The notes under the pieces: model-generated
What the model saw: only the letters and a program-made list of their open reading frames with translations
Told to the model about the DNA's origin: nothing
Databases searched by the model: none
In this document: positions 1-64,000 of the stretch, one piece after another
Position numbering within the stretch: the first letter of the stretch is position 1
Layout: every line of letters begins with the position of its first letter
Assembly (NCBI GenBank): GCA_016842005.1
Contig: JAENYD010000010.1
Span: 1-64,000 of the forward strand
Length of the DNA: 64,000 nucleotides
DNA from: Clostridium thermobutyricum
GTDB taxonomy: Bacteria; Bacillota; Clostridia; Ch29
Direction: 5' to 3'
Made by a program: the position numbers and the translations under genes

Positions 1-11
1 TACATGATTGG

Positions 12-917
12 CTATGATTTTAGCATGGTAATACATACTAACGGAGTAGTATTAAAATTCATGAAAAAATTCTCAGGAGTAAGAGGATCAACTACAGGCA
101 TATCGTACCAGCTTATAGGATATCCACCCATTTGCATATACATATAATCCAGTTTTTTCTGTTCACTGCTCATATAAACTGGACCAACCGATGTAAAATA
201 AAATATCTGCCTCAAGGGTTCACTGGGGTCGGTAATAAGAAATGCAAATGTGCTTCCTTCCCCTGCAGTGTAGATATTCCATCCTTTAGGCTTTTTAATT
301 GTAAAGAAACCGCCGTCATATTCCTCCAAGACAATATTCACTGGTTTTTCAACTGTATTAGTGCCTGTATATCTCGCAATAACACTATCAATAAGATGTT
401 TTTCTGTAACTGTATTAAAAATTTCCTCTTTTCCGCTGATTATTATAAGTTGCCTATCGTAAAAAACCTTTTTCCCCAGGGCTTCTACCAGTGCCCTGAG
501 GGGTATATACATTCTGCTGTCAATTATTTGAGCCGGCACATCCAGTACTTCTTCCATACCATTTACCATCATTTTTTTGCTTCCCGGTTTTAATAAAACC
601 ACCCTCTCGCCCAGAGAAATAACTGCTGTTAAGGTACTATTGTCCCAACCGACATCAGCACCCATACTCTCTGAAACGAATCTTACCGGCAGAAGAGTTC
701 TGTTATTTTGAATTATTGGTTTTATGTTAGCATTTTCGCTGTCTATCTTTGTTTCAACGTTGTTGACATAAGCCTTTGAATTTCCTATGTACAGCACAAT
801 AGCATTGTTTAATCTATTACTGATATCACTCTCACTGCTTGCTGCCATAACAGGGACCCCGGTAATAATGATAGCAGTAGCAAGAAAAATCAATATATAC
901 TTAAATGTTTTCTTCAT
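12..917 (-). CDS. Secreted stalk-domain (copper amine oxidase N-terminal-like) protein
   Basis: About 301 residues from an ATG chosen because MKKTFKY begins a clear signal peptide (basic start, hydrophobic stretch, then VMAASS); the longer frame adds six residues only. Residues about 40-165 hold the stalk domain seen in many clostridial surface proteins, with the repeated pattern TLLPVRFVSESMGADVGW and MYIPLRALVEALGKKV. The last ~120 residues are unassigned. The family is exported and probably binds the wall or matrix; no catalytic copper residues are expected or seen. The gene ends at a TAG 12 bases from the window edge, so its downstream context is unseen. A related stalk domain ends the protein at 7319-8899. 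Confidence 0.8.
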   Translation of the reverse strand: MKKTFKYILIFLATAIIITGVPVMAASSESDISNRLNNAIVLYIGNSKAYVNNVETKIDSENANIKPIIQNNRTLLPVRFVSESMGADVGWDNSTLTAVISLGERVVLLKPGSKKMMVNGMEEVLDVPAQIIDSRMYIPLRALVEALGKKVFYDRQLIIISGKEEIFNTVTEKHLIDSVIARYTGTNTVEKPVNIVLEEYDGGFFTIKKPKGWNIYTAGEGSTFAFLITDPSEPLRQIFYFTSVGPVYMSSEQKKLDYMYMQMGGYPISWYDMPVVDPLTPENFFMNFNTTPLVCITMLKS

Positions 918-1071
918 CATGCATCCCCTTATCATGCATTCTTCTTGTTTTAATTATTTTACCACATATTGCCCTGATATAGACAGCCTGTTTATATTTT
1001 GTTTTGTTTCCCAAAGCTCCTGAAATATCCATCTTCCTCAGCCCCACGACCTTTAGAAACCCCAGGGCATT

Positions 1072-1205
1072 GACCATCTGGCTACCGCCTCTAATACTCC
1101 CGTCCTCTTAGACAGGAGATAAGGGGCGCTACACCCCTGGATAAAGGTTTCTAAGCTCCAGATGGGGTTAAAACTCCACCTAAAGCCAAAAATCCTGTTT
1201 ATGCC
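1072..1205 (+). repeat. Interspersed RNA-like repeat, copy A
   Basis: First and most complete copy of a family found four times in this window. It starts with GGCTACCGCC, folds a hairpin built on CTAATACTCCCGTC / GACAGGAGATAAG (about 1087-1127), then has TTTCTAAGCTCCAGATGGGG with a second imperfect hairpin, and ends with AATCCTGTTTATG. It fills most of the gene-free stretch 918-1257 and runs into the tRNA terminator from the other side. No open frame of interest is present. Function and mobility unknown. Confidence 0.6.
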
Positions 1206-1207
1206 TT

Positions 1208-1256
1208 TTATCAAAAAAATACAAAACCCTGGAACCTTTGCGGTTCCAGGGTTTTG
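1208..1256 (-). terminator. Terminator of tRNA-Leu
   Basis: Inverted repeat AAAACCCTGGAACC / GGTTCCAGGGTTTT with a five-base loop directly after the tRNA 3' end. Read on the minus strand it is followed by GTATTTTTTTG, a standard intrinsic terminator. Confidence 0.85.
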
Positions 1257-1257
1257 C

Positions 1258-1345
1258 TGGTGCCGAAGGCGAGATTCGAACTCGCACGTGCGTAATGCAC
1301 ACTAGACCCTGAATCTAGCGCGTCTGCCAGTTCCACCACTTCGGC
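1258..1345 (-). tRNA. tRNA-Leu (anticodon CAG)
   Basis: The minus strand folds as a type II tRNA: acceptor GCCGAAG pairs with CTTCGGC, followed by A and an encoded CCA; the anticodon stem CTAGA/TCTAG holds loop TTCAGGG giving anticodon CAG; the long variable arm and GTTCGAATC T-loop fit leucine. It decodes CUG. It stands alone with its own terminator. Confidence 0.95.
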
Positions 1346-1510
1346 AAATTGAGTACATTTTATATAATAGCACAGAAAAATGATTAATGCAATAACAAAT
1401 CTTTTGAACTGAGCACAAAATTTCCAACATATAAATGTTATATCGTTCAGGCTGAACCTCTCATATAATTCTTCCCTGCAGGGGAAAAACATCCGGCTAA
1501 TTCATACCTT

Positions 1511-1570
1511 ACGCCGCTTATCTCCCGCCTAAAAGAACGGGAACATTAGCGGCGGTAGCCATCGGATAAA
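1511..1570 (-). repeat. Interspersed RNA-like repeat, copy B (5' module only)
   Basis: Read on the minus strand it begins TTTATCCGATGGCTACCGCC and contains the same hairpin as copy A (CTAATGTTCCCG ... GCGGGAGATAAGCGGCG). The second half of the element is missing. It lies 80 bases upstream of csoR in opposite orientation, inside the otherwise gene-free stretch 1346-1649; its outer end overlaps the likely -35 region of csoR. Confidence 0.6.
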
Positions 1571-1578
1571 AAATAGTC

Positions 1579-1613
1579 TATAATATATTATGACAGGGTA
1601 CCCCGATAGGGTA
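1579..1613 (+). promoter_or_regulatory. csoR promoter -10 and CsoR operator
   Basis: A TATAAT lies at 1579-1584, and at 1599-1613 there is a perfect inverted repeat TACCC-N5-GGGTA. This matches the GC-rich pseudo-palindrome bound by CsoR repressors, placed just downstream of the -10 where bound protein would block transcription. It implies copper-relieved autoregulation. Confidence 0.6.
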
Positions 1614-1649
1614 TCGCCTTTCTTAACCTTTTGAAGGGAGTGTACGTAT

Positions 1650-1925
1650 ATGCCGGCAGCCGTCAGAAAAAACAAAGATAATCTGATTACCCGCCTTAAC
1701 AGGATTGAAGGCCAGATACGGGGTATAAAAAATATGATAGAGGAAGAAAAATGTTGTGTTGATGTCCTGGTTCAGGTGAATGCAGCCAAATCCGCTCTGA
1801 ATAGCGTTGGCGTAATGCTGCTGGAAACCCATATCCGGGACTGCGTTGAGGATGCAGTGGAAAAAGGGCAGTGTGCCGAGATTATTGAACAGCTTACCGA
1901 GGTAATGAAAAAATACATAAAGTGA
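1650..1925 (+). CDS. csoR: CsoR-type copper-sensing repressor
   Basis: A 91-residue all-helical DUF156 protein with good RBS AAGGGAG. The three ligands of the copper-sensing group are visible at the positions known for M. tuberculosis CsoR: Cys36 (in EKCCVDVL), His61 and Cys65 (in THIRDCVED). A basic helix (TRLNRIEGQIRGI) fits DNA contact. The family is a tetrameric repressor that releases DNA on binding Cu(I). Oddly, no copA, copZ or other copper gene is adjacent; the gene is monocistronic and ends in a terminator. Formaldehyde- or sulfur-sensing relatives (FrmR, CstR) lack this full ligand set. Confidence 0.88.
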   Translation: MPAAVRKNKDNLITRLNRIEGQIRGIKNMIEEEKCCVDVLVQVNAAKSALNSVGVMLLETHIRDCVEDAVEKGQCAEIIEQLTEVMKKYIK

Positions 1926-1953
1926 AGGCAGTTCATTGCACCGCCTTCACTTT
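1919..1953. terminator. Bidirectional terminator
   Basis: Inverted repeat AAAGTGAAGGC / GCCTTCACTTT with a 13-base loop between the convergent csoR and the small gene at 1947-2171, overlapping both stop regions. Confidence 0.75.
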
Positions 1954-2171
1954 ATAATATCCTCCATCCTGCTGATAGCCGCTGACATTTCCCTGACCTT
2001 GTTCTCCAGGTTTTTTATCTCAACGGCTATACCTGCATCCTTTACCCGGCTGTTATTCTCATCAACCATAAGGAGATTTATTGAGTTGAGGTTCTCCCTG
2101 ATGCTGCTATTGCTGTCCTTCATAATACTGATATGATGCATTATCTGATGTAAATCCGGCTTGGTTTCCAT
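1947..2171 (-). CDS. Small coiled-coil protein, unknown
   Basis: 74 residues, almost entirely predicted helix with heptad-like leucines and isoleucines (IKNLENKVREMSAAISRMEDII at the end is amphipathic). No signal peptide, cysteine or motif. RBS GAGAGG lies upstream of the ATG. I do not recognise the family; it may be a small oligomeric or DNA-associated helical protein. It is convergent with csoR and lies just downstream of the rubredoxin-like gene. Confidence 0.55.
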   Translation of the reverse strand: METKPDLHQIMHHISIMKDSNSSIRENLNSINLLMVDENNSRVKDAGIAVEIKNLENKVREMSAAISRMEDIIK

Positions 2172-2243
2172 AAGGCATCCTCTCCCTCTCCTTATATTCT
2201 TTCCATGAAGGAAACAAAAAATTACAGATTATAAAGTTTTATT

Positions 2244-2579
2244 CTATCCCCATTTTTCTTTGCTGATATGGGTTTGTATCTCTGCCTTGACAGACTGCCT
2301 GAGCTTTACTGCAAATTCTTTAGCCTCTTTGAAAATACTTACGCAGCCCGGATCAAGGTTATCCTCTATACCGGCATCTGCAATACCCTCAACCTGAATA
2401 AGCAGTGAGTTGAGCTCCATATGCAGGTCATTGGTCAGTCTTGACCTTTTTATTTTCTCAGCCGCCTTCTCGTCTACCGGCAGAAACTTTTCTTTGGGCG
2501 CACCACATTTAGGACATTTATCGGGGGCTTCTCCTCCATCGTGAATATATCCGCATACACTGCATTTCCACATTTTCAT
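2244..2579 (-). CDS. Rubredoxin-like domain protein with helical tail
   Basis: About 111 residues. The N-terminus is a rubredoxin-type iron site of the kind ending rubrerythrins: [12 protein letters not shown] then [11 protein letters not shown], giving the two CxxC pairs. The remaining ~65 residues are helical without the Glu/His set of a ferritin-like di-iron site. Start taken at the ATG six bases after AGGAGG. Likely an electron carrier in oxidative stress or redox balance; the partner is unknown. The helical tail resembles in style the small protein at 50517-50720. Confidence 0.75.
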
Positions 2580-2662
2580 ATCCATCCTCCTCTACAGTAA
2601 TAACCTCAAACTTATTACATATGATACCCCCAATTAACCTCCCCAAACACCCGGATGTCTAA

Positions 2663-2881
2663 TTAATCATCTTCCATATGTCCTTCCAGCAGCTTCCCTA
2701 TTCTCTCCTTCTCTGCAGCTGTTATTTCCCTGGAAATACTCAATTCCATACTGATAATATCGCCTTCTGCGGCTCCCGCAGGAAGCAGGCAGAAAGGCAT
2801 ATTGAATACAGCTTTTGTTTCCGGATATTCCATCACAGCCCAATCTTCCTCGATTCGGTCTATAACAAGCAATGTTTTCAC
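2663..2881 (-). CDS. DUF3006 family protein
   Basis: 72 residues from a GTG start well placed after AGGAGG; an upstream start would add 14 residues. The sequence LLVIDRIEEDWAVMEY and the acidic, proline-bounded core fit DUF3006, a small family with a beta-strand core repeatedly found next to ComEC-type metallo-hydrolases, as here. No catalytic residues; the role is unknown, possibly a partner of the hydrolase. Last gene of the degS-degU-M18 operon. Confidence 0.7.
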   Translation of the reverse strand: MKTLLVIDRIEEDWAVMEYPETKAVFNMPFCLLPAGAAEGDIISMELSISREITAAEKERIGKLLEGHMEDD

Positions 2882-2971
2882 TCTATCCGCCTCCTTGCCA
2901 AATACCGATTTGATATTATGCAAACCGCTGCTTTTAAAAACTCCTGACCAGCGGATGCAATTAAAGGCGTG

Positions 2972-3817
2972 TTATTTTTCAACAGTAATGGAATTGCCGT
3001 CGGTAGTCATTACAATAGTGCCCATTTCATCAGTCCTCAGGACCTGCACCCCTTCATCTCTCAACAATTTCAGGGTCTCTTCGTGAGGATGACCGTAATC
3101 ATTGCCCTTCCCTGCACTTATAACTGCATACACCGGATTTACCCTGTGCAGAAAATCCCGGGAAGTGGCAGTGGAAGACCCGTGGTGTCCCACCTTAAGC
3201 ACCTGGGCAGACAGGCGGGATGTATCCATCTGACGCTCGGATTCATGCTCGGCATCTCCCATAAACAGCATACCCACTCCTTTGTATTCTACTTTCACCA
3301 CGGCAGAATAGTTGTTCAGCTTCTCATATTTGTCTTCCGCCGGTGCCAGAATTTCTATCCTGAGACTGCTGCCGTCACAAATGATTATACCCGCTCTGGC
3401 CCTGTGAAATTTCTGCCCTTTATTGATTACTTCCTCAACTAATTCTGTAAATGTTTTGGTGGTATGGGTCACTTTAGGCATATAAATCTTACCTGCCGGT
3501 ATTCTCCTTATTACTTCTATCAGCCCGCCTATATGGTCTTCATGGGGATGGGTGGCCACCAGGTAATCCAGTTTTTCAATTCCGGTGGATTTTATGTATC
3601 TTACTACCTCTTTCCCATCCTCCCTATTGCCCCCGTCAATTAACATGGCCTTCCCGTCAGGAAGCTGGAGCAGTATACTGTCTCCCTGGCCCACATCCAG
3701 AAAATGTACTCTCATTTCGCCTGCTTCCAGCGGGGCAAAGGTCTGCTGCTGGACTGTACAACCGGTTAAAACCAGGATTACGGCTATAAAGAGCAGTATT
3801 AATCTTTTCCCAATCAT
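2972..3817 (-). CDS. ComEC C-terminal-like metallo-beta-lactamase fold lipoprotein
   Basis: 281 residues. Residues 1-20 form a lipoprotein signal ending in the lipobox LTGC, so the enzyme is anchored outside the membrane. The metal-binding signature THPHEDHIGG is near residue 90, with LIDGG and DVGQGD before it and HHGSS and GHPHEE later, as in ComEC/Rec2-related hydrolases. Likely a nuclease or phosphodiesterase acting on nucleic acid at the cell surface; it lacks the ComEC channel. Next to DUF3006, its usual neighbour. Confidence 0.85.
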   Translation of the reverse strand: MIGKRLILLFIAVILVLTGCTVQQQTFAPLEAGEMRVHFLDVGQGDSILLQLPDGKAMLIDGGNREDGKEVVRYIKSTGIEKLDYLVATHPHEDHIGGLIEVIRRIPAGKIYMPKVTHTTKTFTELVEEVINKGQKFHRARAGIIICDGSSLRIEILAPAEDKYEKLNNYSAVVKVEYKGVGMLFMGDAEHESERQMDTSRLSAQVLKVGHHGSSTATSRDFLHRVNPVYAVISAGKGNDYGHPHEETLKLLRDEGVQVLRTDEMGTIVMTTDGNSITVEK

Positions 3818-3843
3818 TATTGGTCACCTCCTGCATATATCAG

Positions 3844-4017
3844 CTAGCTGCCTTCTCTTTCGCTCTTTTTTATTCTAATATATGATACTGCCATCAGACA
3901 GCAATAACTGTATACCAGCATCCTTCCGCCGGGCAGATCCTGCCCGGAAACAAATCCGCCTGCCAGGAAAACAATAACAGCAGCGGTAATCCCTGTCCGC
4001 TGCTGCTCATATACCAC
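3844..4017 (-). CDS. 57-residue membrane protein
   Basis: A short frame starting GTG six bases after the aminopeptidase stop, with RBS GAGGGG overlapping that stop, and ending 27 bases before the metallo-hydrolase. The translation has a hydrophobic stretch GITAAVIVFLAGGFVSG, a second one MLVYSYCCLMAVSYIRI, and a basic tail KKSEREGS, fitting two membrane passes. No family recognised. An inverted repeat AGCAGCGG/CCGCTGCT at 3972-4008 is inside the frame and could instead be a terminator for the aminopeptidase, which is the main alternative reading. Confidence 0.5.
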   Translation of the reverse strand: MVYEQQRTGITAAVIVFLAGGFVSGQDLPGGRMLVYSYCCLMAVSYIRIKKSEREGS

Positions 4018-4020
4018 CTG

Positions 4021-5439
4021 CTATTCCCCTCTGATGTAGAAAGCTTTATATCCCCTGTAGGTCATATATACGTCCACCTTACTGCTTATCTCAAAAGGAG
4101 AATGCATTGACAGAAGGGCGGTGCCGCAATCCAGGGCATCCATACCGTAGCTCTCCATAAACTGGGCAATGGTTCCGCCTCCTCCCAGGTCTACTTTCCC
4201 CAGTTCACCATTCTGCCATATAACCCCTTCACTGTTAAATATATCCCTGATTTCAGCCACAAATTCAGCCCGGGCATCACTGGTCCCCGCCTTACCTCTG
4301 GCTCCGGTATACTTTACAATGCCCACACCATTCCCCAGCCTGAAAGCATTCCTTTTGTCATGGGTATTTTCATAATTGGGGTCAACAGCTGCTGTTACGT
4401 CTGCAGACAATCCTTTTGAATTGGCGAGTGTTCTGCGCAGCCTGATATCGCCGCATCCCTCAGGGGTGAGGTCCAGCAGTTCCGCCAGCATATTCTCCAG
4501 TAACCTGGACTGCGCACCGGTATTTCCCATGCTTCCTACTTCTTCCCTGTCCACAAACAGGGCCAGACACGATTTCTGCGGCAGCTTCACATCCAGGATA
4601 GCCCTGAAGGAAGTATAGGCACACACCCTGTCATCCTGTCCATAGGCGCCTATCATACTCCGGTCAAGGCCAATGTCCCTGGCAGCCCCTGCCGGAACTG
4701 CAGTTATCTCCGCACTCACAAAATCCTCTTCTTCAATGCCATACTTTTCTTTCAGTATTTTAAGTACAGCTATTTTTACATTATTTTTATCCTTGTCGTC
4801 TTCCTCCCCTTTCACAGGGATACTGCCGAACAGGATGTTAAGACTTTCTCCTGTTATCGCTTCCCCCAGCTTCTTATCCATCTGTTCTTTCGCCAGGTGG
4901 GGAAGCAGGTCTGATACTGTGAAAACCGTATCTTCAGGGTCTTCTCCCATAGTAATCTTTACTATTTCCCCGTCCTTCTTGACCACAATCCCGTGAAGGG
5001 CAAGGGGAATGGTTGTCCACTGGTACTTTTTTATACCCCCGTAATAGTGGGTTTTCAGCAGGACAATGCCTTCATCCTGGTACAGGGGAGAAGGTTTAAG
5101 GTCCAGTTTGGGAGAATCTATATGGGAACCGATTACATTCAGCCCTTCTTGCAGGTCCTTTTCCCCTATAACAAACATAAGAAAAGCCTTTCCCCTGTAA
5201 TTTATATAGATTCTGTCCCCCTGTCTAATCTTTCTGCCTTCTTTCCTGATATCGCTCAGGGACTTGAACCCCTCTTCCCTTGCCAGCTCCTCCATGTATT
5301 CCACACATTCCCTTTCGGTTTTGCACACCGACAAAAAATCCTTGTAGTCCTCGCAAAACTCAAATACTTCCTTCTTTTCTCCTTCGGTCATCCCCTGCCA
5401 GCAGTTTTTATCTTTTCTCAATAATTCGCTATCCACCAT
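4021..5439 (-). CDS. M18 family aminopeptidase
   Basis: 472 residues from an ATG nine bases after GGAGGG. The M18 metal ligands are visible: GSHIDSPKLDLKP near residue 110, a DREEVGS glutamate pair in the middle, and THDKRN with a late histidine in SMHSPFE. The enzyme is a cytosolic, dodecameric di-zinc aminopeptidase that trims peptides, usually with preference for acidic or basic N-termini; which one cannot be told here. It follows degU in the same direction by 37 bases, so the two may share a transcript. Confidence 0.9.
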   Translation of the reverse strand: MVDSELLRKDKNCWQGMTEGEKKEVFEFCEDYKDFLSVCKTERECVEYMEELAREEGFKSLSDIRKEGRKIRQGDRIYINYRGKAFLMFVIGEKDLQEGLNVIGSHIDSPKLDLKPSPLYQDEGIVLLKTHYYGGIKKYQWTTIPLALHGIVVKKDGEIVKITMGEDPEDTVFTVSDLLPHLAKEQMDKKLGEAITGESLNILFGSIPVKGEEDDKDKNNVKIAVLKILKEKYGIEEEDFVSAEITAVPAGAARDIGLDRSMIGAYGQDDRVCAYTSFRAILDVKLPQKSCLALFVDREEVGSMGNTGAQSRLLENMLAELLDLTPEGCGDIRLRRTLANSKGLSADVTAAVDPNYENTHDKRNAFRLGNGVGIVKYTGARGKAGTSDARAEFVAEIRDIFNSEGVIWQNGELGKVDLGGGGTIAQFMESYGMDALDCGTALLSMHSPFEISSKVDVYMTYRGYKAFYIRGE

Positions 5440-5476
5440 CAATCCCTCCATAATATATTTATTATACACTCAATTA

Positions 5477-6112
5477 TCAATAAAAATATCCGGTTATATT
5501 ACTCTTCATGCCCAGTAGGGCCGCCTGAGTCCTGTCTGTCACCTGAAGCTTCTTATAAATATTGCTCACATGATTTCTTACGGTTTTTTCACTGATAACC
5601 AGTTTTTTGGCTATTTTATCGTTATTGTATCCCTTTGATATCAATGCTAATATTTCCCTTTCCCTGCGGGTGAGTCTGTCTATCTTAAAAGTCCGTTCTT
5701 TCTGGGTTATGACCTCCCACGCCAGATTAGGATGTACGTAAGTCTTCCCCGCAAACACATCCCGGATGGCATTATACAGGCTTGAAGCCTCGGAGTCCTT
5801 CAAAAGGTACCCTTTGGCACCCATTTGTATGGTCTGCCTTACATATTGGAAGTCATCATGTATGGTTAATATGATTACTTTAGAAGGGCATTTATAGCTG
5901 CTGAGGGATTTCAGTACTTCAAGACCGCTCATATCAGGAAAATTTATATCAAGCAGTACGATATCCGGCTGCAGTTTCCTGACCTTTTTCAGCGTTTCCT
6001 GCCCCGAACCTGCTTCTCCCAGCACTTCCAGGTCATCTTCCATTTCCAGCAGTTGTCTGAGCCCCTGCCTCATCAAGGAGTGGTCATCAGCTATCAATAT
6101 TTTTATGGACAT
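5477..6112 (-). CDS. degU: DegU-like NarL-family response regulator
   Basis: 211 residues. The receiver domain has acidic ADDH near the start and the phosphoacceptor Asp55 (VLLDINFPD), with T and K of the switch later (ILTIHDD, LLKDSE). A LuxR-type helix-turn-helix lies at about 145-205 (LTRREREILALISKGY, SEKTVRNHVSNIYKKL). Organisation and length match B. subtilis DegU. It follows degS by 45 bases and should be phosphorylated by it, controlling exoenzymes, motility or biofilm by analogy. Confidence 0.88.
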   Translation of the reverse strand: MSIKILIADDHSLMRQGLRQLLEMEDDLEVLGEAGSGQETLKKVRKLQPDIVLLDINFPDMSGLEVLKSLSSYKCPSKVIILTIHDDFQYVRQTIQMGAKGYLLKDSEASSLYNAIRDVFAGKTYVHPNLAWEVITQKERTFKIDRLTRREREILALISKGYNNDKIAKKLVISEKTVRNHVSNIYKKLQVTDRTQAALLGMKSNITGYFY

Positions 6113-6157
6113 TTTGCCTCCATCTCCTTCCCCTTATCAATTAGTACCAGCATTCCT

Positions 6158-7306
6158 CTATACAAGGGGAATTTTCATAAAAATACTGCTTCCTTTACTT
6201 ATATCGGATTTTATCTCCATATACCCCCTGAGAAGTTCAACCCTTTCTCTCATATTGATCAATCCGAAGCCTTTTTCTTCGTCTCCCCACTCAAGGGCCT
6301 TATCCACATCAAAACCTTTACCGTTATCAGTTATTAATAAAGATACATATCCTTCCGAAAACTCCATTTTGATCAACCCCCGGCTTGCCCCCGAATGCTT
6401 TTTAACATTGGTAAGGGCCTCCTGAATGATCCTGTAGATTGCAATCTGGACCAATCCCTTTATATCAGCAGGTTCACCCATTACCCGGAAACTGACCTGT
6501 ATCCCTGTAGAAATTCCAAAGTCCTCCACGTACTTTTCTATGGTGGCAATAAGCCCCAGGTCATCCAGCGACATAGGCCTGAGATTATATATTACCTTCC
6601 TTAAATCGCTGATATTCTGGTTTACCTGGTCTCTCAGCTCCATTATGTGGTTTCTTGCCTTGTTAATATCTTTATCCAGCATTTTAAGGCACAGTTCCAG
6701 GGTCACATTCATATTCACCATAGCCTGGGCAGGCCCGTCATGTATTTCCCTGGCCAGCCGGCGCCTTTCTTCTTCTGTGGCTTTAATTACCCTGTACCCG
6801 ATATATTGCTTCTCCCGCACATCCTCAGCCAGCCCGTCTATACTCTGCGCTCCGGTCCTCAGATAGTCCAGAACTGCTCCGATATAGGAAACCATATTAT
6901 CAGCTTTTTTCAGGAGTTTTTTTGCACTTTTCAGTCTGAGTTCCAGTTTGTCCCGTTCTTCTCTTATCCTCTTCTCTTCTTCTTCTTTGAGACAAAGGGC
7001 TACTTTCAGGTCTTCCGCCTTCTTATAGGCCTTTTTGATATCCTCTTCGGTATATTTATTGAAATCCTTGCTGACTATCAAAAGCCACTGCCTGGCTGCA
7101 TTCTCTTCTTTCCTGAGTCTGTCCACATCCTGTATGACTTTTCCCGCTTTTTCTTTGAGGACATTCAGCTCTTTTCCTATACTGTCCTGCTCCTGCCGTC
7201 CATATTCAGCTATATCGAATATATCCTTCTGCCCTTTTTCAATAATATCAATGGTCTTATGAATTATATCGTCAATTTTCGCCATTTGATGATTGTGAGA
7301 ACTCAT
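6158..7306 (-). CDS. degS: DegS-like cytosolic sensor histidine kinase
   Basis: 382 residues, no membrane segments. A long coiled-coil sensor half (about 1-160) precedes a HisKA_3 dimerisation domain with EIHDGPAQAM, the histidine falling at position 189 exactly as in B. subtilis DegS. The ATPase boxes are ALTNVKKHS, DNGKGFD and GFGLINMRER. It directly precedes degU, and lies 12 bases after the CAP/stalk surface protein. Confidence 0.9.
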   Translation of the reverse strand: MSSHNHQMAKIDDIIHKTIDIIEKGQKDIFDIAEYGRQEQDSIGKELNVLKEKAGKVIQDVDRLRKEENAARQWLLIVSKDFNKYTEEDIKKAYKKAEDLKVALCLKEEEEKRIREERDKLELRLKSAKKLLKKADNMVSYIGAVLDYLRTGAQSIDGLAEDVREKQYIGYRVIKATEEERRRLAREIHDGPAQAMVNMNVTLELCLKMLDKDINKARNHIMELRDQVNQNISDLRKVIYNLRPMSLDDLGLIATIEKYVEDFGISTGIQVSFRVMGEPADIKGLVQIAIYRIIQEALTNVKKHSGASRGLIKMEFSEGYVSLLITDNGKGFDVDKALEWGDEEKGFGLINMRERVELLRGYMEIKSDISKGSSIFMKIPLV

Positions 7307-7318
7307 AGAGACACCCCT

Positions 7319-8899
7319 TTACCTGCTGTAAATCAATACAGATCTGGTTATTGCATCCCACTTGACTTCAAATCCCAGGACTTCGGAAACAAAACGCAGG
7401 GGAACAAAAGTCCTGTCATTATAGATTTTAGCAGGAACGTCAAGTTCCACCAGTTTGCTATTCACAGATGTCTCTGTACTTCCTATGTCAAAGCTAATAA
7501 CCGTATCCTCCCTTATAATTTCAACAGTATAGGTTTCAGGGTGCCATTTTACCAGTGCTCCCAACTGTTCGCAAAAGCTTCTGACAGGTATAAGGGTGCG
7601 ACCTTCTGTAATAAATGGTTTCGGGTCGAATTCTCCAACATGTCCATCAACATATACTTTAAGTTCCGCATTATAATCGTAGGTCTCCAGTCCCCCTCCA
7701 CCGGTAGTAAACCGCCACGCCTTGGAGAACTTTTCCTCTTCACCATCAATATACCTTATTATCCCTCTCATTTCAACCTGGTACCCGGTATATGTATCAA
7801 GCTCAGATTCAGGGATAATGGCAATAGTATTATTGTCGGCAAGCATGGGGTCATTCCGGGCATCAAAAGTATATACATCAATACTTGTCCCCTCGCTGTC
7901 AAACATAGATGCATCCAGCATTTCCACCCTTTCAACCTTATCTCCTGATACAGTCAAGGTTATGGGATATCCGCCCGGTCCCTCGGCCTCGGGATACAGC
8001 CTGAAAGGGTCAGGGTCTTCAAGGCCGCTCCATGTAACGGGTACTCCCGGTTGGTCCTCTGCAGGATACACTATGATATGCTGCTCCAGGTCCAGGTAGC
8101 TGGGAGCCCCCATTTCCAGTACATTGAAGAATCTGTCTCCTTTAACCGCATAACCATATCCCAGGTGTGTAAAGATGGGATTCAGTATGGGCAGTCTGTG
8201 ATAAAGCGAGTCTATCCAGTCATCCACAGCTCCTGTGTGATTTCTGACAAAATGAATATTCTCACCAATCATGGGACTAAAATATCCAAAATACTTGGTC
8301 CTGTCCCAGGGAAACTTTCCTGAAAAATACTGGTCCCCTTTATTATTCTCATAATGTCCTGCAGCGGGGTTGCCGGTCAGATATAAGCCGTGATTATATG
8401 CGGCAAGGTTGAGGCTAGCGTTTATTTCAGCAGGCGTTATGCCTACAAGCCTCCGGTAGTAATTTATTCTATCCCTTACTTCATGGTAAAGGGGTGTATC
8501 GGGAATCTCGTCATAGGCCCCTTCTACCACATTAAAACTGAAGGGGGGTGATGATATTTTTACTCCATCTTTCAAAATTACAATTATGGAAACGCTGTGC
8601 TCCCCTTCCGTGAGGCCGTCCTGCGGCATATAATATACAGAGTTCAGCTCATCTTTAAAATCCGCTGCCACCTCAGCATTATCAATACTCATTGTTATTT
8701 TTCCGATATCCTGTGAATGTATGCCTACAATGGTCCAGAGGATCGTCGGTTTTTTCACACCTATATCTCCCTGGGGTGTTGGCGGGTAATACCATATTTT
8801 GCTTTCTTCCCCTTCAACGCCTGTTACTGCTGCGGCCTGGAATACTAACAGTACAATCAGTATTACCAGTATCTTTCTCACCGTGGAGGCCCATCCCAT
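7319..8899 (-). CDS. Secreted CAP-domain protein with C-terminal stalk domain
   Basis: 526 residues with a signal peptide at about 1-28. Residues about 135-275 form a CAP/SCP1 domain (RDRINYYRRLVG, NHGLY, GENIHFV, HLGYGY), the fold of many secreted bacterial and plant defence proteins. The middle holds beta-rich Ig-like sequence and residues about 415-525 a stalk domain (TLIPVRSFCEQLGALVKW, TFVPLRFVSEVLGFEVKW). The protein is exported and likely attached to the envelope. It heads the operon containing degS-degU, which may link a surface protein to that signalling system. Confidence 0.85.
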   Translation of the reverse strand: MGWASTVRKILVILIVLLVFQAAAVTGVEGEESKIWYYPPTPQGDIGVKKPTILWTIVGIHSQDIGKITMSIDNAEVAADFKDELNSVYYMPQDGLTEGEHSVSIIVILKDGVKISSPPFSFNVVEGAYDEIPDTPLYHEVRDRINYYRRLVGITPAEINASLNLAAYNHGLYLTGNPAAGHYENNKGDQYFSGKFPWDRTKYFGYFSPMIGENIHFVRNHTGAVDDWIDSLYHRLPILNPIFTHLGYGYAVKGDRFFNVLEMGAPSYLDLEQHIIVYPAEDQPGVPVTWSGLEDPDPFRLYPEAEGPGGYPITLTVSGDKVERVEMLDASMFDSEGTSIDVYTFDARNDPMLADNNTIAIIPESELDTYTGYQVEMRGIIRYIDGEEEKFSKAWRFTTGGGGLETYDYNAELKVYVDGHVGEFDPKPFITEGRTLIPVRSFCEQLGALVKWHPETYTVEIIREDTVISFDIGSTETSVNSKLVELDVPAKIYNDRTFVPLRFVSEVLGFEVKWDAITRSVLIYSR

Positions 8900-8978
8900 A
8901 TTTTCACCCCTAACCTTATAACGTAAACTATTAATTCTCTAATCATTTTTACGATCCTGCAACATTATCTTCCCCATA

Positions 8979-9743
8979 TTACTTATTACCGGCATGACAG
9001 CAGCACCCTATAGCCCCGTTAAACTGGGGGTAAGGAGGTACTATCACTTCCTTGAAACCGCACTCTCGTTCAACATAATACCGAAAAGCTTTGTTAAATG
9101 CCACTCCTCCCACCAGGACAATCCTGTCACTGTGGAACCGGTCCAGTATGGGCCGTATCCTGTTGAACAACGAATAATTAACTCCTGCACAAAGTCTGTG
9201 GATGTCCTGCCCTTCGGACACATACCCGATTAATTCAGATTCCGCAAATACGGCACATGTTGAATTCAGCTTCACAGGATCGGTATAATGTGCTGTCAGG
9301 TTTTCCAGGGAAATATCCAAAAGGGTTGCCATGTTCTCCAGATACCTGCCGCTGGAGGCTGCACACTTATCGTTCAGAACCATATCGGATATACGGCCTT
9401 TCTTCACCAGCATGACCTTACTGTCCTGACCGCCGATGTCAAGAAGCACGAAGTCTTCTATCCCTGTTTGAAAAACTGCTCCAAGGGCGTGGGCCTTGAG
9501 TTCGGTAATAACCTCCGCACCCTGTACCTTTGCATTGTTCCTGCCATAACCGGTGCTGACCATCTTGTCCACCGGACCAGGCAGTATCCTGTCAAAATCC
9601 AGTACAAGCCCGCCGTCTGCTGTTTTGCTGTAATGCCTGTAAAAGCTCACTGTATCAAACAGTCTCCTGAATACCGGTTCGCCGTCCTGATATACAATCA
9701 GCTTCACAGAACGGCTGCCCAGGTCTATCCCGAGTATTCTCAT
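8979..9743 (-). CDS. Acyl-CoA dehydratase activase (BadF/BcrA family ATPase)
   Basis: 254 residues of the ASKHA ATPase fold: GIDLGSRSVKL at the start, DIGGQDSKV for phosphate binding. The two cysteines that bridge the single [4Fe-4S] cluster of the dimer are Cys127 (NDKCAASSG) and Cys163 (NSTCAVFAESE). These activators use ATP to push one electron into a partner iron-sulfur enzyme. The stop overlaps the partner gene start relationship by four bases with the dehydratase-like gene at 9740-10744, so the two are one operon. Confidence 0.9.
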   Translation of the reverse strand: MRILGIDLGSRSVKLIVYQDGEPVFRRLFDTVSFYRHYSKTADGGLVLDFDRILPGPVDKMVSTGYGRNNAKVQGAEVITELKAHALGAVFQTGIEDFVLLDIGGQDSKVMLVKKGRISDMVLNDKCAASSGRYLENMATLLDISLENLTAHYTDPVKLNSTCAVFAESELIGYVSEGQDIHRLCAGVNYSLFNRIRPILDRFHSDRIVLVGGVAFNKAFRYYVERECGFKEVIVPPYPQFNGAIGCCCHAGNK

Positions 9744-10744
9744 CTTTTCACCTGCTTTATATCCATAAGCATCTCAATAAAGGACTCAATCCTCAGCTTC
9801 GTCCGCGCATCCATTTCCCCCGGTCTGTCTCCTTCTAGTGTAAGTACAGGCACAGGAAGCCTTTCTTTCACCACTATGTCTTCTATACCCCTGAAACAAA
9901 AGGCCTGGGTATAATGAATAATACCGTCAATACCGCGCACCTCTATTTCCCTTTCAATATCCTCCAGCCGGCCCTCCAGGCTATACGGATAGGTATACTC
10001 CTTATATACACGGTATATATCCCTGCCCGGCCCTCCGGGCGCCATGGTAAACTGTCGCTGGACTTCGTTGAAGACCACCCGGGCATCCAGCCCTTCGACA
10101 AAGGTATATATATCCGGAAATATAGGCGGCACACCTATATAACCCAATCTTATCCCCATTGGCTTTTCGGGCCTTTCTTCTATCTCGTCAAGAAGTTTGT
10201 CCAGTTTCCTCTCGAAAAATAAATAATCACCCTCGAAATCGCTGCAGCTAACCTGCCACAGGTGATTTTCAAATCCCGTTACTTTGCTGCCCTCATATGT
10301 CAGCCGGTCCAGACGGCTCACCTTTTCCCTTACCCTGTCCAGGTCTCTTTTTACCCTCATAACCTTAGGGTAATCCACCCCGAAAAACTCCATCAATCTG
10401 TCTATTTCTTCCTTTATCCTGCTTTCGCTCCTGTCTGCAGGATACGAAAAGGGATAATACTTCACGCCTTCCATTTCCAGCACTTCCAGCAGTGCCACCG
10501 TATTTGAACAGTCTCCTTCAATGACACCGATTATATAGTTAAAATCCCCCTGCTCTACCAGGGTAGAATAAATACCCTTTATCCATGCGCAGGAGTTCCT
10601 GGGAAATCCTCTGCGCTCTGCCCTTATCACCAACTGGTCGGGTACCGGGTGGTTGATAAATATATTGTTCAGGTCCACAGGCACCTTACCGGCCGCAAAA
10701 ATCACCTCCACAGGTATAGTGGTGGTAAAGCCTATCTTCTCCAT
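9740..10744 (-). CDS. 2-hydroxyacyl-CoA dehydratase subunit-like iron-sulfur protein (short, single subunit)
   Basis: 334 residues, shorter than typical HgdA/HgdB chains. Visible cysteines include RNSCAW near 52, GDCSN near 79 and QAFCFRG near 283, a pattern of the HgdB/D-component superfamily that bind [4Fe-4S] or a double-cubane cluster. Only one such subunit is present beside the activase. True dehydratases need two different subunits, so this could be a double-cubane-cluster-type homodimer that reduces small molecules, or a dehydratase subunit with a partner elsewhere. Substrate cannot be told. Confidence 0.75.
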   Translation of the reverse strand: MEKIGFTTTIPVEVIFAAGKVPVDLNNIFINHPVPDQLVIRAERRGFPRNSCAWIKGIYSTLVEQGDFNYIIGVIEGDCSNTVALLEVLEMEGVKYYPFSYPADRSESRIKEEIDRLMEFFGVDYPKVMRVKRDLDRVREKVSRLDRLTYEGSKVTGFENHLWQVSCSDFEGDYLFFERKLDKLLDEIEERPEKPMGIRLGYIGVPPIFPDIYTFVEGLDARVVFNEVQRQFTMAPGGPGRDIYRVYKEYTYPYSLEGRLEDIEREIEVRGIDGIIHYTQAFCFRGIEDIVVKERLPVPVLTLEGDRPGEMDARTKLRIESFIEMLMDIKQVKR

Positions 10745-10789
10745 ATATGTATCTCTCTTTTCTGCAATATTTTAATAAGATTATATCAC

Positions 10790-10822
10790 AAACAAAAAAA
10801 ATATGGGAAAACCCCATAATAT
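10790..10822 (-). terminator. Terminator after the CoA-transferase operon
   Basis: TATGGG/CCCATA hairpin followed on the minus strand by a run of eight T. It lies about 140 bases after the CoA transferase stop and just before a TATAAT that may serve the dehydratase-activase pair. Confidence 0.65.
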
Positions 10823-10918
10823 TTAAAGAATATGTAACATTTCAACTTACCCGCTTTGTTCCCGAAAATCATTCGGTTTGTACTCCGCAAAAGTAATATC
10901 AAGGGAGGGAAGGGAGGT

Positions 10919-10948
10919 TAGACAAGACAGGTCCCTGTCCCCTTGTCT
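10919..10948. repeat. Strong hairpin with GGGGACAGG-type motif
   Basis: AGACAAG(GG)GACAGG / CCTGTCTTGTCT forms a 12-bp stem with a three-base bulge and a two-base loop, followed by a second partial copy (TTGTCTGGTCCCC). No T run. It resembles short REP-like palindromes common between clostridial genes; a related GGAATGTCCCC tandem sits inside repeat copy D. Confidence 0.45.
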
Positions 10949-10963
10949 GGTCCCCTTATCTGG

Positions 10964-12226
10964 TTATATTATCCCTTTCCCTTTTAATGCATTGATTTCA
11001 TCTTTTGAATATCCAAGAATTTTAGTCAGGATTTGTTCGGTGTCCTGGCCAAGGTCCGGAGCGCCCCGCCATACCTTGCCCGGTGTTTCGCTGAATTTCG
11101 GGACAATGCCAAAGGCCTTGATTTTCTTGCGGAGGGTCTGGTCTTCATATTCAATGAAATCCCCCCTGCTGTTCCAGTGTTCATCCCGGACAGCATCTTC
11201 CGCAGTATAAACTATCGTACAGGGTACCTTGTATCTTGCCATATGTTCTACAACTTCATCCCCTGTTCTGTCTCCCACCCACTCTATGGTCTTTCTGTCT
11301 AATTCTCTGCCCTTTTCGGAACTTACAGCTTCCACCGACGAAGCACAATCCTTGAAATTATAGTACTCTTCATCCAGACCCAGAGCCTTTATGAAACGCT
11401 TGTAGACACCCGGGCCGAAAGCTCCTATTGCAACATACCGGTCGTCTTTGCTGATAAACAGCCCGTACGGCTGGAAGGCAGCAGCTTTGACTCCTGCCCT
11501 GGTTCTCAGGACACCGGCTTCTGTCCATGATACAAAAGTATCAGACAAAATACGCGCGTTGGCTTCAAACTGTGCCACGTCCACGACCTGCCCCTTCCCG
11601 GTCTTCTGCGCATAAATATATGCTGAAAGGGCACCGAAAACCGCATACATTGCTGATATATAGTCATTGGTCCATGGCTTGGTAAGCATGGGTGATGACG
11701 GTTCTTTTTCTCCGTTGAGATGCATAAAACCGCTGTATGCCTGGCCAATCATGTCATAAGATGCCCTGTCGCACACTTCGGGTATCCCTCCGAACTGAGG
11801 CCTGCCATATCCGCTGACATGAACAATAACCAGTTTTGGATTCGCCTCCATGAGCATCTGGTCTGAAATACCGTATTTTTCGAGCCACACCATATTTTCC
11901 ATAAAGATGTCTGCTTCCTTTATAAGACCCATAAATATATCCTTCACTTCCGGAATCGAAAGGTCCAGCTCCAGGCTCAGACTTAGCCTGTTTCTTGCGT
12001 CCTGCGCCCAGCTGGTGCTTACCTTTTTGCCCCCGTATTCGGCAAAAGGTGCCAGAACACGATAAGTATCTCCATACCCGGGCCTTTCGATATGGATTAC
12101 TTCCGCCCCGAAATCTGCCATCATATTGGCAGCATGAGGCATGGCAACAATACTTCCCGAACTTATTACTCTTACCCCTTCAAGGGGACCAAATTGAGGA
12201 ACCAAATAATTTTTTTTCATTTTCAT
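10964..12226 (-). CDS. Family III (CaiB/BaiF) CoA transferase
   Basis: About 420 residues, from the first of two ATGs after GGGAGGG. Opening GPLEGVRVISSG, DFGAEVIHIERPG, NKRL-like DARNRLSLSLELD and the later FMENM region fit family III CoA transferases, which move CoA between carboxylic acids through an aspartyl thioester. Substrate unknown. It is the last gene of the acd-etfB-etfA operon, so it may activate the acid that the dehydrogenase later processes; relatives of this type work with aromatic or branched 2-hydroxy acids in amino acid fermentation. Confidence 0.85.
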   Translation of the reverse strand: MKMKKNYLVPQFGPLEGVRVISSGSIVAMPHAANMMADFGAEVIHIERPGYGDTYRVLAPFAEYGGKKVSTSWAQDARNRLSLSLELDLSIPEVKDIFMGLIKEADIFMENMVWLEKYGISDQMLMEANPKLVIVHVSGYGRPQFGGIPEVCDRASYDMIGQAYSGFMHLNGEKEPSSPMLTKPWTNDYISAMYAVFGALSAYIYAQKTGKGQVVDVAQFEANARILSDTFVSWTEAGVLRTRAGVKAAAFQPYGLFISKDDRYVAIGAFGPGVYKRFIKALGLDEEYYNFKDCASSVEAVSSEKGRELDRKTIEWVGDRTGDEVVEHMARYKVPCTIVYTAEDAVRDEHWNSRGDFIEYEDQTLRKKIKAFGIVPKFSETPGKVWRGAPDLGQDTEQILTKILGYSKDEINALKGKGII

Positions 12227-12242
12227 TTTCCCTCCCTGTATA

Positions 12243-13259
12243 TTATTTGTCATTATCGACTATTTCTTTTAATTTCTCAGTAAGAATGGGTATTATTTTT
12301 TTGCAATCGCCTACAATACCATAGTCTGCAAAATTGAATATAGGTGCCCGCGGGTCCTTATTTATTGCAATTACGGTACCTGAGTTTTCCATACCAACAG
12401 TATGCTGTACGGCCCCGGAGATACCACAGGCGATATAGAGCCTGGGGGCAATGGTTTTCCCGCTTTGCCCGATTTGCCTGTCTTCAGAAATCCATCCCTC
12501 ATTCACAGGAGGCCTTGTAGCCCCTACCTTTCCTCCGATAACTTCAGCAAGCTGGTAAAGCTTATCGAAATTTTCTTTTGACTGCATGCCTCTGCCTCCT
12601 GCTATGACTATTTCAGCATCTTCAATTTTCTCAGCCACTGTTGTGTCTTTTACCTTTTCAATAATTGCCGTGAGAATATTATCGGGGTCTATTTGGACAT
12701 GCTCAACGATGACCTGGCCTTTCCTGCCCGGGTCCTTTTCGGGTGTACCCAAAACCTTAGGTCTTACTGTAGCCATCTGAGGCCTGTAGTTGGGACACAT
12801 GATTTCAACCATTATATTACCGCCAAACGAGGGCTTTGTCTGTATGAGAATGCCTTCACTGTCAATTTCAAGGTCAATACAGTCGGCCGATAATCCGGTT
12901 TTCAGTCGGGTTGCCAGTCTGGGCGCCAGGTCCCTTCCTATACTTGTGGCCCCCAGGAGCAGAATTGACGGTTTGAATTTCCGGACTAATTGTGTCAGGA
13001 CGTCTGTATATGGGTTTGTTTGATAATTATCCAGTTGATCATTTTCTACTACAATGACCTGGTCTGCACCATATTGAACAAGGTCATCAGCCAAACCTTT
13101 AATATCCTTTCCCAAAAGAAGGGCAGATACTGTATCATCTTTAACGTCTGCCAGTTCTCTGGCTTTGCCGATTAGTTCCAGGGCTACCTCCTGGATTTTC
13201 CCTTCTCTTTGCTCGGCAAATACCCATATACCCTCATATTGATCAATATTCTGCATCAT
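12243..13259 (-). CDS. etfA: Electron transfer flavoprotein, alpha subunit
   Basis: About 338 residues from an ATG after AGGAGGGTGG. The C-terminal FAD domain shows GGRGMQSKENF, GATRPPVNEGW, QIGQSGKTIAPRLYIACG and SGAVQH, typical of EtfA. With EtfB (adjacent, upstream) it carries electrons to or from the acyl-CoA dehydrogenase encoded two genes before. Whether the complex is bifurcating cannot be decided from the sequence alone. Confidence 0.95.
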   Translation of the reverse strand: MMQNIDQYEGIWVFAEQREGKIQEVALELIGKARELADVKDDTVSALLLGKDIKGLADDLVQYGADQVIVVENDQLDNYQTNPYTDVLTQLVRKFKPSILLLGATSIGRDLAPRLATRLKTGLSADCIDLEIDSEGILIQTKPSFGGNIMVEIMCPNYRPQMATVRPKVLGTPEKDPGRKGQVIVEHVQIDPDNILTAIIEKVKDTTVAEKIEDAEIVIAGGRGMQSKENFDKLYQLAEVIGGKVGATRPPVNEGWISEDRQIGQSGKTIAPRLYIACGISGAVQHTVGMENSGTVIAINKDPRAPIFNFADYGIVGDCKKIIPILTEKLKEIVDNDK

Positions 13260-13273
13260 ATCCACCCTCCTCA

Positions 13274-14056
13274 TTAAATCACTTTCTCTGACTTCAGTTT
13301 TGCCAGCAGTCTTTCACAGACCTCTTCAGGTTCGCCCTCGAACATTTCGGCCTTACCTTTGGGCTGGGGAGTGAACAGCCTCCCGACTACAGTAGGGGAA
13401 CCGGCCTGACCGGCATTTTCTTGTGCAATCCCGAGGGTTTCAGCGTTCCAGATTGTCAGCTTTTTTCTTGCGGCCTTCATAATATCAACAGGCTTGGGAT
13501 ACCTGGGCTGGTTAATCTTTTCTGTAACCGTTAATAGAACGGGCATACCGCTCTCAACAATTTCAAATCCTTCCTCCACTTTTCTTTTGGCCCTGACTTT
13601 GCCTTCTATCTCCACACCTTCTACAAAAGTAATTTGAGCAATTCCCAGGCGTTCCGCCAGGCCGGGTCCCACCTGTCCTGTATCGGCATCAACCGCGTGT
13701 TTGCCGCACAGTATCAGGTCAAAACCACCATTCAAATTTTTAATGGCTTCAGCCAGGACATAGGTGGTGGAAAATGTATCAGCTCCGGCAAAAGCCCTGT
13801 CACTCAGGAGGATTGCTTCATCGGCCCCCATGGCAAGGGCTTCTCTTAAAACATCTTCGGCCTGAGGAGGTCCCATACTCATAACCGTTATTGTGCCGCC
13901 ATGCTGTTCCTTGAGCCGTATTCCCTCCTCCAGGGCATTTTTATCATAAGGGTTCATTATCGACCGAACGCCTTCCCTGTCCAGATTGTTTGTTTTCGGG
14001 TTAATCCTTACTTCCTCTGTATCCGGCACCTGCTTTATACATACAACAATATTCAA
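13274..14056 (-). CDS. etfB: Electron transfer flavoprotein, beta subunit
   Basis: 260 residues beginning MNIVVCIKQVPDTEEV, with the conserved EtfB loop DADTGQVGPGLAERLG. It binds the second nucleotide (AMP or FAD) and docks with EtfA. It lies between acd (14 bases upstream) and etfA (14 bases downstream) in one transcript. Confidence 0.95.
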   Translation of the reverse strand: MNIVVCIKQVPDTEEVRINPKTNNLDREGVRSIMNPYDKNALEEGIRLKEQHGGTITVMSMGPPQAEDVLREALAMGADEAILLSDRAFAGADTFSTTYVLAEAIKNLNGGFDLILCGKHAVDADTGQVGPGLAERLGIAQITFVEGVEIEGKVRAKRKVEEGFEIVESGMPVLLTVTEKINQPRYPKPVDIMKAARKKLTIWNAETLGIAQENAGQAGSPTVVGRLFTPQPKGKAEMFEGEPEEVCERLLAKLKSEKVI

Positions 14057-14070
14057 TGTCGGATTCCCTC

Positions 14071-15207
14071 CTATCTAAGAACAGTACCCCCTATAACCAT
14101 CCGCAGTATTTCTGATGTTCCCTCGCCTATTTCGAGAATTTTGGCATCTCTGAGCAGTCTCTCTACAGGATACTCCCGGCTGTAACCATATCCTCCAAAT
14201 ATCTGTATGGCATTTTTGGTAGTTTTCATTGCAACTTCAGAGGCAAAAAGCTTTGCCATTGCCGCATCATTTGAAAATCTTTCGCCTACGTCTCTCTTAT
14301 ATGCTGCCTGGTAAACCAGATTTCTGGCAGCCTGTATTTCCATCGCCATATCCGCCACCATAAACTGGATTGCCTGGAATTTTGCAATGGGTTTTCCAAA
14401 AGCAACTCTTTCCTTTGCGTATTTAATTGCCTCTTCCATGGCATGCTGTGCTATACCTACCCCCATCGCTCCTATGCCAAATCTCCCGCTGTCCAGAGCA
14501 ACCATTCCTATTTTAAAACCCTGCCCTTCTCCTCCCAGCAGATTTTCCTTTGGTATCCTGCAGTTGTCAAATATCAATTCCCCGGTATCCGAACCCCTGA
14601 TACCCATCTTATCCTCTTTATCCCCTATTATGAAACCGGGAGTTCCCTTTTCAACTATGAACACACTTATTCCTTTTGCTCCGGCTTCAGGGTTTGTTTT
14701 GGCCGCCACCAAAACAGTGTCGGCAACGCTGAAGTTTGTTATCCATGCCTTCTGACCGTTAATTACATACTCATCCCCGTCAAGGATGGCAGTTGTCTGA
14801 ATACTTGCCGCATCCGACCCTCCACTGGGTTCTGTCAGTGCAAAGGCCCCAAGCTTGGTGCCGGCCACCAAGTCGGGAAGATATTTCTTTTTCTGCTCCT
14901 CTGTCCCAAAACGTTCAATCGGGTTAGCACACAGCATGTGTGCATCCAGGGTTATAGAAACGCTGCCGCTGCCCCTTGCCAGTTCTTCCAGAGTTATTGC
15001 TTCACAGATTGCGTCTGCCCCTGCTCCTCCATACTCCTCAGGAAATGAGATGCCGAAAAGACCGTTCTCCGACATTTTCTTAATAATTTCCCACGGGAAC
15101 TCTCCGGTCCTGTCCATTTCCATATCGTATGGCGCAACTTCTTTTTCGGTGAAATCCCTTACCATTTTCCTAATCATTTCCTGCTCTGTGGTAAGCCTGA
15201 AATCCAT
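14071..15207 (-). CDS. Short-chain acyl-CoA dehydrogenase
   Basis: 378 residues, full family length. Flavin and substrate signatures are present: ALTEPSGGSDAAS, WITNFSVAD, FGKPIAKFQ, QIFGGYGYSREYPVERL and the catalytic glutamate in EIGEGTSEILR. It forms or reduces an enoyl-CoA using the EtfBA encoded just downstream. Good RBS GGAGG at 11 bases. It is the first gene of the operon and starts 50 bases after a sigma-54 promoter. Exact chain or aromatic substrate unknown. Confidence 0.93.
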   Translation of the reverse strand: MDFRLTTEQEMIRKMVRDFTEKEVAPYDMEMDRTGEFPWEIIKKMSENGLFGISFPEEYGGAGADAICEAITLEELARGSGSVSITLDAHMLCANPIERFGTEEQKKKYLPDLVAGTKLGAFALTEPSGGSDAASIQTTAILDGDEYVINGQKAWITNFSVADTVLVAAKTNPEAGAKGISVFIVEKGTPGFIIGDKEDKMGIRGSDTGELIFDNCRIPKENLLGGEGQGFKIGMVALDSGRFGIGAMGVGIAQHAMEEAIKYAKERVAFGKPIAKFQAIQFMVADMAMEIQAARNLVYQAAYKRDVGERFSNDAAMAKLFASEVAMKTTKNAIQIFGGYGYSREYPVERLLRDAKILEIGEGTSEILRMVIGGTVLR

Positions 15208-15256
15208 ATTGTTTCAACACCTCCGCTAATTATTATTAAATATGCACAATTGTTAT

Positions 15257-15272
15257 TGCAATAACAATGCCA
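15257..15272 (-). promoter_or_regulatory. Sigma-54 (-24/-12) promoter of the acd-etfBA operon
   Basis: Minus-strand TGGCATTGTTATTGCA has the invariant GG and GC separated by exactly ten bases, as in the TGGCAC-N5-TTGC consensus. It ends about 50 bases upstream of the acyl-CoA dehydrogenase start and lies next to a sigma-54 activator gene. Confidence 0.8.
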
Positions 15273-15356
15273 GTATGCATGCAATGGCATTTCCCCGATA
15301 TATAGGGCCTTCAACCAGTTTTAATTTTCCCCTTTTCGGTAAAATATATTATCCAT

Positions 15357-15376
15357 ATGTCTAATATAGTAGACAT
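15357..15376. promoter_or_regulatory. Upstream activator site 1
   Basis: Inverted repeat ATGTCTA-N6-TAGACAT centred about 100 bases upstream of the sigma-54 promoter, the normal range for an enhancer-bound activator. The same half-site recurs in site 2 and over the activator gene's own promoter. Confidence 0.7.
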
Positions 15377-15405
15377 GTGTTCCAGTTGCCGGACTTAACA
15401 AAAAA

Positions 15406-15433
15406 GCACATGTCTAATCTGATAGACATGTGC
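15406..15433. promoter_or_regulatory. Upstream activator site 2
   Basis: Perfect inverted repeat GCACATGTCT-N8-AGACATGTGC, sharing the TGTCT/AGACA core with site 1, 53 bases further from the promoter. Confidence 0.7.
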
Positions 15434-15475
15434 AAATGGCCCGACACTTCCACGGATTTATATAGGGAATATATA

Positions 15476-17227
15476 TTATTTAATATTATACGCTTTGAGT
15501 TTCTGATAAAGCCCCGAACGGTGTATGCCCAACAATTCGGATGCTTTCTTCTTGTTCCCTCCCGTTTTCTTCAGCGCTGCCAGTATTGCCTGAATTTCAG
15601 CCTGCCTGACTATTTCATCCAGTCTTCCGGCCTGAGTTCCGCAACCCGCAACTTTTATGGTATCGCCGGCATCCATCCTTTTCTTCAAGGATAGCGGCAG
15701 GTCCTTTAATTCTATTATATTGCCGTCACACAAATTCACGGCCCGCTCCAATACGTTTCTCAGCTCCCTTACATTCCCGGGCCAGTTGTAGCTGTTGAAA
15801 CAATCGAAAACTTCCTCGGAAACCCCTTCTATCTGCAGATTGTTTTTATCGTTAAACTCTGACAAAATCCTTTCTATCAGATGCTTCAGGTCTTCCTTTG
15901 TTTCTCTTAACGGAGGAATATCGATGCGCACTACATTCAGTCTATAATATAAGTCTTCTCTGAATTCCCGCCGCTCCACCATCTTCTCAAGATTTTTATT
16001 GGTAGCTGCGATTACCCTGATATCCAGGTCAATAAGGTAATTCCCCCCTACCCGCTCAATTTCCCGTTCCTGCAGCACCCTGAGCAGTTTTGACTGCATT
16101 GCCAGAGGCATATCACCTATTTCATCCAGAAAGATTGTCCCCCCGTTGGCAAGTTCAAACTTCCCGGGTTTTCCTTCTGAAAGCGCTCCCGTAAAAGCGC
16201 CTTTTTCGTACCCGAACAACTCTGATTCCAGCAAATCTGCCGGTACGGCCGCACAATTCACCCTGATAAATGACCCGTAGCACCGGTAACTGGCATTATG
16301 GACAGCCTGTGCGAAAAGCTCCTTTCCCGTACCGCTTTCGCCACATATGAGCACGGTAGAATTTGTTTTTGCAGCCTTTTGTGCCAGTTCCACCATCTTT
16401 TTTCTTTTTTCGCTTACCGCAACAATATTGCTGAAATTGTACCTGGTCCCCGAAATTCTTTTCAGCTCGCCTTTGTAGTATTTAAGCTCGTCTTCCATCT
16501 TGTCAAGTTTCTGGACCAGGGCCCTCAATTCCTTTATGTCCTTGAACAATATCTTTTCTATGGCGCCAACTATATTGTCCCCTTCAAATATCGGGATACG
16601 CATAACAATCATTTTATTTTTGCCTGAATAGTGTATTTGCCCTATTTCAATACGGCCGGTCTCTATAGTATTAGGCAGTTTTGTATTCTCCGATATCTCC
16701 GTAATATGTTTCCCTTTCGCTTCTTCCTGTTTAATACCCAGAAATCTTGCGTATGATTTATTTATCATCGTAACTACAGCGTGTTTATCCACCACAACAA
16801 TGCCTTCATATGAATTTTCCAGAATGGTTTCCAGCGTTTTCAGCATGTCCTTTGTGTTTGCAAACTCTTCGACAAGGGCTTTAATATGGGTAAAATTTTG
16901 AATGACAGCTATTGCTCCCTGATATTCACCATCTTCGGTTATTGGGCTTATATTGGCCATTACTGAAGATTTGTTTATTCTTATATGTTTGTTTAGCTGG
17001 GGCTTCCCCATCTTCATATAGGTATCAAGCTGAAACGAATTGGGAATAACATCTTTCAGTATTAACCCGACAACGTCTTTTGCCTTAATCCCCAACATGT
17101 CCTCGGCTGTTCTGTTGAAAATTGTAATTATACCCTCTCTGTTCACGGCAATAACGCCATTTGCATGGGAATCGACCACAGCCTCCAGATACATAATATT
17201 TTTAGGATTTACCTGCTCCTCTCCCAA
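15476..17227 (-). CDS. Sigma-54-dependent activator with two PAS domains
   Basis: 583 residues: PAS at about 10-115, a second PAS at about 130-240, a short coiled linker, the AAA+ domain at about 265-500 (Walker A GESGTGKE, loop GAFTGA, Walker [10 protein letters not shown]), and a Fis-type helix-turn-helix at the end ([22 protein letters not shown]). The intact GAFTGA loop means it can open sigma-54 promoters. It sits directly upstream of the acd-etfBA-CoA transferase operon in the same direction and is its probable activator. The PAS ligands are unknown. Start uncertain: TTG or an ATG 11 codons in. Confidence 0.9.
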
Positions 17228-17313
17228 ATCATATTTTTTAACAGTATCGTATCTGTTAATGATGCCTCACCCCTATCCCCCTATGCTGTTTTATAATCGC
17301 ACCGCTACTATAT

Positions 17314-17355
17314 ATTATATTAGCATTACTGCCATATGTCTATCTGTCTGGACAC
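17314..17355 (-). promoter_or_regulatory. Promoter of the sigma-54 activator overlapped by its own site
   Basis: Minus strand TAGACA, 17 bases, TATAAT: a good vegetative promoter at 17314-17342. The half-site TAGACAT over the -35 pairs with GTGTCCA six bases away, giving a third copy of the activator-site pattern (17336-17355). Binding here would block the -35, suggesting autorepression. Confidence 0.55.
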
Positions 17356-17421
17356 CCGGAAAATTTGCTTTGCCGGTTACCGTCTCTCCCGTTCCGGGTT
17401 AGCAGGGATTAGCCGGCAAAA

Positions 17422-17463
17422 TACAAAAACCCGCCTTCACCGGAACTAACCGGTAAAGGCAGG
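17422..17463 (-). terminator. Terminator after the PIN-domain fragment
   Basis: Stem CCTGCCTTTACCGG / CCGGTGAAGGCGGG with a six-base loop, followed on the minus strand by GTTTTTGTATTTT. Confidence 0.8.
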
Positions 17464-17483
17464 TTTGCCTTTATCTAATATCC

Positions 17484-17696
17484 TTAGTATTTTGATAAAA
17501 ATTCTGTTGGTGTTACTATTTCAGGACGGTCAATATCAACGACAACAAAATCTTTATCACCTGTTATGAGTACATCAACATCTTCCAATATTGCCGTTGC
17601 AAGAATAGGATAATCATATACATCCCGCATTGCCGGAAACTCATCCTTTTCAAGAAAGACAGGAGTATAAACAAGCTCATGCCGTGCAAACCTCAT
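17484..17696 (-). pseudogene. Truncated PIN-domain toxin remnant
   Basis: About 70 residues matching only the C-terminal half of PIN-domain ribonuclease toxins: RDVYDYPILATAILEDVDVLITGDKDF followed by IVTPTEFL. The N-terminal strand with the first catalytic aspartate is missing, and no antitoxin gene is adjacent, so it is probably a decayed toxin. It still has an ATG after GGGAGGGTTC, so a short product could be made. It lies downstream of the candidate Agr-controlled small RNA. Confidence 0.6.
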
Positions 17697-17721
17697 GAAC
17701 CCTCCCCCTTTGTCATGATAC

Positions 17722-17813
17722 AAAAAAGGTTCAAGCCCCGTCCGGGGAAGACGGGGCTTGAACGGATTATAAAGGGGTTTGTAAAGCAGTACAGGGGTAA
17801 TGATTCTCGCTGT
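17722..17813 (-). ncRNA. Candidate Agr-controlled small RNA (RNAIII-like)
   Basis: Predicted transcript of about 90 bases from a TATAAT at 17820-17825 to the strong hairpin GTTCAAGCCCCGTC / GACGGGGCTTGAAC (17729-17763) with six T after it. It has no open frame worth noting, but carries two unpaired C-rich patches (ATTACCCCTG and AAACCCCTTT) that could pair with GGGG-type ribosome binding sites. Two direct repeats of LytTR type lie just upstream of the promoter, next to the agr regulator gene. Expression and target pairing are inferred only. Confidence 0.5.
17729..17763 (-). terminator. Strong terminator hairpin
   Basis: Perfect 14-bp stem GTTCAAGCCCCGTC / GACGGGGCTTGAAC, seven-base loop, then CCTTTTTTG on the minus strand. 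It would end both read-through from the agr operon and the short RNA above. Confidence 0.88.
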
Positions 17814-17819
17814 GTTTAT

Positions 17820-17890
17820 ATTATAAACGAAAAAAAATAGAATTTCATCAGAAATTCCGTGAAAACGACCTTTATATGGCTGAAAACGAC
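17820..17890 (-). promoter_or_regulatory. Promoter with two LytTR-type direct repeats
   Basis: Two identical 10-bp repeats (GTCGTTTTCA on the minus strand, at 17860-17869 and 17881-17890) are separated by 11 bases, a 21-bp period as in AgrA and other LytTR operators. They lie 12 bases upstream of a weak -35 (ATGAAA, 17843-17848), which is 17 bases from a perfect TATAAT. A weak -35 next to an operator fits an activator-dependent promoter. Confidence 0.6.
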
Positions 17891-17892
17891 TT

Positions 17893-18642
17893 TTAGCTGC
17901 ATGAACAGGAACTTTGCCTAATCGAAGTTTCTATATCATTCACCTTTGTATAGGATAGCAGGGCAGTCTTTTCTATATTCTTGAACCTGATGGTGTACAG
18001 CTTCCGGCTGTAGTTCACTATCTTGTCCACATAGTAGATATTCACGATATAACTCCTGTGGGCCCTGAAGAACATCTCCCTGTCCAGGCGTCTTTCCAGG
18101 GCATTCAGGGAATCGTATGTCTCAAACTCTCCCCTGGCGGTAAATATGTTTGACTTGGGGTCTTCCCTTTCAACCATGACAATGTCCTGCTGGTCCAGGA
18201 ATATGATTTCCTCCCTGGTCTTGATGACTATCTTCTCCCTTCTCTTTTCCGAAGGGATGTTTACACCGGCATCCTTGATTTTTTTCAGTTTCATCATATT
18301 GCTGACCGTCTTCATGACCCTGACCCTGTCATAGGGCTTGACTATGTAATCGTATACGTAGAGCTTATAGGCATCCAGGGCATAACTGGTAAAGGCGGTG
18401 GTGACCACCACAAACACATCCGGGTCAATGGTCTTGATTATCTCTGTGGTGCTCAGCCCGTCCATGCCCGGGAGCCCGATGTCCATGAAAACCACATCCG
18501 GCGAAAGCTTCCTTACCATATTCACGGCAGTTACCCCGTCCGGGGCCCACCCCACTACCTCCACCTCTTCCATTTCCTTCAGCATTTCTTCAAGAAACCT
18601 GGCGTTTTCCTCCTGGTCTTCGCAGATCAATGCCCTCAGCAT
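17893..18642 (-). CDS. AgrA-type LytTR response regulator
   Basis: About 249 residues from the ATG eight bases after GGGAGG. Receiver domain with CEDQEEN and phosphoacceptor in VVFMDIGLPGMDG; the C-terminal LytTR DNA-binding domain covers about 145-245 (FFRAHRSYIVNIYYVDKI). It closes an operon of kinase, AgrB and AgrD, so it should be activated by the peptide-sensing kinase. Its operator may be the direct repeats found immediately past its stop codon. Confidence 0.88.
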   Translation of the reverse strand: MLRALICEDQEENARFLEEMLKEMEEVEVVGWAPDGVTAVNMVRKLSPDVVFMDIGLPGMDGLSTTEIIKTIDPDVFVVVTTAFTSYALDAYKLYVYDYIVKPYDRVRVMKTVSNMMKLKKIKDAGVNIPSEKRREKIVIKTREEIIFLDQQDIVMVEREDPKSNIFTARGEFETYDSLNALERRLDREMFFRAHRSYIVNIYYVDKIVNYSRKLYTIRFKNIEKTALLSYTKVNDIETSIRQSSCSCS

Positions 18643-18688
18643 GGGCATGCCTCCCTTCCCGGCATCCTGCAATTTCTGCCCTTACGGT

Positions 18689-18717
18689 GTTGAGGTGGAC
18701 TGTATGTCCACCTCAAC
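18689..18717. repeat. Hairpin between agrD and the regulator gene
   Basis: Perfect 12-bp inverted repeat GTTGAGGTGGAC / GTCCACCTCAAC with a five-base loop and no T run. It could stabilise or attenuate the upstream message, giving more peptide and processing enzyme than regulator. Confidence 0.6.
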
Positions 18718-18727
18718 GGCAGCACTA

Positions 18728-18856
18728 CTATTTCCTGAGCATTTCTGGAGTCTCTGGCTGGTACAGATAACTTAAACTTGCGCCACCTGCGAATGCTGCG
18801 GCTACCAGTGTGAGCAGTGTAGCCAAGATACCGAATACATTAGCTTTTTTCATCAT
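18728..18856 (-). CDS. agrD: AgrD-like cyclic lactone autoinducer precursor (serine type)
   Basis: A 42-residue peptide in the intergenic stretch between agrB and the regulator, with RBS AGGAGG. It has an amphipathic hydrophobic leader (KKANVFGILATLLTLVAAAF), a core ASLSYL, and the charged recognition tail YQPETPEMLRK, matching AgrD organisation. In the alignment with YxPxxP-tailed AgrD peptides the ring-forming cysteine, five residues before the tail tyrosine, is Ser27. The product would thus be an oxygen lactone SLSYL ring instead of a thiolactone. The start overlaps the agrB end by 17 bases. Confidence 0.85.
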   Translation of the reverse strand: MMKKANVFGILATLLTLVAAAFAGGASLSYLYQPETPEMLRK

Positions 18857-19478
18857 GCACACCTCCTCTTCTTTCTAACATGCGTTCAATACTGTTTGCC
18901 AGCCTGTAACCGGCGTCCGTGAGGGTGAACCCCTCCAGGGCAAGGCCGGTCACAAGGCTGAAATGGTACCAGCCTGTCCTGCCCTGTACAATATACATAG
19001 CGGCCAGGCACGCAAAGACGGTTCCCGCAAACACAAAGGACATCTTCCGGAACTTCGGCAGCTCCTCCTCCTTTATAAGCCGGTTGGGATTGTCCCTGGG
19101 GGAATATCTCCACAGGCTGTATACTACCAGGCCCGCTGCCGACAAAAGGTATGCCGTTCCCGCATCCCGGGGACAGGTATAAAGGTAACCGGCCGCATAG
19201 CCTGCCGCCGAAAGCATGAATACGCTCGATACATAACACCGGGGGTATGTGGAAAAGTGCACCCCTCCCGCCATCATCCTCATGGCGGAAAAGACAAGGG
19301 CCACCGCCACCACCTCTTTGAACAGTCCCAGGGCAAGGCCTATAAGGACAACCGATATAAATTCGACAATAGTGCCCAGGACAGCCTGGAGCCCGTAGCT
19401 TATCACCTCTGTGTACTCCTGCCCCCTGCCGGACCGCCGCACTATGACCTCAGCCATCCTGTCGCTTATCCCTTTCAT
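18840..19478 (-). CDS. agrB: AgrB-type peptide-processing membrane protease
   Basis: About 212 residues, with several membrane segments and the catalytic pair GGVHFSTYPRC, where His and Cys are seven residues apart as in AgrB cysteine proteases. It cuts the AgrD tail and closes the ring at the membrane. Start taken at the ATG eight bases after GGGGAGG; a GTG three codons earlier overlaps the RBS. It overlaps the kinase gene by 29 bases and agrD by 17. Confidence 0.92.
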   Translation of the reverse strand: MKGISDRMAEVIVRRSGRGQEYTEVISYGLQAVLGTIVEFISVVLIGLALGLFKEVVAVALVFSAMRMMAGGVHFSTYPRCYVSSVFMLSAAGYAAGYLYTCPRDAGTAYLLSAAGLVVYSLWRYSPRDNPNRLIKEEELPKFRKMSFVFAGTVFACLAAMYIVQGRTGWYHFSLVTGLALEGFTLTDAGYRLANSIERMLERRGGVHDEKS

Positions 19479-20337
19479 GCCCGCCACCTCCCCGGGGAAG
19501 CTCCACCAGCACCCTTACCCCTTTCCCCGGGCCGCTGGCAACTTCCACCCTTCCATTATACATGTCCACAATGTCCTTTACCACATAAAGCCCCATCCCC
19601 CGGCTTTTCCCCTCTTTGGTGCTCACCCCCGGCTCAAATATCCTCTCCAGGACTTCCTCCCTTATATGGCCGGGGTTCTTGATATCCATGAATATGCCGC
19701 TGCTGTCGCTGTAAAGCAGGAGAGAAACCTTCCTGTCCTCTGTTCCGGCTTCCTCCGCCCCTTCTATGGCATTGTCCAGGAGGTTCCCCAGTATCCTGGA
19801 AAGGTGTATAACCTTTATTTTCCCGTTTTCAAACTCCCCCTGTATGTCGTACTCCAGGCCCACTCCCCGGCTTTTCGCCAGGTGCAGTTTTGCGGTGACA
19901 ATGGCGGAGATAACCGGGCTGGAGATGTCCAGGAGCTCGTTTGCCTGGATGATTTCCCCCGTGAGGTCTTCCAGGTATCTCAGGGCGGAAGGGTATTTCC
20001 CCTTCAGTACGAGGGAGTAGATTATCTGCATGTGGTTGTTGAAGTCGTGGCGCTGCCCCCTCAGCACCTCGTTAAGGGCCCTGATATGCCTGCTGTTGGC
20101 CTCCTGCACCTCCAGCTCCCGCTTCTTCAGTGCCATATTGAACAGCTTGCTCACGGATATGACTGTTACCACTGTAAGGACCATCACTATATAAAGCAGG
20201 TAAGGTACTATTCTGAGGATGACTTCAATCTGGTACCCCGTGTGCCCGCTGAGAAACAGGCTCTGGAATATGACAATTAGCACAATTGACTGTGTCAGGA
20301 TAATACATATGATATAAAAGATGTTTATATCAAGCAT
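19450..20337 (-). CDS. AgrC-like GHKL sensor histidine kinase
   Basis: About 295 residues with two N-terminal membrane segments only (IFYIICIILTQSIVLIVIF and IVPYLLYIVMVLTVVTVI), a histidine in GQRHDFNNHMQIIY, and ATPase boxes GNLLDNAIEGAEE, and GMGLYVVKDIV. Classic AgrC has six segments; here the sensor is shortened and the adjacent small membrane protein may supply the rest. It should phosphorylate the LytTR regulator of this operon. Confidence 0.85.
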   Translation of the reverse strand: MLDINIFYIICIILTQSIVLIVIFQSLFLSGHTGYQIEVILRIVPYLLYIVMVLTVVTVISVSKLFNMALKKRELEVQEANSRHIRALNEVLRGQRHDFNNHMQIIYSLVLKGKYPSALRYLEDLTGEIIQANELLDISSPVISAIVTAKLHLAKSRGVGLEYDIQGEFENGKIKVIHLSRILGNLLDNAIEGAEEAGTEDRKVSLLLYSDSSGIFMDIKNPGHIREEVLERIFEPGVSTKEGKSRGMGLYVVKDIVDMYNGRVEVASGPGKGVRVLVELPRGGGGHERDKRQDG

Positions 20338-20815
20338 CTGCCTTCCCTTCTTCACAGGTGGACACATCAATGACCTTAAAGTCATATTTGCGGCACAACA
20401 GGACTATAACAAGCATCATGAGCTGCTCGGGTACGGACAGGCCTATCCTGATCCAGACATTGCTCAGCACTGTTTCATAGGGTATTCTTTTCATAACCAG
20501 AGGGAGGTAAAGGGTGTCCAGGACACCCAGGAACACGGCAAATCCGAGGAGAACTCCCGGAAACACCACCTGCCATCTATACCTCAAGATTACTTTTATC
20601 AGGATGATAGCAGTAAATGTCTGCAAGACTATATGTACCCCGTAGACAAAGGGGAGCGCCCTGATAAAATAGGAGCACAGGGCCTGAAATACGGCAAATA
20701 TCCCCAGCTTCTTCAAATCAGGCCTTACCCCGACAAAGGTAAATCCCATCAGATTGATCAGAAAAGCCTCCGGTATGCTCACAAACACCACTGCCTGCCA
20801 CGGCATTACATCCAT
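20330..20815 (-). CDS. Membrane protein, first gene of the agr operon
   Basis: About 161 residues with four to five hydrophobic segments and no catalytic motif (for example GIFAVFQALCSYFIRALPFVYG, VVFPGVLLGFAVFLGVLD). Family not recognised. Its stop overlaps the kinase gene start, so both are translated together. Since the kinase has only two membrane segments, this protein may be a separated sensor part of the peptide receptor; that is inference. It starts 32 bases after cheW. Confidence 0.75.
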   Translation of the reverse strand: MDVMPWQAVVFVSIPEAFLINLMGFTFVGVRPDLKKLGIFAVFQALCSYFIRALPFVYGVHIVLQTFTAIILIKVILRYRWQVVFPGVLLGFAVFLGVLDTLYLPLVMKRIPYETVLSNVWIRIGLSVPEQLMMLVIVLLCRKYDFKVIDVSTCEEGKADA

Positions 20816-20847
20816 ATTCACTACCCCCCAAACCCCTTTAATAGTTT

Positions 20848-21303
20848 TTACTGCGAAATCTGCTGCAGTTCCCGCTTCTCGCCTTCTGTAAGAACCTTCT
20901 TCACATCCAGGATTATTATAAGCCTTCCGTCCAGTTTACCTATACCATCTATGTACTGCCTGTCAATATTCACTACCGCATCCGGGGCCTCTTCTATCTT
21001 TTCTCCGGGTATTCTCAGCACTTCATCCACCTGGTCAACCATCAGACCCAGCTGCTTGCCTCCCATGTTGACAATGATTACCCGGGTAACATCGCTTATA
21101 TCCCTGCATGCCAGTTCAAATCGCCTGTTCAGATCTATAATGGGTACCACGCTGTCCCTGTAGTTTATGATCCCTTCGATAAAACCGGGTGCATCAGGCA
21201 CTTTGACTGTTTTCCGGTACCGGATAATCTCCTTGACACTGAGAATATCAATACCGAATTCCTCATCTCCCAGTTTGAAAACGACAAGCTGCCGCTCTGC
21301 CAT
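20848..21303 (-). CDS. cheW: CheW-like chemotaxis coupling protein
   Basis: 151 residues covering one CheW domain: LVVFKLGDEEFGIDILSVKEI, IINYRDSVVPIIDLNRRF, VIIVNMGGKQLGLMVDQVDEVL. It couples chemoreceptors to the kinase CheA at the inner membrane face. No other chemotaxis gene is adjacent. It lies just upstream of the agr operon with a 32-base gap, so read-through is possible. A perfect 16-bp palindrome TTGTAATATATTACAA (21332-21347) sits in its upstream region and may overlap the promoter. Confidence 0.93.
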   Translation of the reverse strand: MAERQLVVFKLGDEEFGIDILSVKEIIRYRKTVKVPDAPGFIEGIINYRDSVVPIIDLNRRFELACRDISDVTRVIIVNMGGKQLGLMVDQVDEVLRIPGEKIEEAPDAVVNIDRQYIDGIGKLDGRLIIILDVKKVLTEGEKRELQQISQ

Positions 21304-21354
21304 TTTATCCCTCCCCTGTTTTATCTATATTGTAATATATTACAATTAAAATTC

Positions 21355-22632
21355 CTAGTTAAATTTTAACAATTTCTGATTATCCACGACAAGTTTCCCC
21401 TTTTTTATAACTTTATCAACGTGATTTATCCCGAAATGATAGGGCATGTACTGTATATTGGGCACATCCAGCACTACCACGTCCGCCTTCTTGCCCACTT
21501 CGATGCTGCCGGTTTCTTTTGCCCTCCCCACCGCATGGGCACCGTTAATGGTGGCTGCAGTTATTACCTCTTCGGGGGTCATTTTCATTTTGAGACAGGC
21601 AAGGCTCATTATCAACTGGATATTCTCGGTGGGACAGCTGCCGGGATTATAGTCGGTGGCCACAGCCAGCGGCAGACCCATATTTATCATATCCCTGGCC
21701 CGGGCATATTTCCCGGTATACAGGTTGAAGGAAGTACCGGGAAGCAGCACTGCTATTACCCTGTTTGCTTTCATCATTTCCAGGCCCCTGTCGGAAGCAG
21801 CCAAAAGGTGTTCGGCCGACACTGCACCTACCTCTCCCGCCAGTTCGGCCCCTCCGACGGGCTCAATCTCATCCGCATGAACCTTGAGCCCGTAGCCCAT
21901 TTCCCGGGCCCTGGCAAGGATTTTCCTGCTCTCCTCCACCGAAAAAACACCTTTCTCGCAAAAGACATCGCAGAATTCCGCCAGTTTCAGCCTGATAACC
22001 CGGGGCATTACCTCTTCTATCAAATAGTCGATATAACCTCCCCTGTCGTCCCTGTATTCTTCCGGGATTGCATGGGCACCCATAAAAGTGGACACAATGT
22101 CGACAGGGTGGGTATCGTTTAGCTCCTTTGCCACCCTCAGGCATTTTATCTCATCATCCAGGTTGAGACCGTATCCGCTTTTGGCTTCCACCGTGGTGGT
22201 GCCGTGAAGCAGCATAATATCCAGGCTTTTCCTGGCCTTCTCCAGCAACTGTTCCTCGGAAGCAGCCCTTGTATCCCTTACCGTGCTCAAAATCCCTCCG
22301 CCACGGTTCAGGATCTCCAGGTAAGATACCCCCTCCAGCTTCATGGCCAGCTCTCTTTCCCTGGAACCCCCGTGAACCAGGTGGGTATGGCTGTCTACAA
22401 AACCCGGCACCACGGTTTTACCCGTTGCATCTATTATAAGGGTGTCAGGTCCTGTTTCAATCTCTCCTGGAATGGACTCCTTACCTATCCCCACGATTCT
22501 GTCCCCTTTTATGGCAACCCATCCGTCTTCTATGAGTATGTCGTAGGACATCTCCTTTCCCCTTCTGGGTCTTTCGGAACCGGCGCAGGTCGCAAGCTGT
22601 GAAGCATTTTTGATCAGAATATCGACTTCCAT
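21355..22632 (-). CDS. hutI: Imidazolonepropionase
   Basis: 425 residues of the amidohydrolase superfamily. The metal site FVDSHTHLVHGGSRE, the later KVHADEIEP and ATDYNPGSCPT regions and the length all match HutI, which opens imidazolone-5-propionate to N-formimino-L-glutamate in histidine degradation. It follows ftcD by 19 bases. The earlier enzymes HutH and HutU are not in the window. Confidence 0.95.
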   Translation of the reverse strand: MEVDILIKNASQLATCAGSERPRRGKEMSYDILIEDGWVAIKGDRIVGIGKESIPGEIETGPDTLIIDATGKTVVPGFVDSHTHLVHGGSRERELAMKLEGVSYLEILNRGGGILSTVRDTRAASEEQLLEKARKSLDIMLLHGTTTVEAKSGYGLNLDDEIKCLRVAKELNDTHPVDIVSTFMGAHAIPEEYRDDRGGYIDYLIEEVMPRVIRLKLAEFCDVFCEKGVFSVEESRKILARAREMGYGLKVHADEIEPVGGAELAGEVGAVSAEHLLAASDRGLEMMKANRVIAVLLPGTSFNLYTGKYARARDMINMGLPLAVATDYNPGSCPTENIQLIMSLACLKMKMTPEEVITAATINGAHAVGRAKETGSIEVGKKADVVVLDVPNIQYMPYHFGINHVDKVIKKGKLVVDNQKLLKFN

Positions 22633-22651
22633 CAAAGCTCCTCCCCAAAAT

Positions 22652-23548
22652 TTATTCGTGAATCCTTTTCTCCAGAACCTGGTCCATGCTGAAATCCTTA
22701 AGCCTCAGGTAATAAGCGGCACAGTCCATCAGGGCTTCCATAGGCACAAGCCCTACTATCTCGCTGCCAACCACATTCACCCCATACCTGCCGGCTTCGA
22801 TACGGATAAGTTCAAAGGCAGTATATAAAGCGCTTTTCTGAAAATCGACCATGTTCATGGAGACCTGAACCCTGTTTTTCCCCTCCAGCATAACCCCCAT
22901 GGCTTTCACATATCTCAGTCCGCCGCTTATATGCCTGACCCTCTTTGCAATGGCATTGGCAATTTCAATATCCCCGGTATCCAGTTCAACATTGTAGGCC
23001 ACCAGAAAGCTTCTGGCTCCCACCGCTGTAACTCCCGCTTTCGGATGCACTTCTGCGGGGCCGAAGTCCGGCTTCCATGCTTCATCTTTGATCTTCTCGA
23101 AAAACCCTTCATATTCTCCCTTTCTGATAGCCGAAAGATTTTTCCTGTGAGGCTGCGTAGCCGCCTCTTCGTAAAGGTACACCGGTATGCCCAGTTCCTC
23201 CCCTATTCTCCTGCCCAGCTCCCTGGAATACCGGACACATTCCTCCATGGTAACCTCCGAAATCGGTATAAAGGGAATAACATCGGTGGCTCCCATGCGG
23301 GGATGCCCCCCTTTATGCTTCGACATGTCTATAAGCCCGGCAGCCTTTCTGGCAGCATTAAAAGCCGCCTCCACCACCTTTTCCGGTTCTCCGGCAAAGG
23401 TAACCACCGCCCTGTTGTGGTCTGCATCCACCGAATAGTCCAGCAGCTTGACACCCTGAAAGTTCCTTATTTCATCCACTATCTGCTCAACAACCTGTAA
23501 ATCCCTGCCCTCGCTGAAGTTGGGTACACATTCGATTATTCCGGGCAA
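22652..23548 (-). CDS. ftcD: Glutamate formimidoyltransferase
   Basis: About 298 residues, the transferase domain alone without the cyclodeaminase part. IIECVPNFSEGRD at the start, VDADHNRAVVTF, KHKGGHPRMGATDVIPFIP are the family signatures. It transfers the formimino group from formiminoglutamate to tetrahydrofolate, linking histidine breakdown to the folate pool (fhs is at 48148). Start: a TTG well spaced after GGAGG is preferred; the ATG of that same GGAGG stretch lacks an RBS. Repeat copy C ends exactly at this RBS. Confidence 0.93.
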   Translation of the reverse strand: MPGIIECVPNFSEGRDLQVVEQIVDEIRNFQGVKLLDYSVDADHNRAVVTFAGEPEKVVEAAFNAARKAAGLIDMSKHKGGHPRMGATDVIPFIPISEVTMEECVRYSRELGRRIGEELGIPVYLYEEAATQPHRKNLSAIRKGEYEGFFEKIKDEAWKPDFGPAEVHPKAGVTAVGARSFLVAYNVELDTGDIEIANAIAKRVRHISGGLRYVKAMGVMLEGKNRVQVSMNMVDFQKSALYTAFELIRIEAGRYGVNVVGSEIVGLVPMEALMDCAAYYLRLKDFSMDQVLEKRIHE

Positions 23549-23563
23549 TCCGCACACCTCCAT

Positions 23564-23655
23564 AAACAGGATTCTTGACTTCAGGGGGGGTTTTAACCCC
23601 GTCTGAAGTTAGAAACGGTCCAGGTACTCACCGCCGCTTATCTTTAGAGGGGAAG
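23564..23655 (-). repeat. Interspersed RNA-like repeat, copy C (3' module) in the ftcD leader
   Basis: Minus strand: GATAAGCGGCG, then GTTTCTAACTTCAGACGGGG, a loop, CCCCCCCTGAAG completing a strong hairpin, and AATCCTGTTTATG leading into the ftcD RBS. It shares these blocks with copies A and D, but the 5' GGCTACCGCC hairpin half is missing or changed. Its place in the 5' leader allows an effect on ftcD translation. Confidence 0.6.
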
Positions 23656-23777
23656 CCTTTACGGACGGTTGCACCGCGATATAAGTCGTTCTGATTATTA
23701 ATTCTATTTTTATTAAAATTATCCTTCTTTTTGTGGCAGAATAAATCAATAAACTACTGCCTTTACAATCTGCTGCT

Positions 23778-24134
23778 TCAATGGGTCCTCTTCGGAATAT
23801 CAATAGTGAATATACCCTCTTTATGCCCGACCCTTGCCTTTTCTCCATCCACGTCCGCCGGCAGGGGAACAGCCTTTGTAAAACCCCCGGGAATTTTTTC
23901 TGTCTTAGCCTTTACATATACTACATTATCTGCAACCCAAACCTCAATATCTTCACTGCTCCTCAGCCCCGGGGCACTCAGGGTTACCCTGACCGCCGCA
24001 TCCATATTGTCTACATCCACGGCCATTCCAAAAGGTCGGAAATGATAGTAGTGATAATGCAGGGGAACCCGCCCCATGACATGGTTGAGCTGGTCCTGGT
24101 CAAAACCTATTCCCCTGAAAGGATCTCGATACAT
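23778..24134 (-). CDS. Hsp20/alpha-crystallin small heat shock protein
   Basis: 118 residues, short for the family. The crystallin domain covers about 35-118 (MAVDVDNMDAAVRVTLSAPGL, DNVVYVKAKTE, FTKAVPLPADVD, EGIFTIDIPK). It is an ATP-independent holdase that binds unfolding proteins. The N-terminal arm is rich in His and Tyr, and the usual C-terminal IxI anchor is reduced to IDIPK, so assembly may differ. Monocistronic, divergent from the aminopeptidase. Confidence 0.88.
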   Translation of the reverse strand: MYRDPFRGIGFDQDQLNHVMGRVPLHYHYYHFRPFGMAVDVDNMDAAVRVTLSAPGLRSSEDIEVWVADNVVYVKAKTEKIPGGFTKAVPLPADVDGEKARVGHKEGIFTIDIPKRTH

Positions 24135-24241
24135 TTTTTTGCATCACCTTTCCTGTCTGCATGTTTTATTCATATTCTTTCATTTTTTGGGCTGCGTAAT
24201 GTATAATAATATAGTATCAGCCGAAAGGAGGAATATGTCCT

Positions 24242-25312
24242 ATGAAAGACCCCAGGATAACGAAACTGGCCGAAATCCTGGTTGACCATTCCATAGGCGT
24301 CCGGGAAGGAGAAAAAATCATTGTCAAATCCTCTGAATTGGGGCAACCCCTTGTTGAAGAAGTATACAGAATGGTACTGAGGAGAGGGGCCTACCCGGTA
24401 TGTAACATCTCTTTCAACAGCCTGAACGAAATATATTTCAAGCACGCCACTCAAAAACAGCTGGACAGCATGGACCAGGTCTACTTCCAGACCATACAGA
24501 GCTGTCAGGGGCTTATAAACATCTCGGCGCCTTCAAACAGAAAGGCCCTGTCCGGAGTTGACCCCTTGAAAATAGCCACCAGGGCCAGGGCCAACGGCCC
24601 TATTCACGATTATGTGATGGAAGACAAAATCAAGTGGGTGGTTACCAATTTCCCCACCCAGGCCCTTGCCCAGGAGGCTGAGATGTCCCTTGAGGAATAT
24701 GCTGATTTTCTATTTAACGCCACAAACATAGACTGGGAAGAACAGGCCCGGTACCAGGAAAAAATAAAGGATATCTTTGACAGGGGCAGCAAAGTGGAGA
24801 TTAAAGGCCCCGGCACCCACCTCCGTTTCAGTCTTGAGGGACGGAAAGGCATCAAATGCTGCGGCCGCAACAATATGCCGGACGGGGAGGTGTACTACAG
24901 TCCTGTTGAAAACTCGGCTGAAGGGTACATAACCTATGACTTTCCCGCTATATACGCCGGCAGGGAGGTAAGCGGTATATACCTGGAATTTTCTAAAGGC
25001 AAAGTTGTAAAAAACTCGGCAGATAAAAACCATGACTTCCTTCAAGAGACGCTGGACACCGATGAAGGTGCGCGGTTCATCGGTGAATTCGGTATTGGGA
25101 CCAACTACGGAATAGACCGGTTCATTAAGGATATCCTGTTTGACGAAAAGATAGGTGGCACAATACACCTGGCCCTGGGGCAGAGCTACCCGGACAGCGG
25201 GGGGAAGAACAAATCGTACATCCACTGGGATATGATCAAGGACCTGAGAAAAAACGGCGAAATATATGTTGACGGCATGCTTGTGCAGAAAGACGGCAGG
25301 TTCGTTATTTAG
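24242..25312 (+). CDS. M29 family aminopeptidase
   Basis: 356 residues with strong RBS AAAGGAGG. The thermophilic aminopeptidase (AmpS/PepS) signatures are present: GPGTHLRFSLEGR, the metal-binding FGIGTNYGI and the late GGTIHLALGQSYPDSGG with YIHWD. A cytosolic metalloenzyme that removes N-terminal residues from peptides. It converges on thpR and their ends overlap by eight bases. Confidence 0.92.
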   Translation: MKDPRITKLAEILVDHSIGVREGEKIIVKSSELGQPLVEEVYRMVLRRGAYPVCNISFNSLNEIYFKHATQKQLDSMDQVYFQTIQSCQGLINISAPSNRKALSGVDPLKIATRARANGPIHDYVMEDKIKWVVTNFPTQALAQEAEMSLEEYADFLFNATNIDWEEQARYQEKIKDIFDRGSKVEIKGPGTHLRFSLEGRKGIKCCGRNNMPDGEVYYSPVENSAEGYITYDFPAIYAGREVSGIYLEFSKGKVVKNSADKNHDFLQETLDTDEGARFIGEFGIGTNYGIDRFIKDILFDEKIGGTIHLALGQSYPDSGGKNKSYIHWDMIKDLRKNGEIYVDGMLVQKDGRFVI

Positions 25313-25850
25313 CCAGTCTGTGGACAGACAGGGGCAGGTACATCCTCCTGCCCTTTTCCAGCCTGCTCTCCATCAGGCTGATGGACTTTACCGGTATATT
25401 CGCTGACATGTCCTGTACATAGGACAAATCTCTGTTCACAAATACGTCCCTGGCAAGGGTGATATGAGGTGAAAACCTGTTGTCCCTCCGACCGCCGGGA
25501 GTACAAACCTTGTCTTCAACATCTTCCTTTAATGCTTTAAGCCTGTCCAGCTCTCCCTCTACCCCCAGCCACAAAACCCTGGCGCCGCCATTGCCTCTTT
25601 TCCCAAAAACACCGGTGCCACCGGTCTTTAAAGAAAAAGGCTTTGCATTGGCAGAAACTTTATTCACTGCATCAAAGAGGGGCATGAGGTCATCTTCTCT
25701 TATCTCACCAATATATTTCAGGGTGATATGATAGTTGTGCTTCCATACCCATCTCCCTTTTTTACAGGCCGGCTTTATATATTTGCAGGTATAATCATAT
25801 ATCTCATTTTTCAGGCTGTCTTCAAGCTCTATAGCAATAAAAACTACCAC
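25305..25850 (-). CDS. thpR: RNA 2',3'-cyclic phosphodiesterase
   Basis: About 181 residues from a GTG six bases after GAGGGG; a longer frame would add 15 residues lacking family similarity. The two catalytic tetrapeptides HITL are visible (HITLKYIG and HITLARD), as in the 2H phosphoesterase family. It opens 2',3'-cyclic phosphates in RNA; the older name is 2'-5' RNA ligase. Confidence 0.9.
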   Translation of the reverse strand: MVVFIAIELEDSLKNEIYDYTCKYIKPACKKGRWVWKHNYHITLKYIGEIREDDLMPLFDAVNKVSANAKPFSLKTGGTGVFGKRGNGGARVLWLGVEGELDRLKALKEDVEDKVCTPGGRRDNRFSPHITLARDVFVNRDLSYVQDMSANIPVKSISLMESRLEKGRRMYLPLSVHRLAK

Positions 25851-26019
25851 AGAAATCCCCTCAATCCGGTTTTTGTCCCTGGCAGGCAATTCCACAAAAC
25901 ATCAATACAGCTTTAAATAATTACTTCTTTGAAGCCCATCAACGCACCTGCTTTTCATCCATTATATTACATTTATTCCGAGGGGTCAAAGCAAATATTG
26001 CAGGCGCCCGGCCCCGGTC

Positions 26020-26045
26020 AAAAAAATAGACCCGAAGGCCTATTT
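26020..26045 (-). terminator. Terminator after ykuS-like gene
   Basis: Stem AATAG(G)CC / GG(T)CTATT with TTCG loop and a run of T on the minus strand, overlapping the stop codon. Confidence 0.75.
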
Positions 26046-26288
26046 CCGTTCAAGTCTTTCCTGTACGACATTATATACTTCTTCCGGTTTCAGTCCCCTG
26101 GCATCTATAACCGGTGCGTCTGTCTGCATATCCTGTATACCCATAAAGTTCACATCCTCCCCTGAAACCACGATGGCATCACAGTTTCGCAGGTCCGCTT
26201 TTCCCAAAGAAGTTACTTCGCATCCCCTCTGGCAGAAATAGTCTTTTACGGGCCCGAGGGTATCTTCTATCCCGATTTTCGCTCTCAA
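26040..26288 (-). CDS. YkuS family protein (UPF0180)
   Basis: 82 residues starting at a TTG eight bases after AGGAGG. IEDTLGPVKDYFCQRGCEV, DAIVVSGEDVNFMGIQDM and APVIDARG match the UPF0180/YkuS family, small proteins of unknown function in Firmicutes. Stands alone with its own terminator. Confidence 0.85.
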   Translation of the reverse strand: MRAKIGIEDTLGPVKDYFCQRGCEVTSLGKADLRNCDAIVVSGEDVNFMGIQDMQTDAPVIDARGLKPEEVYNVVQERLERK

Positions 26289-26395
26289 TCCGATCACCTC
26301 CTATGCCTGATAATATTATTGCATAGAAGGCCCGTTAATATTCCTGCCAATGGTCAGAGGACACGCCTACCAGGCTCCTGTACAATCTCCCTTTA

Positions 26396-26866
26396 TTACC
26401 AGCTGAAATTCCTGAACAGGTTTGCCGTTTCAATGGCGGTTATGGCGGCATCAAATCCCTTGTTACCGGATTTTGTCCCGGCCCTTTCTATTGCCTGCTC
26501 AATATTGTCGGTGGTCAATACGCCGAAAATCACAGGCACTCCGGTATCCAGGCCCACCTTCGCCACTCCTTTGGCAACTTCGCTGCTGACATATTCAAAA
26601 TGAGGCGTGGACCCCCTTATCACCGCCCCCAGGCACAGCACCGCATCATACCTGCCCGACCGGGCCATTTTTTTTGCCGTCAGGGGTATTTCAAAGGCCC
26701 CCGGCGTCCATGCAACTTCAACATCCCTTTCCTCTACTCCATGCCTTAGTAGTCCGTCCAGGGCTCCGGACAGAAGCTTGCTGCTGATGAATTCATTAAA
26801 TCTGCTTACAACAATGCCTATTTTCAAACCTTCCCCTATCAGGTTTCCTTCATAAACCTTAACCAT
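26396..26866 (-). CDS. ribH: 6,7-dimethyl-8-ribityllumazine synthase
   Basis: 156 residues, normal length. [45 protein letters not shown] (with the proton-transfer His) and [16 protein letters not shown] are the family signatures. It joins the pyrimidine from RibD with the four-carbon unit from RibBA. Last gene of the riboflavin operon. Confidence 0.97.
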
Positions 26867-26944
26867 GTCATTCGCCTCCTGATAAAATAATATTTTCCCC
26901 TGGTGCCGGGATAATACATTGTGCTGTTATATTTCCCGGGAAAC

Positions 26945-28141
26945 CTAGGTATGCAGGTAATGTCCCAGTTTTTCCTTTTTGGTCTTCAGGTATCTTTTAT
27001 TGACTTTGTTGGCAGGTATTTCGAGGGGTATCCTTTCCACCACTTCCAGCCCGTAACCGGTGACCCCGGTCACCTTTCTGGGGTTGTTTGTCATGAGCCG
27101 CATTTTTTTAATCCCCAGGTCCTTCAGGATTTGGGCTCCAATGCCATAATCCCTTAAATCCGGAGGAAACCCGAGGTGAATATTCGCTTCAACAGTATCA
27201 TATCCCTTATCCTGCAGTTCGTAGGCCCTGAGCTTGTTCAAAAGCCCTATACCCCTGCCTTCCTGCCTCATATACAGCACAACCCCTCTACCCTCCTCTT
27301 CAATCATTTCAAGGGCCCTGGCAAGCTGTTCGCCGCAATCGCACCTCAGAGAACCGAAGGCATCTCCAGTCAGGCATTCGGAATGCACCCTGACCAGCAC
27401 CGGTTCGCCGGAAGATATATCCCCTTTTACCAGCGCCACGTGGTGTTCACCATTAATGGTATTCTGGTAAGCATATGCGGTGAACTCGCCGTGAACGGTG
27501 GGCATTCTGGTTACGGCAGCCCTTTTCACCAGTTTATCCACCTGCATCCTGTATTTAATCAGGTCTGCTATGGTAATTATACTTAACCCGTGCTCCCTGG
27601 CAAACTCCATCAATTCGGGAAGCCGTGCCATGGTGCCGTCGTCTTTCATTATCTCGCATATAACGCCCATGGGTTTCAGTCCGGCCATCCCTGCCAGGTC
27701 TACAGCAGCTTCGGTGTGCCCGGCCCGTTTAAGAACCCCGCCCGCCCTTGCCTTCAGGGGGAATATATGCCCCGGCCTTCTCAACTGTCCGGGGGTTGTG
27801 GATGCATCTGCCAGCACTCTTACGGTTTTGGCTCTTTCATGGGCCGAAATGCCTGTAGTCACACAGCTTGCATCAACCGAAACAGTAAAGGCGGTCCCAT
27901 GGAGGTCGGAGTTCTCTTCGACCATCTGCGGCAGTTCCAGTTCCTCCACCCTTTCCCCGGTCATGGGTACACATATAAGACCCCTGGCATATTTAGCCAT
28001 AAAATTAATGCTTTCGGACGTAACTTTTTCGGCTGCCATAACGAGGTCTCCTTCATTTTCCCTGTCCTCGTCATCAACAACCACAACCATTTTACCCCGG
28101 CGGATATCCTCTATCGCTTCATCAATGGTGTTAAATTTCAT
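26945..28141 (-). CDS. ribBA: Bifunctional DHBP synthase / GTP cyclohydrolase II
   Basis: 398 residues: RibB domain at about 1-200 ([22 protein letters not shown]) and RibA domain at about 205-398 with zinc cysteines in [16 protein letters not shown] and the catalytic [12 protein letters not shown]. It makes both starting units of riboflavin. It follows ribE by 13 bases. Confidence 0.97.
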
Positions 28142-28154
28142 TTTGCATCTCTCC

Positions 28155-28799
28155 TTAGAAACCGTGTTTTTGTAAAAAATCCACAGTTATTTCCTTGTTT
28201 GTACGGCCTGCCGCAGCATCAACAAATTTTTTTACATACTTGCCTATCATATCACATTCTATATTTACAGTACTCCCCGGCTTTTTGGCACCCAGAACTG
28301 TTATCTCCGCAGAATGGGGAATAAGGGATACACGGAAAACATCCCCTTCCACCCCTGCCACTGTCAGACTGGCCCCATCCAATGCTACAGAACCCTTGGG
28401 TATAATGAACTGGAGAATGTCCTCCCCGGCCCTGACAGCAATCCAGATGGCATTGTCCTCCCTTGTTACTTCATCGATTGTTCCGGTGCCGTCTATATGC
28501 CCGCTGACCAGATGACCCCCTATGAATTTGTCGAGGGTCAGCGCCCTTTCAAGATTTACCCGGTCCCCTGGCCTAATGCCGGCCAGATTGGTCTTACGCA
28601 AAGTCTCGGGCATAATGTCCGCTGTGAAAGTATTCCCATTAAAGCCTGTAACCGTTAGACACACTCCATTGACGGCAATGCTGTCCCCCAGATGTATTCT
28701 CTCCATAACCTTATGGCCTTCAACAGTCAGCCCTGTTGAAGAACTGCCCCTCTTTATCCTGATTATTCTGCCCGTTTCCTCCACTATACCGGTAAACAT
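28155..28799 (-). CDS. ribE: Riboflavin synthase, alpha type
   Basis: 214 residues with two lumazine-binding repeats: [24 protein letters not shown] in the first, [13 protein letters not shown] in the second. It dismutates two lumazines to riboflavin. Its ATG overlaps the ribD stop by one base (TAATG), implying translational coupling. Confidence 0.97.
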
Positions 28800-29905
28800 T
28801 AAAATCTCCCTTTCTTTACATAACCTTCAACAAGCAGGTCTCCGCCAACAGGCCTTGACACAATCCCTTCCAGCACCACACTCCTGTCCAGGCTGTCAAT
28901 CCCTTCCCCGTCCACCGATGTGGGCGCTTCTCTCCCTCCGATAATTTTCGGAGCAATGAAGTACATCACTTTATCCACCAGCCCCAAGCGATGCATGGAA
29001 TAATTCAGGGTGCCTCCTCCTTCAAGCAGTATGCCGTCTATTTCCTTCCTGTGCAGTATCATCATGAGCTCTTTAAGGTCCACCCGGCCGGCCTGGTCTT
29101 CGGTCTTGATTACCTCCACTCCCCTGAGAACCAGTTCTTTTTCCTTCTCCTCTGAAATGTTCCGGGTGGCCGCAACTATAGTCTTTGCATCCGAGTTGAC
29201 GGTTATTACCCTGCTGTCCAGCGGGATATTGCCGTTACTGTCCACTATTATCCTGTGGGGGTCCTTGCCCTTTCCGTGCTTTGGCCTTGCTGTCAGCCTG
29301 GGATCGTCCTTCAGAACAGTTCCGATTCCCACCATTATCCCGGCCATACCGCATCTCAGATTATGAACATATTCCCGTGAAGCCTCCCCGGTAATCCATC
29401 CGGATGCCCCCGAAACAGCGGCAGTTTTACCGTCCAGGGTTACCGCACTTTTCTGCACCACAAAAGGATACGAAGTGGTTATATATTTTATAAATATCTC
29501 GTTTAATCTCCGGGCCTCTTCCTCCATCAACCCCACTTCCACATGGATACCGGCTTTCCGCATCATCCGGATACCCATTCCCGATACCCTGGGATTGGGG
29601 TCTTCCATGGCGGTTACAACCCTTTTAATCCCTGCCTTGATTATGGCCAGCGCACACGGAGGCGTTCTGCCGTAATGGGAGCAGGGTTCCAGATTAACGT
29701 ACAGGGTCGCTCCTTCAACAGCCTCTACAGCGTTGTCCAGGGCATTTATCTCTCCATGGGCCTCCCCCCGCTTCCGGTGATAACCTTCCCCGATGATCCT
29801 TCCGTCCCTTACTATGACAGCCCCTACCATTGGATTTGGGCTGACGGTTCCCCATCCCTTTCTGGCCAGCTCCAGGGCCCTTCTCATAAATGCTGCATCA
29901 TCCAT
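28799..29905 (-). CDS. ribD: Bifunctional riboflavin deaminase/reductase
   Basis: 368 residues. Deaminase domain with zinc ligands HGEINAL and EPCSHYGRTPPC (residues about 50-85), then a reductase domain (VQKSAVTLDGKTAA, GIGTVLKDDPRLTAR, LEGGGTLNYSM). First gene of the operon ribD-ribE-ribBA-ribH, about 200 bases downstream of an FMN riboswitch. Confidence 0.97.
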   Translation of the reverse strand: MDDAAFMRRALELARKGWGTVSPNPMVGAVIVRDGRIIGEGYHRKRGEAHGEINALDNAVEAVEGATLYVNLEPCSHYGRTPPCALAIIKAGIKRVVTAMEDPNPRVSGMGIRMMRKAGIHVEVGLMEEEARRLNEIFIKYITTSYPFVVQKSAVTLDGKTAAVSGASGWITGEASREYVHNLRCGMAGIMVGIGTVLKDDPRLTARPKHGKGKDPHRIIVDSNGNIPLDSRVITVNSDAKTIVAATRNISEEKEKELVLRGVEVIKTEDQAGRVDLKELMMILHRKEIDGILLEGGGTLNYSMHRLGLVDKVMYFIAPKIIGGREAPTSVDGEGIDSLDRSVVLEGIVSRPVGGDLLVEGYVKKGRF

Positions 29906-30064
29906 GGAAATACACCTTCCCTCCCATTTTCAAAAGAAATTATATTAAAACAACTCTTCCAATAGCTTACCCCGTTAGCTGAAAAAATCCACTCCCTGGG
30001 TATTGCTGCTGGTTTCTTTTCTTTGATACAGGCCCATCAACAGGGAAAAGAGCAGGAGAACTAA

Positions 30065-30090
30065 GAAACCCCGAAGGATACCTTCAGGGC
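30065..30090 (-). terminator. FMN riboswitch expression-platform terminator
   Basis: Minus strand CCCTGAAGG / CCTTCGGGG hairpin followed by TTTCTTAG, placed just after the aptamer and before ribD, as expected for premature termination when FMN is bound. Confidence 0.75.
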
Positions 30091-30106
30091 TGAATACAAA
30101 AGCAGA

Positions 30107-30225
30107 GACACTCCTTCTCTCATCCAGACTGTAACTGTCGGCCCCGGAATTTCGCCGGGTCAGCCTTATTATCAGGCTCGCGGGCTATACCGCCGGTCGG
30201 GAATCTCACCCTGCCCCGAAGGAAA
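30107..30225 (-). promoter_or_regulatory. FMN riboswitch
   Basis: The RFN element is plain on the minus strand: CTTCGGGGCAGGGTGAGATT, CCGACCGGCGGTA, GCCCGCGAGCC, CCGGCGAAATTCCGG, GACAGTCTGGATGAGAGA-like end (here with TTACAGTC). It senses FMN and shuts down the rib operon. Confidence 0.97.
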
Positions 30226-30244
30226 ATATTCATCTTTGATAAAT

Positions 30245-30273
30245 AATATAACAGTATTCTGTAAAATGGTCAA
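30245..30273 (-). promoter_or_regulatory. Promoter of the riboflavin operon
   Basis: Minus strand TTGACC, 17 bases, TATATT, ending about 20 bases upstream of the FMN aptamer. Confidence 0.8.
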
Positions 30274-30402
30274 CTTGCACAACAGCAAAAACCGTGTGCC
30301 GATAATACGGATATCATTTTCTTGAAAATTACTTTCGCTTTTTAGAGGACTTTATATTTTTTTGTAGAAATATATTTCTAACACGGGCTGGAGGGGTTAG
30401 AT

Positions 30403-30753
30403 TTGAAAAAAGCCAAAAAGAAAAAGAGAATGGAATATACAACTTTCAAGATTATAACCGGAGATGAGAAAAGCGTCAAAACCATCCGGTATCCCAGAAA
30501 ATTACCAAAAATCCTTTTGATATCCCTTGTTATTTTTATTGCCATTAATCTCGGGATTACATACGGATCCGTTTTACTGAGCAAAAGCTACCTGATCAAT
30601 CTGGATAACATAGATCATCTGGAGGCAGTAAGCAACCAGCAGCAACAAGAGATAAACGTCCTCAATGAAATAACAGCCGAAGTCAGGGAAAAACTCAGGT
30701 CCCTGGAAAAAATTGAAGCAAAGGTGAAGGAAATGGTTGGTATAGAAGACTGA
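30403..30753 (+). CDS. Membrane-anchored coiled-coil protein (M23 peptidase N-terminus without the peptidase)
   Basis: 116 residues from a TTG after GGAGGGG. A basic cytoplasmic start, one membrane segment (ILLISLVIFIAINLGITYG) and an extracytoplasmic coiled coil (about 70-112). The part TFKIITGDEKSVKTIRYPRKL resembles the opening of clostridial membrane-bound M23 murein peptidases, but the frame stops where the peptidase domain would begin. It is 34 bases upstream of bactofilin, a gene usually paired with a full M23 peptidase. It may be a truncated peptidase or a working membrane adaptor. Confidence 0.7.
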   Translation: MKKAKKKKRMEYTTFKIITGDEKSVKTIRYPRKLPKILLISLVIFIAINLGITYGSVLLSKSYLINLDNIDHLEAVSNQQQQEINVLNEITAEVREKLRSLEKIEAKVKEMVGIED

Positions 30754-30786
30754 CCTGCTATATTAAAATTGACAAGGAGGTAGATT

Positions 30787-31221
30787 ATGTTCAGCAGCAA
30801 AAAAGAAAACAATATTCCCACCTATGACAAGGTTGAAACCCTGATAGGCAAAACTGCCAACTTTAAAGGCAACATGGTGGCTGGCGGAACTGTGAGAGTG
30901 GAAGGATGTATGGAAGGCGAAGTGGAAATTAATGGTGATATCGTAGTGGGTGAAACCGGAAAAATTATCGGAAATGTCCTGGCCTCCAATGCCCATATCG
31001 GCGGAACCATCGAAGGAAATGTAATAGTCAAAGGACAGGTGCATCTTACTCCCTCTTCTACGGTTAACGGAGACATCGAAGTAGGAAATCTGGTAGTTGA
31101 CGAAGGGGCTGTGTTCACCGGTAAATGTATTATGGCTAACAGAAACAAGGAACTGCAGGACAGTAAACCCAGAAACAAACCGGAAAATAAACCGGAGACT
31201 AAAAATAACGGCCTGAAATAA
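30787..31221 (+). CDS. Bactofilin
   Basis: 144 residues with RBS AAGGAGG. The bactofilin beta-helix spans about 18-115, seen as a repeating pattern of G, V and I every six or so residues (GTVRVEGCMEGEVEINGD, GTIEGNVIVKGQVHL). A proline- and lysine-rich tail follows. Bactofilins polymerise without nucleotide into membrane-linked filaments that place wall enzymes. Confidence 0.93.
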   Translation: MFSSKKENNIPTYDKVETLIGKTANFKGNMVAGGTVRVEGCMEGEVEINGDIVVGETGKIIGNVLASNAHIGGTIEGNVIVKGQVHLTPSSTVNGDIEVGNLVVDEGAVFTGKCIMANRNKELQDSKPRNKPENKPETKNNGLK

Positions 31222-31244
31222 TAAGGGATAATCCCTTATTATTT
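31216..31244. terminator. Palindromic terminator after bactofilin
   Basis: Perfect 14-bp arms AAATAATAAGGGAT / ATCCCTTATTATTT around one base, starting at the bactofilin stop codon; T-rich on both sides but without a long U tract. Confidence 0.6.
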
Positions 31245-31375
31245 CAGATTATATCAAAACAGGCAAGAAATCCCCTCCCCTGCCCTGGGGATGAATACAT
31301 CACTGCTATAGCTATAGCCGGTTTCATATGCAGAAGGTACTACACAGCTTCTGCAGGGAAAAGGGAAGAGATAAC

Positions 31376-32653
31376 TTGATTAAATGGGATACATTGAAAA
31401 AATTATTGCTTTTCGGACTGGTAACTTTTCTGACAGGACAGATATATCTTTACCCTTTTGGTACCGATTTCCGCCTTGCGCTCAGTCCTGTCACCTTTGC
31501 CTTTGTGCTGCTGTATTTTTCAAATATACCCATCGTACCTTCTTCATTTGTTGTCAGCTTGTCGGTATTCCTGGGAAGATTTATGCTGGAATACTTCAAT
31601 CACAACCTCGGAATAGCCGCCATAATCATGAAACACTATCCGGGGGGAATGTACTATCTGCTGTACGGACTCCTGTTTTATCTTCTGGATATACGGAAAC
31701 ACACAGAAAAGCCCCTGCTGGTGATACTGCTGCTCACGGTTGTGGATACCTCATCCAACATCATTGAACTGGTTATCCGCAACCAGCTACTGAACAATAT
31801 CCAGGTGGTAATTTCCAGCCTGTTGATGGTAGCACTTTTGAGAAATTTCATTACGGTACTGAGTTACTGGTCAATCAAACTGTACAACGTTCTCATCCTG
31901 AAAAAAGCGCATTACAACAGGTATATTGAACTTCTCATATTAATATCAAATCTTAAAGCAGAGCTTTTTTATCTGAAGAAATCCATGCAGGATATCGAAA
32001 AAGTAATGCAGAACAGTTATTCCCTGTATATGAAGATTGACAACCTTTCTGACAAAATAGAGCGGGTGGAGCTGGACAGTTACAAGGAAAAGGTCTTATT
32101 CCTGGCCCGGGACATCCACGAGATAAAAAAAGACTATCAAAGAGTGACTGCAGGCATAGAAAAACTCCTCCCCAACCCGGCCGAATACGAAAAGATGAAT
32201 ATAGCCGAAGTGTTTGAGATAATCAAGAGTAACAGCAGCCGGTATATAGAAAGCACAGGGAAAAATATCAAACTTAAATTTCAGGCCTATTCAAATTTTG
32301 AAACGGTAAAGTACTATTCTCTGGTTTCTGTTCTTAATAATCTGATATTCAATGCCATTGACGCTGTTGATGCAAGCGGAGAGATAACTGTCAGAGAATA
32401 CGTCTACCGTGACAATGTAATAATAATTGTATCGGATGATGGCTGCGGTATATCGGACAAGGATCTGGAAGTAATTTTCGAGCCCGGTTTTTCTACAAAA
32501 TACGATGAAAAAACCGGTGCCATGTCCACCGGTCTGGGGCTCACCCATGTTAAGTCCATAGTAAGCCATATGAAAGGGAATATTTCGGTCAATTCATCTG
32601 TTGGCGTTGGAACCACTTTCACAATCCGAATACCGGTAAGTCAACTGAATTAG
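31376..32653 (+). CDS. GlnK-like membrane sensor histidine kinase
   Basis: About 425 residues from a TTG after GGGAAGAG; an ATG 16 codons upstream has no RBS. Five to six membrane segments fill about 1-180, followed by a coiled coil and an ATPase domain with NNLIFNAIDAVDASGE, SDDGCGIS and TGLGLTHVKSIV. Architecture and pairing with a YcbB-type regulator match B. subtilis GlnK (YcbA), a glutamine sensor. Its ligand here is not known; no glutaminase is nearby. Confidence 0.8.
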   Translation: MIKWDTLKKLLLFGLVTFLTGQIYLYPFGTDFRLALSPVTFAFVLLYFSNIPIVPSSFVVSLSVFLGRFMLEYFNHNLGIAAIIMKHYPGGMYYLLYGLLFYLLDIRKHTEKPLLVILLLTVVDTSSNIIELVIRNQLLNNIQVVISSLLMVALLRNFITVLSYWSIKLYNVLILKKAHYNRYIELLILISNLKAELFYLKKSMQDIEKVMQNSYSLYMKIDNLSDKIERVELDSYKEKVLFLARDIHEIKKDYQRVTAGIEKLLPNPAEYEKMNIAEVFEIIKSNSSRYIESTGKNIKLKFQAYSNFETVKYYSLVSVLNNLIFNAIDAVDASGEITVREYVYRDNVIIIVSDDGCGISDKDLEVIFEPGFSTKYDEKTGAMSTGLGLTHVKSIVSHMKGNISVNSSVGVGTTFTIRIPVSQLN

Positions 32654-32671
32654 TAAAGGGGATTAAGATAA

Positions 32672-33568
32672 ATGCTGGATTTTTATATCGTGGATGATGA
32701 TATAAGTATAAGAAGGGTGCTCGCCAACATTATTACAACCCGGCATCTCGGACAGGTTGTTGGTGAAAACGGAGACGGCAGCCAGGCATTTAATGAAATC
32801 CTGGAGATAAGTCCCGATATTGTTCTTATGGACTTACTGCTGCCGGGCAGCGACGGTATTGAAACAATCCGCAGACTGAAAGAAGCAGGTTCAGGTAGCC
32901 ACTTTATCATGATCTCACAGGTGGATGCCCAGGATATGGTTTCCATGGCTTACCAGAGCGGTATTGAATTCTATATACACAAACCTCTGAATGTCACCGA
33001 AGTTCTCTCGGTCATAGGCAGGGTCAATGAACTCATTCAGATGAAAAAATCCCTTTCCATAATACAGAAAACGGTAGAGCATATAAAACCCCGGAAAGAA
33101 AAGGATGTTCCGGAAACCCAAAATTCAAATCTCAGGTCTGTGGATGTCATTATATCAAACCTGGGTATAACCGGCGAAGCCGGCAGTAACGATATCAGGA
33201 GACTTGTCGAACTTGTATGCATGAAAAAGAAAAGCCTTACGGGAGAATATTTCAACTATAAACTGGGGGACATGTACAAAATGCTGAGCCTGCATTTTGA
33301 AAAAAACGAAAATTATCACCACTCCTCTTCGGAAGTAAAGGCCATAGAACAAAGAATCCGCAGGACAGTGGCAAAAGCACTCCAAAACCTTGCCACCCTT
33401 GGTATTGAAAACCCCCATGACCCGAAATTTACCCGCTATTCAACATCCCTGTTCGACTTCAAGGAAGTTAAACAGGAAATGGATTTCCTGAGGGGAGATT
33501 CCAACTATCACGGCAAGATAAATGTAAAAAAATTCATTGAAGGACTTATACTTCACCTGAATAAATGA
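32672..33568 (+). CDS. GlnL/YcbB-type response regulator
   Basis: 298 residues: receiver domain (FYIVDDDISIRR, VLMDLLLPGSDG, HKPLN) and a C-terminal YcbB domain with a winged-helix-like part (SEVKAIEQRIRRTVAKALQNL). Same layout as B. subtilis GlnL. It follows the kinase by 18 bases and ends in a terminator. The nearest possible target is the amino acid or acid transport cluster to the right, but that lies on the other strand and has its own sigma-54 regulator. Confidence 0.85.
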   Translation: MLDFYIVDDDISIRRVLANIITTRHLGQVVGENGDGSQAFNEILEISPDIVLMDLLLPGSDGIETIRRLKEAGSGSHFIMISQVDAQDMVSMAYQSGIEFYIHKPLNVTEVLSVIGRVNELIQMKKSLSIIQKTVEHIKPRKEKDVPETQNSNLRSVDVIISNLGITGEAGSNDIRRLVELVCMKKKSLTGEYFNYKLGDMYKMLSLHFEKNENYHHSSSEVKAIEQRIRRTVAKALQNLATLGIENPHDPKFTRYSTSLFDFKEVKQEMDFLRGDSNYHGKINVKKFIEGLILHLNK

Positions 33569-33569
33569 T

Positions 33570-33595
33570 AAAAAAGCGGCGTGGCCGCTTTTTTA
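33570..33595 (+). terminator. Terminator of the GlnK/GlnL-like operon
   Basis: AAAAAGCGGC / GCCGCTTTTTT with a three-base loop and a T run on the plus strand. It overlaps the stop codon of a decayed dehydrogenase end on the other strand. Confidence 0.85.
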
Positions 33596-33745
33596 TTCAA
33601 AAAAAGATATGGGTCCAATATCCGCCAGGGTTCTTAACCCGGGAAGGGCGTTAATTACTGCAGGGATAGCATTGACTATCATTGCGCAGGTTGCAATGTC
33701 GCCGTTGACTCCCCCGTCAATTCTCATGTCAATGTCAGGACACCC
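33593..33745 (-). pseudogene. C-terminal remnant of a 2,4-diaminopentanoate dehydrogenase-like enzyme
   Basis: A 50-codon minus-strand frame ending in TAA reads DMRIDGGVNGDIATCAMIV then NAIPAVINALPGLRTLADI, matching the last part of amino acid dehydrogenases of the dihydrodipicolinate reductase-like type used in ornithine or lysine fermentation. There is no start and the rest of the gene is absent. It abuts a TRAP permease remnant in another frame. Confidence 0.55.
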
Positions 33746-33953
33746 TCTGAAAGACAAGGTCTTGATAGAACCGGACTATATACAGAGGTACTGCTGCAGC
33801 AATCATTGCCAGTATGACATCCACTACGTGAAACCTGTGTCTGGGCCAGTTCTTCCTACTGGGATACAGGAGAAATATAAGGCTGAAGCCGAATACCACA
33901 TGTATAGATCTCTGGATCATGGCATCAAGCACTCCGAATAACGCAGTATACAT
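33735..33953 (-). pseudogene. N-terminal remnant of a TRAP permease
   Basis: About 70 residues (YTALFGVLDAMIQRSIHVVF, IFLLYPSRKNW) that align well with residues about 55-120 of the intact fused TRAP permease at 34055-36019 (YTAAFGVFPPTLQRAPHVGF, IFLLYPFRRKN). The match stops at FQRV, where the dehydrogenase remnant starts. So a second, diverged TRAP operon once stood here and was cut by a deletion. Confidence 0.75.
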
Positions 33954-34020
33954 ATATCTTCTCGGTTCCGTTTTGCGCCAAAAGTGTAATTGATGCAGGA
34001 TGCATATTCTCTCCCGAAGT

Positions 34021-34048
34021 AAAAAACGGCATCCCTTGATGCCGTTTT
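34021..34048 (-). terminator. Terminator of the TRAP operon
   Basis: AAAACGGCATC / GATGCCGTTTT with a four-base loop; six T follow on the minus strand, seven bases past the permease stop. Confidence 0.85.
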
Positions 34049-34054
34049 CCCAGA

Positions 34055-36019
34055 CTATGCCGCAGGTTCCTTTGCAGTTTTTTGCCTGGCTGCCTGTCTT
34101 CTTTGCAGCAGATAAATAGCCAGGAACATCGCTCCGGCTATTATATTCACCTTCAGGTTAACCACTACCAGGCCCAGTCCTGCAACAAATAAAACAATTC
34201 TCTTCCACGACTGGCAATTTGTTATAAAGAACCCGCTTACCCCTCCGCCTATGGCCAGCATTCCCACCAGAGCGGTCACCAGCGCAATGCTAAATTTAAG
34301 GGGTGTTGCCTCATACAGTACCAGCACCGGTGATGTGGCAAAGATGTACGGAACAAGGTAAGCTGCAAAGGCCAGTTTTGACGCCTGGATACCTGTCCTG
34401 AAGGGATTGGACCCGGCTATGCCAGAACCGGCAAAAGCTGCCAGGGCAACCGGAGGAGTAATATCGGCAATAATACCGAAATAGAATACGAACAGATGGG
34501 CCGCTATTACGGGGACCCCCACAGTAACGAGGGCAGGCGCGGCAATGGTTGCCTGAATGATGTAATTGGCCGTAGTAGGCATTCCCATGCCAAGCAGTAT
34601 GGAAGCAAACATGGTGAACAGCATGGTGAGGTATATATTGCCTTTCGACAGCTTGACAATCCCGTGGGCAAGTTTCAGCCCCAGCCCTGTAAGGGTCACT
34701 ACCCCCACTATTATACCTGCGGACGCACAGGCCATAACAACCGGCAGGGCCGAACGGGCACCGTCTTCCAGCCCCTCAAGTATTCCTTTGAACCCTATTC
34801 TTGTATCCTTCCTGATAAAGCTGACGGCAATGGTAAGGACAATACCGTAAAATGCCGCCTTCATAGGCGATTGCCCGGAGGCAAGGAAATAAATTATACC
34901 AAATATGGGAAGAGACAGGAACCATTTCTCCTTCAGAAGCATTTTAACACTGGGCAGTTGACTCTTCGGAAGTCCTTTCAATCCCGTCCGCTGAGCCTCC
35001 AGGTGAACCATAACAAATATACCGGTAAAATAGAGCAAGGCAGGCACTGCAGCCGACATTGCAATATAGATGTAAGGCAGATTGGTGAACTCAGTCATTA
35101 TGAATGCCGCAGCCCCCATTATAGGCGGCATGAGCTGTCCCCCCGTGGAAGCCGCAGCTTCAACCGCTCCCGCAAACTCTGCCCGGTAACCTATGCTCTT
35201 CATAAGGGGTATGGTCACGGAACCGGTACCAACCGTGTTCGCCACCGAACTGCCGGATACCGTCCCCTGGGTTGCGCTGGCCACTACAGCTGCCTTGGCA
35301 GGACCGCCTGTTGAGTGTCCCGCTATCCCCAGTGCAAGGTCGGTCAACCAGTCTCCGATACCTGTCTTCTTCAGGAAAGCGGCAAACACCAGGAACAGGA
35401 ATATGAAAGTGGATGAAACCATTATGGGAATACCCAGTATTGATTCGGTCTGCAGCCATCCATAGGTGGCTATCCTGTATATGTCGTATCCCCTGTGGGA
35501 CAGAAATCCCGGAAAAACAGGTCCGAAATATGCGTACAACAGAAAAAATGAAGCCAGGGATACCAGTACCGGACCGGCTATCCTCCTGGTTGCTTCCAGA
35601 ACCAGTAATACTGCAATTACAGATATAACAGTATCGGTCTTGTTGAACATCCCTACCCTGTGTATAATGCCTTCATACTGTACGATGTGATAAAAGGCAA
35701 CTATAAAAGACAGCGCCACCAGTATATAGTCATACCAGGGTATACCTTTATGGGCATTCTTCCTCCTGAAGGGATACAGCAGGAATATCAGTATCAGGGC
35801 AAATCCCACATGGGGAGCCCTCTGCAGTGTGGGAGGAAAAACCCCAAAGGCCGCCGTATATAATTGTAACAATGCCCATACAATAGCAATAACTGAAATA
35901 ACAGTTTTCATGGGCCCGTCGAAACGACGATAGGAAAATTCCCTATCGTACTTGGCCATTATATCTTCACTCTGCTGACTCTCTTTACTCAAATTCTTTA
36001 TACTGTATTTCTCAGCCAA
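34055..36019 (-). CDS. TRAP transporter permease, fused 4TM/12TM
   Basis: 654 residues, the normal size of DctQ-DctM fusions in TAXI-type TRAP systems. Many membrane segments; conserved stretches include GGPAKAAVVASATQGTVSGSS, ANTVGTGSVTIPLM, GGQLMPPIMGAAAFIM and LGMGMPTTANYI. It moves an organic acid or amino acid with sodium or protons, delivered by the binding protein at 36592-37566. Start is a TTG after AGGTGGGG, overlapping the DUF1850 gene by 22 bases. Confidence 0.93.
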   Translation of the reverse strand: MAEKYSIKNLSKESQQSEDIMAKYDREFSYRRFDGPMKTVISVIAIVWALLQLYTAAFGVFPPTLQRAPHVGFALILIFLLYPFRRKNAHKGIPWYDYILVALSFIVAFYHIVQYEGIIHRVGMFNKTDTVISVIAVLLVLEATRRIAGPVLVSLASFFLLYAYFGPVFPGFLSHRGYDIYRIATYGWLQTESILGIPIMVSSTFIFLFLVFAAFLKKTGIGDWLTDLALGIAGHSTGGPAKAAVVASATQGTVSGSSVANTVGTGSVTIPLMKSIGYRAEFAGAVEAAASTGGQLMPPIMGAAAFIMTEFTNLPYIYIAMSAAVPALLYFTGIFVMVHLEAQRTGLKGLPKSQLPSVKMLLKEKWFLSLPIFGIIYFLASGQSPMKAAFYGIVLTIAVSFIRKDTRIGFKGILEGLEDGARSALPVVMACASAGIIVGVVTLTGLGLKLAHGIVKLSKGNIYLTMLFTMFASILLGMGMPTTANYIIQATIAAPALVTVGVPVIAAHLFVFYFGIIADITPPVALAAFAGSGIAGSNPFRTGIQASKLAFAAYLVPYIFATSPVLVLYEATPLKFSIALVTALVGMLAIGGGVSGFFITNCQSWKRIVLFVAGLGLVVVNLKVNIIAGAMFLAIYLLQRRQAARQKTAKEPAA

Positions 36020-36534
36020 ATCTTCCCCACCTCTTTCATGAATTCAAATAATGTTACATCCTGAACCTGAATTATTACGTATCCGCCTGGTTCATCCAAT
36101 TCGTTAAGCAATATCTCTTTTCCCCTGAAGATTATAATATGCCTGGCGATAACCTGGCCTATCCTTACCGGTAATTGGTCAAAGGTCAAATCATAGTTGT
36201 ACACTCTGAAATACCCGTCCTTCACTTCCCATTTGGTGCCAGACTCAGGTCCATTGGGAAGATTGGGTCCGTGCTCGTTAAAAATCATTTCCACAACGTC
36301 AAAACCGTTATTCCGGTTAATGCTGAACCTTTCTGTGACATACTGCTTTGTAACAGAGTGTTTCCACTTCAAAACCACTTCAGTCTCACCGTGTACCGCC
36401 CTCTGGTATAAAACCGGATAAACCCTTTCCTGGCTGTCTCCATCATATATGCGCAGGACCTTGACCCTGACGCCAAAAACTGTGATGATAGCTACAGCAA
36501 TTAGTACTACAGCTAATAATTGTCTTCTTCTCAT
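35998..36534 (-). CDS. DUF1850 membrane-anchored protein
   Basis: 178 residues with one N-terminal membrane anchor (LLAVVLIAVAIITVFGV) and a beta-rich outer domain (FKWKHSVTKQYVTERF-type WKHSVTKQYVTERF). DUF1850 proteins are small partners commonly encoded between the TAXI binding protein and the fused TRAP permease, exactly as here; the mechanistic role is unknown. Confidence 0.85.
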   Translation of the reverse strand: MRRRQLLAVVLIAVAIITVFGVRVKVLRIYDGDSQERVYPVLYQRAVHGETEVVLKWKHSVTKQYVTERFSINRNNGFDVVEMIFNEHGPNLPNGPESGTKWEVKDGYFRVYNYDLTFDQLPVRIGQVIARHIIIFRGKEILLNELDEPGGYVIIQVQDVTLFEFMKEVGKIWLRNTV

Positions 36535-36537
36535 AAT

Positions 36538-36575
36538 TCAAAAGCCGGGGGGTATTTACCACCCCGGCTTTTTAC
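36538..36575 (-). terminator. Internal terminator after the binding-protein gene
   Basis: Stem AAAAAGCCGGGG / CCCCGGCTTTT between the binding protein and the DUF1850-permease genes. A partial stop here would give excess binding protein over permease, a common design. Confidence 0.75.
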
Positions 36576-36591
36576 CCCCTTTAAGGTGTGA

Positions 36592-37566
36592 CTACATCAG
36601 GCCTTTTTCTTTATAGTACTTGATTGCACCGGGATGGAAGTCAGTGGTAACGCCATCCAGGGCAGTGTCAAGAGAAATGTATTCTCCTCTTGCATGACCT
36701 TTAGCTATATCAGCATTCTTCTCGTAGAACACCTTGGTCATTTCATATACCAGGTCCTCATCCAGGTCTTCCCTTACGTACAGTACAGCCTGGAATGATA
36801 CGGTCTTAACATCTTTGTCTATACCATTGTAAGTACCTGCAGGGATAACGTATCTGGATACCAGGGGATAAATGTCTTTAATCTTGGCCAGTAATGCGTC
36901 ATCAATCTCGATAAGATTGATATCCCTGGAAGTATTCAGGTCAACGATTGCGGCACCGGGAACTGCTATAACGTTCCATGCTGCATCAATCTGTCCGTCC
37001 TTCATCTTCATGACAGCATCGCCGAAGGTGGCATATTCAGCTTTAACATCATCAACCGTCATACCTGCAGCCTGGAGAATAACCTTGGTGGCTGCCTGGG
37101 TACCGCTGCCTGTAGGTCCAAGGGCAACTTTCTTGCCGGCCATATCCTGGGGAGTAAATATTCCGGCTTCTGCAAGGGCAACCCCCTGAACAACCTCAGG
37201 ATATACAACCCCGATAGCCTTGAAGTTTTGCACCGGCTCGGCGAATTCTCCTTCGCCCTTCCACGCCTGGTCGGCAATATTATTCATCGCCATAACTATA
37301 TCCGCCTGACCGGTAGCCAGAAGCTTGATATTTTCAATCGAAGCACCGGAAGGCTGTACGGTAATATTCACGCTGGGAATATTCTCGTTCAATACATTTG
37401 CTATAGCTCCGCCAAGGGGATAATATGTCCCGCTGGTTCCGCCTGTTGCGAACAACAACTCAGTCTTTTTCTCTCCGCTCTGCTCTGCAGGCTTGCTGCA
37501 TCCAGCCAGTGCAAGGGACAGCACCACAAATGCGACTAAAGCAATAACAGTAATCCTCTTTTTCAT
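36592..37566 (-). CDS. TAXI-family TRAP solute-binding lipoprotein
   Basis: 324 residues from an ATG after GAGGAGG. Lipoprotein signal ending LALAGCSKP. FATGGTSGTYYPLGGAIANVL is the TAXI family signature, and GKKVALGPTGSGTQAA follows in the middle. It binds solute outside the membrane for the permease encoded downstream. Known TAXI ligands include glutamate and other acids; the ligand here may be the substrate of the aminotransferase and cleavage enzyme encoded just upstream. Confidence 0.93.
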   Translation of the reverse strand: MKKRITVIALVAFVVLSLALAGCSKPAEQSGEKKTELLFATGGTSGTYYPLGGAIANVLNENIPSVNITVQPSGASIENIKLLATGQADIVMAMNNIADQAWKGEGEFAEPVQNFKAIGVVYPEVVQGVALAEAGIFTPQDMAGKKVALGPTGSGTQAATKVILQAAGMTVDDVKAEYATFGDAVMKMKDGQIDAAWNVIAVPGAAIVDLNTSRDINLIEIDDALLAKIKDIYPLVSRYVIPAGTYNGIDKDVKTVSFQAVLYVREDLDEDLVYEMTKVFYEKNADIAKGHARGEYISLDTALDGVTTDFHPGAIKYYKEKGLM

Positions 37567-37875
37567 TCTTTGACCTCCTCGTATTATTTGGTAATGCTTT
37601 TTCACACATCTTTAATAGTTTGTGCTAATCCGGCAATTACCACCTCCAATTTTAGCCTGTTAGCATGTATGCAGGCCATTAGGTTCAATATTTCTACAAT
37701 TCAACCGGGATTCCTTCTGTATGTTTGTGTTGTTTCCTGCTTTATTCTGTAGTTTTTAATTCAGAAAATTCTGCTATATGCATAAAGGCATCGCTTATCC
37801 TCTACTATTGCCCGGTTCTTTCCTGCCGGACACCCATGAAAGGGCTCCCCCGGTGTTAGCCATATATGTCTCCCG
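37567..37875 (-). other. Intergenic leader of the TAXI gene
   Basis: 309 bases without a gene. There is no GG-N10-GC sigma-54 promoter and no clear vegetative promoter. The inverted repeat GCCTG-N12-CAGGC (about 37658-37680) surrounds GCATACATGC, which shares GCATAC with the 15-bp palindrome at 40222; this may be a further, weak regulator site. Confidence 0.3.
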
Positions 37876-38706
37876 CTACTTCTTTTGCAGACCCAATATT
37901 TCCCGGGCTTCGTCAGGGTTCGCAACCTCTCTCCCCAGCTCCCCGGCAATCCTCACTACCCTTTCCACCAGCATAACATTGCTGGCCAGCACACCCTTCT
38001 CATAAAGCAGGGTATCTTCCAGTCCGGTTCTGACATGACCTCCCAGAAGCATGGACATTGTAATCATGGGCACCTGGGCTGGGCCGATGCCGCACACTGT
38101 AAAAGTAGAGCCGGGAGGAATGGACTCCACCATATGCAGGAGATTTTTGGGAGTTCCCCTGGCAGAACCCAGAACGTTCATAACCAGGTCAAAATGAAGG
38201 GGTGCTTTCAGAACACCTTTTTTCAGCAGATATCTGGCATTATCTATCATGCCTAAATCAAAGGCTTCAATCTCCGGCTTGATATTGTTGTCATACATCT
38301 TGTTCGCCAGGGCTTCTATCAGTTCAAAGGAATTGGCATTAACCATCGTTGCGAAGTTCGAAGACCCTGTAGACAGGCTGGCCATCTCTGCATTAAGGTC
38401 CAGCATCTGTCCTCTCCATTGGATGGGGTCGGCATCTTTCCCGCCTCCCCGGGCACCGGTGGAAAGCTGGGTTATTATATCGCATCCCCTGGCCTCCAGT
38501 TTGTCCAGGACTTCCTTGTACAGATGCCTGTCACAGGTGGGCCTGCCTTCTTTGTCCCTGACATGTATGTGCGCTATGGAAGCTCCAAGTTCCCGGCACC
38601 TGACAATATCCTCCACAATCTCATCCGGAGTTACCGGTGTATTGGGGTTGGTTTCCTTGGTTGGCACATTCCCTGTCGGTGCAATGGTTATTATCAGTTT
38701 ACTCAT
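37876..38706 (-). CDS. Beta-keto acid cleavage enzyme (BKACE/Kce family)
   Basis: 276 residues. Family signatures: IAPTGNVPTKETNP, HIHVRD with the two zinc-binding histidines near residues 46-48, QLSTGARGG and GGHVRTGLEDTL. These zinc enzymes condense a beta-keto acid with acetyl-CoA and split it to acetoacetate and a new acyl-CoA; the founding member acts on 3-keto-5-aminohexanoate in lysine fermentation. Substrate here unproven, though the neighbours (aminotransferase, TRAP uptake, dehydrogenase remnant) fit amino acid fermentation. It is 13 bases after the aminotransferase. Confidence 0.9.
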   Translation of the reverse strand: MSKLIITIAPTGNVPTKETNPNTPVTPDEIVEDIVRCRELGASIAHIHVRDKEGRPTCDRHLYKEVLDKLEARGCDIITQLSTGARGGGKDADPIQWRGQMLDLNAEMASLSTGSSNFATMVNANSFELIEALANKMYDNNIKPEIEAFDLGMIDNARYLLKKGVLKAPLHFDLVMNVLGSARGTPKNLLHMVESIPPGSTFTVCGIGPAQVPMITMSMLLGGHVRTGLEDTLLYEKGVLASNVMLVERVVRIAGELGREVANPDEAREILGLQKK

Positions 38707-38719
38707 ATTCTTCCGCCTC

Positions 38720-40075
38720 CTATCCGATTAATTGTTCAGATGTCCTGGCAATGGCCTTCTCCAGTTTTTCACAGATAAGGTCAGCCTCATCGGTAGTAAT
38801 GGTAATGGGGGGTGCCAGCAGTATATGGTCTCCCCTTATACCGTCCACCGAACCGCCTCCCGGATAGGGTACAAGGCCCTCATCCAGACAGTTTACAGTA
38901 ACCAGACCTTTAACGTTTTTGGAAGGTTCAAAGGGTTCCCTGGTTTCCCTGTCCTTAACAAACTCTATTCCGAACATCAGACCCCTGCCCCTTACATCGC
39001 CTACAACAGGATAGTCATACAGCTTCTGGAACCTGTTCAACAGGTATTCCCCCATCACGGCAGCATTCTTCACCAGGTTATCCCTCTTGAGGATATCCAG
39101 CACTTTGCTTCCTATTGCACAGGACAGGGGATTGGCGCCGTAAGTATGACCGTGGACGAATTGTCCCGATCCTTCTACCATTATGGTATCAAAAACGCGT
39201 TTGTTTGCCACCGCAGCCCCCAGAGGCGTGTAGCCGCAGCTCATCCCCTTGGCACATGCTATGAGGTCCGGAACCACTCCATAGTGGTCAATGCCGAAAT
39301 TCCTTCCTGTCCTTCCGAATCCCATCATCACTTCATCCGATATGAACAGTATATCGTACCTGTCACAAATATCCCTGATAACCTTAAAATACTCCTTGGG
39401 GGGACATGCTGCCGGTGCGGCCGAACCAACCACAGGTTCCGCAATAAAAGCCGCCACATTTTCCTCTCCCCATCGCAAAATCTCCCTCTCCAGTTCATAT
39501 GCGCAGGCTACGCCGCATTCGGGATACCGGCTGTTATAAGGACATCTGTAGCAATAAGCCTGGTTGATCTTGGGGAAATCGCACAGATAGGGGTCATAAA
39601 TCTTTCTTCTCCCGATTGTCCCGGACATGGACAGGGCGCCGATGGTAGCGCCGTGATAGGAGGGCCAGCGGGATATGACCTTCCACTTGGACGTATTGCC
39701 GTCCCTTTCCTTGAAATACTGCCTGGTCAGCTTGACGCAGGTTTCAGTGGCTTCACTGCCGCCGGAGACAAAGTACACATGGTCAAGGTCTCCCGGTGTC
39801 ATTTCAGCCACTTTACGGGCACATTCCTCCACAGGCTCCGACGTAAACCTTGACAGGTGAGTGAAGGCAACCTTTCTGATCTGCTCCGCGGCCACCAGGG
39901 CAACCTCTTCGTTACCGTGGCCGATGTTTGCCACTGCGGAGCCGCAGCACCCGTCGATGTATTCTTTTCCTTTGTCGTCGTACAGATAAATGCCCTGTCC
40001 CCTTTCAATCCTCGGATAATGCCAGTTCTGGTTTCTATAAAAAACATTGTTTTTTGGTGCTTTGTTCAGACTCAT
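38720..40075 (-). CDS. Class III (omega/beta) aminotransferase
   Basis: 451 residues of fold-type I PLP enzymes. GSEATETCVKLTRQYF, DEVMMGFGRTG and the lysine in IACAKGMSCGYTPLGA are visible. The class moves amino groups at beta, gamma or omega positions, which would give the beta-keto acid used by the next enzyme. First gene after a sigma-54 promoter. An odd cysteine cluster YCYRCPYNSRYPECGVAC near residues 185-200 occurs in some relatives and might bind metal. Confidence 0.9.
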   Translation of the reverse strand: MSLNKAPKNNVFYRNQNWHYPRIERGQGIYLYDDKGKEYIDGCCGSAVANIGHGNEEVALVAAEQIRKVAFTHLSRFTSEPVEECARKVAEMTPGDLDHVYFVSGGSEATETCVKLTRQYFKERDGNTSKWKVISRWPSYHGATIGALSMSGTIGRRKIYDPYLCDFPKINQAYCYRCPYNSRYPECGVACAYELEREILRWGEENVAAFIAEPVVGSAAPAACPPKEYFKVIRDICDRYDILFISDEVMMGFGRTGRNFGIDHYGVVPDLIACAKGMSCGYTPLGAAVANKRVFDTIMVEGSGQFVHGHTYGANPLSCAIGSKVLDILKRDNLVKNAAVMGEYLLNRFQKLYDYPVVGDVRGRGLMFGIEFVKDRETREPFEPSKNVKGLVTVNCLDEGLVPYPGGGSVDGIRGDHILLAPPITITTDEADLICEKLEKAIARTSEQLIG

Positions 40076-40124
40076 TCATATACCTCCCATCAATACGGTT
40101 CATTTTATAATAATTATAAATGTG

Positions 40125-40140
40125 TGCAAGGGTTATGCCA
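40125..40140 (-). promoter_or_regulatory. Sigma-54 (-24/-12) promoter
   Basis: Minus strand TGGCATAACCCTTGCA has GG and GC separated by ten bases and lies 50 bases upstream of the aminotransferase start. Confidence 0.8.
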
Positions 40141-40167
40141 ATGCACCGGTACATCAGACTACTCAAA

Positions 40168-40205
40168 AATACAAAAAAAAACAGGATTATTTGAAGAATA
40201 ATCCC
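40168..40205 (-). terminator. Terminator after the sigma-54 regulator gene
   Basis: GGATTATT / AATAATCC hairpin followed on the minus strand by nine T. It insulates the aminotransferase promoter from the regulator transcript. Confidence 0.88.
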
Positions 40206-40221
40206 GCTAGGGCGCTGTTCG

Positions 40222-40257
40222 GCATACAGCATATGCAATGCCGCATATGCTGTATGC
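40222..40257. promoter_or_regulatory. Perfect 15-bp inverted repeat, likely activator site
   Basis: GCATACAGCATATGC-N6-GCATATGCTGTATGC, with every base paired, centred about 105 bases upstream of the sigma-54 promoter and touching the regulator stop codon. Position and symmetry fit a dimeric enhancer-binding protein. Confidence 0.75.
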
Positions 40258-41696
40258 TATATTGCATCATGCATATAGTCTATATTGTACTTTTTGGCCT
40301 TTCTTACCACAGTGGATTGGTCCACCCCCAGGACTCTGGCGGCTTTACGGGTGGAGCCGCAGCGTTTCAGGGCTTCCTCGACAGCCATCTTCTCCGTCTT
40401 CTCCACCTGCTCTTTTAGGGTCAGTTCCCTGGCGTCTTCCAGTTGAATATCCTCATTTCTGTCTATAAAATAGTCATTAACATCTTTGAGGGTTATATCC
40501 TCTTCATCGGTTATTACAATCATTCTCTCCACAAAATTCTGGAGCTCCCTCACATTACCCGGCCAGGAATATCGGGTCAGCTTTTCAATGATTTCATTGG
40601 ACAGCTTCTTGTTGGTATTATATTTCTTATTGTAGCCGTGCATGAAATAGACAATCAACGATAATATATCCTCTTTCCTTTCCCTGAGGGGCGGAATAAT
40701 AATGGGGACAACATTCAGACGATAATACAGGTCTTCCCTGAACTGGCCTCTCTTGACCATCTCTACAAGATTTCTGTTAGTAGCGGCTATAACCCTGGTA
40801 TCTATTTTTCTGGGTTTGGTTCCCCCGACCGGTATAATCTCCTTGTCCTGCAATACCCTGAGCAGCTTGGCCTGCAAGTGCACCGGCATCTCTCCAATCT
40901 CATCCAGAAGGATGGTGCCTCCGCTGGCCAGTTCAAACATGCCCGTTTTACCTTCTTTACTGGCCCCGGTAAAAGAACCTTTTTCGTAACCGAACAACTC
41001 GGATTCCAGCAGGTTTTCGGGTATGGATGCGCAGTTAACCTTGATAAAGGGTCCCTGATTGTTTGCGCTGGCTTTATGAATTATCTTGGCAATAATTTCT
41101 TTGCCCACCCCCGATTCACCCAGAATAAGCACGGTAGAATCCACCTTGGCAACCCTCATGGCCAGGTCAAGAACATGCAGCATCTTGTCGCTCCTGGCCA
41201 CAAAATCCTCCATTGCCCCGATCCTGGACTTATGCTTTCCTTCCCCCACCGAAAATTCCTTTGTCTCTTCAATCTTACTCTCCATACGCATGAGTTCCGT
41301 TATATCCCATACCGTATTGACTATTCTCACCAGCTGTCCGTCCTGGTCAAAGATGGGCTTGCCTTTAGCCATCAGTTTTTTACCTGTTTTGCAGGTATAT
41401 ATAACCGTTGCAGGCGATCTGGTCTGTATTACGACCATACTGGCCGACTCTGTGAAATATCCTTCATTCACCAGGTCATTGAGCTTTTTCCCCACCAGTT
41501 CGCTGGCAGGAATACCGGACATGGTCTCATAGATAGAATTGACCATCAGGGTTTTCCCTTCACCGTCAGCCAGATAGATCCCCGCATATATGCTGTCAAT
41601 TATTGTTTTCAATTCCTTATTCTCTTTCTGCAGTTCGGTAATCCTTTCTATAAGTTCCCGTTTGTCAAGGGCCTCAAGCTCTCTTACGCTTTCCAC
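40257..41696 (-). CDS. Sigma-54-dependent activator with one PAS domain
   Basis: 479 residues from a GTG seven bases after GAGGGG. An N-terminal coiled coil (about 1-30), a PAS domain (about 30-140), the AAA+ domain (about 160-390: GESGVGKE, a GSFTGA loop, LLDEIGEMP) and a Fis-type helix-turn-helix (CGSTRKAARVLGVDQSTVVRKA). The GSFTGA spelling of the sigma-54 contact loop is a tolerated variant. It probably drives the aminotransferase-BKACE-TRAP transporter genes from the palindrome and promoter beyond its stop. Confidence 0.9.
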   Translation of the reverse strand: MESVRELEALDKRELIERITELQKENKELKTIIDSIYAGIYLADGEGKTLMVNSIYETMSGIPASELVGKKLNDLVNEGYFTESASMVVIQTRSPATVIYTCKTGKKLMAKGKPIFDQDGQLVRIVNTVWDITELMRMESKIEETKEFSVGEGKHKSRIGAMEDFVARSDKMLHVLDLAMRVAKVDSTVLILGESGVGKEIIAKIIHKASANNQGPFIKVNCASIPENLLESELFGYEKGSFTGASKEGKTGMFELASGGTILLDEIGEMPVHLQAKLLRVLQDKEIIPVGGTKPRKIDTRVIAATNRNLVEMVKRGQFREDLYYRLNVVPIIIPPLRERKEDILSLIVYFMHGYNKKYNTNKKLSNEIIEKLTRYSWPGNVRELQNFVERMIVITDEEDITLKDVNDYFIDRNEDIQLEDARELTLKEQVEKTEKMAVEEALKRCGSTRKAARVLGVDQSTVVRKAKKYNIDYMHDAI

Positions 41697-41795
41697 AGAA
41701 TATCCCCTCACCCCGCAAAAATATTTATTCTATTATACCATATTTCTGCGGACATAACCTCTAAGCAAAAAAGGGCTTATACTCCGCATCTGTTC

Positions 41796-41998
41796 TTATA
41801 AACAGGATGCTTGCCCTCAGATGGGATTCCATCTGAAGCTTAGAAAACGTTATCCGGAGGGGTAAGGCCGATTACCTTTAGTTGGGGACATTCCGATGGG
41901 GACATTCCTGTCCACAGAGGAATACCGGGACTTCAGCAGGTGTATCCCTTGACCTCTGACAGGACGGGAGTATTAGCGGCGGTAGCCATCGGATAAAC
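41796..41998 (-). repeat. Interspersed RNA-like repeat, copy D (with an insertion)
   Basis: Minus strand: TTTATCCGATGGCTACCGCC, GCTAATACTCCCGTCCTGTC, then about 110 bases not shared with copy A (including two GGAATGTCCCC units), then TTTTCTAAGCTTCAGATGG, a hairpin with CCATCTGA, and CATCCTGTTTATA. It fills most of the gap between aspC-like gene and the sigma-54 regulator (41697-42075). The end GCATCCTGTT/AGAACAGATGC plus a T run may also end the aminotransferase transcript. Confidence 0.6.
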
Positions 41999-42075
41999 AA
42001 TCCCGCTCATTTTTATTATTAAATGCTGTCCTTCCGCTCCATCTCCCTGCCCGGCATTTTAAAAAGCCAGGTGGT

Positions 42076-43272
42076 CTACCGGAGCCTGCCGATAAACTCC
42101 TCCATCCTGTTTAAACCTTTCTCAAGCTGTTCCATAGAAGTGGCATAGGATATCCTTATATACCTGTTGTCCCCGAAGGCTTCCCCCGGAATAACAGCCA
42201 CCTCCGCTTCATCGAGAAGCAGCCGGGCAAATGTCATGGCCGAATCTATGACCTGCCCCCCCAAAGCTTTGTTCAATAACTTCTCCAGACTTATGTACAG
42301 ATAGAAGGCACCGGTGGGTTTGACATACTCAATACCTTCAATGGTGTCCAGTCTTTTCATGACATATCTCCGTCTGCTGTCATACTCTTTTACCATCCGG
42401 GATACTACTGACTGGTCCCCCTTAACAGCAGCAAGGCCTGCATACTGGGTGATGGAGCTGGGATGGGAAATAGCGTGTCCCTGTATGGCCCCCATAGCCT
42501 TTATTATTTCCTTCTCTGCAGCGGCATAGCCAAGTCTCCATCCGGTCATGGCATAGGCTTTTGACATGCCGTTTATCACAATGGTACGGGACTTGATCTG
42601 CGGATTTAAAGACGCTATGCTTACATGCCGCGCATCATCATATACCAGTTCCTCATATATTTCATCCGATATAACAAATATGTCCTTCTCTACCGCCACC
42701 TCAGCAATCTCTTGCAGTTCTTCCTCCGAGTATACCGTACCTACCGGATTAAGAGGAGAATTAAGCATAAGGGCCTTTGTCCTTCCGGTAATGGCCTCTT
42801 TCAGCTGCCCGGCAGTAATTCTGAAACCGTTGTCTTTTTCGGTTTTTACGATAACAGGCTCTGCCCCGGCTATTCTAACCATCTCCGGATAACTTACCCA
42901 ATAAGGGGATGGGACAATAATCTCATCTCCGGGATTGCATATAGCCTGCAGGGCAGTGGAAAGAGAATGCTTTGCGCCGCTTGACAGTATTATCTGGTCA
43001 TATTCATAATCCAGCCGGTTTTTTTCCTTGAGCTTCTTACATATCTCTTCCCTTAGACTGTCAATGCCGAAAGCCGACGTGTACCGCGTCTTACCCTCTT
43101 TAATAGCCTGAATGCCTGCCTCTGCTATATGCCGGGGAGTATCGAAATCCGGTTCTCCCGCACCAAATCCAACTACATCAATTCCCTGTTCCACCATCTT
43201 TTTCGCTTTCGCCGTTATGGCGATGGTCATAGACGGGGTTATTTGCTCTACCAGTTTTGATAAACCAGGCAT
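42076..43272 (-). CDS. Class I aspartate-type aminotransferase
   Basis: 398 residues. GAGEPDFDTP, GAKHSLSTALQAI, NSPLNPVGTVYSEEEL and the PLP lysine in NGMSKAYAMTGWRLGY, with FRVSYAT-like RISYATSME at the end. Matches aspartate/prephenate-type aminotransferases. Stands between a small cysteine-rich gene and repeat copy D. True substrate range is not decidable from sequence. Confidence 0.92.
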   Translation of the reverse strand: MPGLSKLVEQITPSMTIAITAKAKKMVEQGIDVVGFGAGEPDFDTPRHIAEAGIQAIKEGKTRYTSAFGIDSLREEICKKLKEKNRLDYEYDQIILSSGAKHSLSTALQAICNPGDEIIVPSPYWVSYPEMVRIAGAEPVIVKTEKDNGFRITAGQLKEAITGRTKALMLNSPLNPVGTVYSEEELQEIAEVAVEKDIFVISDEIYEELVYDDARHVSIASLNPQIKSRTIVINGMSKAYAMTGWRLGYAAAEKEIIKAMGAIQGHAISHPSSITQYAGLAAVKGDQSVVSRMVKEYDSRRRYVMKRLDTIEGIEYVKPTGAFYLYISLEKLLNKALGGQVIDSAMTFARLLLDEAEVAVIPGEAFGDNRYIRISYATSMEQLEKGLNRMEEFIGRLR

Positions 43273-43420
43273 TTTAATCCCTCCACAATAAAGTAAATAG
43301 TAACTGTGTTTACTATTTTATATTATTTTATTCCCTTTTGCCATAGTGCTGGTTGATGTTATCATAAACTATCGCTAAAAATACACACTGTCCCCTGGTT
43401 ATATGTTTTACCCAAAAGAA

Positions 43421-43441
43421 AAAAGAGCCATCGCTGGCCTC
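43421..43441 (-). terminator. Terminator after the small cysteine-rich gene
   Basis: GAG(G)CCA / TGGCTC stem with GCGA loop and six T, overlapping the stop codon. Confidence 0.65.
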
Positions 43442-43580
43442 AATATTCCTGGTTTACCGTTTTCTCAAAGAGTTCGCATCCCTCCGAGCAACAGGTGCAG
43501 TACCCTGCCGCATTGTGAATGCATGTCTTCACATTACATTTCTTATATGTGTATTTGTTTCCCGCTTTAGCCCTCTTCAT
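43440..43580 (-). CDS. Small cysteine-rich protein (DUF1540-like)
   Basis: 46 residues from an ATG after GGGGGTC; a longer frame adds 14 unlikely residues. Six cysteines at 15, 20, 28, 30, 31 and 35, in the order KKCNVKTCIHNAAGYCTCC and EGC, suggest a zinc or iron-binding knuckle. The CxxxxC-xxNxxGxC pattern resembles DUF1540. Function unknown. Between cstA and the aminotransferase gene, with its own terminator. Confidence 0.65.
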   Translation of the reverse strand: MKRAKAGNKYTYKKCNVKTCIHNAAGYCTCCSEGCELFEKTVNQEY

Positions 43581-43691
43581 TTTGTGACCCCCTGTATGGT
43601 ATATGTGTGTTATTGTATACAATTATACATCTAAACAAATAATTTTGCAAGTCTGATTTTGAATTATTCAAAAACTATTTTCCAGAAAGAC

Positions 43692-43732
43692 AAAAAAACC
43701 GGCAGGCCGCCGGATAATGCAGCGGCCTGCCG
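43692..43732 (-). terminator. Terminator of cstA
   Basis: CGGCAGGCCGC / GCGGCCTGCCG stem, followed on the minus strand by GTTTTTTTG. Confidence 0.9.
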
Positions 43733-43746
43733 TATGGAACAGTGTA

Positions 43747-45405
43747 TTAAGCTTCTGCTTTCTGCTCCTGGAACTTCTTGAACATCTTCCATGCATCTGC
43801 TGCCACAACCAGAGAAAGGATTATCAGTATTACAGCAGTAATTCCCAGGATCATGTTGCCTTTAACGATGAGGAAGTCATATCCCTGATATACAAGGGCT
43901 GCAACTGTGGTTACCAGCATGAATATCCCCGGATATAGGGTATACTTGCTCGGTTTGCCCTTTGACAGGAAGTAGGCTGTTGCCACCAGCAGTGCAAGGG
44001 CAGCCACAAGCTGGTTGGATGCGCCGAACATGGGCCATATTACCGACCATTTACCGCTGGAACCAAGCAAATACGCCAGTACAACACTGGTAAGGCTGGC
44101 AACCCACCTGTTCTTGAACACAGGCATCTTTTCTCCGAACAATTCGGTTGTTATAAATCTGTTAAGCCTTACCGAAGTGTCCAGGGTGGTCATAACGAAG
44201 GTCTTAAGCATGGTTATCCCGAAGAGGATACCGAAGGTAGGTCCGACAATCTTGGCAACAAAGTGCCCGTATCCTCCCCCGAACATCTTGATAGGACCGC
44301 CGGCCGAGAATGCTTCAAGGGCCCACATGTCATTGGCGCCCTGGGCTGTCCAGTGAAGACCGGCACCTACTGTCAGAAGGGCCAGGGTGGCAAGGGCACC
44401 TTCCACCAGCATCGCACCGAAACCTACCAGTTTACCGTCTTTTTCATTGGCCATCTGTTTTGCGGTAGTACCGCTGGCAACCAGCGAGTGGAAACCGGAA
44501 ATGGCTCCACAGGCTATAAGGATAAACAACATTGGCCACATGGGCCCCTGGCTCGGGCTCATGAATCCGATGTTGGTAGGTGCATTTATCGGCAGTCCGG
44601 AAGTGAACAACCCGATAAATCCCAGGGTAAGACCTATCATCAGTATCCAGTTGGCCAGGTAGTCCCTGGGCTGCAACAGCAGCCAGACAGGCAGGATTGA
44701 TGCTATAAATCCGTACGCCATCAGCAGTATAAACCATACCGAAAATACTGTTTTCGGGTCTTCAAAGGGCAGCGACAGCGGCAGCTTCATTCCTATGAAG
44801 ATTGATGCGAACAGTAACGCCAGCCCTATAACTGTACCGGTTGTGAGGTTAACGCCTTTCTTGTAAACCAGCCACCCGAAGAACATTGCTATGGGTATGA
44901 TCATAAAAGTGGGGAATACGATTTCTGGCGTAGTGGAAAGAGTATTGGAAGCAACAACGCCGAATACAGCTATTACCAGAATAAGTGCCAGCCATACGAA
45001 CACCATGAACAGTGTTCTGGCCTTGGGTGAAACTACCTCTTTGGTTACGTCCGGAATTGAACGTCCCTGATATCTTACCGAAATCATCAGTGAAACATAG
45101 TCGTGTACCGCACCGCAAAGGACAACGCCAAGGAGTATCCACAGGACGGATGGTCCCCATCCGAAGGCAAGTACTGCGGATACAGGTCCCAGTATGGGTC
45201 CGGCCCCTGCAATGGATGCAAAGTGGTGGCCGAAAAGCACCATGGGTTTTGCAGGATAGTAGTCAACGCCGTCATTCATAGTTACGGCCGGAGTGGGGTT
45301 GTCTGGATTGGGCTCTACCAGTTTTTTCTCAATAATAGAGCCGTACCATCTGTAGGCTATGAACAACCACACTATTGCTATTAATGCCAATACTGCAGAG
45401 TTCAA
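43747..45405 (-). CDS. cstA: CstA-family pyruvate/peptide transporter
   Basis: 552 residues and about 15 membrane segments, with PNPDNPTPAVTMNDGVDYYP, HHFASIAGAGPILGP and GASNQLVAALALL typical of the CstA family. E. coli relatives BtsT and CstA import pyruvate. A LytS/LytTR pair lies just upstream on the same strand, as BtsSR controls btsT. The promoter region has a perfect TATAAT (45446-45451) with a poor -35 (TTAAAT), fitting an activator-dependent promoter. TTG start. Confidence 0.93.
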   Translation of the reverse strand: MNSAVLALIAIVWLFIAYRWYGSIIEKKLVEPNPDNPTPAVTMNDGVDYYPAKPMVLFGHHFASIAGAGPILGPVSAVLAFGWGPSVLWILLGVVLCGAVHDYVSLMISVRYQGRSIPDVTKEVVSPKARTLFMVFVWLALILVIAVFGVVASNTLSTTPEIVFPTFMIIPIAMFFGWLVYKKGVNLTTGTVIGLALLFASIFIGMKLPLSLPFEDPKTVFSVWFILLMAYGFIASILPVWLLLQPRDYLANWILMIGLTLGFIGLFTSGLPINAPTNIGFMSPSQGPMWPMLFILIACGAISGFHSLVASGTTAKQMANEKDGKLVGFGAMLVEGALATLALLTVGAGLHWTAQGANDMWALEAFSAGGPIKMFGGGYGHFVAKIVGPTFGILFGITMLKTFVMTTLDTSVRLNRFITTELFGEKMPVFKNRWVASLTSVVLAYLLGSSGKWSVIWPMFGASNQLVAALALLVATAYFLSKGKPSKYTLYPGIFMLVTTVAALVYQGYDFLIVKGNMILGITAVILIILSLVVAADAWKMFKKFQEQKAEA

Positions 45406-45493
45406 AAAAATTCCCCCTTCACATTAATATATTATTACATTTATAATTATACGCCTGCGGGACAAGTTATTTAACCCTTATGGCCCGAAATGC

Positions 45494-45524
45494 ACAATAT
45501 CCGGCCTGAAATGCCGGATATTGT
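45494..45524 (-). terminator. Terminator between the LytTR regulator and cstA
   Basis: Perfect 12-bp stem ACAATATCCGGC / GCCGGATATTGT with a seven-base loop. The T tract is weak, so it may be partial. Confidence 0.65.
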
Positions 45525-45541
45525 CTCCAAGATGCACTCAT

Positions 45542-46306
45542 TCATAATCCCAGTATTTGCTTGAAATCCTTTATATTCGACCTGCTTACAGGAACCTTTT
45601 CTTTTTCGTATCCTTCCATCGCCAGCTGGTATGTGTTATTGAACCAGGGAATTATCTCCTTTATATGATTAATATTTACTATATAGCCTCTATGGGTTCT
45701 GAAAAACACATAGGGGTCCAGCCGTTGCTCCAGGTCTCCGAGGGTATGTGTGGTAGGGAATTCACCCCTTTTGGTAATAATGAGATTTTCCTTATCCAGG
45801 GTCTTGACACAGATTATTTCTTCATTATCTATAAGCATTACCCTGTTATTTAACTTAACCGGTATCTTGCTGGGCTTACCATAAAAAGCCTGGCTGTTGC
45901 CTAAAAACTCCCTGACCCTTCGATTACACGCACTACCCTCCCTCTTAATGGCAACAATACGTTCCAGGGTCTTTTGAAGCCTTCCCTGGCTGAAGGGCTT
46001 CAGTATATAGTCAACCGCATTCATCTCAAAGGCCTTGACGGCATACTGGTCATAGGCGGTAGCGAATACGATATGGAGGTCAGGATTGATGCTCAGCAGT
46101 CCCTCAGCAAGAATAAAACCGTTCATATCATCAATCTGAATGTCCAGAAAAGCAATGTCCAGCTGCTCTTCCGAGGCCTTTTTCAATGCCCTGCGCGAGG
46201 TATCCGCCTCACCGCAAAGCTTAATAAAGTCATATTTGCTTAAAAGATATTTCAGCTCTTCCCGGGCGGGTTTTTCATCATCCACAATTAACACTTTCAT
46301 CTTCAT
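45542..46306 (-). CDS. LytTR response regulator (BtsR/LytR type)
   Basis: 254 residues: receiver domain (KVLIVDDEKPAREEL, IAFLDIQIDDMNGF, YILKPF) and a LytTR DNA-binding domain at about 145-250 (FFRTHRGYIVNINHIKEI). It overlaps the kinase gene by 29 bases and lies next to cstA, its likely target, by analogy with BtsSR-BtsT. Confidence 0.92.
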   Translation of the reverse strand: MKMKVLIVDDEKPAREELKYLLSKYDFIKLCGEADTSRRALKKASEEQLDIAFLDIQIDDMNGFILAEGLLSINPDLHIVFATAYDQYAVKAFEMNAVDYILKPFSQGRLQKTLERIVAIKREGSACNRRVREFLGNSQAFYGKPSKIPVKLNNRVMLIDNEEIICVKTLDKENLIITKRGEFPTTHTLGDLEQRLDPYVFFRTHRGYIVNINHIKEIIPWFNNTYQLAMEGYEKEKVPVSRSNIKDFKQILGL

Positions 46307-47990
46307 AGGCTATCCCCCTCTTCCCGTAATAATGAGGAATTACCATTGAAACAGAGGTGCCCTTCCCTGGCTGGCTTTCTATCCGCAGGCCCGATTCACT
46401 GCCGTACATATTTTTAAGTCTTTTATCAATATTCCTGAGGCCGATCTTCCTGTTGTCGTCTTCATCAATGAACTGCTCGCCGGGGCTGAAACCAACGCCG
46501 TTATCTTTCACGTATATATAGGTCCCCTCCAGACATTTCCTGGCACCGATAGTAACGGTTCCACCTTCTTCCCTGGGAAGAAGGCCGTGTTTTACGGCAT
46601 TTTCCACCAGGGGCTGGAGTAAAAGGGGCGGAATATGACAGTCTATATCCTTCTCCACATCAAAATTTACATTCAGCCTGTCACCAAATCTCGCCTTTTC
46701 AATGTTCAGGTAAGATTTGATATTTTCTATCTCCATGAAAAGGTCTATATCCTCTCCATAATTTCTCAGGTTGTTCCTGAGCAGGTCTCCGAGGTCAATC
46801 AGCAGCTTACGCGCTATTTCGGGAGATACCCTGCAGTAGGATACTATAGTGTTAAGGGCGTTAAACAGGAAATGGGGATTTATCTGGGCCTGCAGTGCTT
46901 TCAATTCCGCCTTCGAGAGCAGCCTGGCCTGTTCTTCTATTTTGCTCAGCTCCAGCTGGCTTGAGAAAAGCTGGGCCAGTCCCATGGCCAGTTCAACATC
47001 AAGGGATCCGATACTGTCTTTCCCGTTTTTTATGAGGATCAGGCACCCTATAATGGTATTTCTTTCTTTCAGGGGCACCACTATGGATGTTTCATACCTC
47101 CCATAAGGATTCTGCCTGGTAATAATGGCCCGTTCCCCGGTCCCCATAACCCTTAGAATGTCTTCATCATCAATGGGTCTGTCCGACTGCAGGTCGATAT
47201 TTGGGTTCCCCGCAAAAGAGAGGATTTTTTTTGTATCGGTTATGGCAACACCGTCTATATTGACCATTTCACAGATTATCCTTGCCGTCCGCATGGCTGA
47301 TATGCTGTTAAGCCCTTTTCGCAAATATGGCAGGGTTTTGTTGGCTATATTAAGGGCCAGCTGTGCATTCATGGCAGCGAACTTTTCCTGTTCACTGTAA
47401 ATATTGTTGATTATCAGGATTGATATAGCCATACCGACAGAATTAATGGTCAGCATGGGGAAGAAAATAATCTTTACCAGTTCGACCGCTTTATCATAAG
47501 GCGTGGCAATCATCAGGATAAGGAACATCTCCAGGGCTTCCGCCATAATTACAGCGGCTAGCGAATCCCATATATCTATCATTTTATTCCTCGACTTGGA
47601 ATGAATGGCCCCTCCTATTGCCCCCTGTATTACGGTGGAAAGCCCGCAGGAAAAAGCAGTAAGACCCCCGATGTCTATTGCCCACCGGTGAAACCCCGCT
47701 ATCAGTCCGGCTCCCAGACCCACCGCCGGTCCTCCCAGTATACCTGCGATCATTACCGCAATAATCCTGGAATTGGCAATGGATCCCATTATGGGGGTGC
47801 CATAATAGGTTCCCATAATACCCAGACCGCCGAATATAAGAATAAGGAACAGCTTTTCATGATTCGATATATGCCTTTTCAGCAGCAGTTTTTTAAATGT
47901 GCCCACACGGGAAAGGAAGAATACAATTATTATTAATATCCCCAATTTGTTCGCCAGGTTATTTATAACCTCTATGATCACCACAGTCAC
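46278..47990 (-). CDS. LytS/BtsS-type sensor histidine kinase
   Basis: 570 residues. 5TM-5TMR_LYT membrane sensor at about 1-200 (GGPAVGLGAGLIAGFHRW), a GAF domain at about 225-355, and a His_kinase domain with INPHFLFNALNTI and ATPase boxes LVENAVKHGL, DNGVGFSP. In E. coli the same architecture senses external pyruvate. Sensor of the cstA locus. Confidence 0.92.
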   Translation of the reverse strand: MTVVIIEVINNLANKLGILIIIVFFLSRVGTFKKLLLKRHISNHEKLFLILIFGGLGIMGTYYGTPIMGSIANSRIIAVMIAGILGGPAVGLGAGLIAGFHRWAIDIGGLTAFSCGLSTVIQGAIGGAIHSKSRNKMIDIWDSLAAVIMAEALEMFLILMIATPYDKAVELVKIIFFPMLTINSVGMAISILIINNIYSEQEKFAAMNAQLALNIANKTLPYLRKGLNSISAMRTARIICEMVNIDGVAITDTKKILSFAGNPNIDLQSDRPIDDEDILRVMGTGERAIITRQNPYGRYETSIVVPLKERNTIIGCLILIKNGKDSIGSLDVELAMGLAQLFSSQLELSKIEEQARLLSKAELKALQAQINPHFLFNALNTIVSYCRVSPEIARKLLIDLGDLLRNNLRNYGEDIDLFMEIENIKSYLNIEKARFGDRLNVNFDVEKDIDCHIPPLLLQPLVENAVKHGLLPREEGGTVTIGARKCLEGTYIYVKDNGVGFSPGEQFIDEDDNRKIGLRNIDKRLKNMYGSESGLRIESQPGKGTSVSMVIPHYYGKRGIAYEDESVNCG

Positions 47991-48071
47991 CCTCTTAAAT
48001 CAATATCCATATATATTGTATCCTTATTTGTTCTATAAGTAAATGCCCGGCGGCTCTTTTTGCCCTTCAGC

Positions 48072-48098
48072 GCAAAAGACCGCCTGTAGCTGGCGGTC
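48072..48098 (-). terminator. Terminator of fhs
   Basis: GACCGCC / GGCGGTC stem with TTTT following on the minus strand, 50 bases past the fhs stop. Confidence 0.75.
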
Positions 48099-48147
48099 TC
48101 TGGATCAAATTCTTAATCCTGCCGGGATGTTTATACCCGTCAGAATT

Positions 48148-49818
48148 TTAGAACAATCCTGTTATCTTGCCATTTTCATCAATGTCAATACTCTCTGCCG
48201 ACGGGACTTTCGGGAGACCCGGCATGGTCATGATATCTCCGGTATAGGCCACCAGGAAGCCTGCGCCCGCTGACAGTCCCACCTCCGAAACCGATATTTT
48301 GAAGCCTCTCGGCCTTCCCAGCAGCCGGGGATTGTCAGAAAGCGAATACTGGGTCTTTGCGGTACACACCGGAAGCTTGTCCGCTCCCATATCTTCATAT
48401 TTCCTTATGCTTTTCAGGGCATTGCTGCTGAATTCCACACCATCGGCGCCGTATATTTCCCTGGCTATTATCTCGATTTTTTCTTTAACGGGCAGTTTTA
48501 CGTCATACAGTACCTTAAACGAAGATTTGCCTTTCCCTATGGCATTGAGCACTTTTTCCGCCAGCTCTATTCCGCCTTCTCCGCCCTTTGCCCATACTTC
48601 GGACAGGGCGAAATCAACCCCCAGGGCTTTGCATGAGTTTTCCAGGGCTTTTAACTCCCCATCGGTATCAGTGGGGAATCTGTTTATGGCTACAACCGGT
48701 TCCAGTCCAAATTTCCTTATATTTTCAATGTGTTTATGCAGGTTTTCGGCCCCTGTCTCCAGGGCCTGTATGTTTTCTTTTTCCAGTTCTTTCCTATCAA
48801 CCCCGCCATGGAGTTTGAGGGCCCTGACGGTAGCTACAAGGACCACAAGGTCGGGTGTCAGGTTCCCATACCGGCATTTAATGTCCAGGAACTTTTCCGC
48901 GCCAAGGTCCGCACCGAAACCTGCCTCTGTGATAACGTAATCAACCAGTTTCAAAGCAGTTTTTGTGGCTGAAATACTGTTACATCCGTGGGCAATATTG
49001 GCAAAAGGCCCCCCGTGTACAAATGCAGGGGTGTTCTCCAGGGTCTGCACGAGATTGGGTTTCAGGGCATCTTTAAGCAAAACGGTCATGGCACCGGTTG
49101 CCCCCAGGTCATCCGCAGTAACCGCCTGGTCATCATATGTATATGCCACAACCATTTTGCCCAGTCTCTTTTTCAGGTCCATCAGGCCATCGGCAAGGCA
49201 CAGTATGGCCATCACTTCTGATGCCACCGAAATCATATAGCCATCCTGTCTGGGCACTCCCTGGGTTCTGCCTCCCAGGCCGATAACTATATTTCTCAAT
49301 GCCCTGTCATTCATGTCAACAACCCGCTTCCACACTACCCTCCGGGGATCTATTCCCAGGCTGTTGCCCTGCTGCAGATGATTGTCCAGCATCGCTGAAA
49401 GCAAGTTGTGTGCCGTGGATACAGCATGGATATCTCCTGTAAAATGAAGATTTATATCTTCCATGGGTACTACCTGGGCATATCCTCCACCGGCAGCACC
49501 GCCTTTTATACCGAACACCGGTCCCAGGGAAGGTTCCCTCAGGGCTATCATGGATTTCTTGCCGAGGCGGCCAAGGGCCTGTCCCAATCCTACCGTTGTT
49601 GTGGTCTTCCCTTCTCCCGCCGCCGTAGGATTTATGGCTGAAACAAGTATTAGCTTTCCGTCCGGTTTGTCTTCCAGGGTTTTGTACAGGTCCAGGGAAA
49701 TTTTCGCCTTGTACTTTCCGTACTGCTCAACATAAGCCCCGTCAATCCCCAGGGCTTCAGCCACTTCCATAATCGGCTTCATTCTAGCTTCCTGAGCTAT
49801 TTGAACATCGCTTTTCAC
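48148..49818 (-). CDS. fhs: Formate-tetrahydrofolate ligase
   Basis: 556 residues, full length. P-loop [19 protein letters not shown] near 65, [21 protein letters not shown] and DMNDRALR follow, and VRALKLHGG later. It makes 10-formyl-THF from formate, ATP and THF, serving the methyl branch of the Wood-Ljungdahl pathway or folate one-carbon supply. It is alone here; no other acetogenesis genes are in view. Confidence 0.97.
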
Positions 49819-49902
49819 TATTTCACCCTCCTTGTATAATGCGTATAACTCCGAATATCTTATTCTATTATATATTAATAATTCGGTATATTCCAGAACT
49901 AT

Positions 49903-50391
49903 TTAATAATCATCATCGATATCGTTCATATTTTCTTGTTCCACCCATTCTTCTACTGAATATACCCTGTAACTGGCCTTATCATCCCTGACAAGGACCC
50001 GGTCAATACCGGCGTTTATTATCATCCTCCTGCACAGCCTGCAGGGTATTGCATCCCCCACTATGCTCCCGTCATCCGCCTCAACCCCGCAGAGATAGAG
50101 GGTTCCTCCCAGCATGTCCTTTCGGGCTGCATGAATGATGGCATTCATCTCTGCATGAACAGAACGGCAGAGCTCATACCTGGTACCCCGCGGGACCTTT
50201 TTCTCTATCCGGATGCAGCGGTTTATGTCACAGCAGTTTTTTGCCCCCCTGGGCGCCCCGGTGTAACCGGTGCTTACAATCTGGTCATTGTTCACAATCA
50301 CAGCTCCGAAATTCCGTCTGAGGCAGGTGCCTCTTCTGGAGCATTCTTCCGCAATATTCAGATAATAGTTGTGTTTGTCTATTCTCTGCAT
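49903..50391 (-). CDS. comEB: ComEB/dCMP deaminase-family protein
   Basis: 162 residues from an ATG five bases after GGGAGG; an in-frame extension of 37 residues looks non-coding. Zinc ligands HAEMNAI and a later PCRLCRRMI, with RRNFGAVIVNNDQIVSTGY and RGTCLRR, match the deoxycytidylate deaminase group. It turns dCMP to dUMP for dTMP supply. The long spacer around the first site and the GAPRGAKNCCDINRCIR part are normal for the ComEB type. Confidence 0.9.
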   Translation of the reverse strand: MQRIDKHNYYLNIAEECSRRGTCLRRNFGAVIVNNDQIVSTGYTGAPRGAKNCCDINRCIRIEKKVPRGTRYELCRSVHAEMNAIIHAARKDMLGGTLYLCGVEADDGSIVGDAIPCRLCRRMIINAGIDRVLVRDDKASYRVYSVEEWVEQENMNDIDDDY

Positions 50392-50480
50392 TATATCCTC
50401 CCTTCCTTCCCTTGAAATGCCTTTGGTTTTTATTGTATAAGAAAATCCTTCCTCACACAACAATATATAACCGAAAACAT

Positions 50481-50517
50481 AATTAGAACCTGTCGTTGTC
50501 AACGACAGGTTCTAATT
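50481..50517. repeat. Perfect 37-base palindrome
   Basis: Arms of 18 bases, AATTAGAACCTGTCGTTG and its exact complement, around one base. It touches the stop codon of the gene at 50517 and lies downstream-to-upstream between that gene and comEB. It can act as a terminator-like hairpin though its T tract is short; the extreme symmetry also fits a protein-binding site. Confidence 0.7.
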
Positions 50518-50720
50518 CAATGAACAGGGGGCTGCGAAGATGTTTCGTATTTGTCCAGCAGCTGCCTGAGCTTATGGGATTGCAGACCTGTTTGCTCGGC
50601 AAATTTCTGAAATGCCTCTTTTACTTCCTCATCATCTACGCTTTTCGAAAAATTCTCCAGGTCCCTGACCCTTTCCTGGGTATCCAAAACCATTTTGAGC
50701 AAAACATCCCTGGTATTCAT
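50517..50720 (-). CDS. Small helical protein, unknown
   Basis: 67 residues from an ATG eight bases after AGGAGG. Nearly all helix (MVLDTQERVRDLENFSKSV, EVKEAFQKFAEQTG, HKLRQLLDKYE), acidic, no cysteines. The style is like the helical tail of the rubredoxin-like protein at 2244 or small ferritin-like relatives, without metal ligands. Upstream is a 258-base stretch holding only a terminator of the NUDIX gene. Confidence 0.65.
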   Translation of the reverse strand: MNTRDVLLKMVLDTQERVRDLENFSKSVDDEEVKEAFQKFAEQTGLQSHKLRQLLDKYETSSQPPVH

Positions 50721-50833
50721 CCGGACACCTCCTGACATTTAGCTACTTTAATATTCTTCCGTATTGCCCCGTCTAATATGTATTCCAATTTCCCTGTTTA
50801 TCGGATGACATCCGTCTGAGTTGAGGCCTGCAT

Positions 50834-50866
50834 AAAAAAAGTGCAAACCAGGTCAGACTGGTTTGC
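50834..50866 (-). terminator. Terminator after the NUDIX gene
   Basis: GCAAACCAG / CTGGTTTGC stem, six-base loop, then ACTTTTTTTAT on the minus strand; about 110 bases past the NUDIX stop. Confidence 0.85.
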
Positions 50867-50978
50867 GGATAGAAGGGCTTGTATAAACTATTGACAAACT
50901 GTAAAAAAACAGAAGGCCTTTATTCGATTTATTATATACATTTATATTATCATTTATTGAATAATCAGTCAAATGAAT

Positions 50979-51599
50979 TTACGAATTTGTTCCCGTCACA
51001 TCTGTCAAATTCGCCACAATCCTTGCAGTAATGCCCCATATGATATACCCGTTATACAGATAAAAGCAAACCGGATAACCTCCTGTCTTCCAGTTATATC
51101 GGGAACCGTTGGGGATAAGTTCGAAGGGAAACTCTTTTTCAGGTACTATATTTACCCTTACATGATGGCAGAGGGGTTTGGTATCCAGAAAAAAGCTCAG
51201 GGGCACTGAAAAAACTCTTTCAACCTCTGCAGGATTCCCGCGGATTTTGTGATAGTCCACCCCTTGTATAAGGCCCACAAAAGGATAGATTATATAATTG
51301 AAAGGAGTAACTATATAATCAAGAGCTCCCATCAGATGTATGCTGCCGGAGGGTAGCAGCAGTTCTTCCAGGGTTTCCCTGACCGCTGTCTCTTCAGGTG
51401 TCTCCCCTTCTTCCATGCTGCCTCCCGGGAAACTGATCTCCCCCGGCTGCCTTTTTAACGTATCAGATCTCACTTCGAACAACAGGTGTACCTGATTGTC
51501 AATCTCAATCAGCGGCACCATCACTCCAAAGGTCCGGTAATTTCCCTCAGGCCTGGGTTCCCTGCTCTCAAGCATGCGTTTGATGTATTCAATATCCAT
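50979..51599 (-). CDS. NUDIX hydrolase, CoA pyrophosphatase-like
   Basis: 206 residues from an ATG eight bases after AGGAGG. The Nudix box reads GGSMEEGETPEETAVRETLEEL with the REtxEE core, preceded by LKRQPGEISFPG, which is the UPF0035 extension of CoA pyrophosphatases (NudL/YeaB). It likely cuts CoA or acyl-CoA to phosphopantetheine and 3',5'-ADP. Confidence 0.88.
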   Translation of the reverse strand: MDIEYIKRMLESREPRPEGNYRTFGVMVPLIEIDNQVHLLFEVRSDTLKRQPGEISFPGGSMEEGETPEETAVRETLEELLLPSGSIHLMGALDYIVTPFNYIIYPFVGLIQGVDYHKIRGNPAEVERVFSVPLSFFLDTKPLCHHVRVNIVPEKEFPFELIPNGSRYNWKTGGYPVCFYLYNGYIIWGITARIVANLTDVTGTNS

Positions 51600-51651
51600 A
51601 TATCCCGCCTCCTTAAACACCTGTCTACATTATACCGCATTTTTTACCACG

Positions 51652-51683
51652 GATAAAAAATACAGGGCGCCTGCTGCGCCCTA
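51652..51683 (-). terminator. Terminator of the arginine operon
   Basis: AGGGCGC / GCGCCCT stem with five-base loop overlapping the argD stop, followed by GTATTTTTTAT on the minus strand. Confidence 0.85.
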
Positions 51684-52871
51684 TATTTTTGCAAAAACCC
51701 TGTCAAGTATCTGCACTGCTTCATCTATTTCATTTTCCGTCACTATATACGGAGGAAGAATTCTCAAGATTTTTCCTCCTATGCAGTTCAGAATGAGCCC
51801 CTCTTTCATGCACTCCTCCAGCACTTTGTTGCCGTCCGCCTCCAGTTCCACCCCGACCATAAGGCCCAGGCCCCTTACTTCCTTCACAAAGGGATACCTG
51901 TCCTTCAGTTCCTCCAGTTTTCCCTTAAAATATTCTCCCATATTTATTATATTACCCAGGAGGTTATTGTCCAGAATATATTTCACAACCGCCACGGCAG
52001 CGGCACAGGCAGTCTGATTCCCTCCAAAGGTGGAAGCGTGGTCTCCGGGACCGAAACCGGCGGACAGTTCATCGGTTGCGACCATGGCCCCGATGGGAAA
52101 ACCCCCGCCCAGGGATTTGGCCAGAGTGATGATGTCCGGTTTTATCCGATAATTCTGAAATGCAAACATCTTTCCTGTCCTGCCCATACCGCACTGCACT
52201 TCATCAAATATCAGGACAAGTCCCCGATCCCGGCATAGCTTCTCAATCCCTTCTACAAACTGTGGAGTAGCCGGGTTGATGCCTCCCTCTCCCTGCACCG
52301 CCTCCAGCATAATGGCGCAGGTATTCCCGGTGATTTTGGATTCCAGGTCTTCCAGGTTGTTAAATTCGGCATATTTGAATCCGGCAGGCAGCGGGTCGAA
52401 ACCTTTCTGGTACTTTGTCTGTCCTGTGGCCGTTACAGTGGCAAGGGTCCTGCCATGAAAAGAATTACTGAAGGTTATAATCTCATGTTTGTGGTCTCCC
52501 CACTTCTTTTTTGCATATTTCCTTGCCAGCTTTATGGCTGATTCATTGGCTTCGGCCCCGCTGTTGCAGAAAAAGGCCTTGCCAAGACCGCTCTGCTCCA
52601 CCAGCAGTCTGGCAATCTCCACCTGTTCTTTGATCCAGTAGAGATTGGACGTGTGCATAACCTTCTGCACCTGCCGGCATACCGCATTTACTATAGCCGG
52701 ATGATTATATCCCAGGCAGTTTACCGCAAGACCGCTTAAAAAATCTAGATACTTCTTGCCGTCATCATCCCACAGGTAACTGCCTTCTCCTTTTACAAAC
52801 GCCACCGGCAGCCGAAGGTATGTGTTCATTACATATTTATTTCCTGCATCGACTATTTCAGCATTGCCCAT
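51681..52871 (-). CDS. argD: Acetylornithine aminotransferase
   Basis: 396 residues, fold-type I PLP class III. FFCNSGAEANESAIKLARKY, FDEVQCGMGRTG and the PLP lysine in ITLAKSLGGGFPIGAM. It makes N-acetylornithine from N-acetylglutamate semialdehyde. Last gene of argC-argJ-argB-argD. Confidence 0.96.
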   Translation of the reverse strand: MGNAEIVDAGNKYVMNTYLRLPVAFVKGEGSYLWDDDGKKYLDFLSGLAVNCLGYNHPAIVNAVCRQVQKVMHTSNLYWIKEQVEIARLLVEQSGLGKAFFCNSGAEANESAIKLARKYAKKKWGDHKHEIITFSNSFHGRTLATVTATGQTKYQKGFDPLPAGFKYAEFNNLEDLESKITGNTCAIMLEAVQGEGGINPATPQFVEGIEKLCRDRGLVLIFDEVQCGMGRTGKMFAFQNYRIKPDIITLAKSLGGGFPIGAMVATDELSAGFGPGDHASTFGGNQTACAAAVAVVKYILDNNLLGNIINMGEYFKGKLEELKDRYPFVKEVRGLGLMVGVELEADGNKVLEECMKEGLILNCIGGKILRILPPYIVTENEIDEAVQILDRVFAKI

Positions 52872-52891
52872 TGATTATTCCTCCCTCACAT

Positions 52892-53767
52892 TTATCTTTC
52901 AATCATTGTCCCTATACCTTTATTGGTGAATATCTCCAGCAGCAGCGAGTGCATCACTGTCCCGTTAATTATATGGGCCTTTTCCACACCCTTTTTCAAG
53001 GCCTCCAGACAGCAGTTGATTTTGGGGATCATCCCCCCGTTGATTACATTTTCCCGGATTAGTTCTCCGGCTTCCTCCTCATTTATCCGGGATAGGAGCC
53101 GGTTTTTTCCGTCCCTGCTGTCCATGACCCCCTCCACATCGGTCAGGAGTACCAGTTTATCCGCATTAATGGACCAGGCCACCGCCCCGGCCACATAATC
53201 AGCATTAACATTGTAGCTTTCCCCGTCGGGACCTTCCCCCACAGGGGCTATCACAGGAATAAATCCCTTGTCCGTAAGGACATCTATTATCTCGGTATTT
53301 ATTTCCTTTACCTCGCCTACCCAGCCGATATCCTGCCGGCTTTCTCCAGTCCCGGCATACATCTTGTCCACCTTTATAAAGCCCGCATCCTTTCCGCATA
53401 TTCCCACAGCCCTGGCACCGTTTTTGTTCAACAGGGACACAATTTCCTTGTTGACCTTTCCTGCCAGGACCATCTGTGCGATTTCCATGGTCTGATCGTC
53501 CGTTATTCTCAGGCCGTTAACAAACCTGCTTTCAACCCCCATCTTTTCCAGCATACTGCTTATGGCGGGTCCTCCTCCGTGGACCAGCACCGGCTTGATG
53601 CCGACATATTTCATAAGTACAATGTCCTTCATTATAGCATCTTTCAGTTCATCATTTATCATGGCATTTCCGCCGTATTTAATGACCACTATCTTGCCGT
53701 AAAATTTTTTTATATAAGGCAGGGCTTCAATCAGAAGAGATGCCTTATCATACATATCCAGCACCAT
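52892..53767 (-). CDS. argB: Acetylglutamate kinase
   Basis: 291 residues, amino acid kinase fold. VIKYGGNAM, VLVHGGGPAISSML and GGMIPKINCCLEALKKG are the family signatures. The N-terminal helix KASLLIEALPYIKKFYG is the type seen in arginine-inhibited hexameric enzymes. RBS GGAGGAGG at a normal distance. Confidence 0.96.
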   Translation of the reverse strand: MVLDMYDKASLLIEALPYIKKFYGKIVVIKYGGNAMINDELKDAIMKDIVLMKYVGIKPVLVHGGGPAISSMLEKMGVESRFVNGLRITDDQTMEIAQMVLAGKVNKEIVSLLNKNGARAVGICGKDAGFIKVDKMYAGTGESRQDIGWVGEVKEINTEIIDVLTDKGFIPVIAPVGEGPDGESYNVNADYVAGAVAWSINADKLVLLTDVEGVMDSRDGKNRLLSRINEEEAGELIRENVINGGMIPKINCCLEALKKGVEKAHIINGTVMHSLLLEIFTNKGIGTMIER

Positions 53768-53788
53768 AATATCTGCCTCCTCCGATAA

Positions 53789-55018
53789 TCAAGTCCTGTA
53801 ACTGCCGTTTATCTTCACGTAATCATAAGAGAGGTCGCATCCCCATGCATGAGCTTCATATTCTCCGTCCTGAAGGTCCACCAGTATTTCTATATCCTTT
53901 TCCTCGAGGACCCTGGAAGCCAGTTCTTCATCAAAAACCAGCCCTTCACCCGATTCCACCAGCTTTATACCGCCATTTTTGCTGCTTATAAAAAGGTCCA
54001 CCTTGGCCGGGTCAAACTGCGCTCCCGAATATCCCAGGGCACACAGTATTCTCCCCCAGTTGGCATCCTCTCCGAAGAAAGCCGCTTTTACCAGGTTGGA
54101 GGAAATAATGGCCCTTGCTCCCTTTCTCGCATCCTCCAAGGTCGCGCCGTTGACTACCTTTGCTGTCAGGAATTTGGTCGCCCCTTCACCGTCCCGCACT
54201 ATCGCCCTGGCCATTGCCGCAGTCACCGTCTTGTAGGCTTCCAGCAGTTTATAATAATCTTCATTCTTTTGGGTTATCGGTTTATTCCCCGCCATCCCGC
54301 TGGCCAGTGTAATAACAGAATCGTTTGTACTGGTGTCTCCGTCAACAGAGATTAGGTTGAAAGAACTGTCCACTGCCTCTTTCAATATTTCCTGGAGCAT
54401 GCCTTTTTCAATAGCTGCGTCAGTCAGGATATAGCACAGCATTGTTGCCATGTTGGGATGTATCATGCCGGAACCCTTTGCTATAGCCCCTACCTTTACT
54501 TCCCTGCCGCCGAGGCGCAATTTGAGGGCACCTTTTTTTTCGATCGTATCTGTTGTCATAATGGCCCGGGCCGCTTCATCTCCCCCGTCTTCCGCCAGGT
54601 CCAGGGCAGCACGGGCTATACCCTTCTCCACTTTCTCAACCGGCAGTTGAACGCCTATAACCCCGGTGGAACTTACCAGTACTTCTTCCGGTTTTATGCC
54701 CAGCAGTGATGCGGCAGTGGTCACCATTCTTCCGGCATTTTCCATGCCCTTCCGCCCTGTACACGCATTGGCGTTGCCGCTGTTTATAACCACCGCCCTG
54801 GTTACGGGATTTTTTATATTTTTAAGGTCCAGCAGCACCGGAGCAGCTTTTACCTTATTCACGGTGAACACCCCTGCCGCTACTGCCGGCACCACGGAAA
54901 ATATGAGAGCAAGGTCCTTCCTGTTCTCTTTCTTGATACCGCAGGAAACTCCCGCAGTCTTGAAGCCTTTAATATGATTTATTCCTTCATCCGGGCAGAA
55001 TACCCCTTTATCAGACAT
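53789..55018 (-). CDS. argJ: Bifunctional ornithine acetyltransferase / N-acetylglutamate synthase
   Basis: 409 residues from the ATG seven bases after GGGAGGAG. NSGNANACTG and the self-cleavage site KGSGMIHPNMATML, whose Thr becomes the nucleophile of the beta chain. It recycles the acetyl group, so no argA or argE is needed. Sits between argC and argB. Confidence 0.96.
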   Translation of the reverse strand: MSDKGVFCPDEGINHIKGFKTAGVSCGIKKENRKDLALIFSVVPAVAAGVFTVNKVKAAPVLLDLKNIKNPVTRAVVINSGNANACTGRKGMENAGRMVTTAASLLGIKPEEVLVSSTGVIGVQLPVEKVEKGIARAALDLAEDGGDEAARAIMTTDTIEKKGALKLRLGGREVKVGAIAKGSGMIHPNMATMLCYILTDAAIEKGMLQEILKEAVDSSFNLISVDGDTSTNDSVITLASGMAGNKPITQKNEDYYKLLEAYKTVTAAMARAIVRDGEGATKFLTAKVVNGATLEDARKGARAIISSNLVKAAFFGEDANWGRILCALGYSGAQFDPAKVDLFISSKNGGIKLVESGEGLVFDEELASRVLEEKDIEILVDLQDGEYEAHAWGCDLSYDYVKINGSYRT

Positions 55019-55037
55019 ATACATTCTCCTCCCTAGG

Positions 55038-56078
55038 TTATATATATACCGGCGGTACATCCAGCCCCATTGTCTCAGGCAAACCGCATATAATGTTCAT
55101 ATTCTGAACGGCCTGGCCGGAAGCCCCCTTGACAAGATTATCAATAACACCGCACACTATTACCCTTCCCGTATGTTCATCCACAGCCACCCCTATATCA
55201 CAGAAATTAGAATTCCGTACCTGCTTGGTCTCCGGCATTTGGCCCTTTTCCATGATTCTTATAAAATACTCTCCCCGGTAGAATTCTCTGTATATCTCGT
55301 ACAGTTCTTCCCGGCTTATTTTTTTCTTCACAGCCGCATAAACAGTAACCAGTATACCTCTGTTCATGGGAATCAGGTGGGGCGTAAAGGTCACATTCAC
55401 CTTTTTGCCCGCTATTTGCGTAAGCTGTTCTTCAATTTCGGGCATGTGCCTGTGAGAGGCAATGCTGTATGCCTTAATATTTTCATTGCATTCACAGAAA
55501 TGACTTCCCAGTTTCAACGACCTCCCGGCCCCTGATACTCCCGATTTGGCATCAATGATTACCGAACTCTCATCAATAATATCTTCTTTCAGTAAAGGAG
55601 CGATGGTCAAAATGCTGCACGTGGGATAGCAGCCCGGATTGCCCGCTATCCGGGTTCCCCTGATACGCTCCCTGTTGATTTCAGGCAGGGCATAAACCGC
55701 CTCATCCAGCAATGGGGCGCAGGGATGCTCCACTTCATACCATTTTTCGTAGATATCCACATCGGCAAAGCGGAAATCCGCCCCAAGGTCAACCACTTTC
55801 TTCCCTCTCTGGTACGCTTCCATTACAAAGGGAGCCGAAAGGCCATGAGGAAGGGCCGTTATGATTACATCCGAACGGTCAAGGATGCTTCTATCTTCAA
55901 AATCTTCGCATAAAATATCTGTGAAATTCAATAAATTAGGATAAATATTCGCAAATTGCTCTCCTGCATAAGTACGGGTAAGGATGCCTTCTATCCTGAC
56001 CTTCGGGTGACTGTAAAGAATTCTTACCAGTTCCTGCCCTGTATAACCCGTACCTCCAACAATACCCACTCTTATCAC
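55038..56078 (-). CDS. argC: N-acetyl-gamma-glutamyl-phosphate reductase
   Basis: 346 residues from a GTG nine bases after GGAGG. GIVGGTGYTGQELVRIL is the NADP fold and AGNPGCYPT holds the catalytic cysteine. First gene of the arginine operon. No T-box or ARG box was seen upstream; the only leader features face the other way. Confidence 0.95.
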   Translation of the reverse strand: MIRVGIVGGTGYTGQELVRILYSHPKVRIEGILTRTYAGEQFANIYPNLLNFTDILCEDFEDRSILDRSDVIITALPHGLSAPFVMEAYQRGKKVVDLGADFRFADVDIYEKWYEVEHPCAPLLDEAVYALPEINRERIRGTRIAGNPGCYPTCSILTIAPLLKEDIIDESSVIIDAKSGVSGAGRSLKLGSHFCECNENIKAYSIASHRHMPEIEEQLTQIAGKKVNVTFTPHLIPMNRGILVTVYAAVKKKISREELYEIYREFYRGEYFIRIMEKGQMPETKQVRNSNFCDIGVAVDEHTGRVIVCGVIDNLVKGASGQAVQNMNIICGLPETMGLDVPPVYI

Positions 56079-56180
56079 TGCAGAGCACCTCCATTTCTGT
56101 ATAGCTATAATTATACAATTTAATGCATAATTATTCAATAGCATTATAAAAAATTCCCTTGTATATAAAAAAGGTATATA

Positions 56181-56209
56181 TTGACAACATTCTTTAAGTG
56201 TGATAGAAT
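56181..56209 (+). promoter_or_regulatory. Strong vegetative promoter for the GNAT gene
   Basis: TTGACA, 17 bases, TAGAAT, followed about 15 bases later by the c-di-AMP riboswitch. Confidence 0.88.
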
Positions 56210-56221
56210 TGGTTAAACGAT

Positions 56222-56520
56222 TATATCGCTTAATTCCCTCCGGGGAAGCGGGGGAACCAATCTTTGGGGTGAATCCTATCCCTATAGCATCATCTTAATA
56301 ATCGCTGCTCATGATTACATAATCCTGATCAAAAACTGTATAGGAAAGGCAACCAAAATCTTGTTTTAAACTGCTTTTCTTCGTATTGTTCTATTTGTGT
56401 CTCTATTTGTAAACTTTTCATTATTCAGCGATTTATTGCAGAAATTTGAACAGGATAGGTAGGGTTATACTCTTTCGGCCCGAACCCGTCAGCTAACCCC
56501 GTAAGCGTTGAAAGGAAGGA
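56222..56520 (+). promoter_or_regulatory. c-di-AMP (ydaO/yuaA) riboswitch with a large insertion
   Basis: The conserved ends are clear: CGCTTAAT, GCGGGGGAACCAA, TTGGGGTGAATCC at the 5' side and CCCGAACCCGTCAGCTAACC, GTAAGCG at the 3' side, where CGCTTA pairs with TAAGCG to close P1. The middle stem CCTATCC / GGATAGG encloses about 170 AT-rich bases (56282-56451) in place of a short loop. No standard terminator was seen before the gene, so the output may be translational. Confidence 0.9.
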
Positions 56521-56611
56521 TGAATATGGGGATCCTGTACGCTTTAGTTCTGTTTGAATGGCCGTAGCCTGTTCCTCTTAAATGAGAAAAAAATTTGAAG
56601 GGAGGAAGACT

Positions 56612-57238
56612 ATGGAATATATGAACCTGGACCAATTGACAATACAGCGGGATAAACAGGCTTTTCTCAAAAACATACACGTGCGGAAGGCAAAACCGAC
56701 GGATGTTAATGATATTTATAAGATAGCAGCCAGTGTTGGTCAAAAAGACAAACAATCCGAACAGGGATTTTTGATAGGGGATTACAAGGGGAACCCCTCA
56801 AGATACAAGGAACTGTTCCTGTCCCGTATATTTGAACTGGACTACTTTTACGTGGCCTTTGACCACAGGCCTATAGCTTTCCTGATGGCTTACAAAAAAG
56901 ACCAGTGGCTCAAATATAACCCCAACTGGCTTGACGACATATACTGGAAGCCTGATTTCGACATGTCCAAGACTGAAAACTTTGTGCTTATCGACAAAAC
57001 TGCCGTTACGGCAGGGATGACAGGCATGGGTATAGGCAGCAAGCTGTACAAAAGGCTTATCAGGGATATGTCCGATGAAAACATTAAAGATATATTTGCG
57101 GAAACTGTTATAGACCCGGTTCCCAATATGGCATCCCTGGCTTTCAGGAAAAAACAGAATTATAAGATGGCCGGCATGAGATATGAAGACTTCCAGGATG
57201 AAGTGGTAACAGATTTGATATATCACAAACAGATTTAA
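56612..57238 (+). CDS. GNAT-family N-acetyltransferase under c-di-AMP control
   Basis: 208 residues from the ATG after GGGAGG. The acetyl-CoA loop GMTGMGIGSKLYKRL and the beta-bulge region FVLIDKTAVTAG fit GNAT enzymes. Substrate unknown. c-di-AMP riboswitches usually control osmotic, potassium and wall genes, and some GNAT enzymes (such as beta-lysine N6-acetyltransferase, AblB) make compatible solutes; that role is inference, and this protein is shorter than AblB with no lysine aminomutase next to it. Confidence 0.8.
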   Translation: MEYMNLDQLTIQRDKQAFLKNIHVRKAKPTDVNDIYKIAASVGQKDKQSEQGFLIGDYKGNPSRYKELFLSRIFELDYFYVAFDHRPIAFLMAYKKDQWLKYNPNWLDDIYWKPDFDMSKTENFVLIDKTAVTAGMTGMGIGSKLYKRLIRDMSDENIKDIFAETVIDPVPNMASLAFRKKQNYKMAGMRYEDFQDEVVTDLIYHKQI

Positions 57239-57271
57239 AAGCCCTCCAGCTGAAAAGCTGAAGGGCTTTTC
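57237..57271. terminator. Bidirectional terminator
   Basis: AAAAGCCCT / AGGGCTTTT with inner AGCT pairs between the convergent GNAT and flavodoxin-like genes; A and T runs on both sides. Confidence 0.85.
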
Positions 57272-57296
57272 ACCATATCGGGAGGATATTCCCTTA

Positions 57297-57866
57297 TCAC
57301 GTTAATTCTTTCGCCAATCGGCGGACTTGTCCCGTCACATCCCCCCTGCCCATTACCGGACGTTTTTCCACATCGGTTACCAACATTTTATTCCAAATTT
57401 TTACATTAGAAACCCGGAAAAACGCCTCTGCCACCAGCAGGGCACCGGTAAAATCGGTCTCATCCTCCGGCTGGCCTCCTGTGCAGATGAAAAGACCCTT
57501 CCGGTCCTTTTTCCTGTCTATCATTGAATCCCCCAATACATATTTGCTGGCCCATACGGCCTGGCACCTGTCCACCAGGGCCTTGAACCCGGCAGTTACA
57601 CCATTGAAGTACAGGGGGCAGGACACCACTATAATGTCAGACCTGTCCAGTTCCCCGTATACCTGTGACATGGGGTCCTCAACCACGCATCCCTTTTGCC
57701 TTTCGCATTCTCTACAGTGGATACAGGGAGCAATTCTGTCCCCTGACATCTCTATCCTGGTGACGGCCACATCCTTTTTCCTGAGTTCATTCTCTACAAT
57801 ATCAATGATGTAAGCATTATTCCCCTCCGGACGGGGACTGCCGTTTATAAGCAGCGCCCTTTTCAC
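57297..57866 (-). CDS. Flavodoxin-fold NAD(P)H reductase family protein
   Basis: 189 residues. INGSPRPEGNNAYIID is the FMN phosphate loop and SCPLYFNGVTAGFKALVDRC follows as in multimeric flavodoxin (WrbA/NADPH-FMN reductase) proteins. A cysteine cluster PCIHCRECERQKGC in the middle is common in the anaerobic iron-sulfur flavoprotein relatives and may bind a cluster. Overlaps the polX stop region by four bases, so translated with it. Confidence 0.85.
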   Translation of the reverse strand: MKRALLINGSPRPEGNNAYIIDIVENELRKKDVAVTRIEMSGDRIAPCIHCRECERQKGCVVEDPMSQVYGELDRSDIIVVSCPLYFNGVTAGFKALVDRCQAVWASKYVLGDSMIDRKKDRKGLFICTGGQPEDETDFTGALLVAEAFFRVSNVKIWNKMLVTDVEKRPVMGRGDVTGQVRRLAKELT

Positions 57867-59605
57867 TGTGTATACCTCCTTCCGGAAAACAGTTCCTTCT
57901 CCATGTCCGCCAATGGCAGGGCATTGAATACGTCTTCCTTTTCCAGCCAGCCTTTCCGGGCCGTATTTACACCGTAAAAAACATCTTCCAGTCCCCGGGG
58001 ACTGTGGGCGTCCGGGTTGATGCTTATCCTTACTCCCGATTCCTTAGCCCTTCTGCACCACTGCCAGTCCAGGTCCAGCCTGTGGGGATTGGCGTTCAGT
58101 TCTATGATTTTATTGTTTTGAGCAGCCGCCTTTATTACCTCTTCCAGGTCCACCGAATACCCCTCCCTGGCCAGCAACAACCTGCCGGTGGGATGCCCCA
58201 GCATGGTGGTACACGGATGGGCCAGGGCTTTAACCAGTCTTCCGGTCATGGAACCCCTGTCCATACCGAAATTGGAGTGAACAGAAGCTATTACGAAATC
58301 GAATAGGCCCAGTATTTCATCCGGATAGTCCAGGGACCCGTCTGCGAGTATATCCGATTCTATGCCTTTGAATATCATAAAGTCATCGTACAGCCTGTTC
58401 AAACGGTCTATTTCTTCCATCTGCCGCAATACAGCCTCTTGGTCCAGCCCTCCCGCATAATAGGCGGAACGGCTGTGGTCGCTGATACCTATGTATTTCA
58501 TTCCCATCTTTCTGGCTTTCTCCACCATTTCTGCAATATCCGCACTGCCGTCGCTGTACAGGGTATGGACATGAAAAATGCCCTGTATATCACCGGGTTC
58601 AACAAGACGGGGAAGGGAATTGTTCTCTGCAGCCTCTATTTCCCCGGTATTTTCCCTTATTTCGGGAGGAATATACTGAAGACCCAGATTGCTGAAAAAC
58701 TCTTCCTCATGCCGGCATTTGCCAAAACTCTCTTCTGCTTCTGTAAACACCCCGTATTCGTTGATTTTAAGCCCTCTCTTCTTCCCCCTGTGCCTCATGG
58801 CAGTATTGTGTTCCTTACTCCCCGTAAAATGGTGAAGGGCATAAGGATACTGTTCCGGGGTGACAACCCTCAAATCCACCTTGATACCGCTGTCCAGCAG
58901 CGCCCCCAGTTTTGCACCCCCTCTCTCCACCACCCTTTCAATCTCCGGCAGGGCAGCAAACCTGTCCATTATAATCTCTGCATTGTCTCCCGCCACAAGG
59001 ATATCTATATCCTTTACCACTGCCATTTTTCTCCGGAGACTGCCGGCAGTACTAATCCGCTTTACTTCGGGGTAAAGGGCCATGGCCTCCACCAGCTTTG
59101 ACGCCTTCTCCAGGGCTTCCGGGTACAGGTATCTCCCCCTGTTCTTATTTAAATACTGAATCCCTTCCAGTACCTTCTGCTGAGTCCTTGCCCCGAACCC
59201 CGGAAGGGCTGTGAGGCGGTTTTCTATACAGGAGTACTCCAGTTCACCAAGGGTTGTGATGCCCAAACGGTCATACAGGACCCTTACCTTCTTTGGCCCC
59301 AGTCCGGGTATCCTGAGCATTTCAAACAATCCCGGGGGAATTTCCCCCTTGAGGTCTTCATAGTACTTCAGATGTCCTGTAGTTACCAGTTCGGTAATTT
59401 TTTGATTCAGGGCCTTGCCTATCCCCTTTATTTCCTTGAGCCGGTCTTTCTCTACCAGTTTTTTTATGTCTTCCTGCAGCAGTTCTATGGTCCTGGAACC
59501 ATTATAATATGCCCTTGATTTAAAAGGGCTTTCCCCCATCAGTTCCAGCATTACACCTATTTCATTCAGAATACGGCTTACTTCCTTCCTGTCCACAGTC
59601 ATCAT
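57863..59605 (-). CDS. polX: DNA polymerase/3'-5' exonuclease PolX
   Basis: 580 residues: helix-hairpin-helix region (LRIPGLGPKKVRVLYDRLG), the nucleotidyltransferase core with AGSLRRKMAVVKDIDILV supplying catalytic aspartates, and a C-terminal PHP domain from about 340 (FHVHTLYSDGSADI, IGISDHSRS, HPTGRLL). Bacterial PolX fills gaps in base excision repair; the PHP domain gives the exonuclease. It comes after gmk on the same strand. Confidence 0.96.
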   Translation of the reverse strand: MMTVDRKEVSRILNEIGVMLELMGESPFKSRAYYNGSRTIELLQEDIKKLVEKDRLKEIKGIGKALNQKITELVTTGHLKYYEDLKGEIPPGLFEMLRIPGLGPKKVRVLYDRLGITTLGELEYSCIENRLTALPGFGARTQQKVLEGIQYLNKNRGRYLYPEALEKASKLVEAMALYPEVKRISTAGSLRRKMAVVKDIDILVAGDNAEIIMDRFAALPEIERVVERGGAKLGALLDSGIKVDLRVVTPEQYPYALHHFTGSKEHNTAMRHRGKKRGLKINEYGVFTEAEESFGKCRHEEEFFSNLGLQYIPPEIRENTGEIEAAENNSLPRLVEPGDIQGIFHVHTLYSDGSADIAEMVEKARKMGMKYIGISDHSRSAYYAGGLDQEAVLRQMEEIDRLNRLYDDFMIFKGIESDILADGSLDYPDEILGLFDFVIASVHSNFGMDRGSMTGRLVKALAHPCTTMLGHPTGRLLLAREGYSVDLEEVIKAAAQNNKIIELNANPHRLDLDWQWCRRAKESGVRISINPDAHSPRGLEDVFYGVNTARKGWLEKEDVFNALPLADMEKELFSGRRYTQ

Positions 59606-59712
59606 CCCCCTTAATGGCTTATAATTGCAGACTTCAGTTAAATGCTGACCCTTCAGGAGTATTATTCCCCGATAGTGCCTATACTCAGGCTCTTTGGTAA
59701 GAAAAGGCCCCT

Positions 59713-60240
59713 TTAAGCGGAGGCCTTCCTCAATGCCAGTATTTCACTGATGGTTTCCTCAATGTCTATATTATCAACCACCATATCAGCCTGTTCCTTA
59801 AGCCCGGAATCTATAAACCTCTCCCTGTCTGTCTTCAGTCTCTCCCTTACCTCCCCGGGGCTGTCCCCCCTTTCCAGCATTCTCTTATTTCTTACTTCTT
59901 CAGGGGTGTCAAGATATATTATTTTTACTTCTTCCGGATACATGTTTTTAAGACGCAAGGCTCCCCGGGCCTCCAGCACCGCCACCCCTTCCATATCCCT
60001 ATTTTTTACAAGGCCGTAATAGTTTCCCGAGTACTCCACCCACTCCAGCAGGTCTTCCTGCCTTATCATCCTCTCAAACTCCTGCTTGTCGACAAAAATA
60101 TAGTCCACTCCGTCCACCTCCCCCGGTCTGCTCTTACGGCTTGTGGCACTCATAAGCCGGGGAATGTTATATTTTTCGGTCAATATCTTCTTTATGGTTG
60201 TCTTTCCACTGCCCGAGGGCCCCGTAATCACCAGTATCAT
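59713..60240 (-). CDS. gmk: Guanylate kinase-like protein
   Basis: 175 residues, shorter than the usual ~200. ITGPSGSGKTTIKKIL is the P-loop and ATSRKSRPGEVDGVDYIFV the GMP-binding part. Catalyses ATP plus GMP to ADP plus GDP. The housekeeping gmk often lies near rpoZ and dnaA-independent loci; here it neighbours polX, so this may be a second copy. A hairpin with AAGGCC/GGCCTT and a short T run covers its end (59699-59727). Confidence 0.8.
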   Translation of the reverse strand: MILVITGPSGSGKTTIKKILTEKYNIPRLMSATSRKSRPGEVDGVDYIFVDKQEFERMIRQEDLLEWVEYSGNYYGLVKNRDMEGVAVLEARGALRLKNMYPEEVKIIYLDTPEEVRNKRMLERGDSPGEVRERLKTDRERFIDSGLKEQADMVVDNIDIEETISEILALRKASA

Positions 60241-60493
60241 AATATCACCAGCCAGCCAAAAATTTTGTTAGGAATATTATAGCAAAATAACAGGGTATTG
60301 GAAAGCAATAAAAGAGCCTTCCCTTTGTTTCTCTGCTCCTCAAAAAAAAAGGCCCACCCTCTCACGTCGGACACTATTTTAGTTATAATAAAATCTTTGA
60401 ATAAATTGATAAATTTAGAGGAAACTCAAATATTTGAAAAATACAGTCACCAGACTTTTTCTAAGGAAAGGAGAGGGTGTGGACCAAACCTAT
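60241..60493. other. AT-rich stretch with spaced inverted repeat
   Basis: About 250 bases with no gene. Inverted copies of CCACCCTCTC (60354-60363) and GAGAGGGTGTGG (60472-60483) are about 110 bases apart, and the AT-rich middle differs from its surroundings. It could be the remains of a small insertion; no transposase is present. Confidence 0.3.
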
Positions 60494-60754
60494 CTATTTA
60501 TTTTTCGCAAGTTCTATAACTTCGTTTATTTTTGACATAATATATTCATATGCCTTTTCAGAATGGGGAATCAGGCATTTGCTGCAGTCCTTGGTACCAT
60601 CCTCCGTATATACAAAGTTACCCCCGCATCTATCCTTCAGTGGATATAGAGGGCAATAGCAGAACAAGCAGTTGAATTTTTCCCTGTCCTTAACCGTATG
60701 GCAGGGGAAAAATTCGCATCTGTCATTGGTAAAATGCATGTAGTTGTAATTCAT
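60494..60754 (-). CDS. Cysteine-rich small-domain protein under cobalamin control
   Basis: 86 residues from an ATG eight bases after GGGAGG. Cysteines fall as NDRCEFFPCH, FNCLFCYCPLYPLKDRCGG and DCSKCLIPH, the layout of the cysteine-rich small domain family (PF04071-like), thought to bind metal. A cobalamin riboswitch lies upstream, so the protein is likely part of cobalt or corrinoid handling; that is inference from the regulation. Confidence 0.8.
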   Translation of the reverse strand: MNYNYMHFTNDRCEFFPCHTVKDREKFNCLFCYCPLYPLKDRCGGNFVYTEDGTKDCSKCLIPHSEKAYEYIMSKINEVIELAKNK

Positions 60755-60841
60755 TCTCAATACCTCCCTGTTTGCGATCATTGGCTACAGTTGCTTCAGA
60801 TATTATGCCGTCCCAACTCAATGGCATTATATACTATCAGG

Positions 60842-60877
60842 GAAAATAAAAGTCCCTCAGCTATTTGCCAAGGGACG
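60842..60877 (-). terminator. Expression-platform terminator of the cobalamin riboswitch
   Basis: GTCCCT / AGGGAC stem then CTTTTATTTTCC on the minus strand, between the aptamer and the cysteine-rich gene. Confidence 0.75.
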
Positions 60878-60919
60878 GTTACCCGCAAAACCAACCACTT
60901 GTTATACAGCAACCCAATC

Positions 60920-61110
60920 CTTATCCCGGGCAGTTGCCGTTCCATCAGGCAGGTCTTCTGGCTCTCGTGTCATCCTCCTCCCACACCTTCCTGCAGTATA
61001 TCTGCAGTGGCACGCCGGGGATTCGTCTCCGATTACAGCGGCGGGTCCGCGCCGGGATTTCACCGGCTTCCCTATTATCCCTCTTAAAAGGGCACCTGAC
61101 AGCGTCATTT
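60920..61110 (-). promoter_or_regulatory. Cobalamin riboswitch
   Basis: Minus strand carries the B12-box and core: TCAGGTGCCC, AATAGGGAAGCCGGTGAAA, GCGCGGACCCGCCGCTGTAA, GGAAGGTGTGG, GATGACACGAGAGCCAGAAG, ACCTGCC. Fits the adenosylcobalamin class. It controls the small cysteine-rich gene below it; the SLC13 transporter upstream is not in its path. Confidence 0.96.
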
Positions 61111-61220
61111 CAGTATGTTGTTGTTTAAATAGATTATATAGGATTCCATACCAAAACACAATAATAAAAACATTTATTTCTGTCCCGGTTATAAGGTCTC
61201 AGGAACGAAAACCCACCGTA

Positions 61221-62582
61221 TTAAAGAAGTCCAATCACTCTCCACCACGGAATAAATATAAGCAGTGCCACGGCAAAAGTCAATATCGTCAGGCCCAGTC
61301 CCAGTTTCAGAGTATGCCTGTTCCCGTAATAACCGTTGCCGAAACCTATCATCACTGTTACGTGATGAAAAGGAAGCAGGTAATGAATATTCACCGAAAC
61401 ATATGTCAACAAAACAACAACTTCCACCGGCAGATGCCCGGATACCATTTGGACAAGGCTGGGTATTATAACTGATAGGGAAGTTATCAGGCTTCCCATT
61501 GTCATATGAAGCACCATAACAAGTATTATAATAAAGGGAATATACAACAGCGAACCGGTTTCTGGAAAAAATCCCACCAGATAGTCGCTCATTCTGTAGG
61601 CCACGCCGCTGCCTATCATTACCTTCCCTATGGAAAATTCAGCAGTCAGGAATATCAGCAGGCTGATATTAATCGCCCTGAAATCCCTCAGCCCTACAAT
61701 GCCGGTGACAAACATTGCAGCAGTACCTATCAGCGCAGTTATTGCAGGGCTTATGGAATGCAACGGCTCTGTCAGCCACAGGAGAATAACCGCCAAAGTT
61801 ATTGTCAGGGCAATCCTTTCCTGTCTGCCAAGCTCCAGTTTCTCCATCTGGTCTCTTTTAACAAGTCTGATATTAACTATATCCTTCCTGAATGTAAGCA
61901 CAAACAGGACCGCTACGAGAACGGTTGCCAACAATCCCGGCAGTGTCATATATTTTATCCACTCGATATAAGTCATGTCAATACCGCCGAATTTTAAAGC
62001 GGCATAATTCAGAATAATATCCCCGTTCAGAAAGAGCATTGATGTCACGGTGGATGCTGCGAATATACTGAATATAATGACATCCTTGGCATTACCGGCA
62101 ATGTCGTTATTCCTGATGAAGTTCATATATATGGATGACAGCAGTATTACCCTTGGAAAAGGCTGAGGTATGATAAAAATCAGTAATATACCCAGGATAA
62201 AAGACATTATGGTTAATTTAGACACGCTGTCACAATATTTTGATAGCACATGCCGGGAAAACCTGTCGGCAACCTTGGAATTGACAATCCCCTGGGACAG
62301 CAGAAACGACGCCACAATCAGGATAATATTATCGGACAGGGGAAAATACATAACGCTTTTGAAAGGGGTTCTGCCAAAAATCACAAAAACAGTCAACAGC
62401 ATTATTGACGCAAAATCCCTGTTTACAATACCGGACCCCCACCATATAATGGTGAGCAGGAGACTTCCCAGCACTATACTCTGACTGATATCCATATTAA
62501 ATGGTTTAAACAGTACTATTAGTGAAGGTAGTATCAAAGAAATCAGTACATATATTATTCTGTTTCTGTTGCTTTCTGTCAT
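61221..62582 (-). CDS. SLC13/DASS-type anion transporter
   Basis: About 453 residues with 11-12 membrane segments. LSDNIILIVASFLLSQGI and the late SLITSLSVIIPSLV with YVSVNIHYLLPFHHVTVMIGF resemble the two hairpin regions of divalent anion sodium symporters, though the classical SNT motifs are altered, so the ligand is uncertain. It follows ptb by 14 bases, suggesting export or import of an organic acid linked to acyl-phosphate metabolism. Start at the ATG after AGGAGCGG. Confidence 0.8.
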   Translation of the reverse strand: MTESNRNRIIYVLISLILPSLIVLFKPFNMDISQSIVLGSLLLTIIWWGSGIVNRDFASIMLLTVFVIFGRTPFKSVMYFPLSDNIILIVASFLLSQGIVNSKVADRFSRHVLSKYCDSVSKLTIMSFILGILLIFIIPQPFPRVILLSSIYMNFIRNNDIAGNAKDVIIFSIFAASTVTSMLFLNGDIILNYAALKFGGIDMTYIEWIKYMTLPGLLATVLVAVLFVLTFRKDIVNIRLVKRDQMEKLELGRQERIALTITLAVILLWLTEPLHSISPAITALIGTAAMFVTGIVGLRDFRAINISLLIFLTAEFSIGKVMIGSGVAYRMSDYLVGFFPETGSLLYIPFIIILVMVLHMTMGSLITSLSVIIPSLVQMVSGHLPVEVVVLLTYVSVNIHYLLPFHHVTVMIGFGNGYYGNRHTLKLGLGLTILTFAVALLIFIPWWRVIGLL

Positions 62583-62596
62583 CAGACCGCTCCTTT

Positions 62597-63496
62597 TCAA
62601 CCCGAGATGTAGTTTGCCAGTGCAACCGATAATAATTTGTTCTCTATTGTATCTGTTCTGGAAGTCATTACTATGGGTGCCCCTGCTCCCATAACAGCGG
62701 CTGCCACTTTCTTCCCGGCAAAATATACCAGTGACTTGGTCAGTACGTTCCCCACCTGCAGGTTAGGTACCACCAGCACATCCGCATTACCTGCCACCTC
62801 ACCTGCGATTTTCTTATGCATGGCAGCTTCAGGCGAGATGGCATTGTCCAGCGCAAAGGGTCCGTCAACCACGCAGTTTTTTATCTGTCCTCTGTCGCCC
62901 ATCTTGCTCAGAATGGCGGCATCCAGGGTATCGGGTATGGCCGGGTTGACCACTTCCACGGCGGACAGCAATGCCACCCTGGGTTTGTCATATCCCAGTT
63001 TTAATGCAAGCTCAACGGCATTTTCTATTATCTGTTTCTTTTCAGCCAGGTCCGGCTGAATGCTCATGGCACAGTCGGTTAAAAGCTGTAATCCTTCCCC
63101 GCCGTACTCTTTGTCATAAACGGATATCTGACTGATCAGCTTACCTCTGTTCAACCCCGTATCCTTATTCAGAACAGCCTTCAGAAAAGTCCCCGTGTGT
63201 AATAATCCTTTCATTACAGCCCCGGCTTTTCCCTGCCTTACCGTCTCCACAGCCTTCTCGGCTGCTGATTTATGGTCAGGCCGGTGAATTATCTCAAGGT
63301 CAAGATTATAACCATTCTCCACGGCCATATTATTAATCTTGTCGGCATCTCCTATCAATATGAAATCTGCCAGTCCCATCTTCATGGACTGGTCCACAAT
63401 CTTAAGTACATCCAGGTCTTCCGCCGCAGCTACCGCAATCTTTTTCTTCTTCCCGCCTTTCACCTCATCGAACAAATGGTCCAGGTTCTTTAACAT
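62597..63496 (-). CDS. ptb: Phosphate butyryltransferase (or related acyltransferase)
   Basis: About 299 residues of the PTA_PTB fold. LKIVDQSMKMGLADFILIGDA, GAVMKGLLHTGTFLKAVLNKD and TSRTDTIENKLLSVALA are typical of Ptb. It converts butyryl-CoA plus phosphate to butyryl phosphate, used by the kinase encoded just upstream. Start at the second ATG after AGGAGG. Confidence 0.93.
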   Translation of the reverse strand: MLKNLDHLFDEVKGGKKKKIAVAAAEDLDVLKIVDQSMKMGLADFILIGDADKINNMAVENGYNLDLEIIHRPDHKSAAEKAVETVRQGKAGAVMKGLLHTGTFLKAVLNKDTGLNRGKLISQISVYDKEYGGEGLQLLTDCAMSIQPDLAEKKQIIENAVELALKLGYDKPRVALLSAVEVVNPAIPDTLDAAILSKMGDRGQIKNCVVDGPFALDNAISPEAAMHKKIAGEVAGNADVLVVPNLQVGNVLTKSLVYFAGKKVAAAVMGAGAPIVMTSRTDTIENKLLSVALANYISG

Positions 63497-63553
63497 GTCC
63501 ATCCTCCTCTACATTGCATTTCAGTCCCCTTACCCTCTGCAGGTTTGGGAGTA

Positions 63554-64000
63554 TTATTCATACAGCAGAGGTTTCTCCTCGCCATTAAGATATCTCAGGG
63601 CACCCTCCGCCAGTGCCTCCATTTCGTTTTCTCCGGGGTTAACATATATGGGGCTTATGAATGAAACCCTTTCCCTGATGAAATTCACCAGTCTCTCCGA
63701 ATAAGCAAGACTTCCGGTCAGAGCGATACCGTCTACACATCCTTTTAAGACCGCTGCAGCGGCCCCTATTTCTTTGGACACCTGATAGGCCATAGCTTCG
63801 AATACTTCAAGGGCTTCCCTGTCGCCATTGCTGATCCTCTCTTCCACTTCCAGACCGCTGTTGGTCCCTAGGTAGCTTACCAATCCACCTTTACCGGTCA
63901 GCATTTTTAGCACCTCATCCCTGGTGTACTTTCCGGAGAAGCACAATTTCACCAGATCCCCTGCGGGAATGGTACCTGCCCTTTCGGGTGAAAAAGGCCC
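63554..64000 (-). CDS. buk: Butyrate kinase, C-terminal part (runs off the window)
   Basis: About 149 codons in frame to the window edge with no start in sight. GPFSPERAGTIPAGDLVKLC, KGGLVSYLGTNSG and ALTGSLAYSERLV with FIRERVSFISPIYVNPGENE match the C-terminal half of butyrate kinase (ASKHA fold). It makes ATP and butyrate (or a branched acid) from the acyl phosphate supplied by Ptb. Gene order is buk-ptb-transporter. Confidence 0.93.
   Translation of the reverse strand, partial: GPFSPERAGTIPAGDLVKLCFSGKYTRDEVLKMLTGKGGLVSYLGTNSGLEVEERISNGDREALEVFEAMAYQVSKEIGAAAAVLKGCVDGIALTGSLAYSERLVNFIRERVSFISPIYVNPGENEMEALAEGALRYLNGEEKPLLYE

Follow-up and report, generated by a model that had tools for sequence, protein, structure and literature searches.

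Immediately downstream of agrA, in the 64,000-nucleotide stretch of DNA analysed here (the window), lies what is very probably a genuine free-standing and conserved small RNA (sRNA) gene. On balance we favour the reading that this agrA-adjacent sRNA is driven by phosphorylated AgrA and blocks translation of agrX-agrC-agrB-agrD as negative feedback. The DNA itself displays a conserved gene, a distinctive promoter architecture and complementarity between the RNA and the start region of agrX, the name coined here for the first gene of the agr set.

All elements of the gene lie on the minus strand. Three nucleotides past the agrA stop codon begins the first of two identical 10-bp copies of GTCGTTTTCA (distal LytTR-type box, 17890-17881; proximal box, 17869-17860), which are separated by an 11-base gap to give a 21-bp period; allowing up to three mismatches, the expectation for such a pair from shuffling is 0.02 per window. 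Next to the repeats are a weak, non-conserved −35-like hexamer (ATGAAA, 17848-17843) and a perfect −10 box (TATAAT, 17825-17820), from which we infer a transcription start near 17813. The predicted sRNA (17813-17722, ~90 nt) comprises a 42-nt conserved core (AATCATTACCCCTGTACTGCTTTACAAACCCCTTTATAATCC, 17805-17764), which includes pairing sites A (17805-17793) and B (17781-17770), and an intrinsic terminator detected in a terminator scan. The terminator hairpin (17763-17729) has 15 pairs, carries CCCC in its loop and is followed by C and six T (17763-17722 in all). No minus-strand open reading frame of at least 30 amino acids was present within the predicted transcript. The predicted fold was 5.9 s.d. 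better than that of the transcript's own shuffles, owing to the terminator, and the part 5′ of the terminator was predicted to be largely single-stranded, including both ACCCC patches; the third CCCC is that of the terminator loop. An earlier note on this DNA had described the repeats just past the agr regulator stop, the TATAAT with its weak −35, about 90 non-coding bases ending in a terminator with six T, and C-rich patches able to bind GGGG ribosome-binding sites. This layout was borne out, with the stem recounted from 14 bp to 15 pairs.

We compared the window's genome (G000) with four relatives from the same uncultured Bacillota family (G002-G005), which encode AgrA orthologues of 63-66% identity. 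Downstream of agrA, each relative carries these repeats, TATAAT, a core that hardly varies (AATCATTACCCCTATACTGCTTTATTAACCCCTTTATAATCC; one nucleotide is deleted in G002) and a terminator in which two-sided changes maintain the pairing of the stem. Conservation of the repeats and the hairpin in relatives that keep agr had been set beforehand as a test, and it was passed in four of four. Mean pairwise identity across the five genomes was 96% for the core, 80% for the repeats, 71% for agrA, 70% for the terminator, 60% for the spacer between box and TATAAT and 48% for the DNA past the terminator. When 391 genomes of the class were searched with a covariance model, strong matches (E 4e-21 or better) occurred in these five only, each after agrA, and a pattern scan of GTDB contigs returned the same four relatives, all of them metagenome-assembled genomes. 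A sixth genome of the family (G001, 93% complete) lacked a close agrA, any agrB match and the sRNA, in keeping with the sRNA's co-occurrence with agr. These searches point to a new family of sRNAs that, within the genomes covered, is limited to one uncultured family of Bacillota. Weak covariance-model matches in other families (G255, G208, G061 and others) aligned poorly with the core; those inspected (in G255, in G208 and on contig G000:C32) were within genes or at terminators and were taken as chance. Separately, a metagenome-assembled genome labelled Clostridium thermobutyricum (L047, JAENYX010000025.1) has an agr locus and sRNA that group with the uncultured family, making the label doubtful.

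The geometry of the promoter is retained among the five genomes. Counted from the G of the proximal CGTT, TATAAT lies 41, 41, 40, 41 and 41 nt away, a near-constant distance although the intervening DNA has diverged, and the repeat period was 21 bp (20 in G002). With the start placed near 17813, the two G fall at about −53 and −74. This resembles the SpoZ promoter of C. difficile, as described for the LytTR regulator RgaR, at which the critical G are at −51 and −72 (PMC10602386). The AgrA-controlled promoters of S. aureus are suboptimal, with the promoter-proximal repeats centred at around −60 (PMC4227749). An operator search of the five genomes (at most two mismatches, fixed spacing) yielded a single other perfect match, in G002, the remaining matches having two mismatches; no second operator of the same kind was found in the 64-kb window. 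The paired direct repeats of ~21-bp period at a fixed distance 5′ of the promoter, together with a cognate LytTR regulator (PF00072 and PF04397) encoded beside agrB, agrC and agrD, make it highly likely that the sRNA gene is LytTR-controlled. AgrA is the presumed binder, as judged by its position and its PF04397 domain; other LytTR proteins are present in each genome, and a different one may bind instead. The additional perfect operator copy in G002 (L049:1501-2222, G002:C35) lies 5′ of a c-di-GMP-I riboswitch and a gene for a 125-aa LytTR-only protein, so that AgrA is perhaps not the sole candidate binder in that genome.

Taken singly, the repeats, TATAAT and terminator are each short elements common in AT-rich DNA, but their assembly by chance, without function, is refuted by a five-genome conservation that contrasts strongly with the flanks, and we regard it as scarcely credible. 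Hardly more plausible is a leader or attenuator of the downstream gene, in the window a PIN-domain fragment (17484-17723). The terminator does lie just upstream of this frame; however, what follows the sRNA varies from genome to genome (a PIN fragment, a dehydratase-like gene or a gene for a CAP-domain-like protein), and this largely refutes a leader. The element could also be part of the 3′-untranslated region of the agr mRNA, acting mainly in cis (on the mRNA end or its stability, or by 5′-3′ pairing with agrX), or be processed from that mRNA. It is always found after agrA. From the agrA stop to 17763 the scan showed no terminator, so that read-through agr mRNA would share this hairpin as its end and may be the source of part of the RNA. 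Against this account, which we consider improbable, stands a dedicated promoter, with TATAAT and boxes at fixed spacing, in five of five genomes despite a spacer of 60% identity.

A free-standing sRNA gene would here adjoin the genes whose expression it is predicted to control. AgrB, AgrD, a sensor kinase and a LytTR regulator are encoded together (17893-20337), constituting an agr quorum-sensing system. On the minus strand these are agrA, a response regulator with receiver and LytTR domains (17893-18642; PF00072, PF04397); agrD (18728-18859; TIGR04223); agrB (18840-19481; PF04647); and an agrC-type histidine kinase gene (19450-20337; Pfam GHKL/HATPase, with NCBIfam HisKinAgrCStaph below cut-off). 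Ahead of them is agrX (20330-20815), which is conserved in the relatives, matches no Pfam family and encodes a membrane protein of 161-163 amino acids with about five helices by hydropathy. The reading frames overlap from agrX to agrC, agrB and agrD (stop/start codons at 20332/20337, 19450/19481 and 18840/18859). In relatives where sequence was available the order is cheW-agrX-agrC, with agrB, agrD and agrA next.

When the sRNA was paired with the 53 gene starts of the window, agrX gave by far the best energy (−34.6 kcal/mol). Within its translation initiation region (20840-20814), TAAAGGGGTTTG (20840-20829) is perfectly complementary to sRNA site B, and a second helix of 8 bp is predicted closer to the start. 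Pairing each sRNA with its own agrX gave 12-13 contiguous base pairs in all five genomes, with differing segments of the sRNA taking part. The longest helix joins CAAACCCCUUUA with UAAAGGGGUUUG in G000, UUAUUAACCCCUU with AGGGGGUUAAUAA in G002, and AAUCAUUACCCCU with GGGGGUAAUGGUU in both G003 and G005. In G004 the agrX site consists of 12 bp and a second upstream block: GGGGUAAUGAUU, directly before the ATG, and AAUAAGCAGUAUAG, upstream of it, can pair with neighbouring stretches of the core. The helix scores of G000, G002, G003 and G005 were reached by one of 76 start regions in the window, namely agrX itself, and by none or one of 154 background regions. The sRNA of G000 reads CAAACCCC where the others read TTAACCCC (CA for TT), and its agrX site contains the matching UUUG. 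This matched change and the switching of segments among genomes suggest that it is the pairing itself that is being kept. Two genome-wide searches for the extended complement of sites A and B returned agrX as the sole orthologous group at a gene start, the sRNA locus aside. In themselves, the agrX start regions were not unusually structured.

Through composition alone, an RNA rich in C finds partners in many GG-rich start regions. Mononucleotide shuffles gave z-scores that made agrX look too good, and the sRNA was shuffled by dinucleotides instead as the stricter control. Judged by these shuffles, the energies gave p values of 0.007 (G000), 0.039 (G002), 0.33 (G003), 0.0085 (G004) and 0.009 (G005), the complementarity in G003 being weak by energy (p 0.19-0.33). 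Several scores were examined, the genomes are relatives of one another and agrX had been spotted as a target before the contiguous-helix test was chosen, so the p values are to be read as support and give no clean joint probability. On this evidence the sRNA probably acts on agrX. The sRNA of G002 also had a good match in the agrA start (L231, near 4596), at −25.3 kcal/mol and a simple-shuffle z of −3.9, which was not so in the other genomes.

In the proposed circuit, phosphorylated AgrA would bind both direct repeats and turn on a promoter that combines a good −10 with a poor −35. The product would be an RNA of ~90 nt, formed by the single-stranded 42-nt core and the terminator hairpin, whose core would pair with the ribosome-binding site of agrX, first gene of agrX-agrC-agrB-agrD. 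Since the four frames overlap, a block at agrX should lower the output of all of them, and via translational coupling there would be less receptor kinase, less of the enzyme that processes the peptide and less signal peptide. Activation by AgrA and a block of agrX would together form a negative feedback loop. Pairing over a ribosome-binding site usually results in repression, and we lean towards a repressor that provides feedback; the sRNA may instead activate agrX, and targets beyond agrX are possible. The usual picture of an agr system is a positive loop, with RNA as the output to other genes. We suggest only tentatively that here an sRNA-based negative loop replaces the usual AgrA-driven positive one, so that agr would limit the production of its own receptor and signal. 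If true, an RNA made under the regulator and aimed at the receptor and signal operon would render the agr circuit self-limiting, with a logic comparable to the Vibrio Qrr loop but in Gram-positive-type bacteria, and it would offer a concrete two-part system of one 42-nt core and one start region.

The RNA could also be a global effector in the manner of RNAIII or VR-RNA, its C-rich patches blocking many ribosome-binding sites of the GGGG type and agrX being at most one target. Such a role would be compatible with feedback on agrX, and a core of 42 nt that is near-invariant over four genera fits multiple targets. The two C4 patches and the further one in the terminator loop recall LhrC (PMC4132741), and several start regions carry AAAGGGGT, among them, in five genomes, that of a CotE-like gene for a spore coat protein. 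AAAGGGGT occurs before ATG 25-45 times per genome, above the reversed control. However, G001, which has neither agr nor the sRNA, contains 26 AAAGGGGT-ATG sites compared with 25 and 28 in G004 and G005, and it has the same AAAAGGGGTG at its CotE-like gene, which we therefore dismissed as evidence for a target. Nor did TAGGGGTA-ATG sites, the complement of site A, exceed their reversed-pattern control, and no orthologous group other than agrX displayed extended pairing. As the sRNA-less genome matches its congeners in both respects, a large regulon that has co-evolved with the sRNA is not apparent at the present sensitivity, and a mainly global role appears unlikely, though less so than the alternatives considered above. 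The description of the locus in the earlier note as RNAIII-like and quorum-controlled thus stands for a compact non-coding gene with a LytTR-type operator beside agrA, kept with agr in five genomes. Its effector part does not find the genome-wide co-evolved GGGG sites that it would call for. With agrX the best-supported target, the RNA is better understood as acting in feedback.

The same note had called such a layout not commonly reported in Clostridia, which is too strong a claim given the LytTR- and Agr-controlled RNAs already known there: VirR drives VR-RNA, VirT and VirU in C. perfringens (PMC4963840), RgaR drives the sRNA SpoZ in C. difficile, and Agr regulons are described as generally including a small regulatory RNA (PMC10602386). 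These RNAs share with ours promoters with LytTR (VirR/RgaR) direct repeats. They differ in size, VR-RNA having 386 nt and SpoZ ~530-560 nt, and the VR-RNA, VirT and VirU genes are scattered and away from agrBD (PMC4963840, PMC10602386). Feedback on agr by pairing is not described in the parts of these two papers that were consulted.

RNAIII is a long structured RNA of 514 nt that encodes delta-haemolysin. The S. aureus RNA and the one described here have in common a LytTR agr regulator, paired direct repeats 5′ of a suboptimal promoter, a position beside the agr genes and a C-rich pairing motif. In contrast to RNAIII, which is divergently oriented, the present sRNA has ~90 nt, lies 3′ of agrA in the same orientation, contains no reading frame for a small peptide of the delta-haemolysin type (at least 30 amino acids, minus strand) and has the agr operon as its best predicted target. 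A further site of AgrA action in S. aureus is the agr promoter P2 (PMC4227749); in the 64-kb window we found no second operator like the one beside the sRNA. No Rfam family matched the sRNA region at cut-off, and the best sub-threshold matches were to families other than RNAIII. LhrC of Listeria, RsaE/RoxS and FsrA are likewise small RNAs that block Shine-Dalgarno sequences through C-rich motifs in single-stranded parts, and LhrC additionally resembles our RNA in having such a motif in its terminator loop and in depending on a two-component system (PMC4132741); the Rfam covariance models of RsaE/RoxS (18.6 of 79 bits, on the other strand) and FsrA (17.8 of 80 bits) scored far below cut-off. 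The Qrr sRNAs of Vibrio are quorum-controlled and act in negative feedback on their own circuit (PMC2680268). The likeness is one of logic only, here a predicted base-pairing with an mRNA of the own circuit, since organisms, regulators and sequences are unrelated. A search of the open-access literature found no prior case of an agr sRNA that targets its own operon. What appears to be new here is the family as such, its position right behind agrA and the predicted target inside its own operon.

The locus has several further features. AgrD carries a serine at the position of the usual cysteine (GGASLSYLYQPETPEMLRK; GGASFTLLYQPETP, GGASFSYLHQPETP and GSASFSYLYQPETP in relatives), which suggests a lactone signal peptide instead of a thiolactone. 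The AgrC-type kinase has about two predicted membrane helices and the adjacent agrX product, without a Pfam family, about five; the two together could constitute a split AgrC receptor. The PIN fragment just past the sRNA terminator, found only in G000, has 79 amino acids and is weakly similar to PIN-family toxins (TIGR00305, below cut-off). Elsewhere in the window, Rfam riboswitches were detected for FMN (30108-30227), c-di-AMP (56217-56523) and cobalamin (60931-61112).
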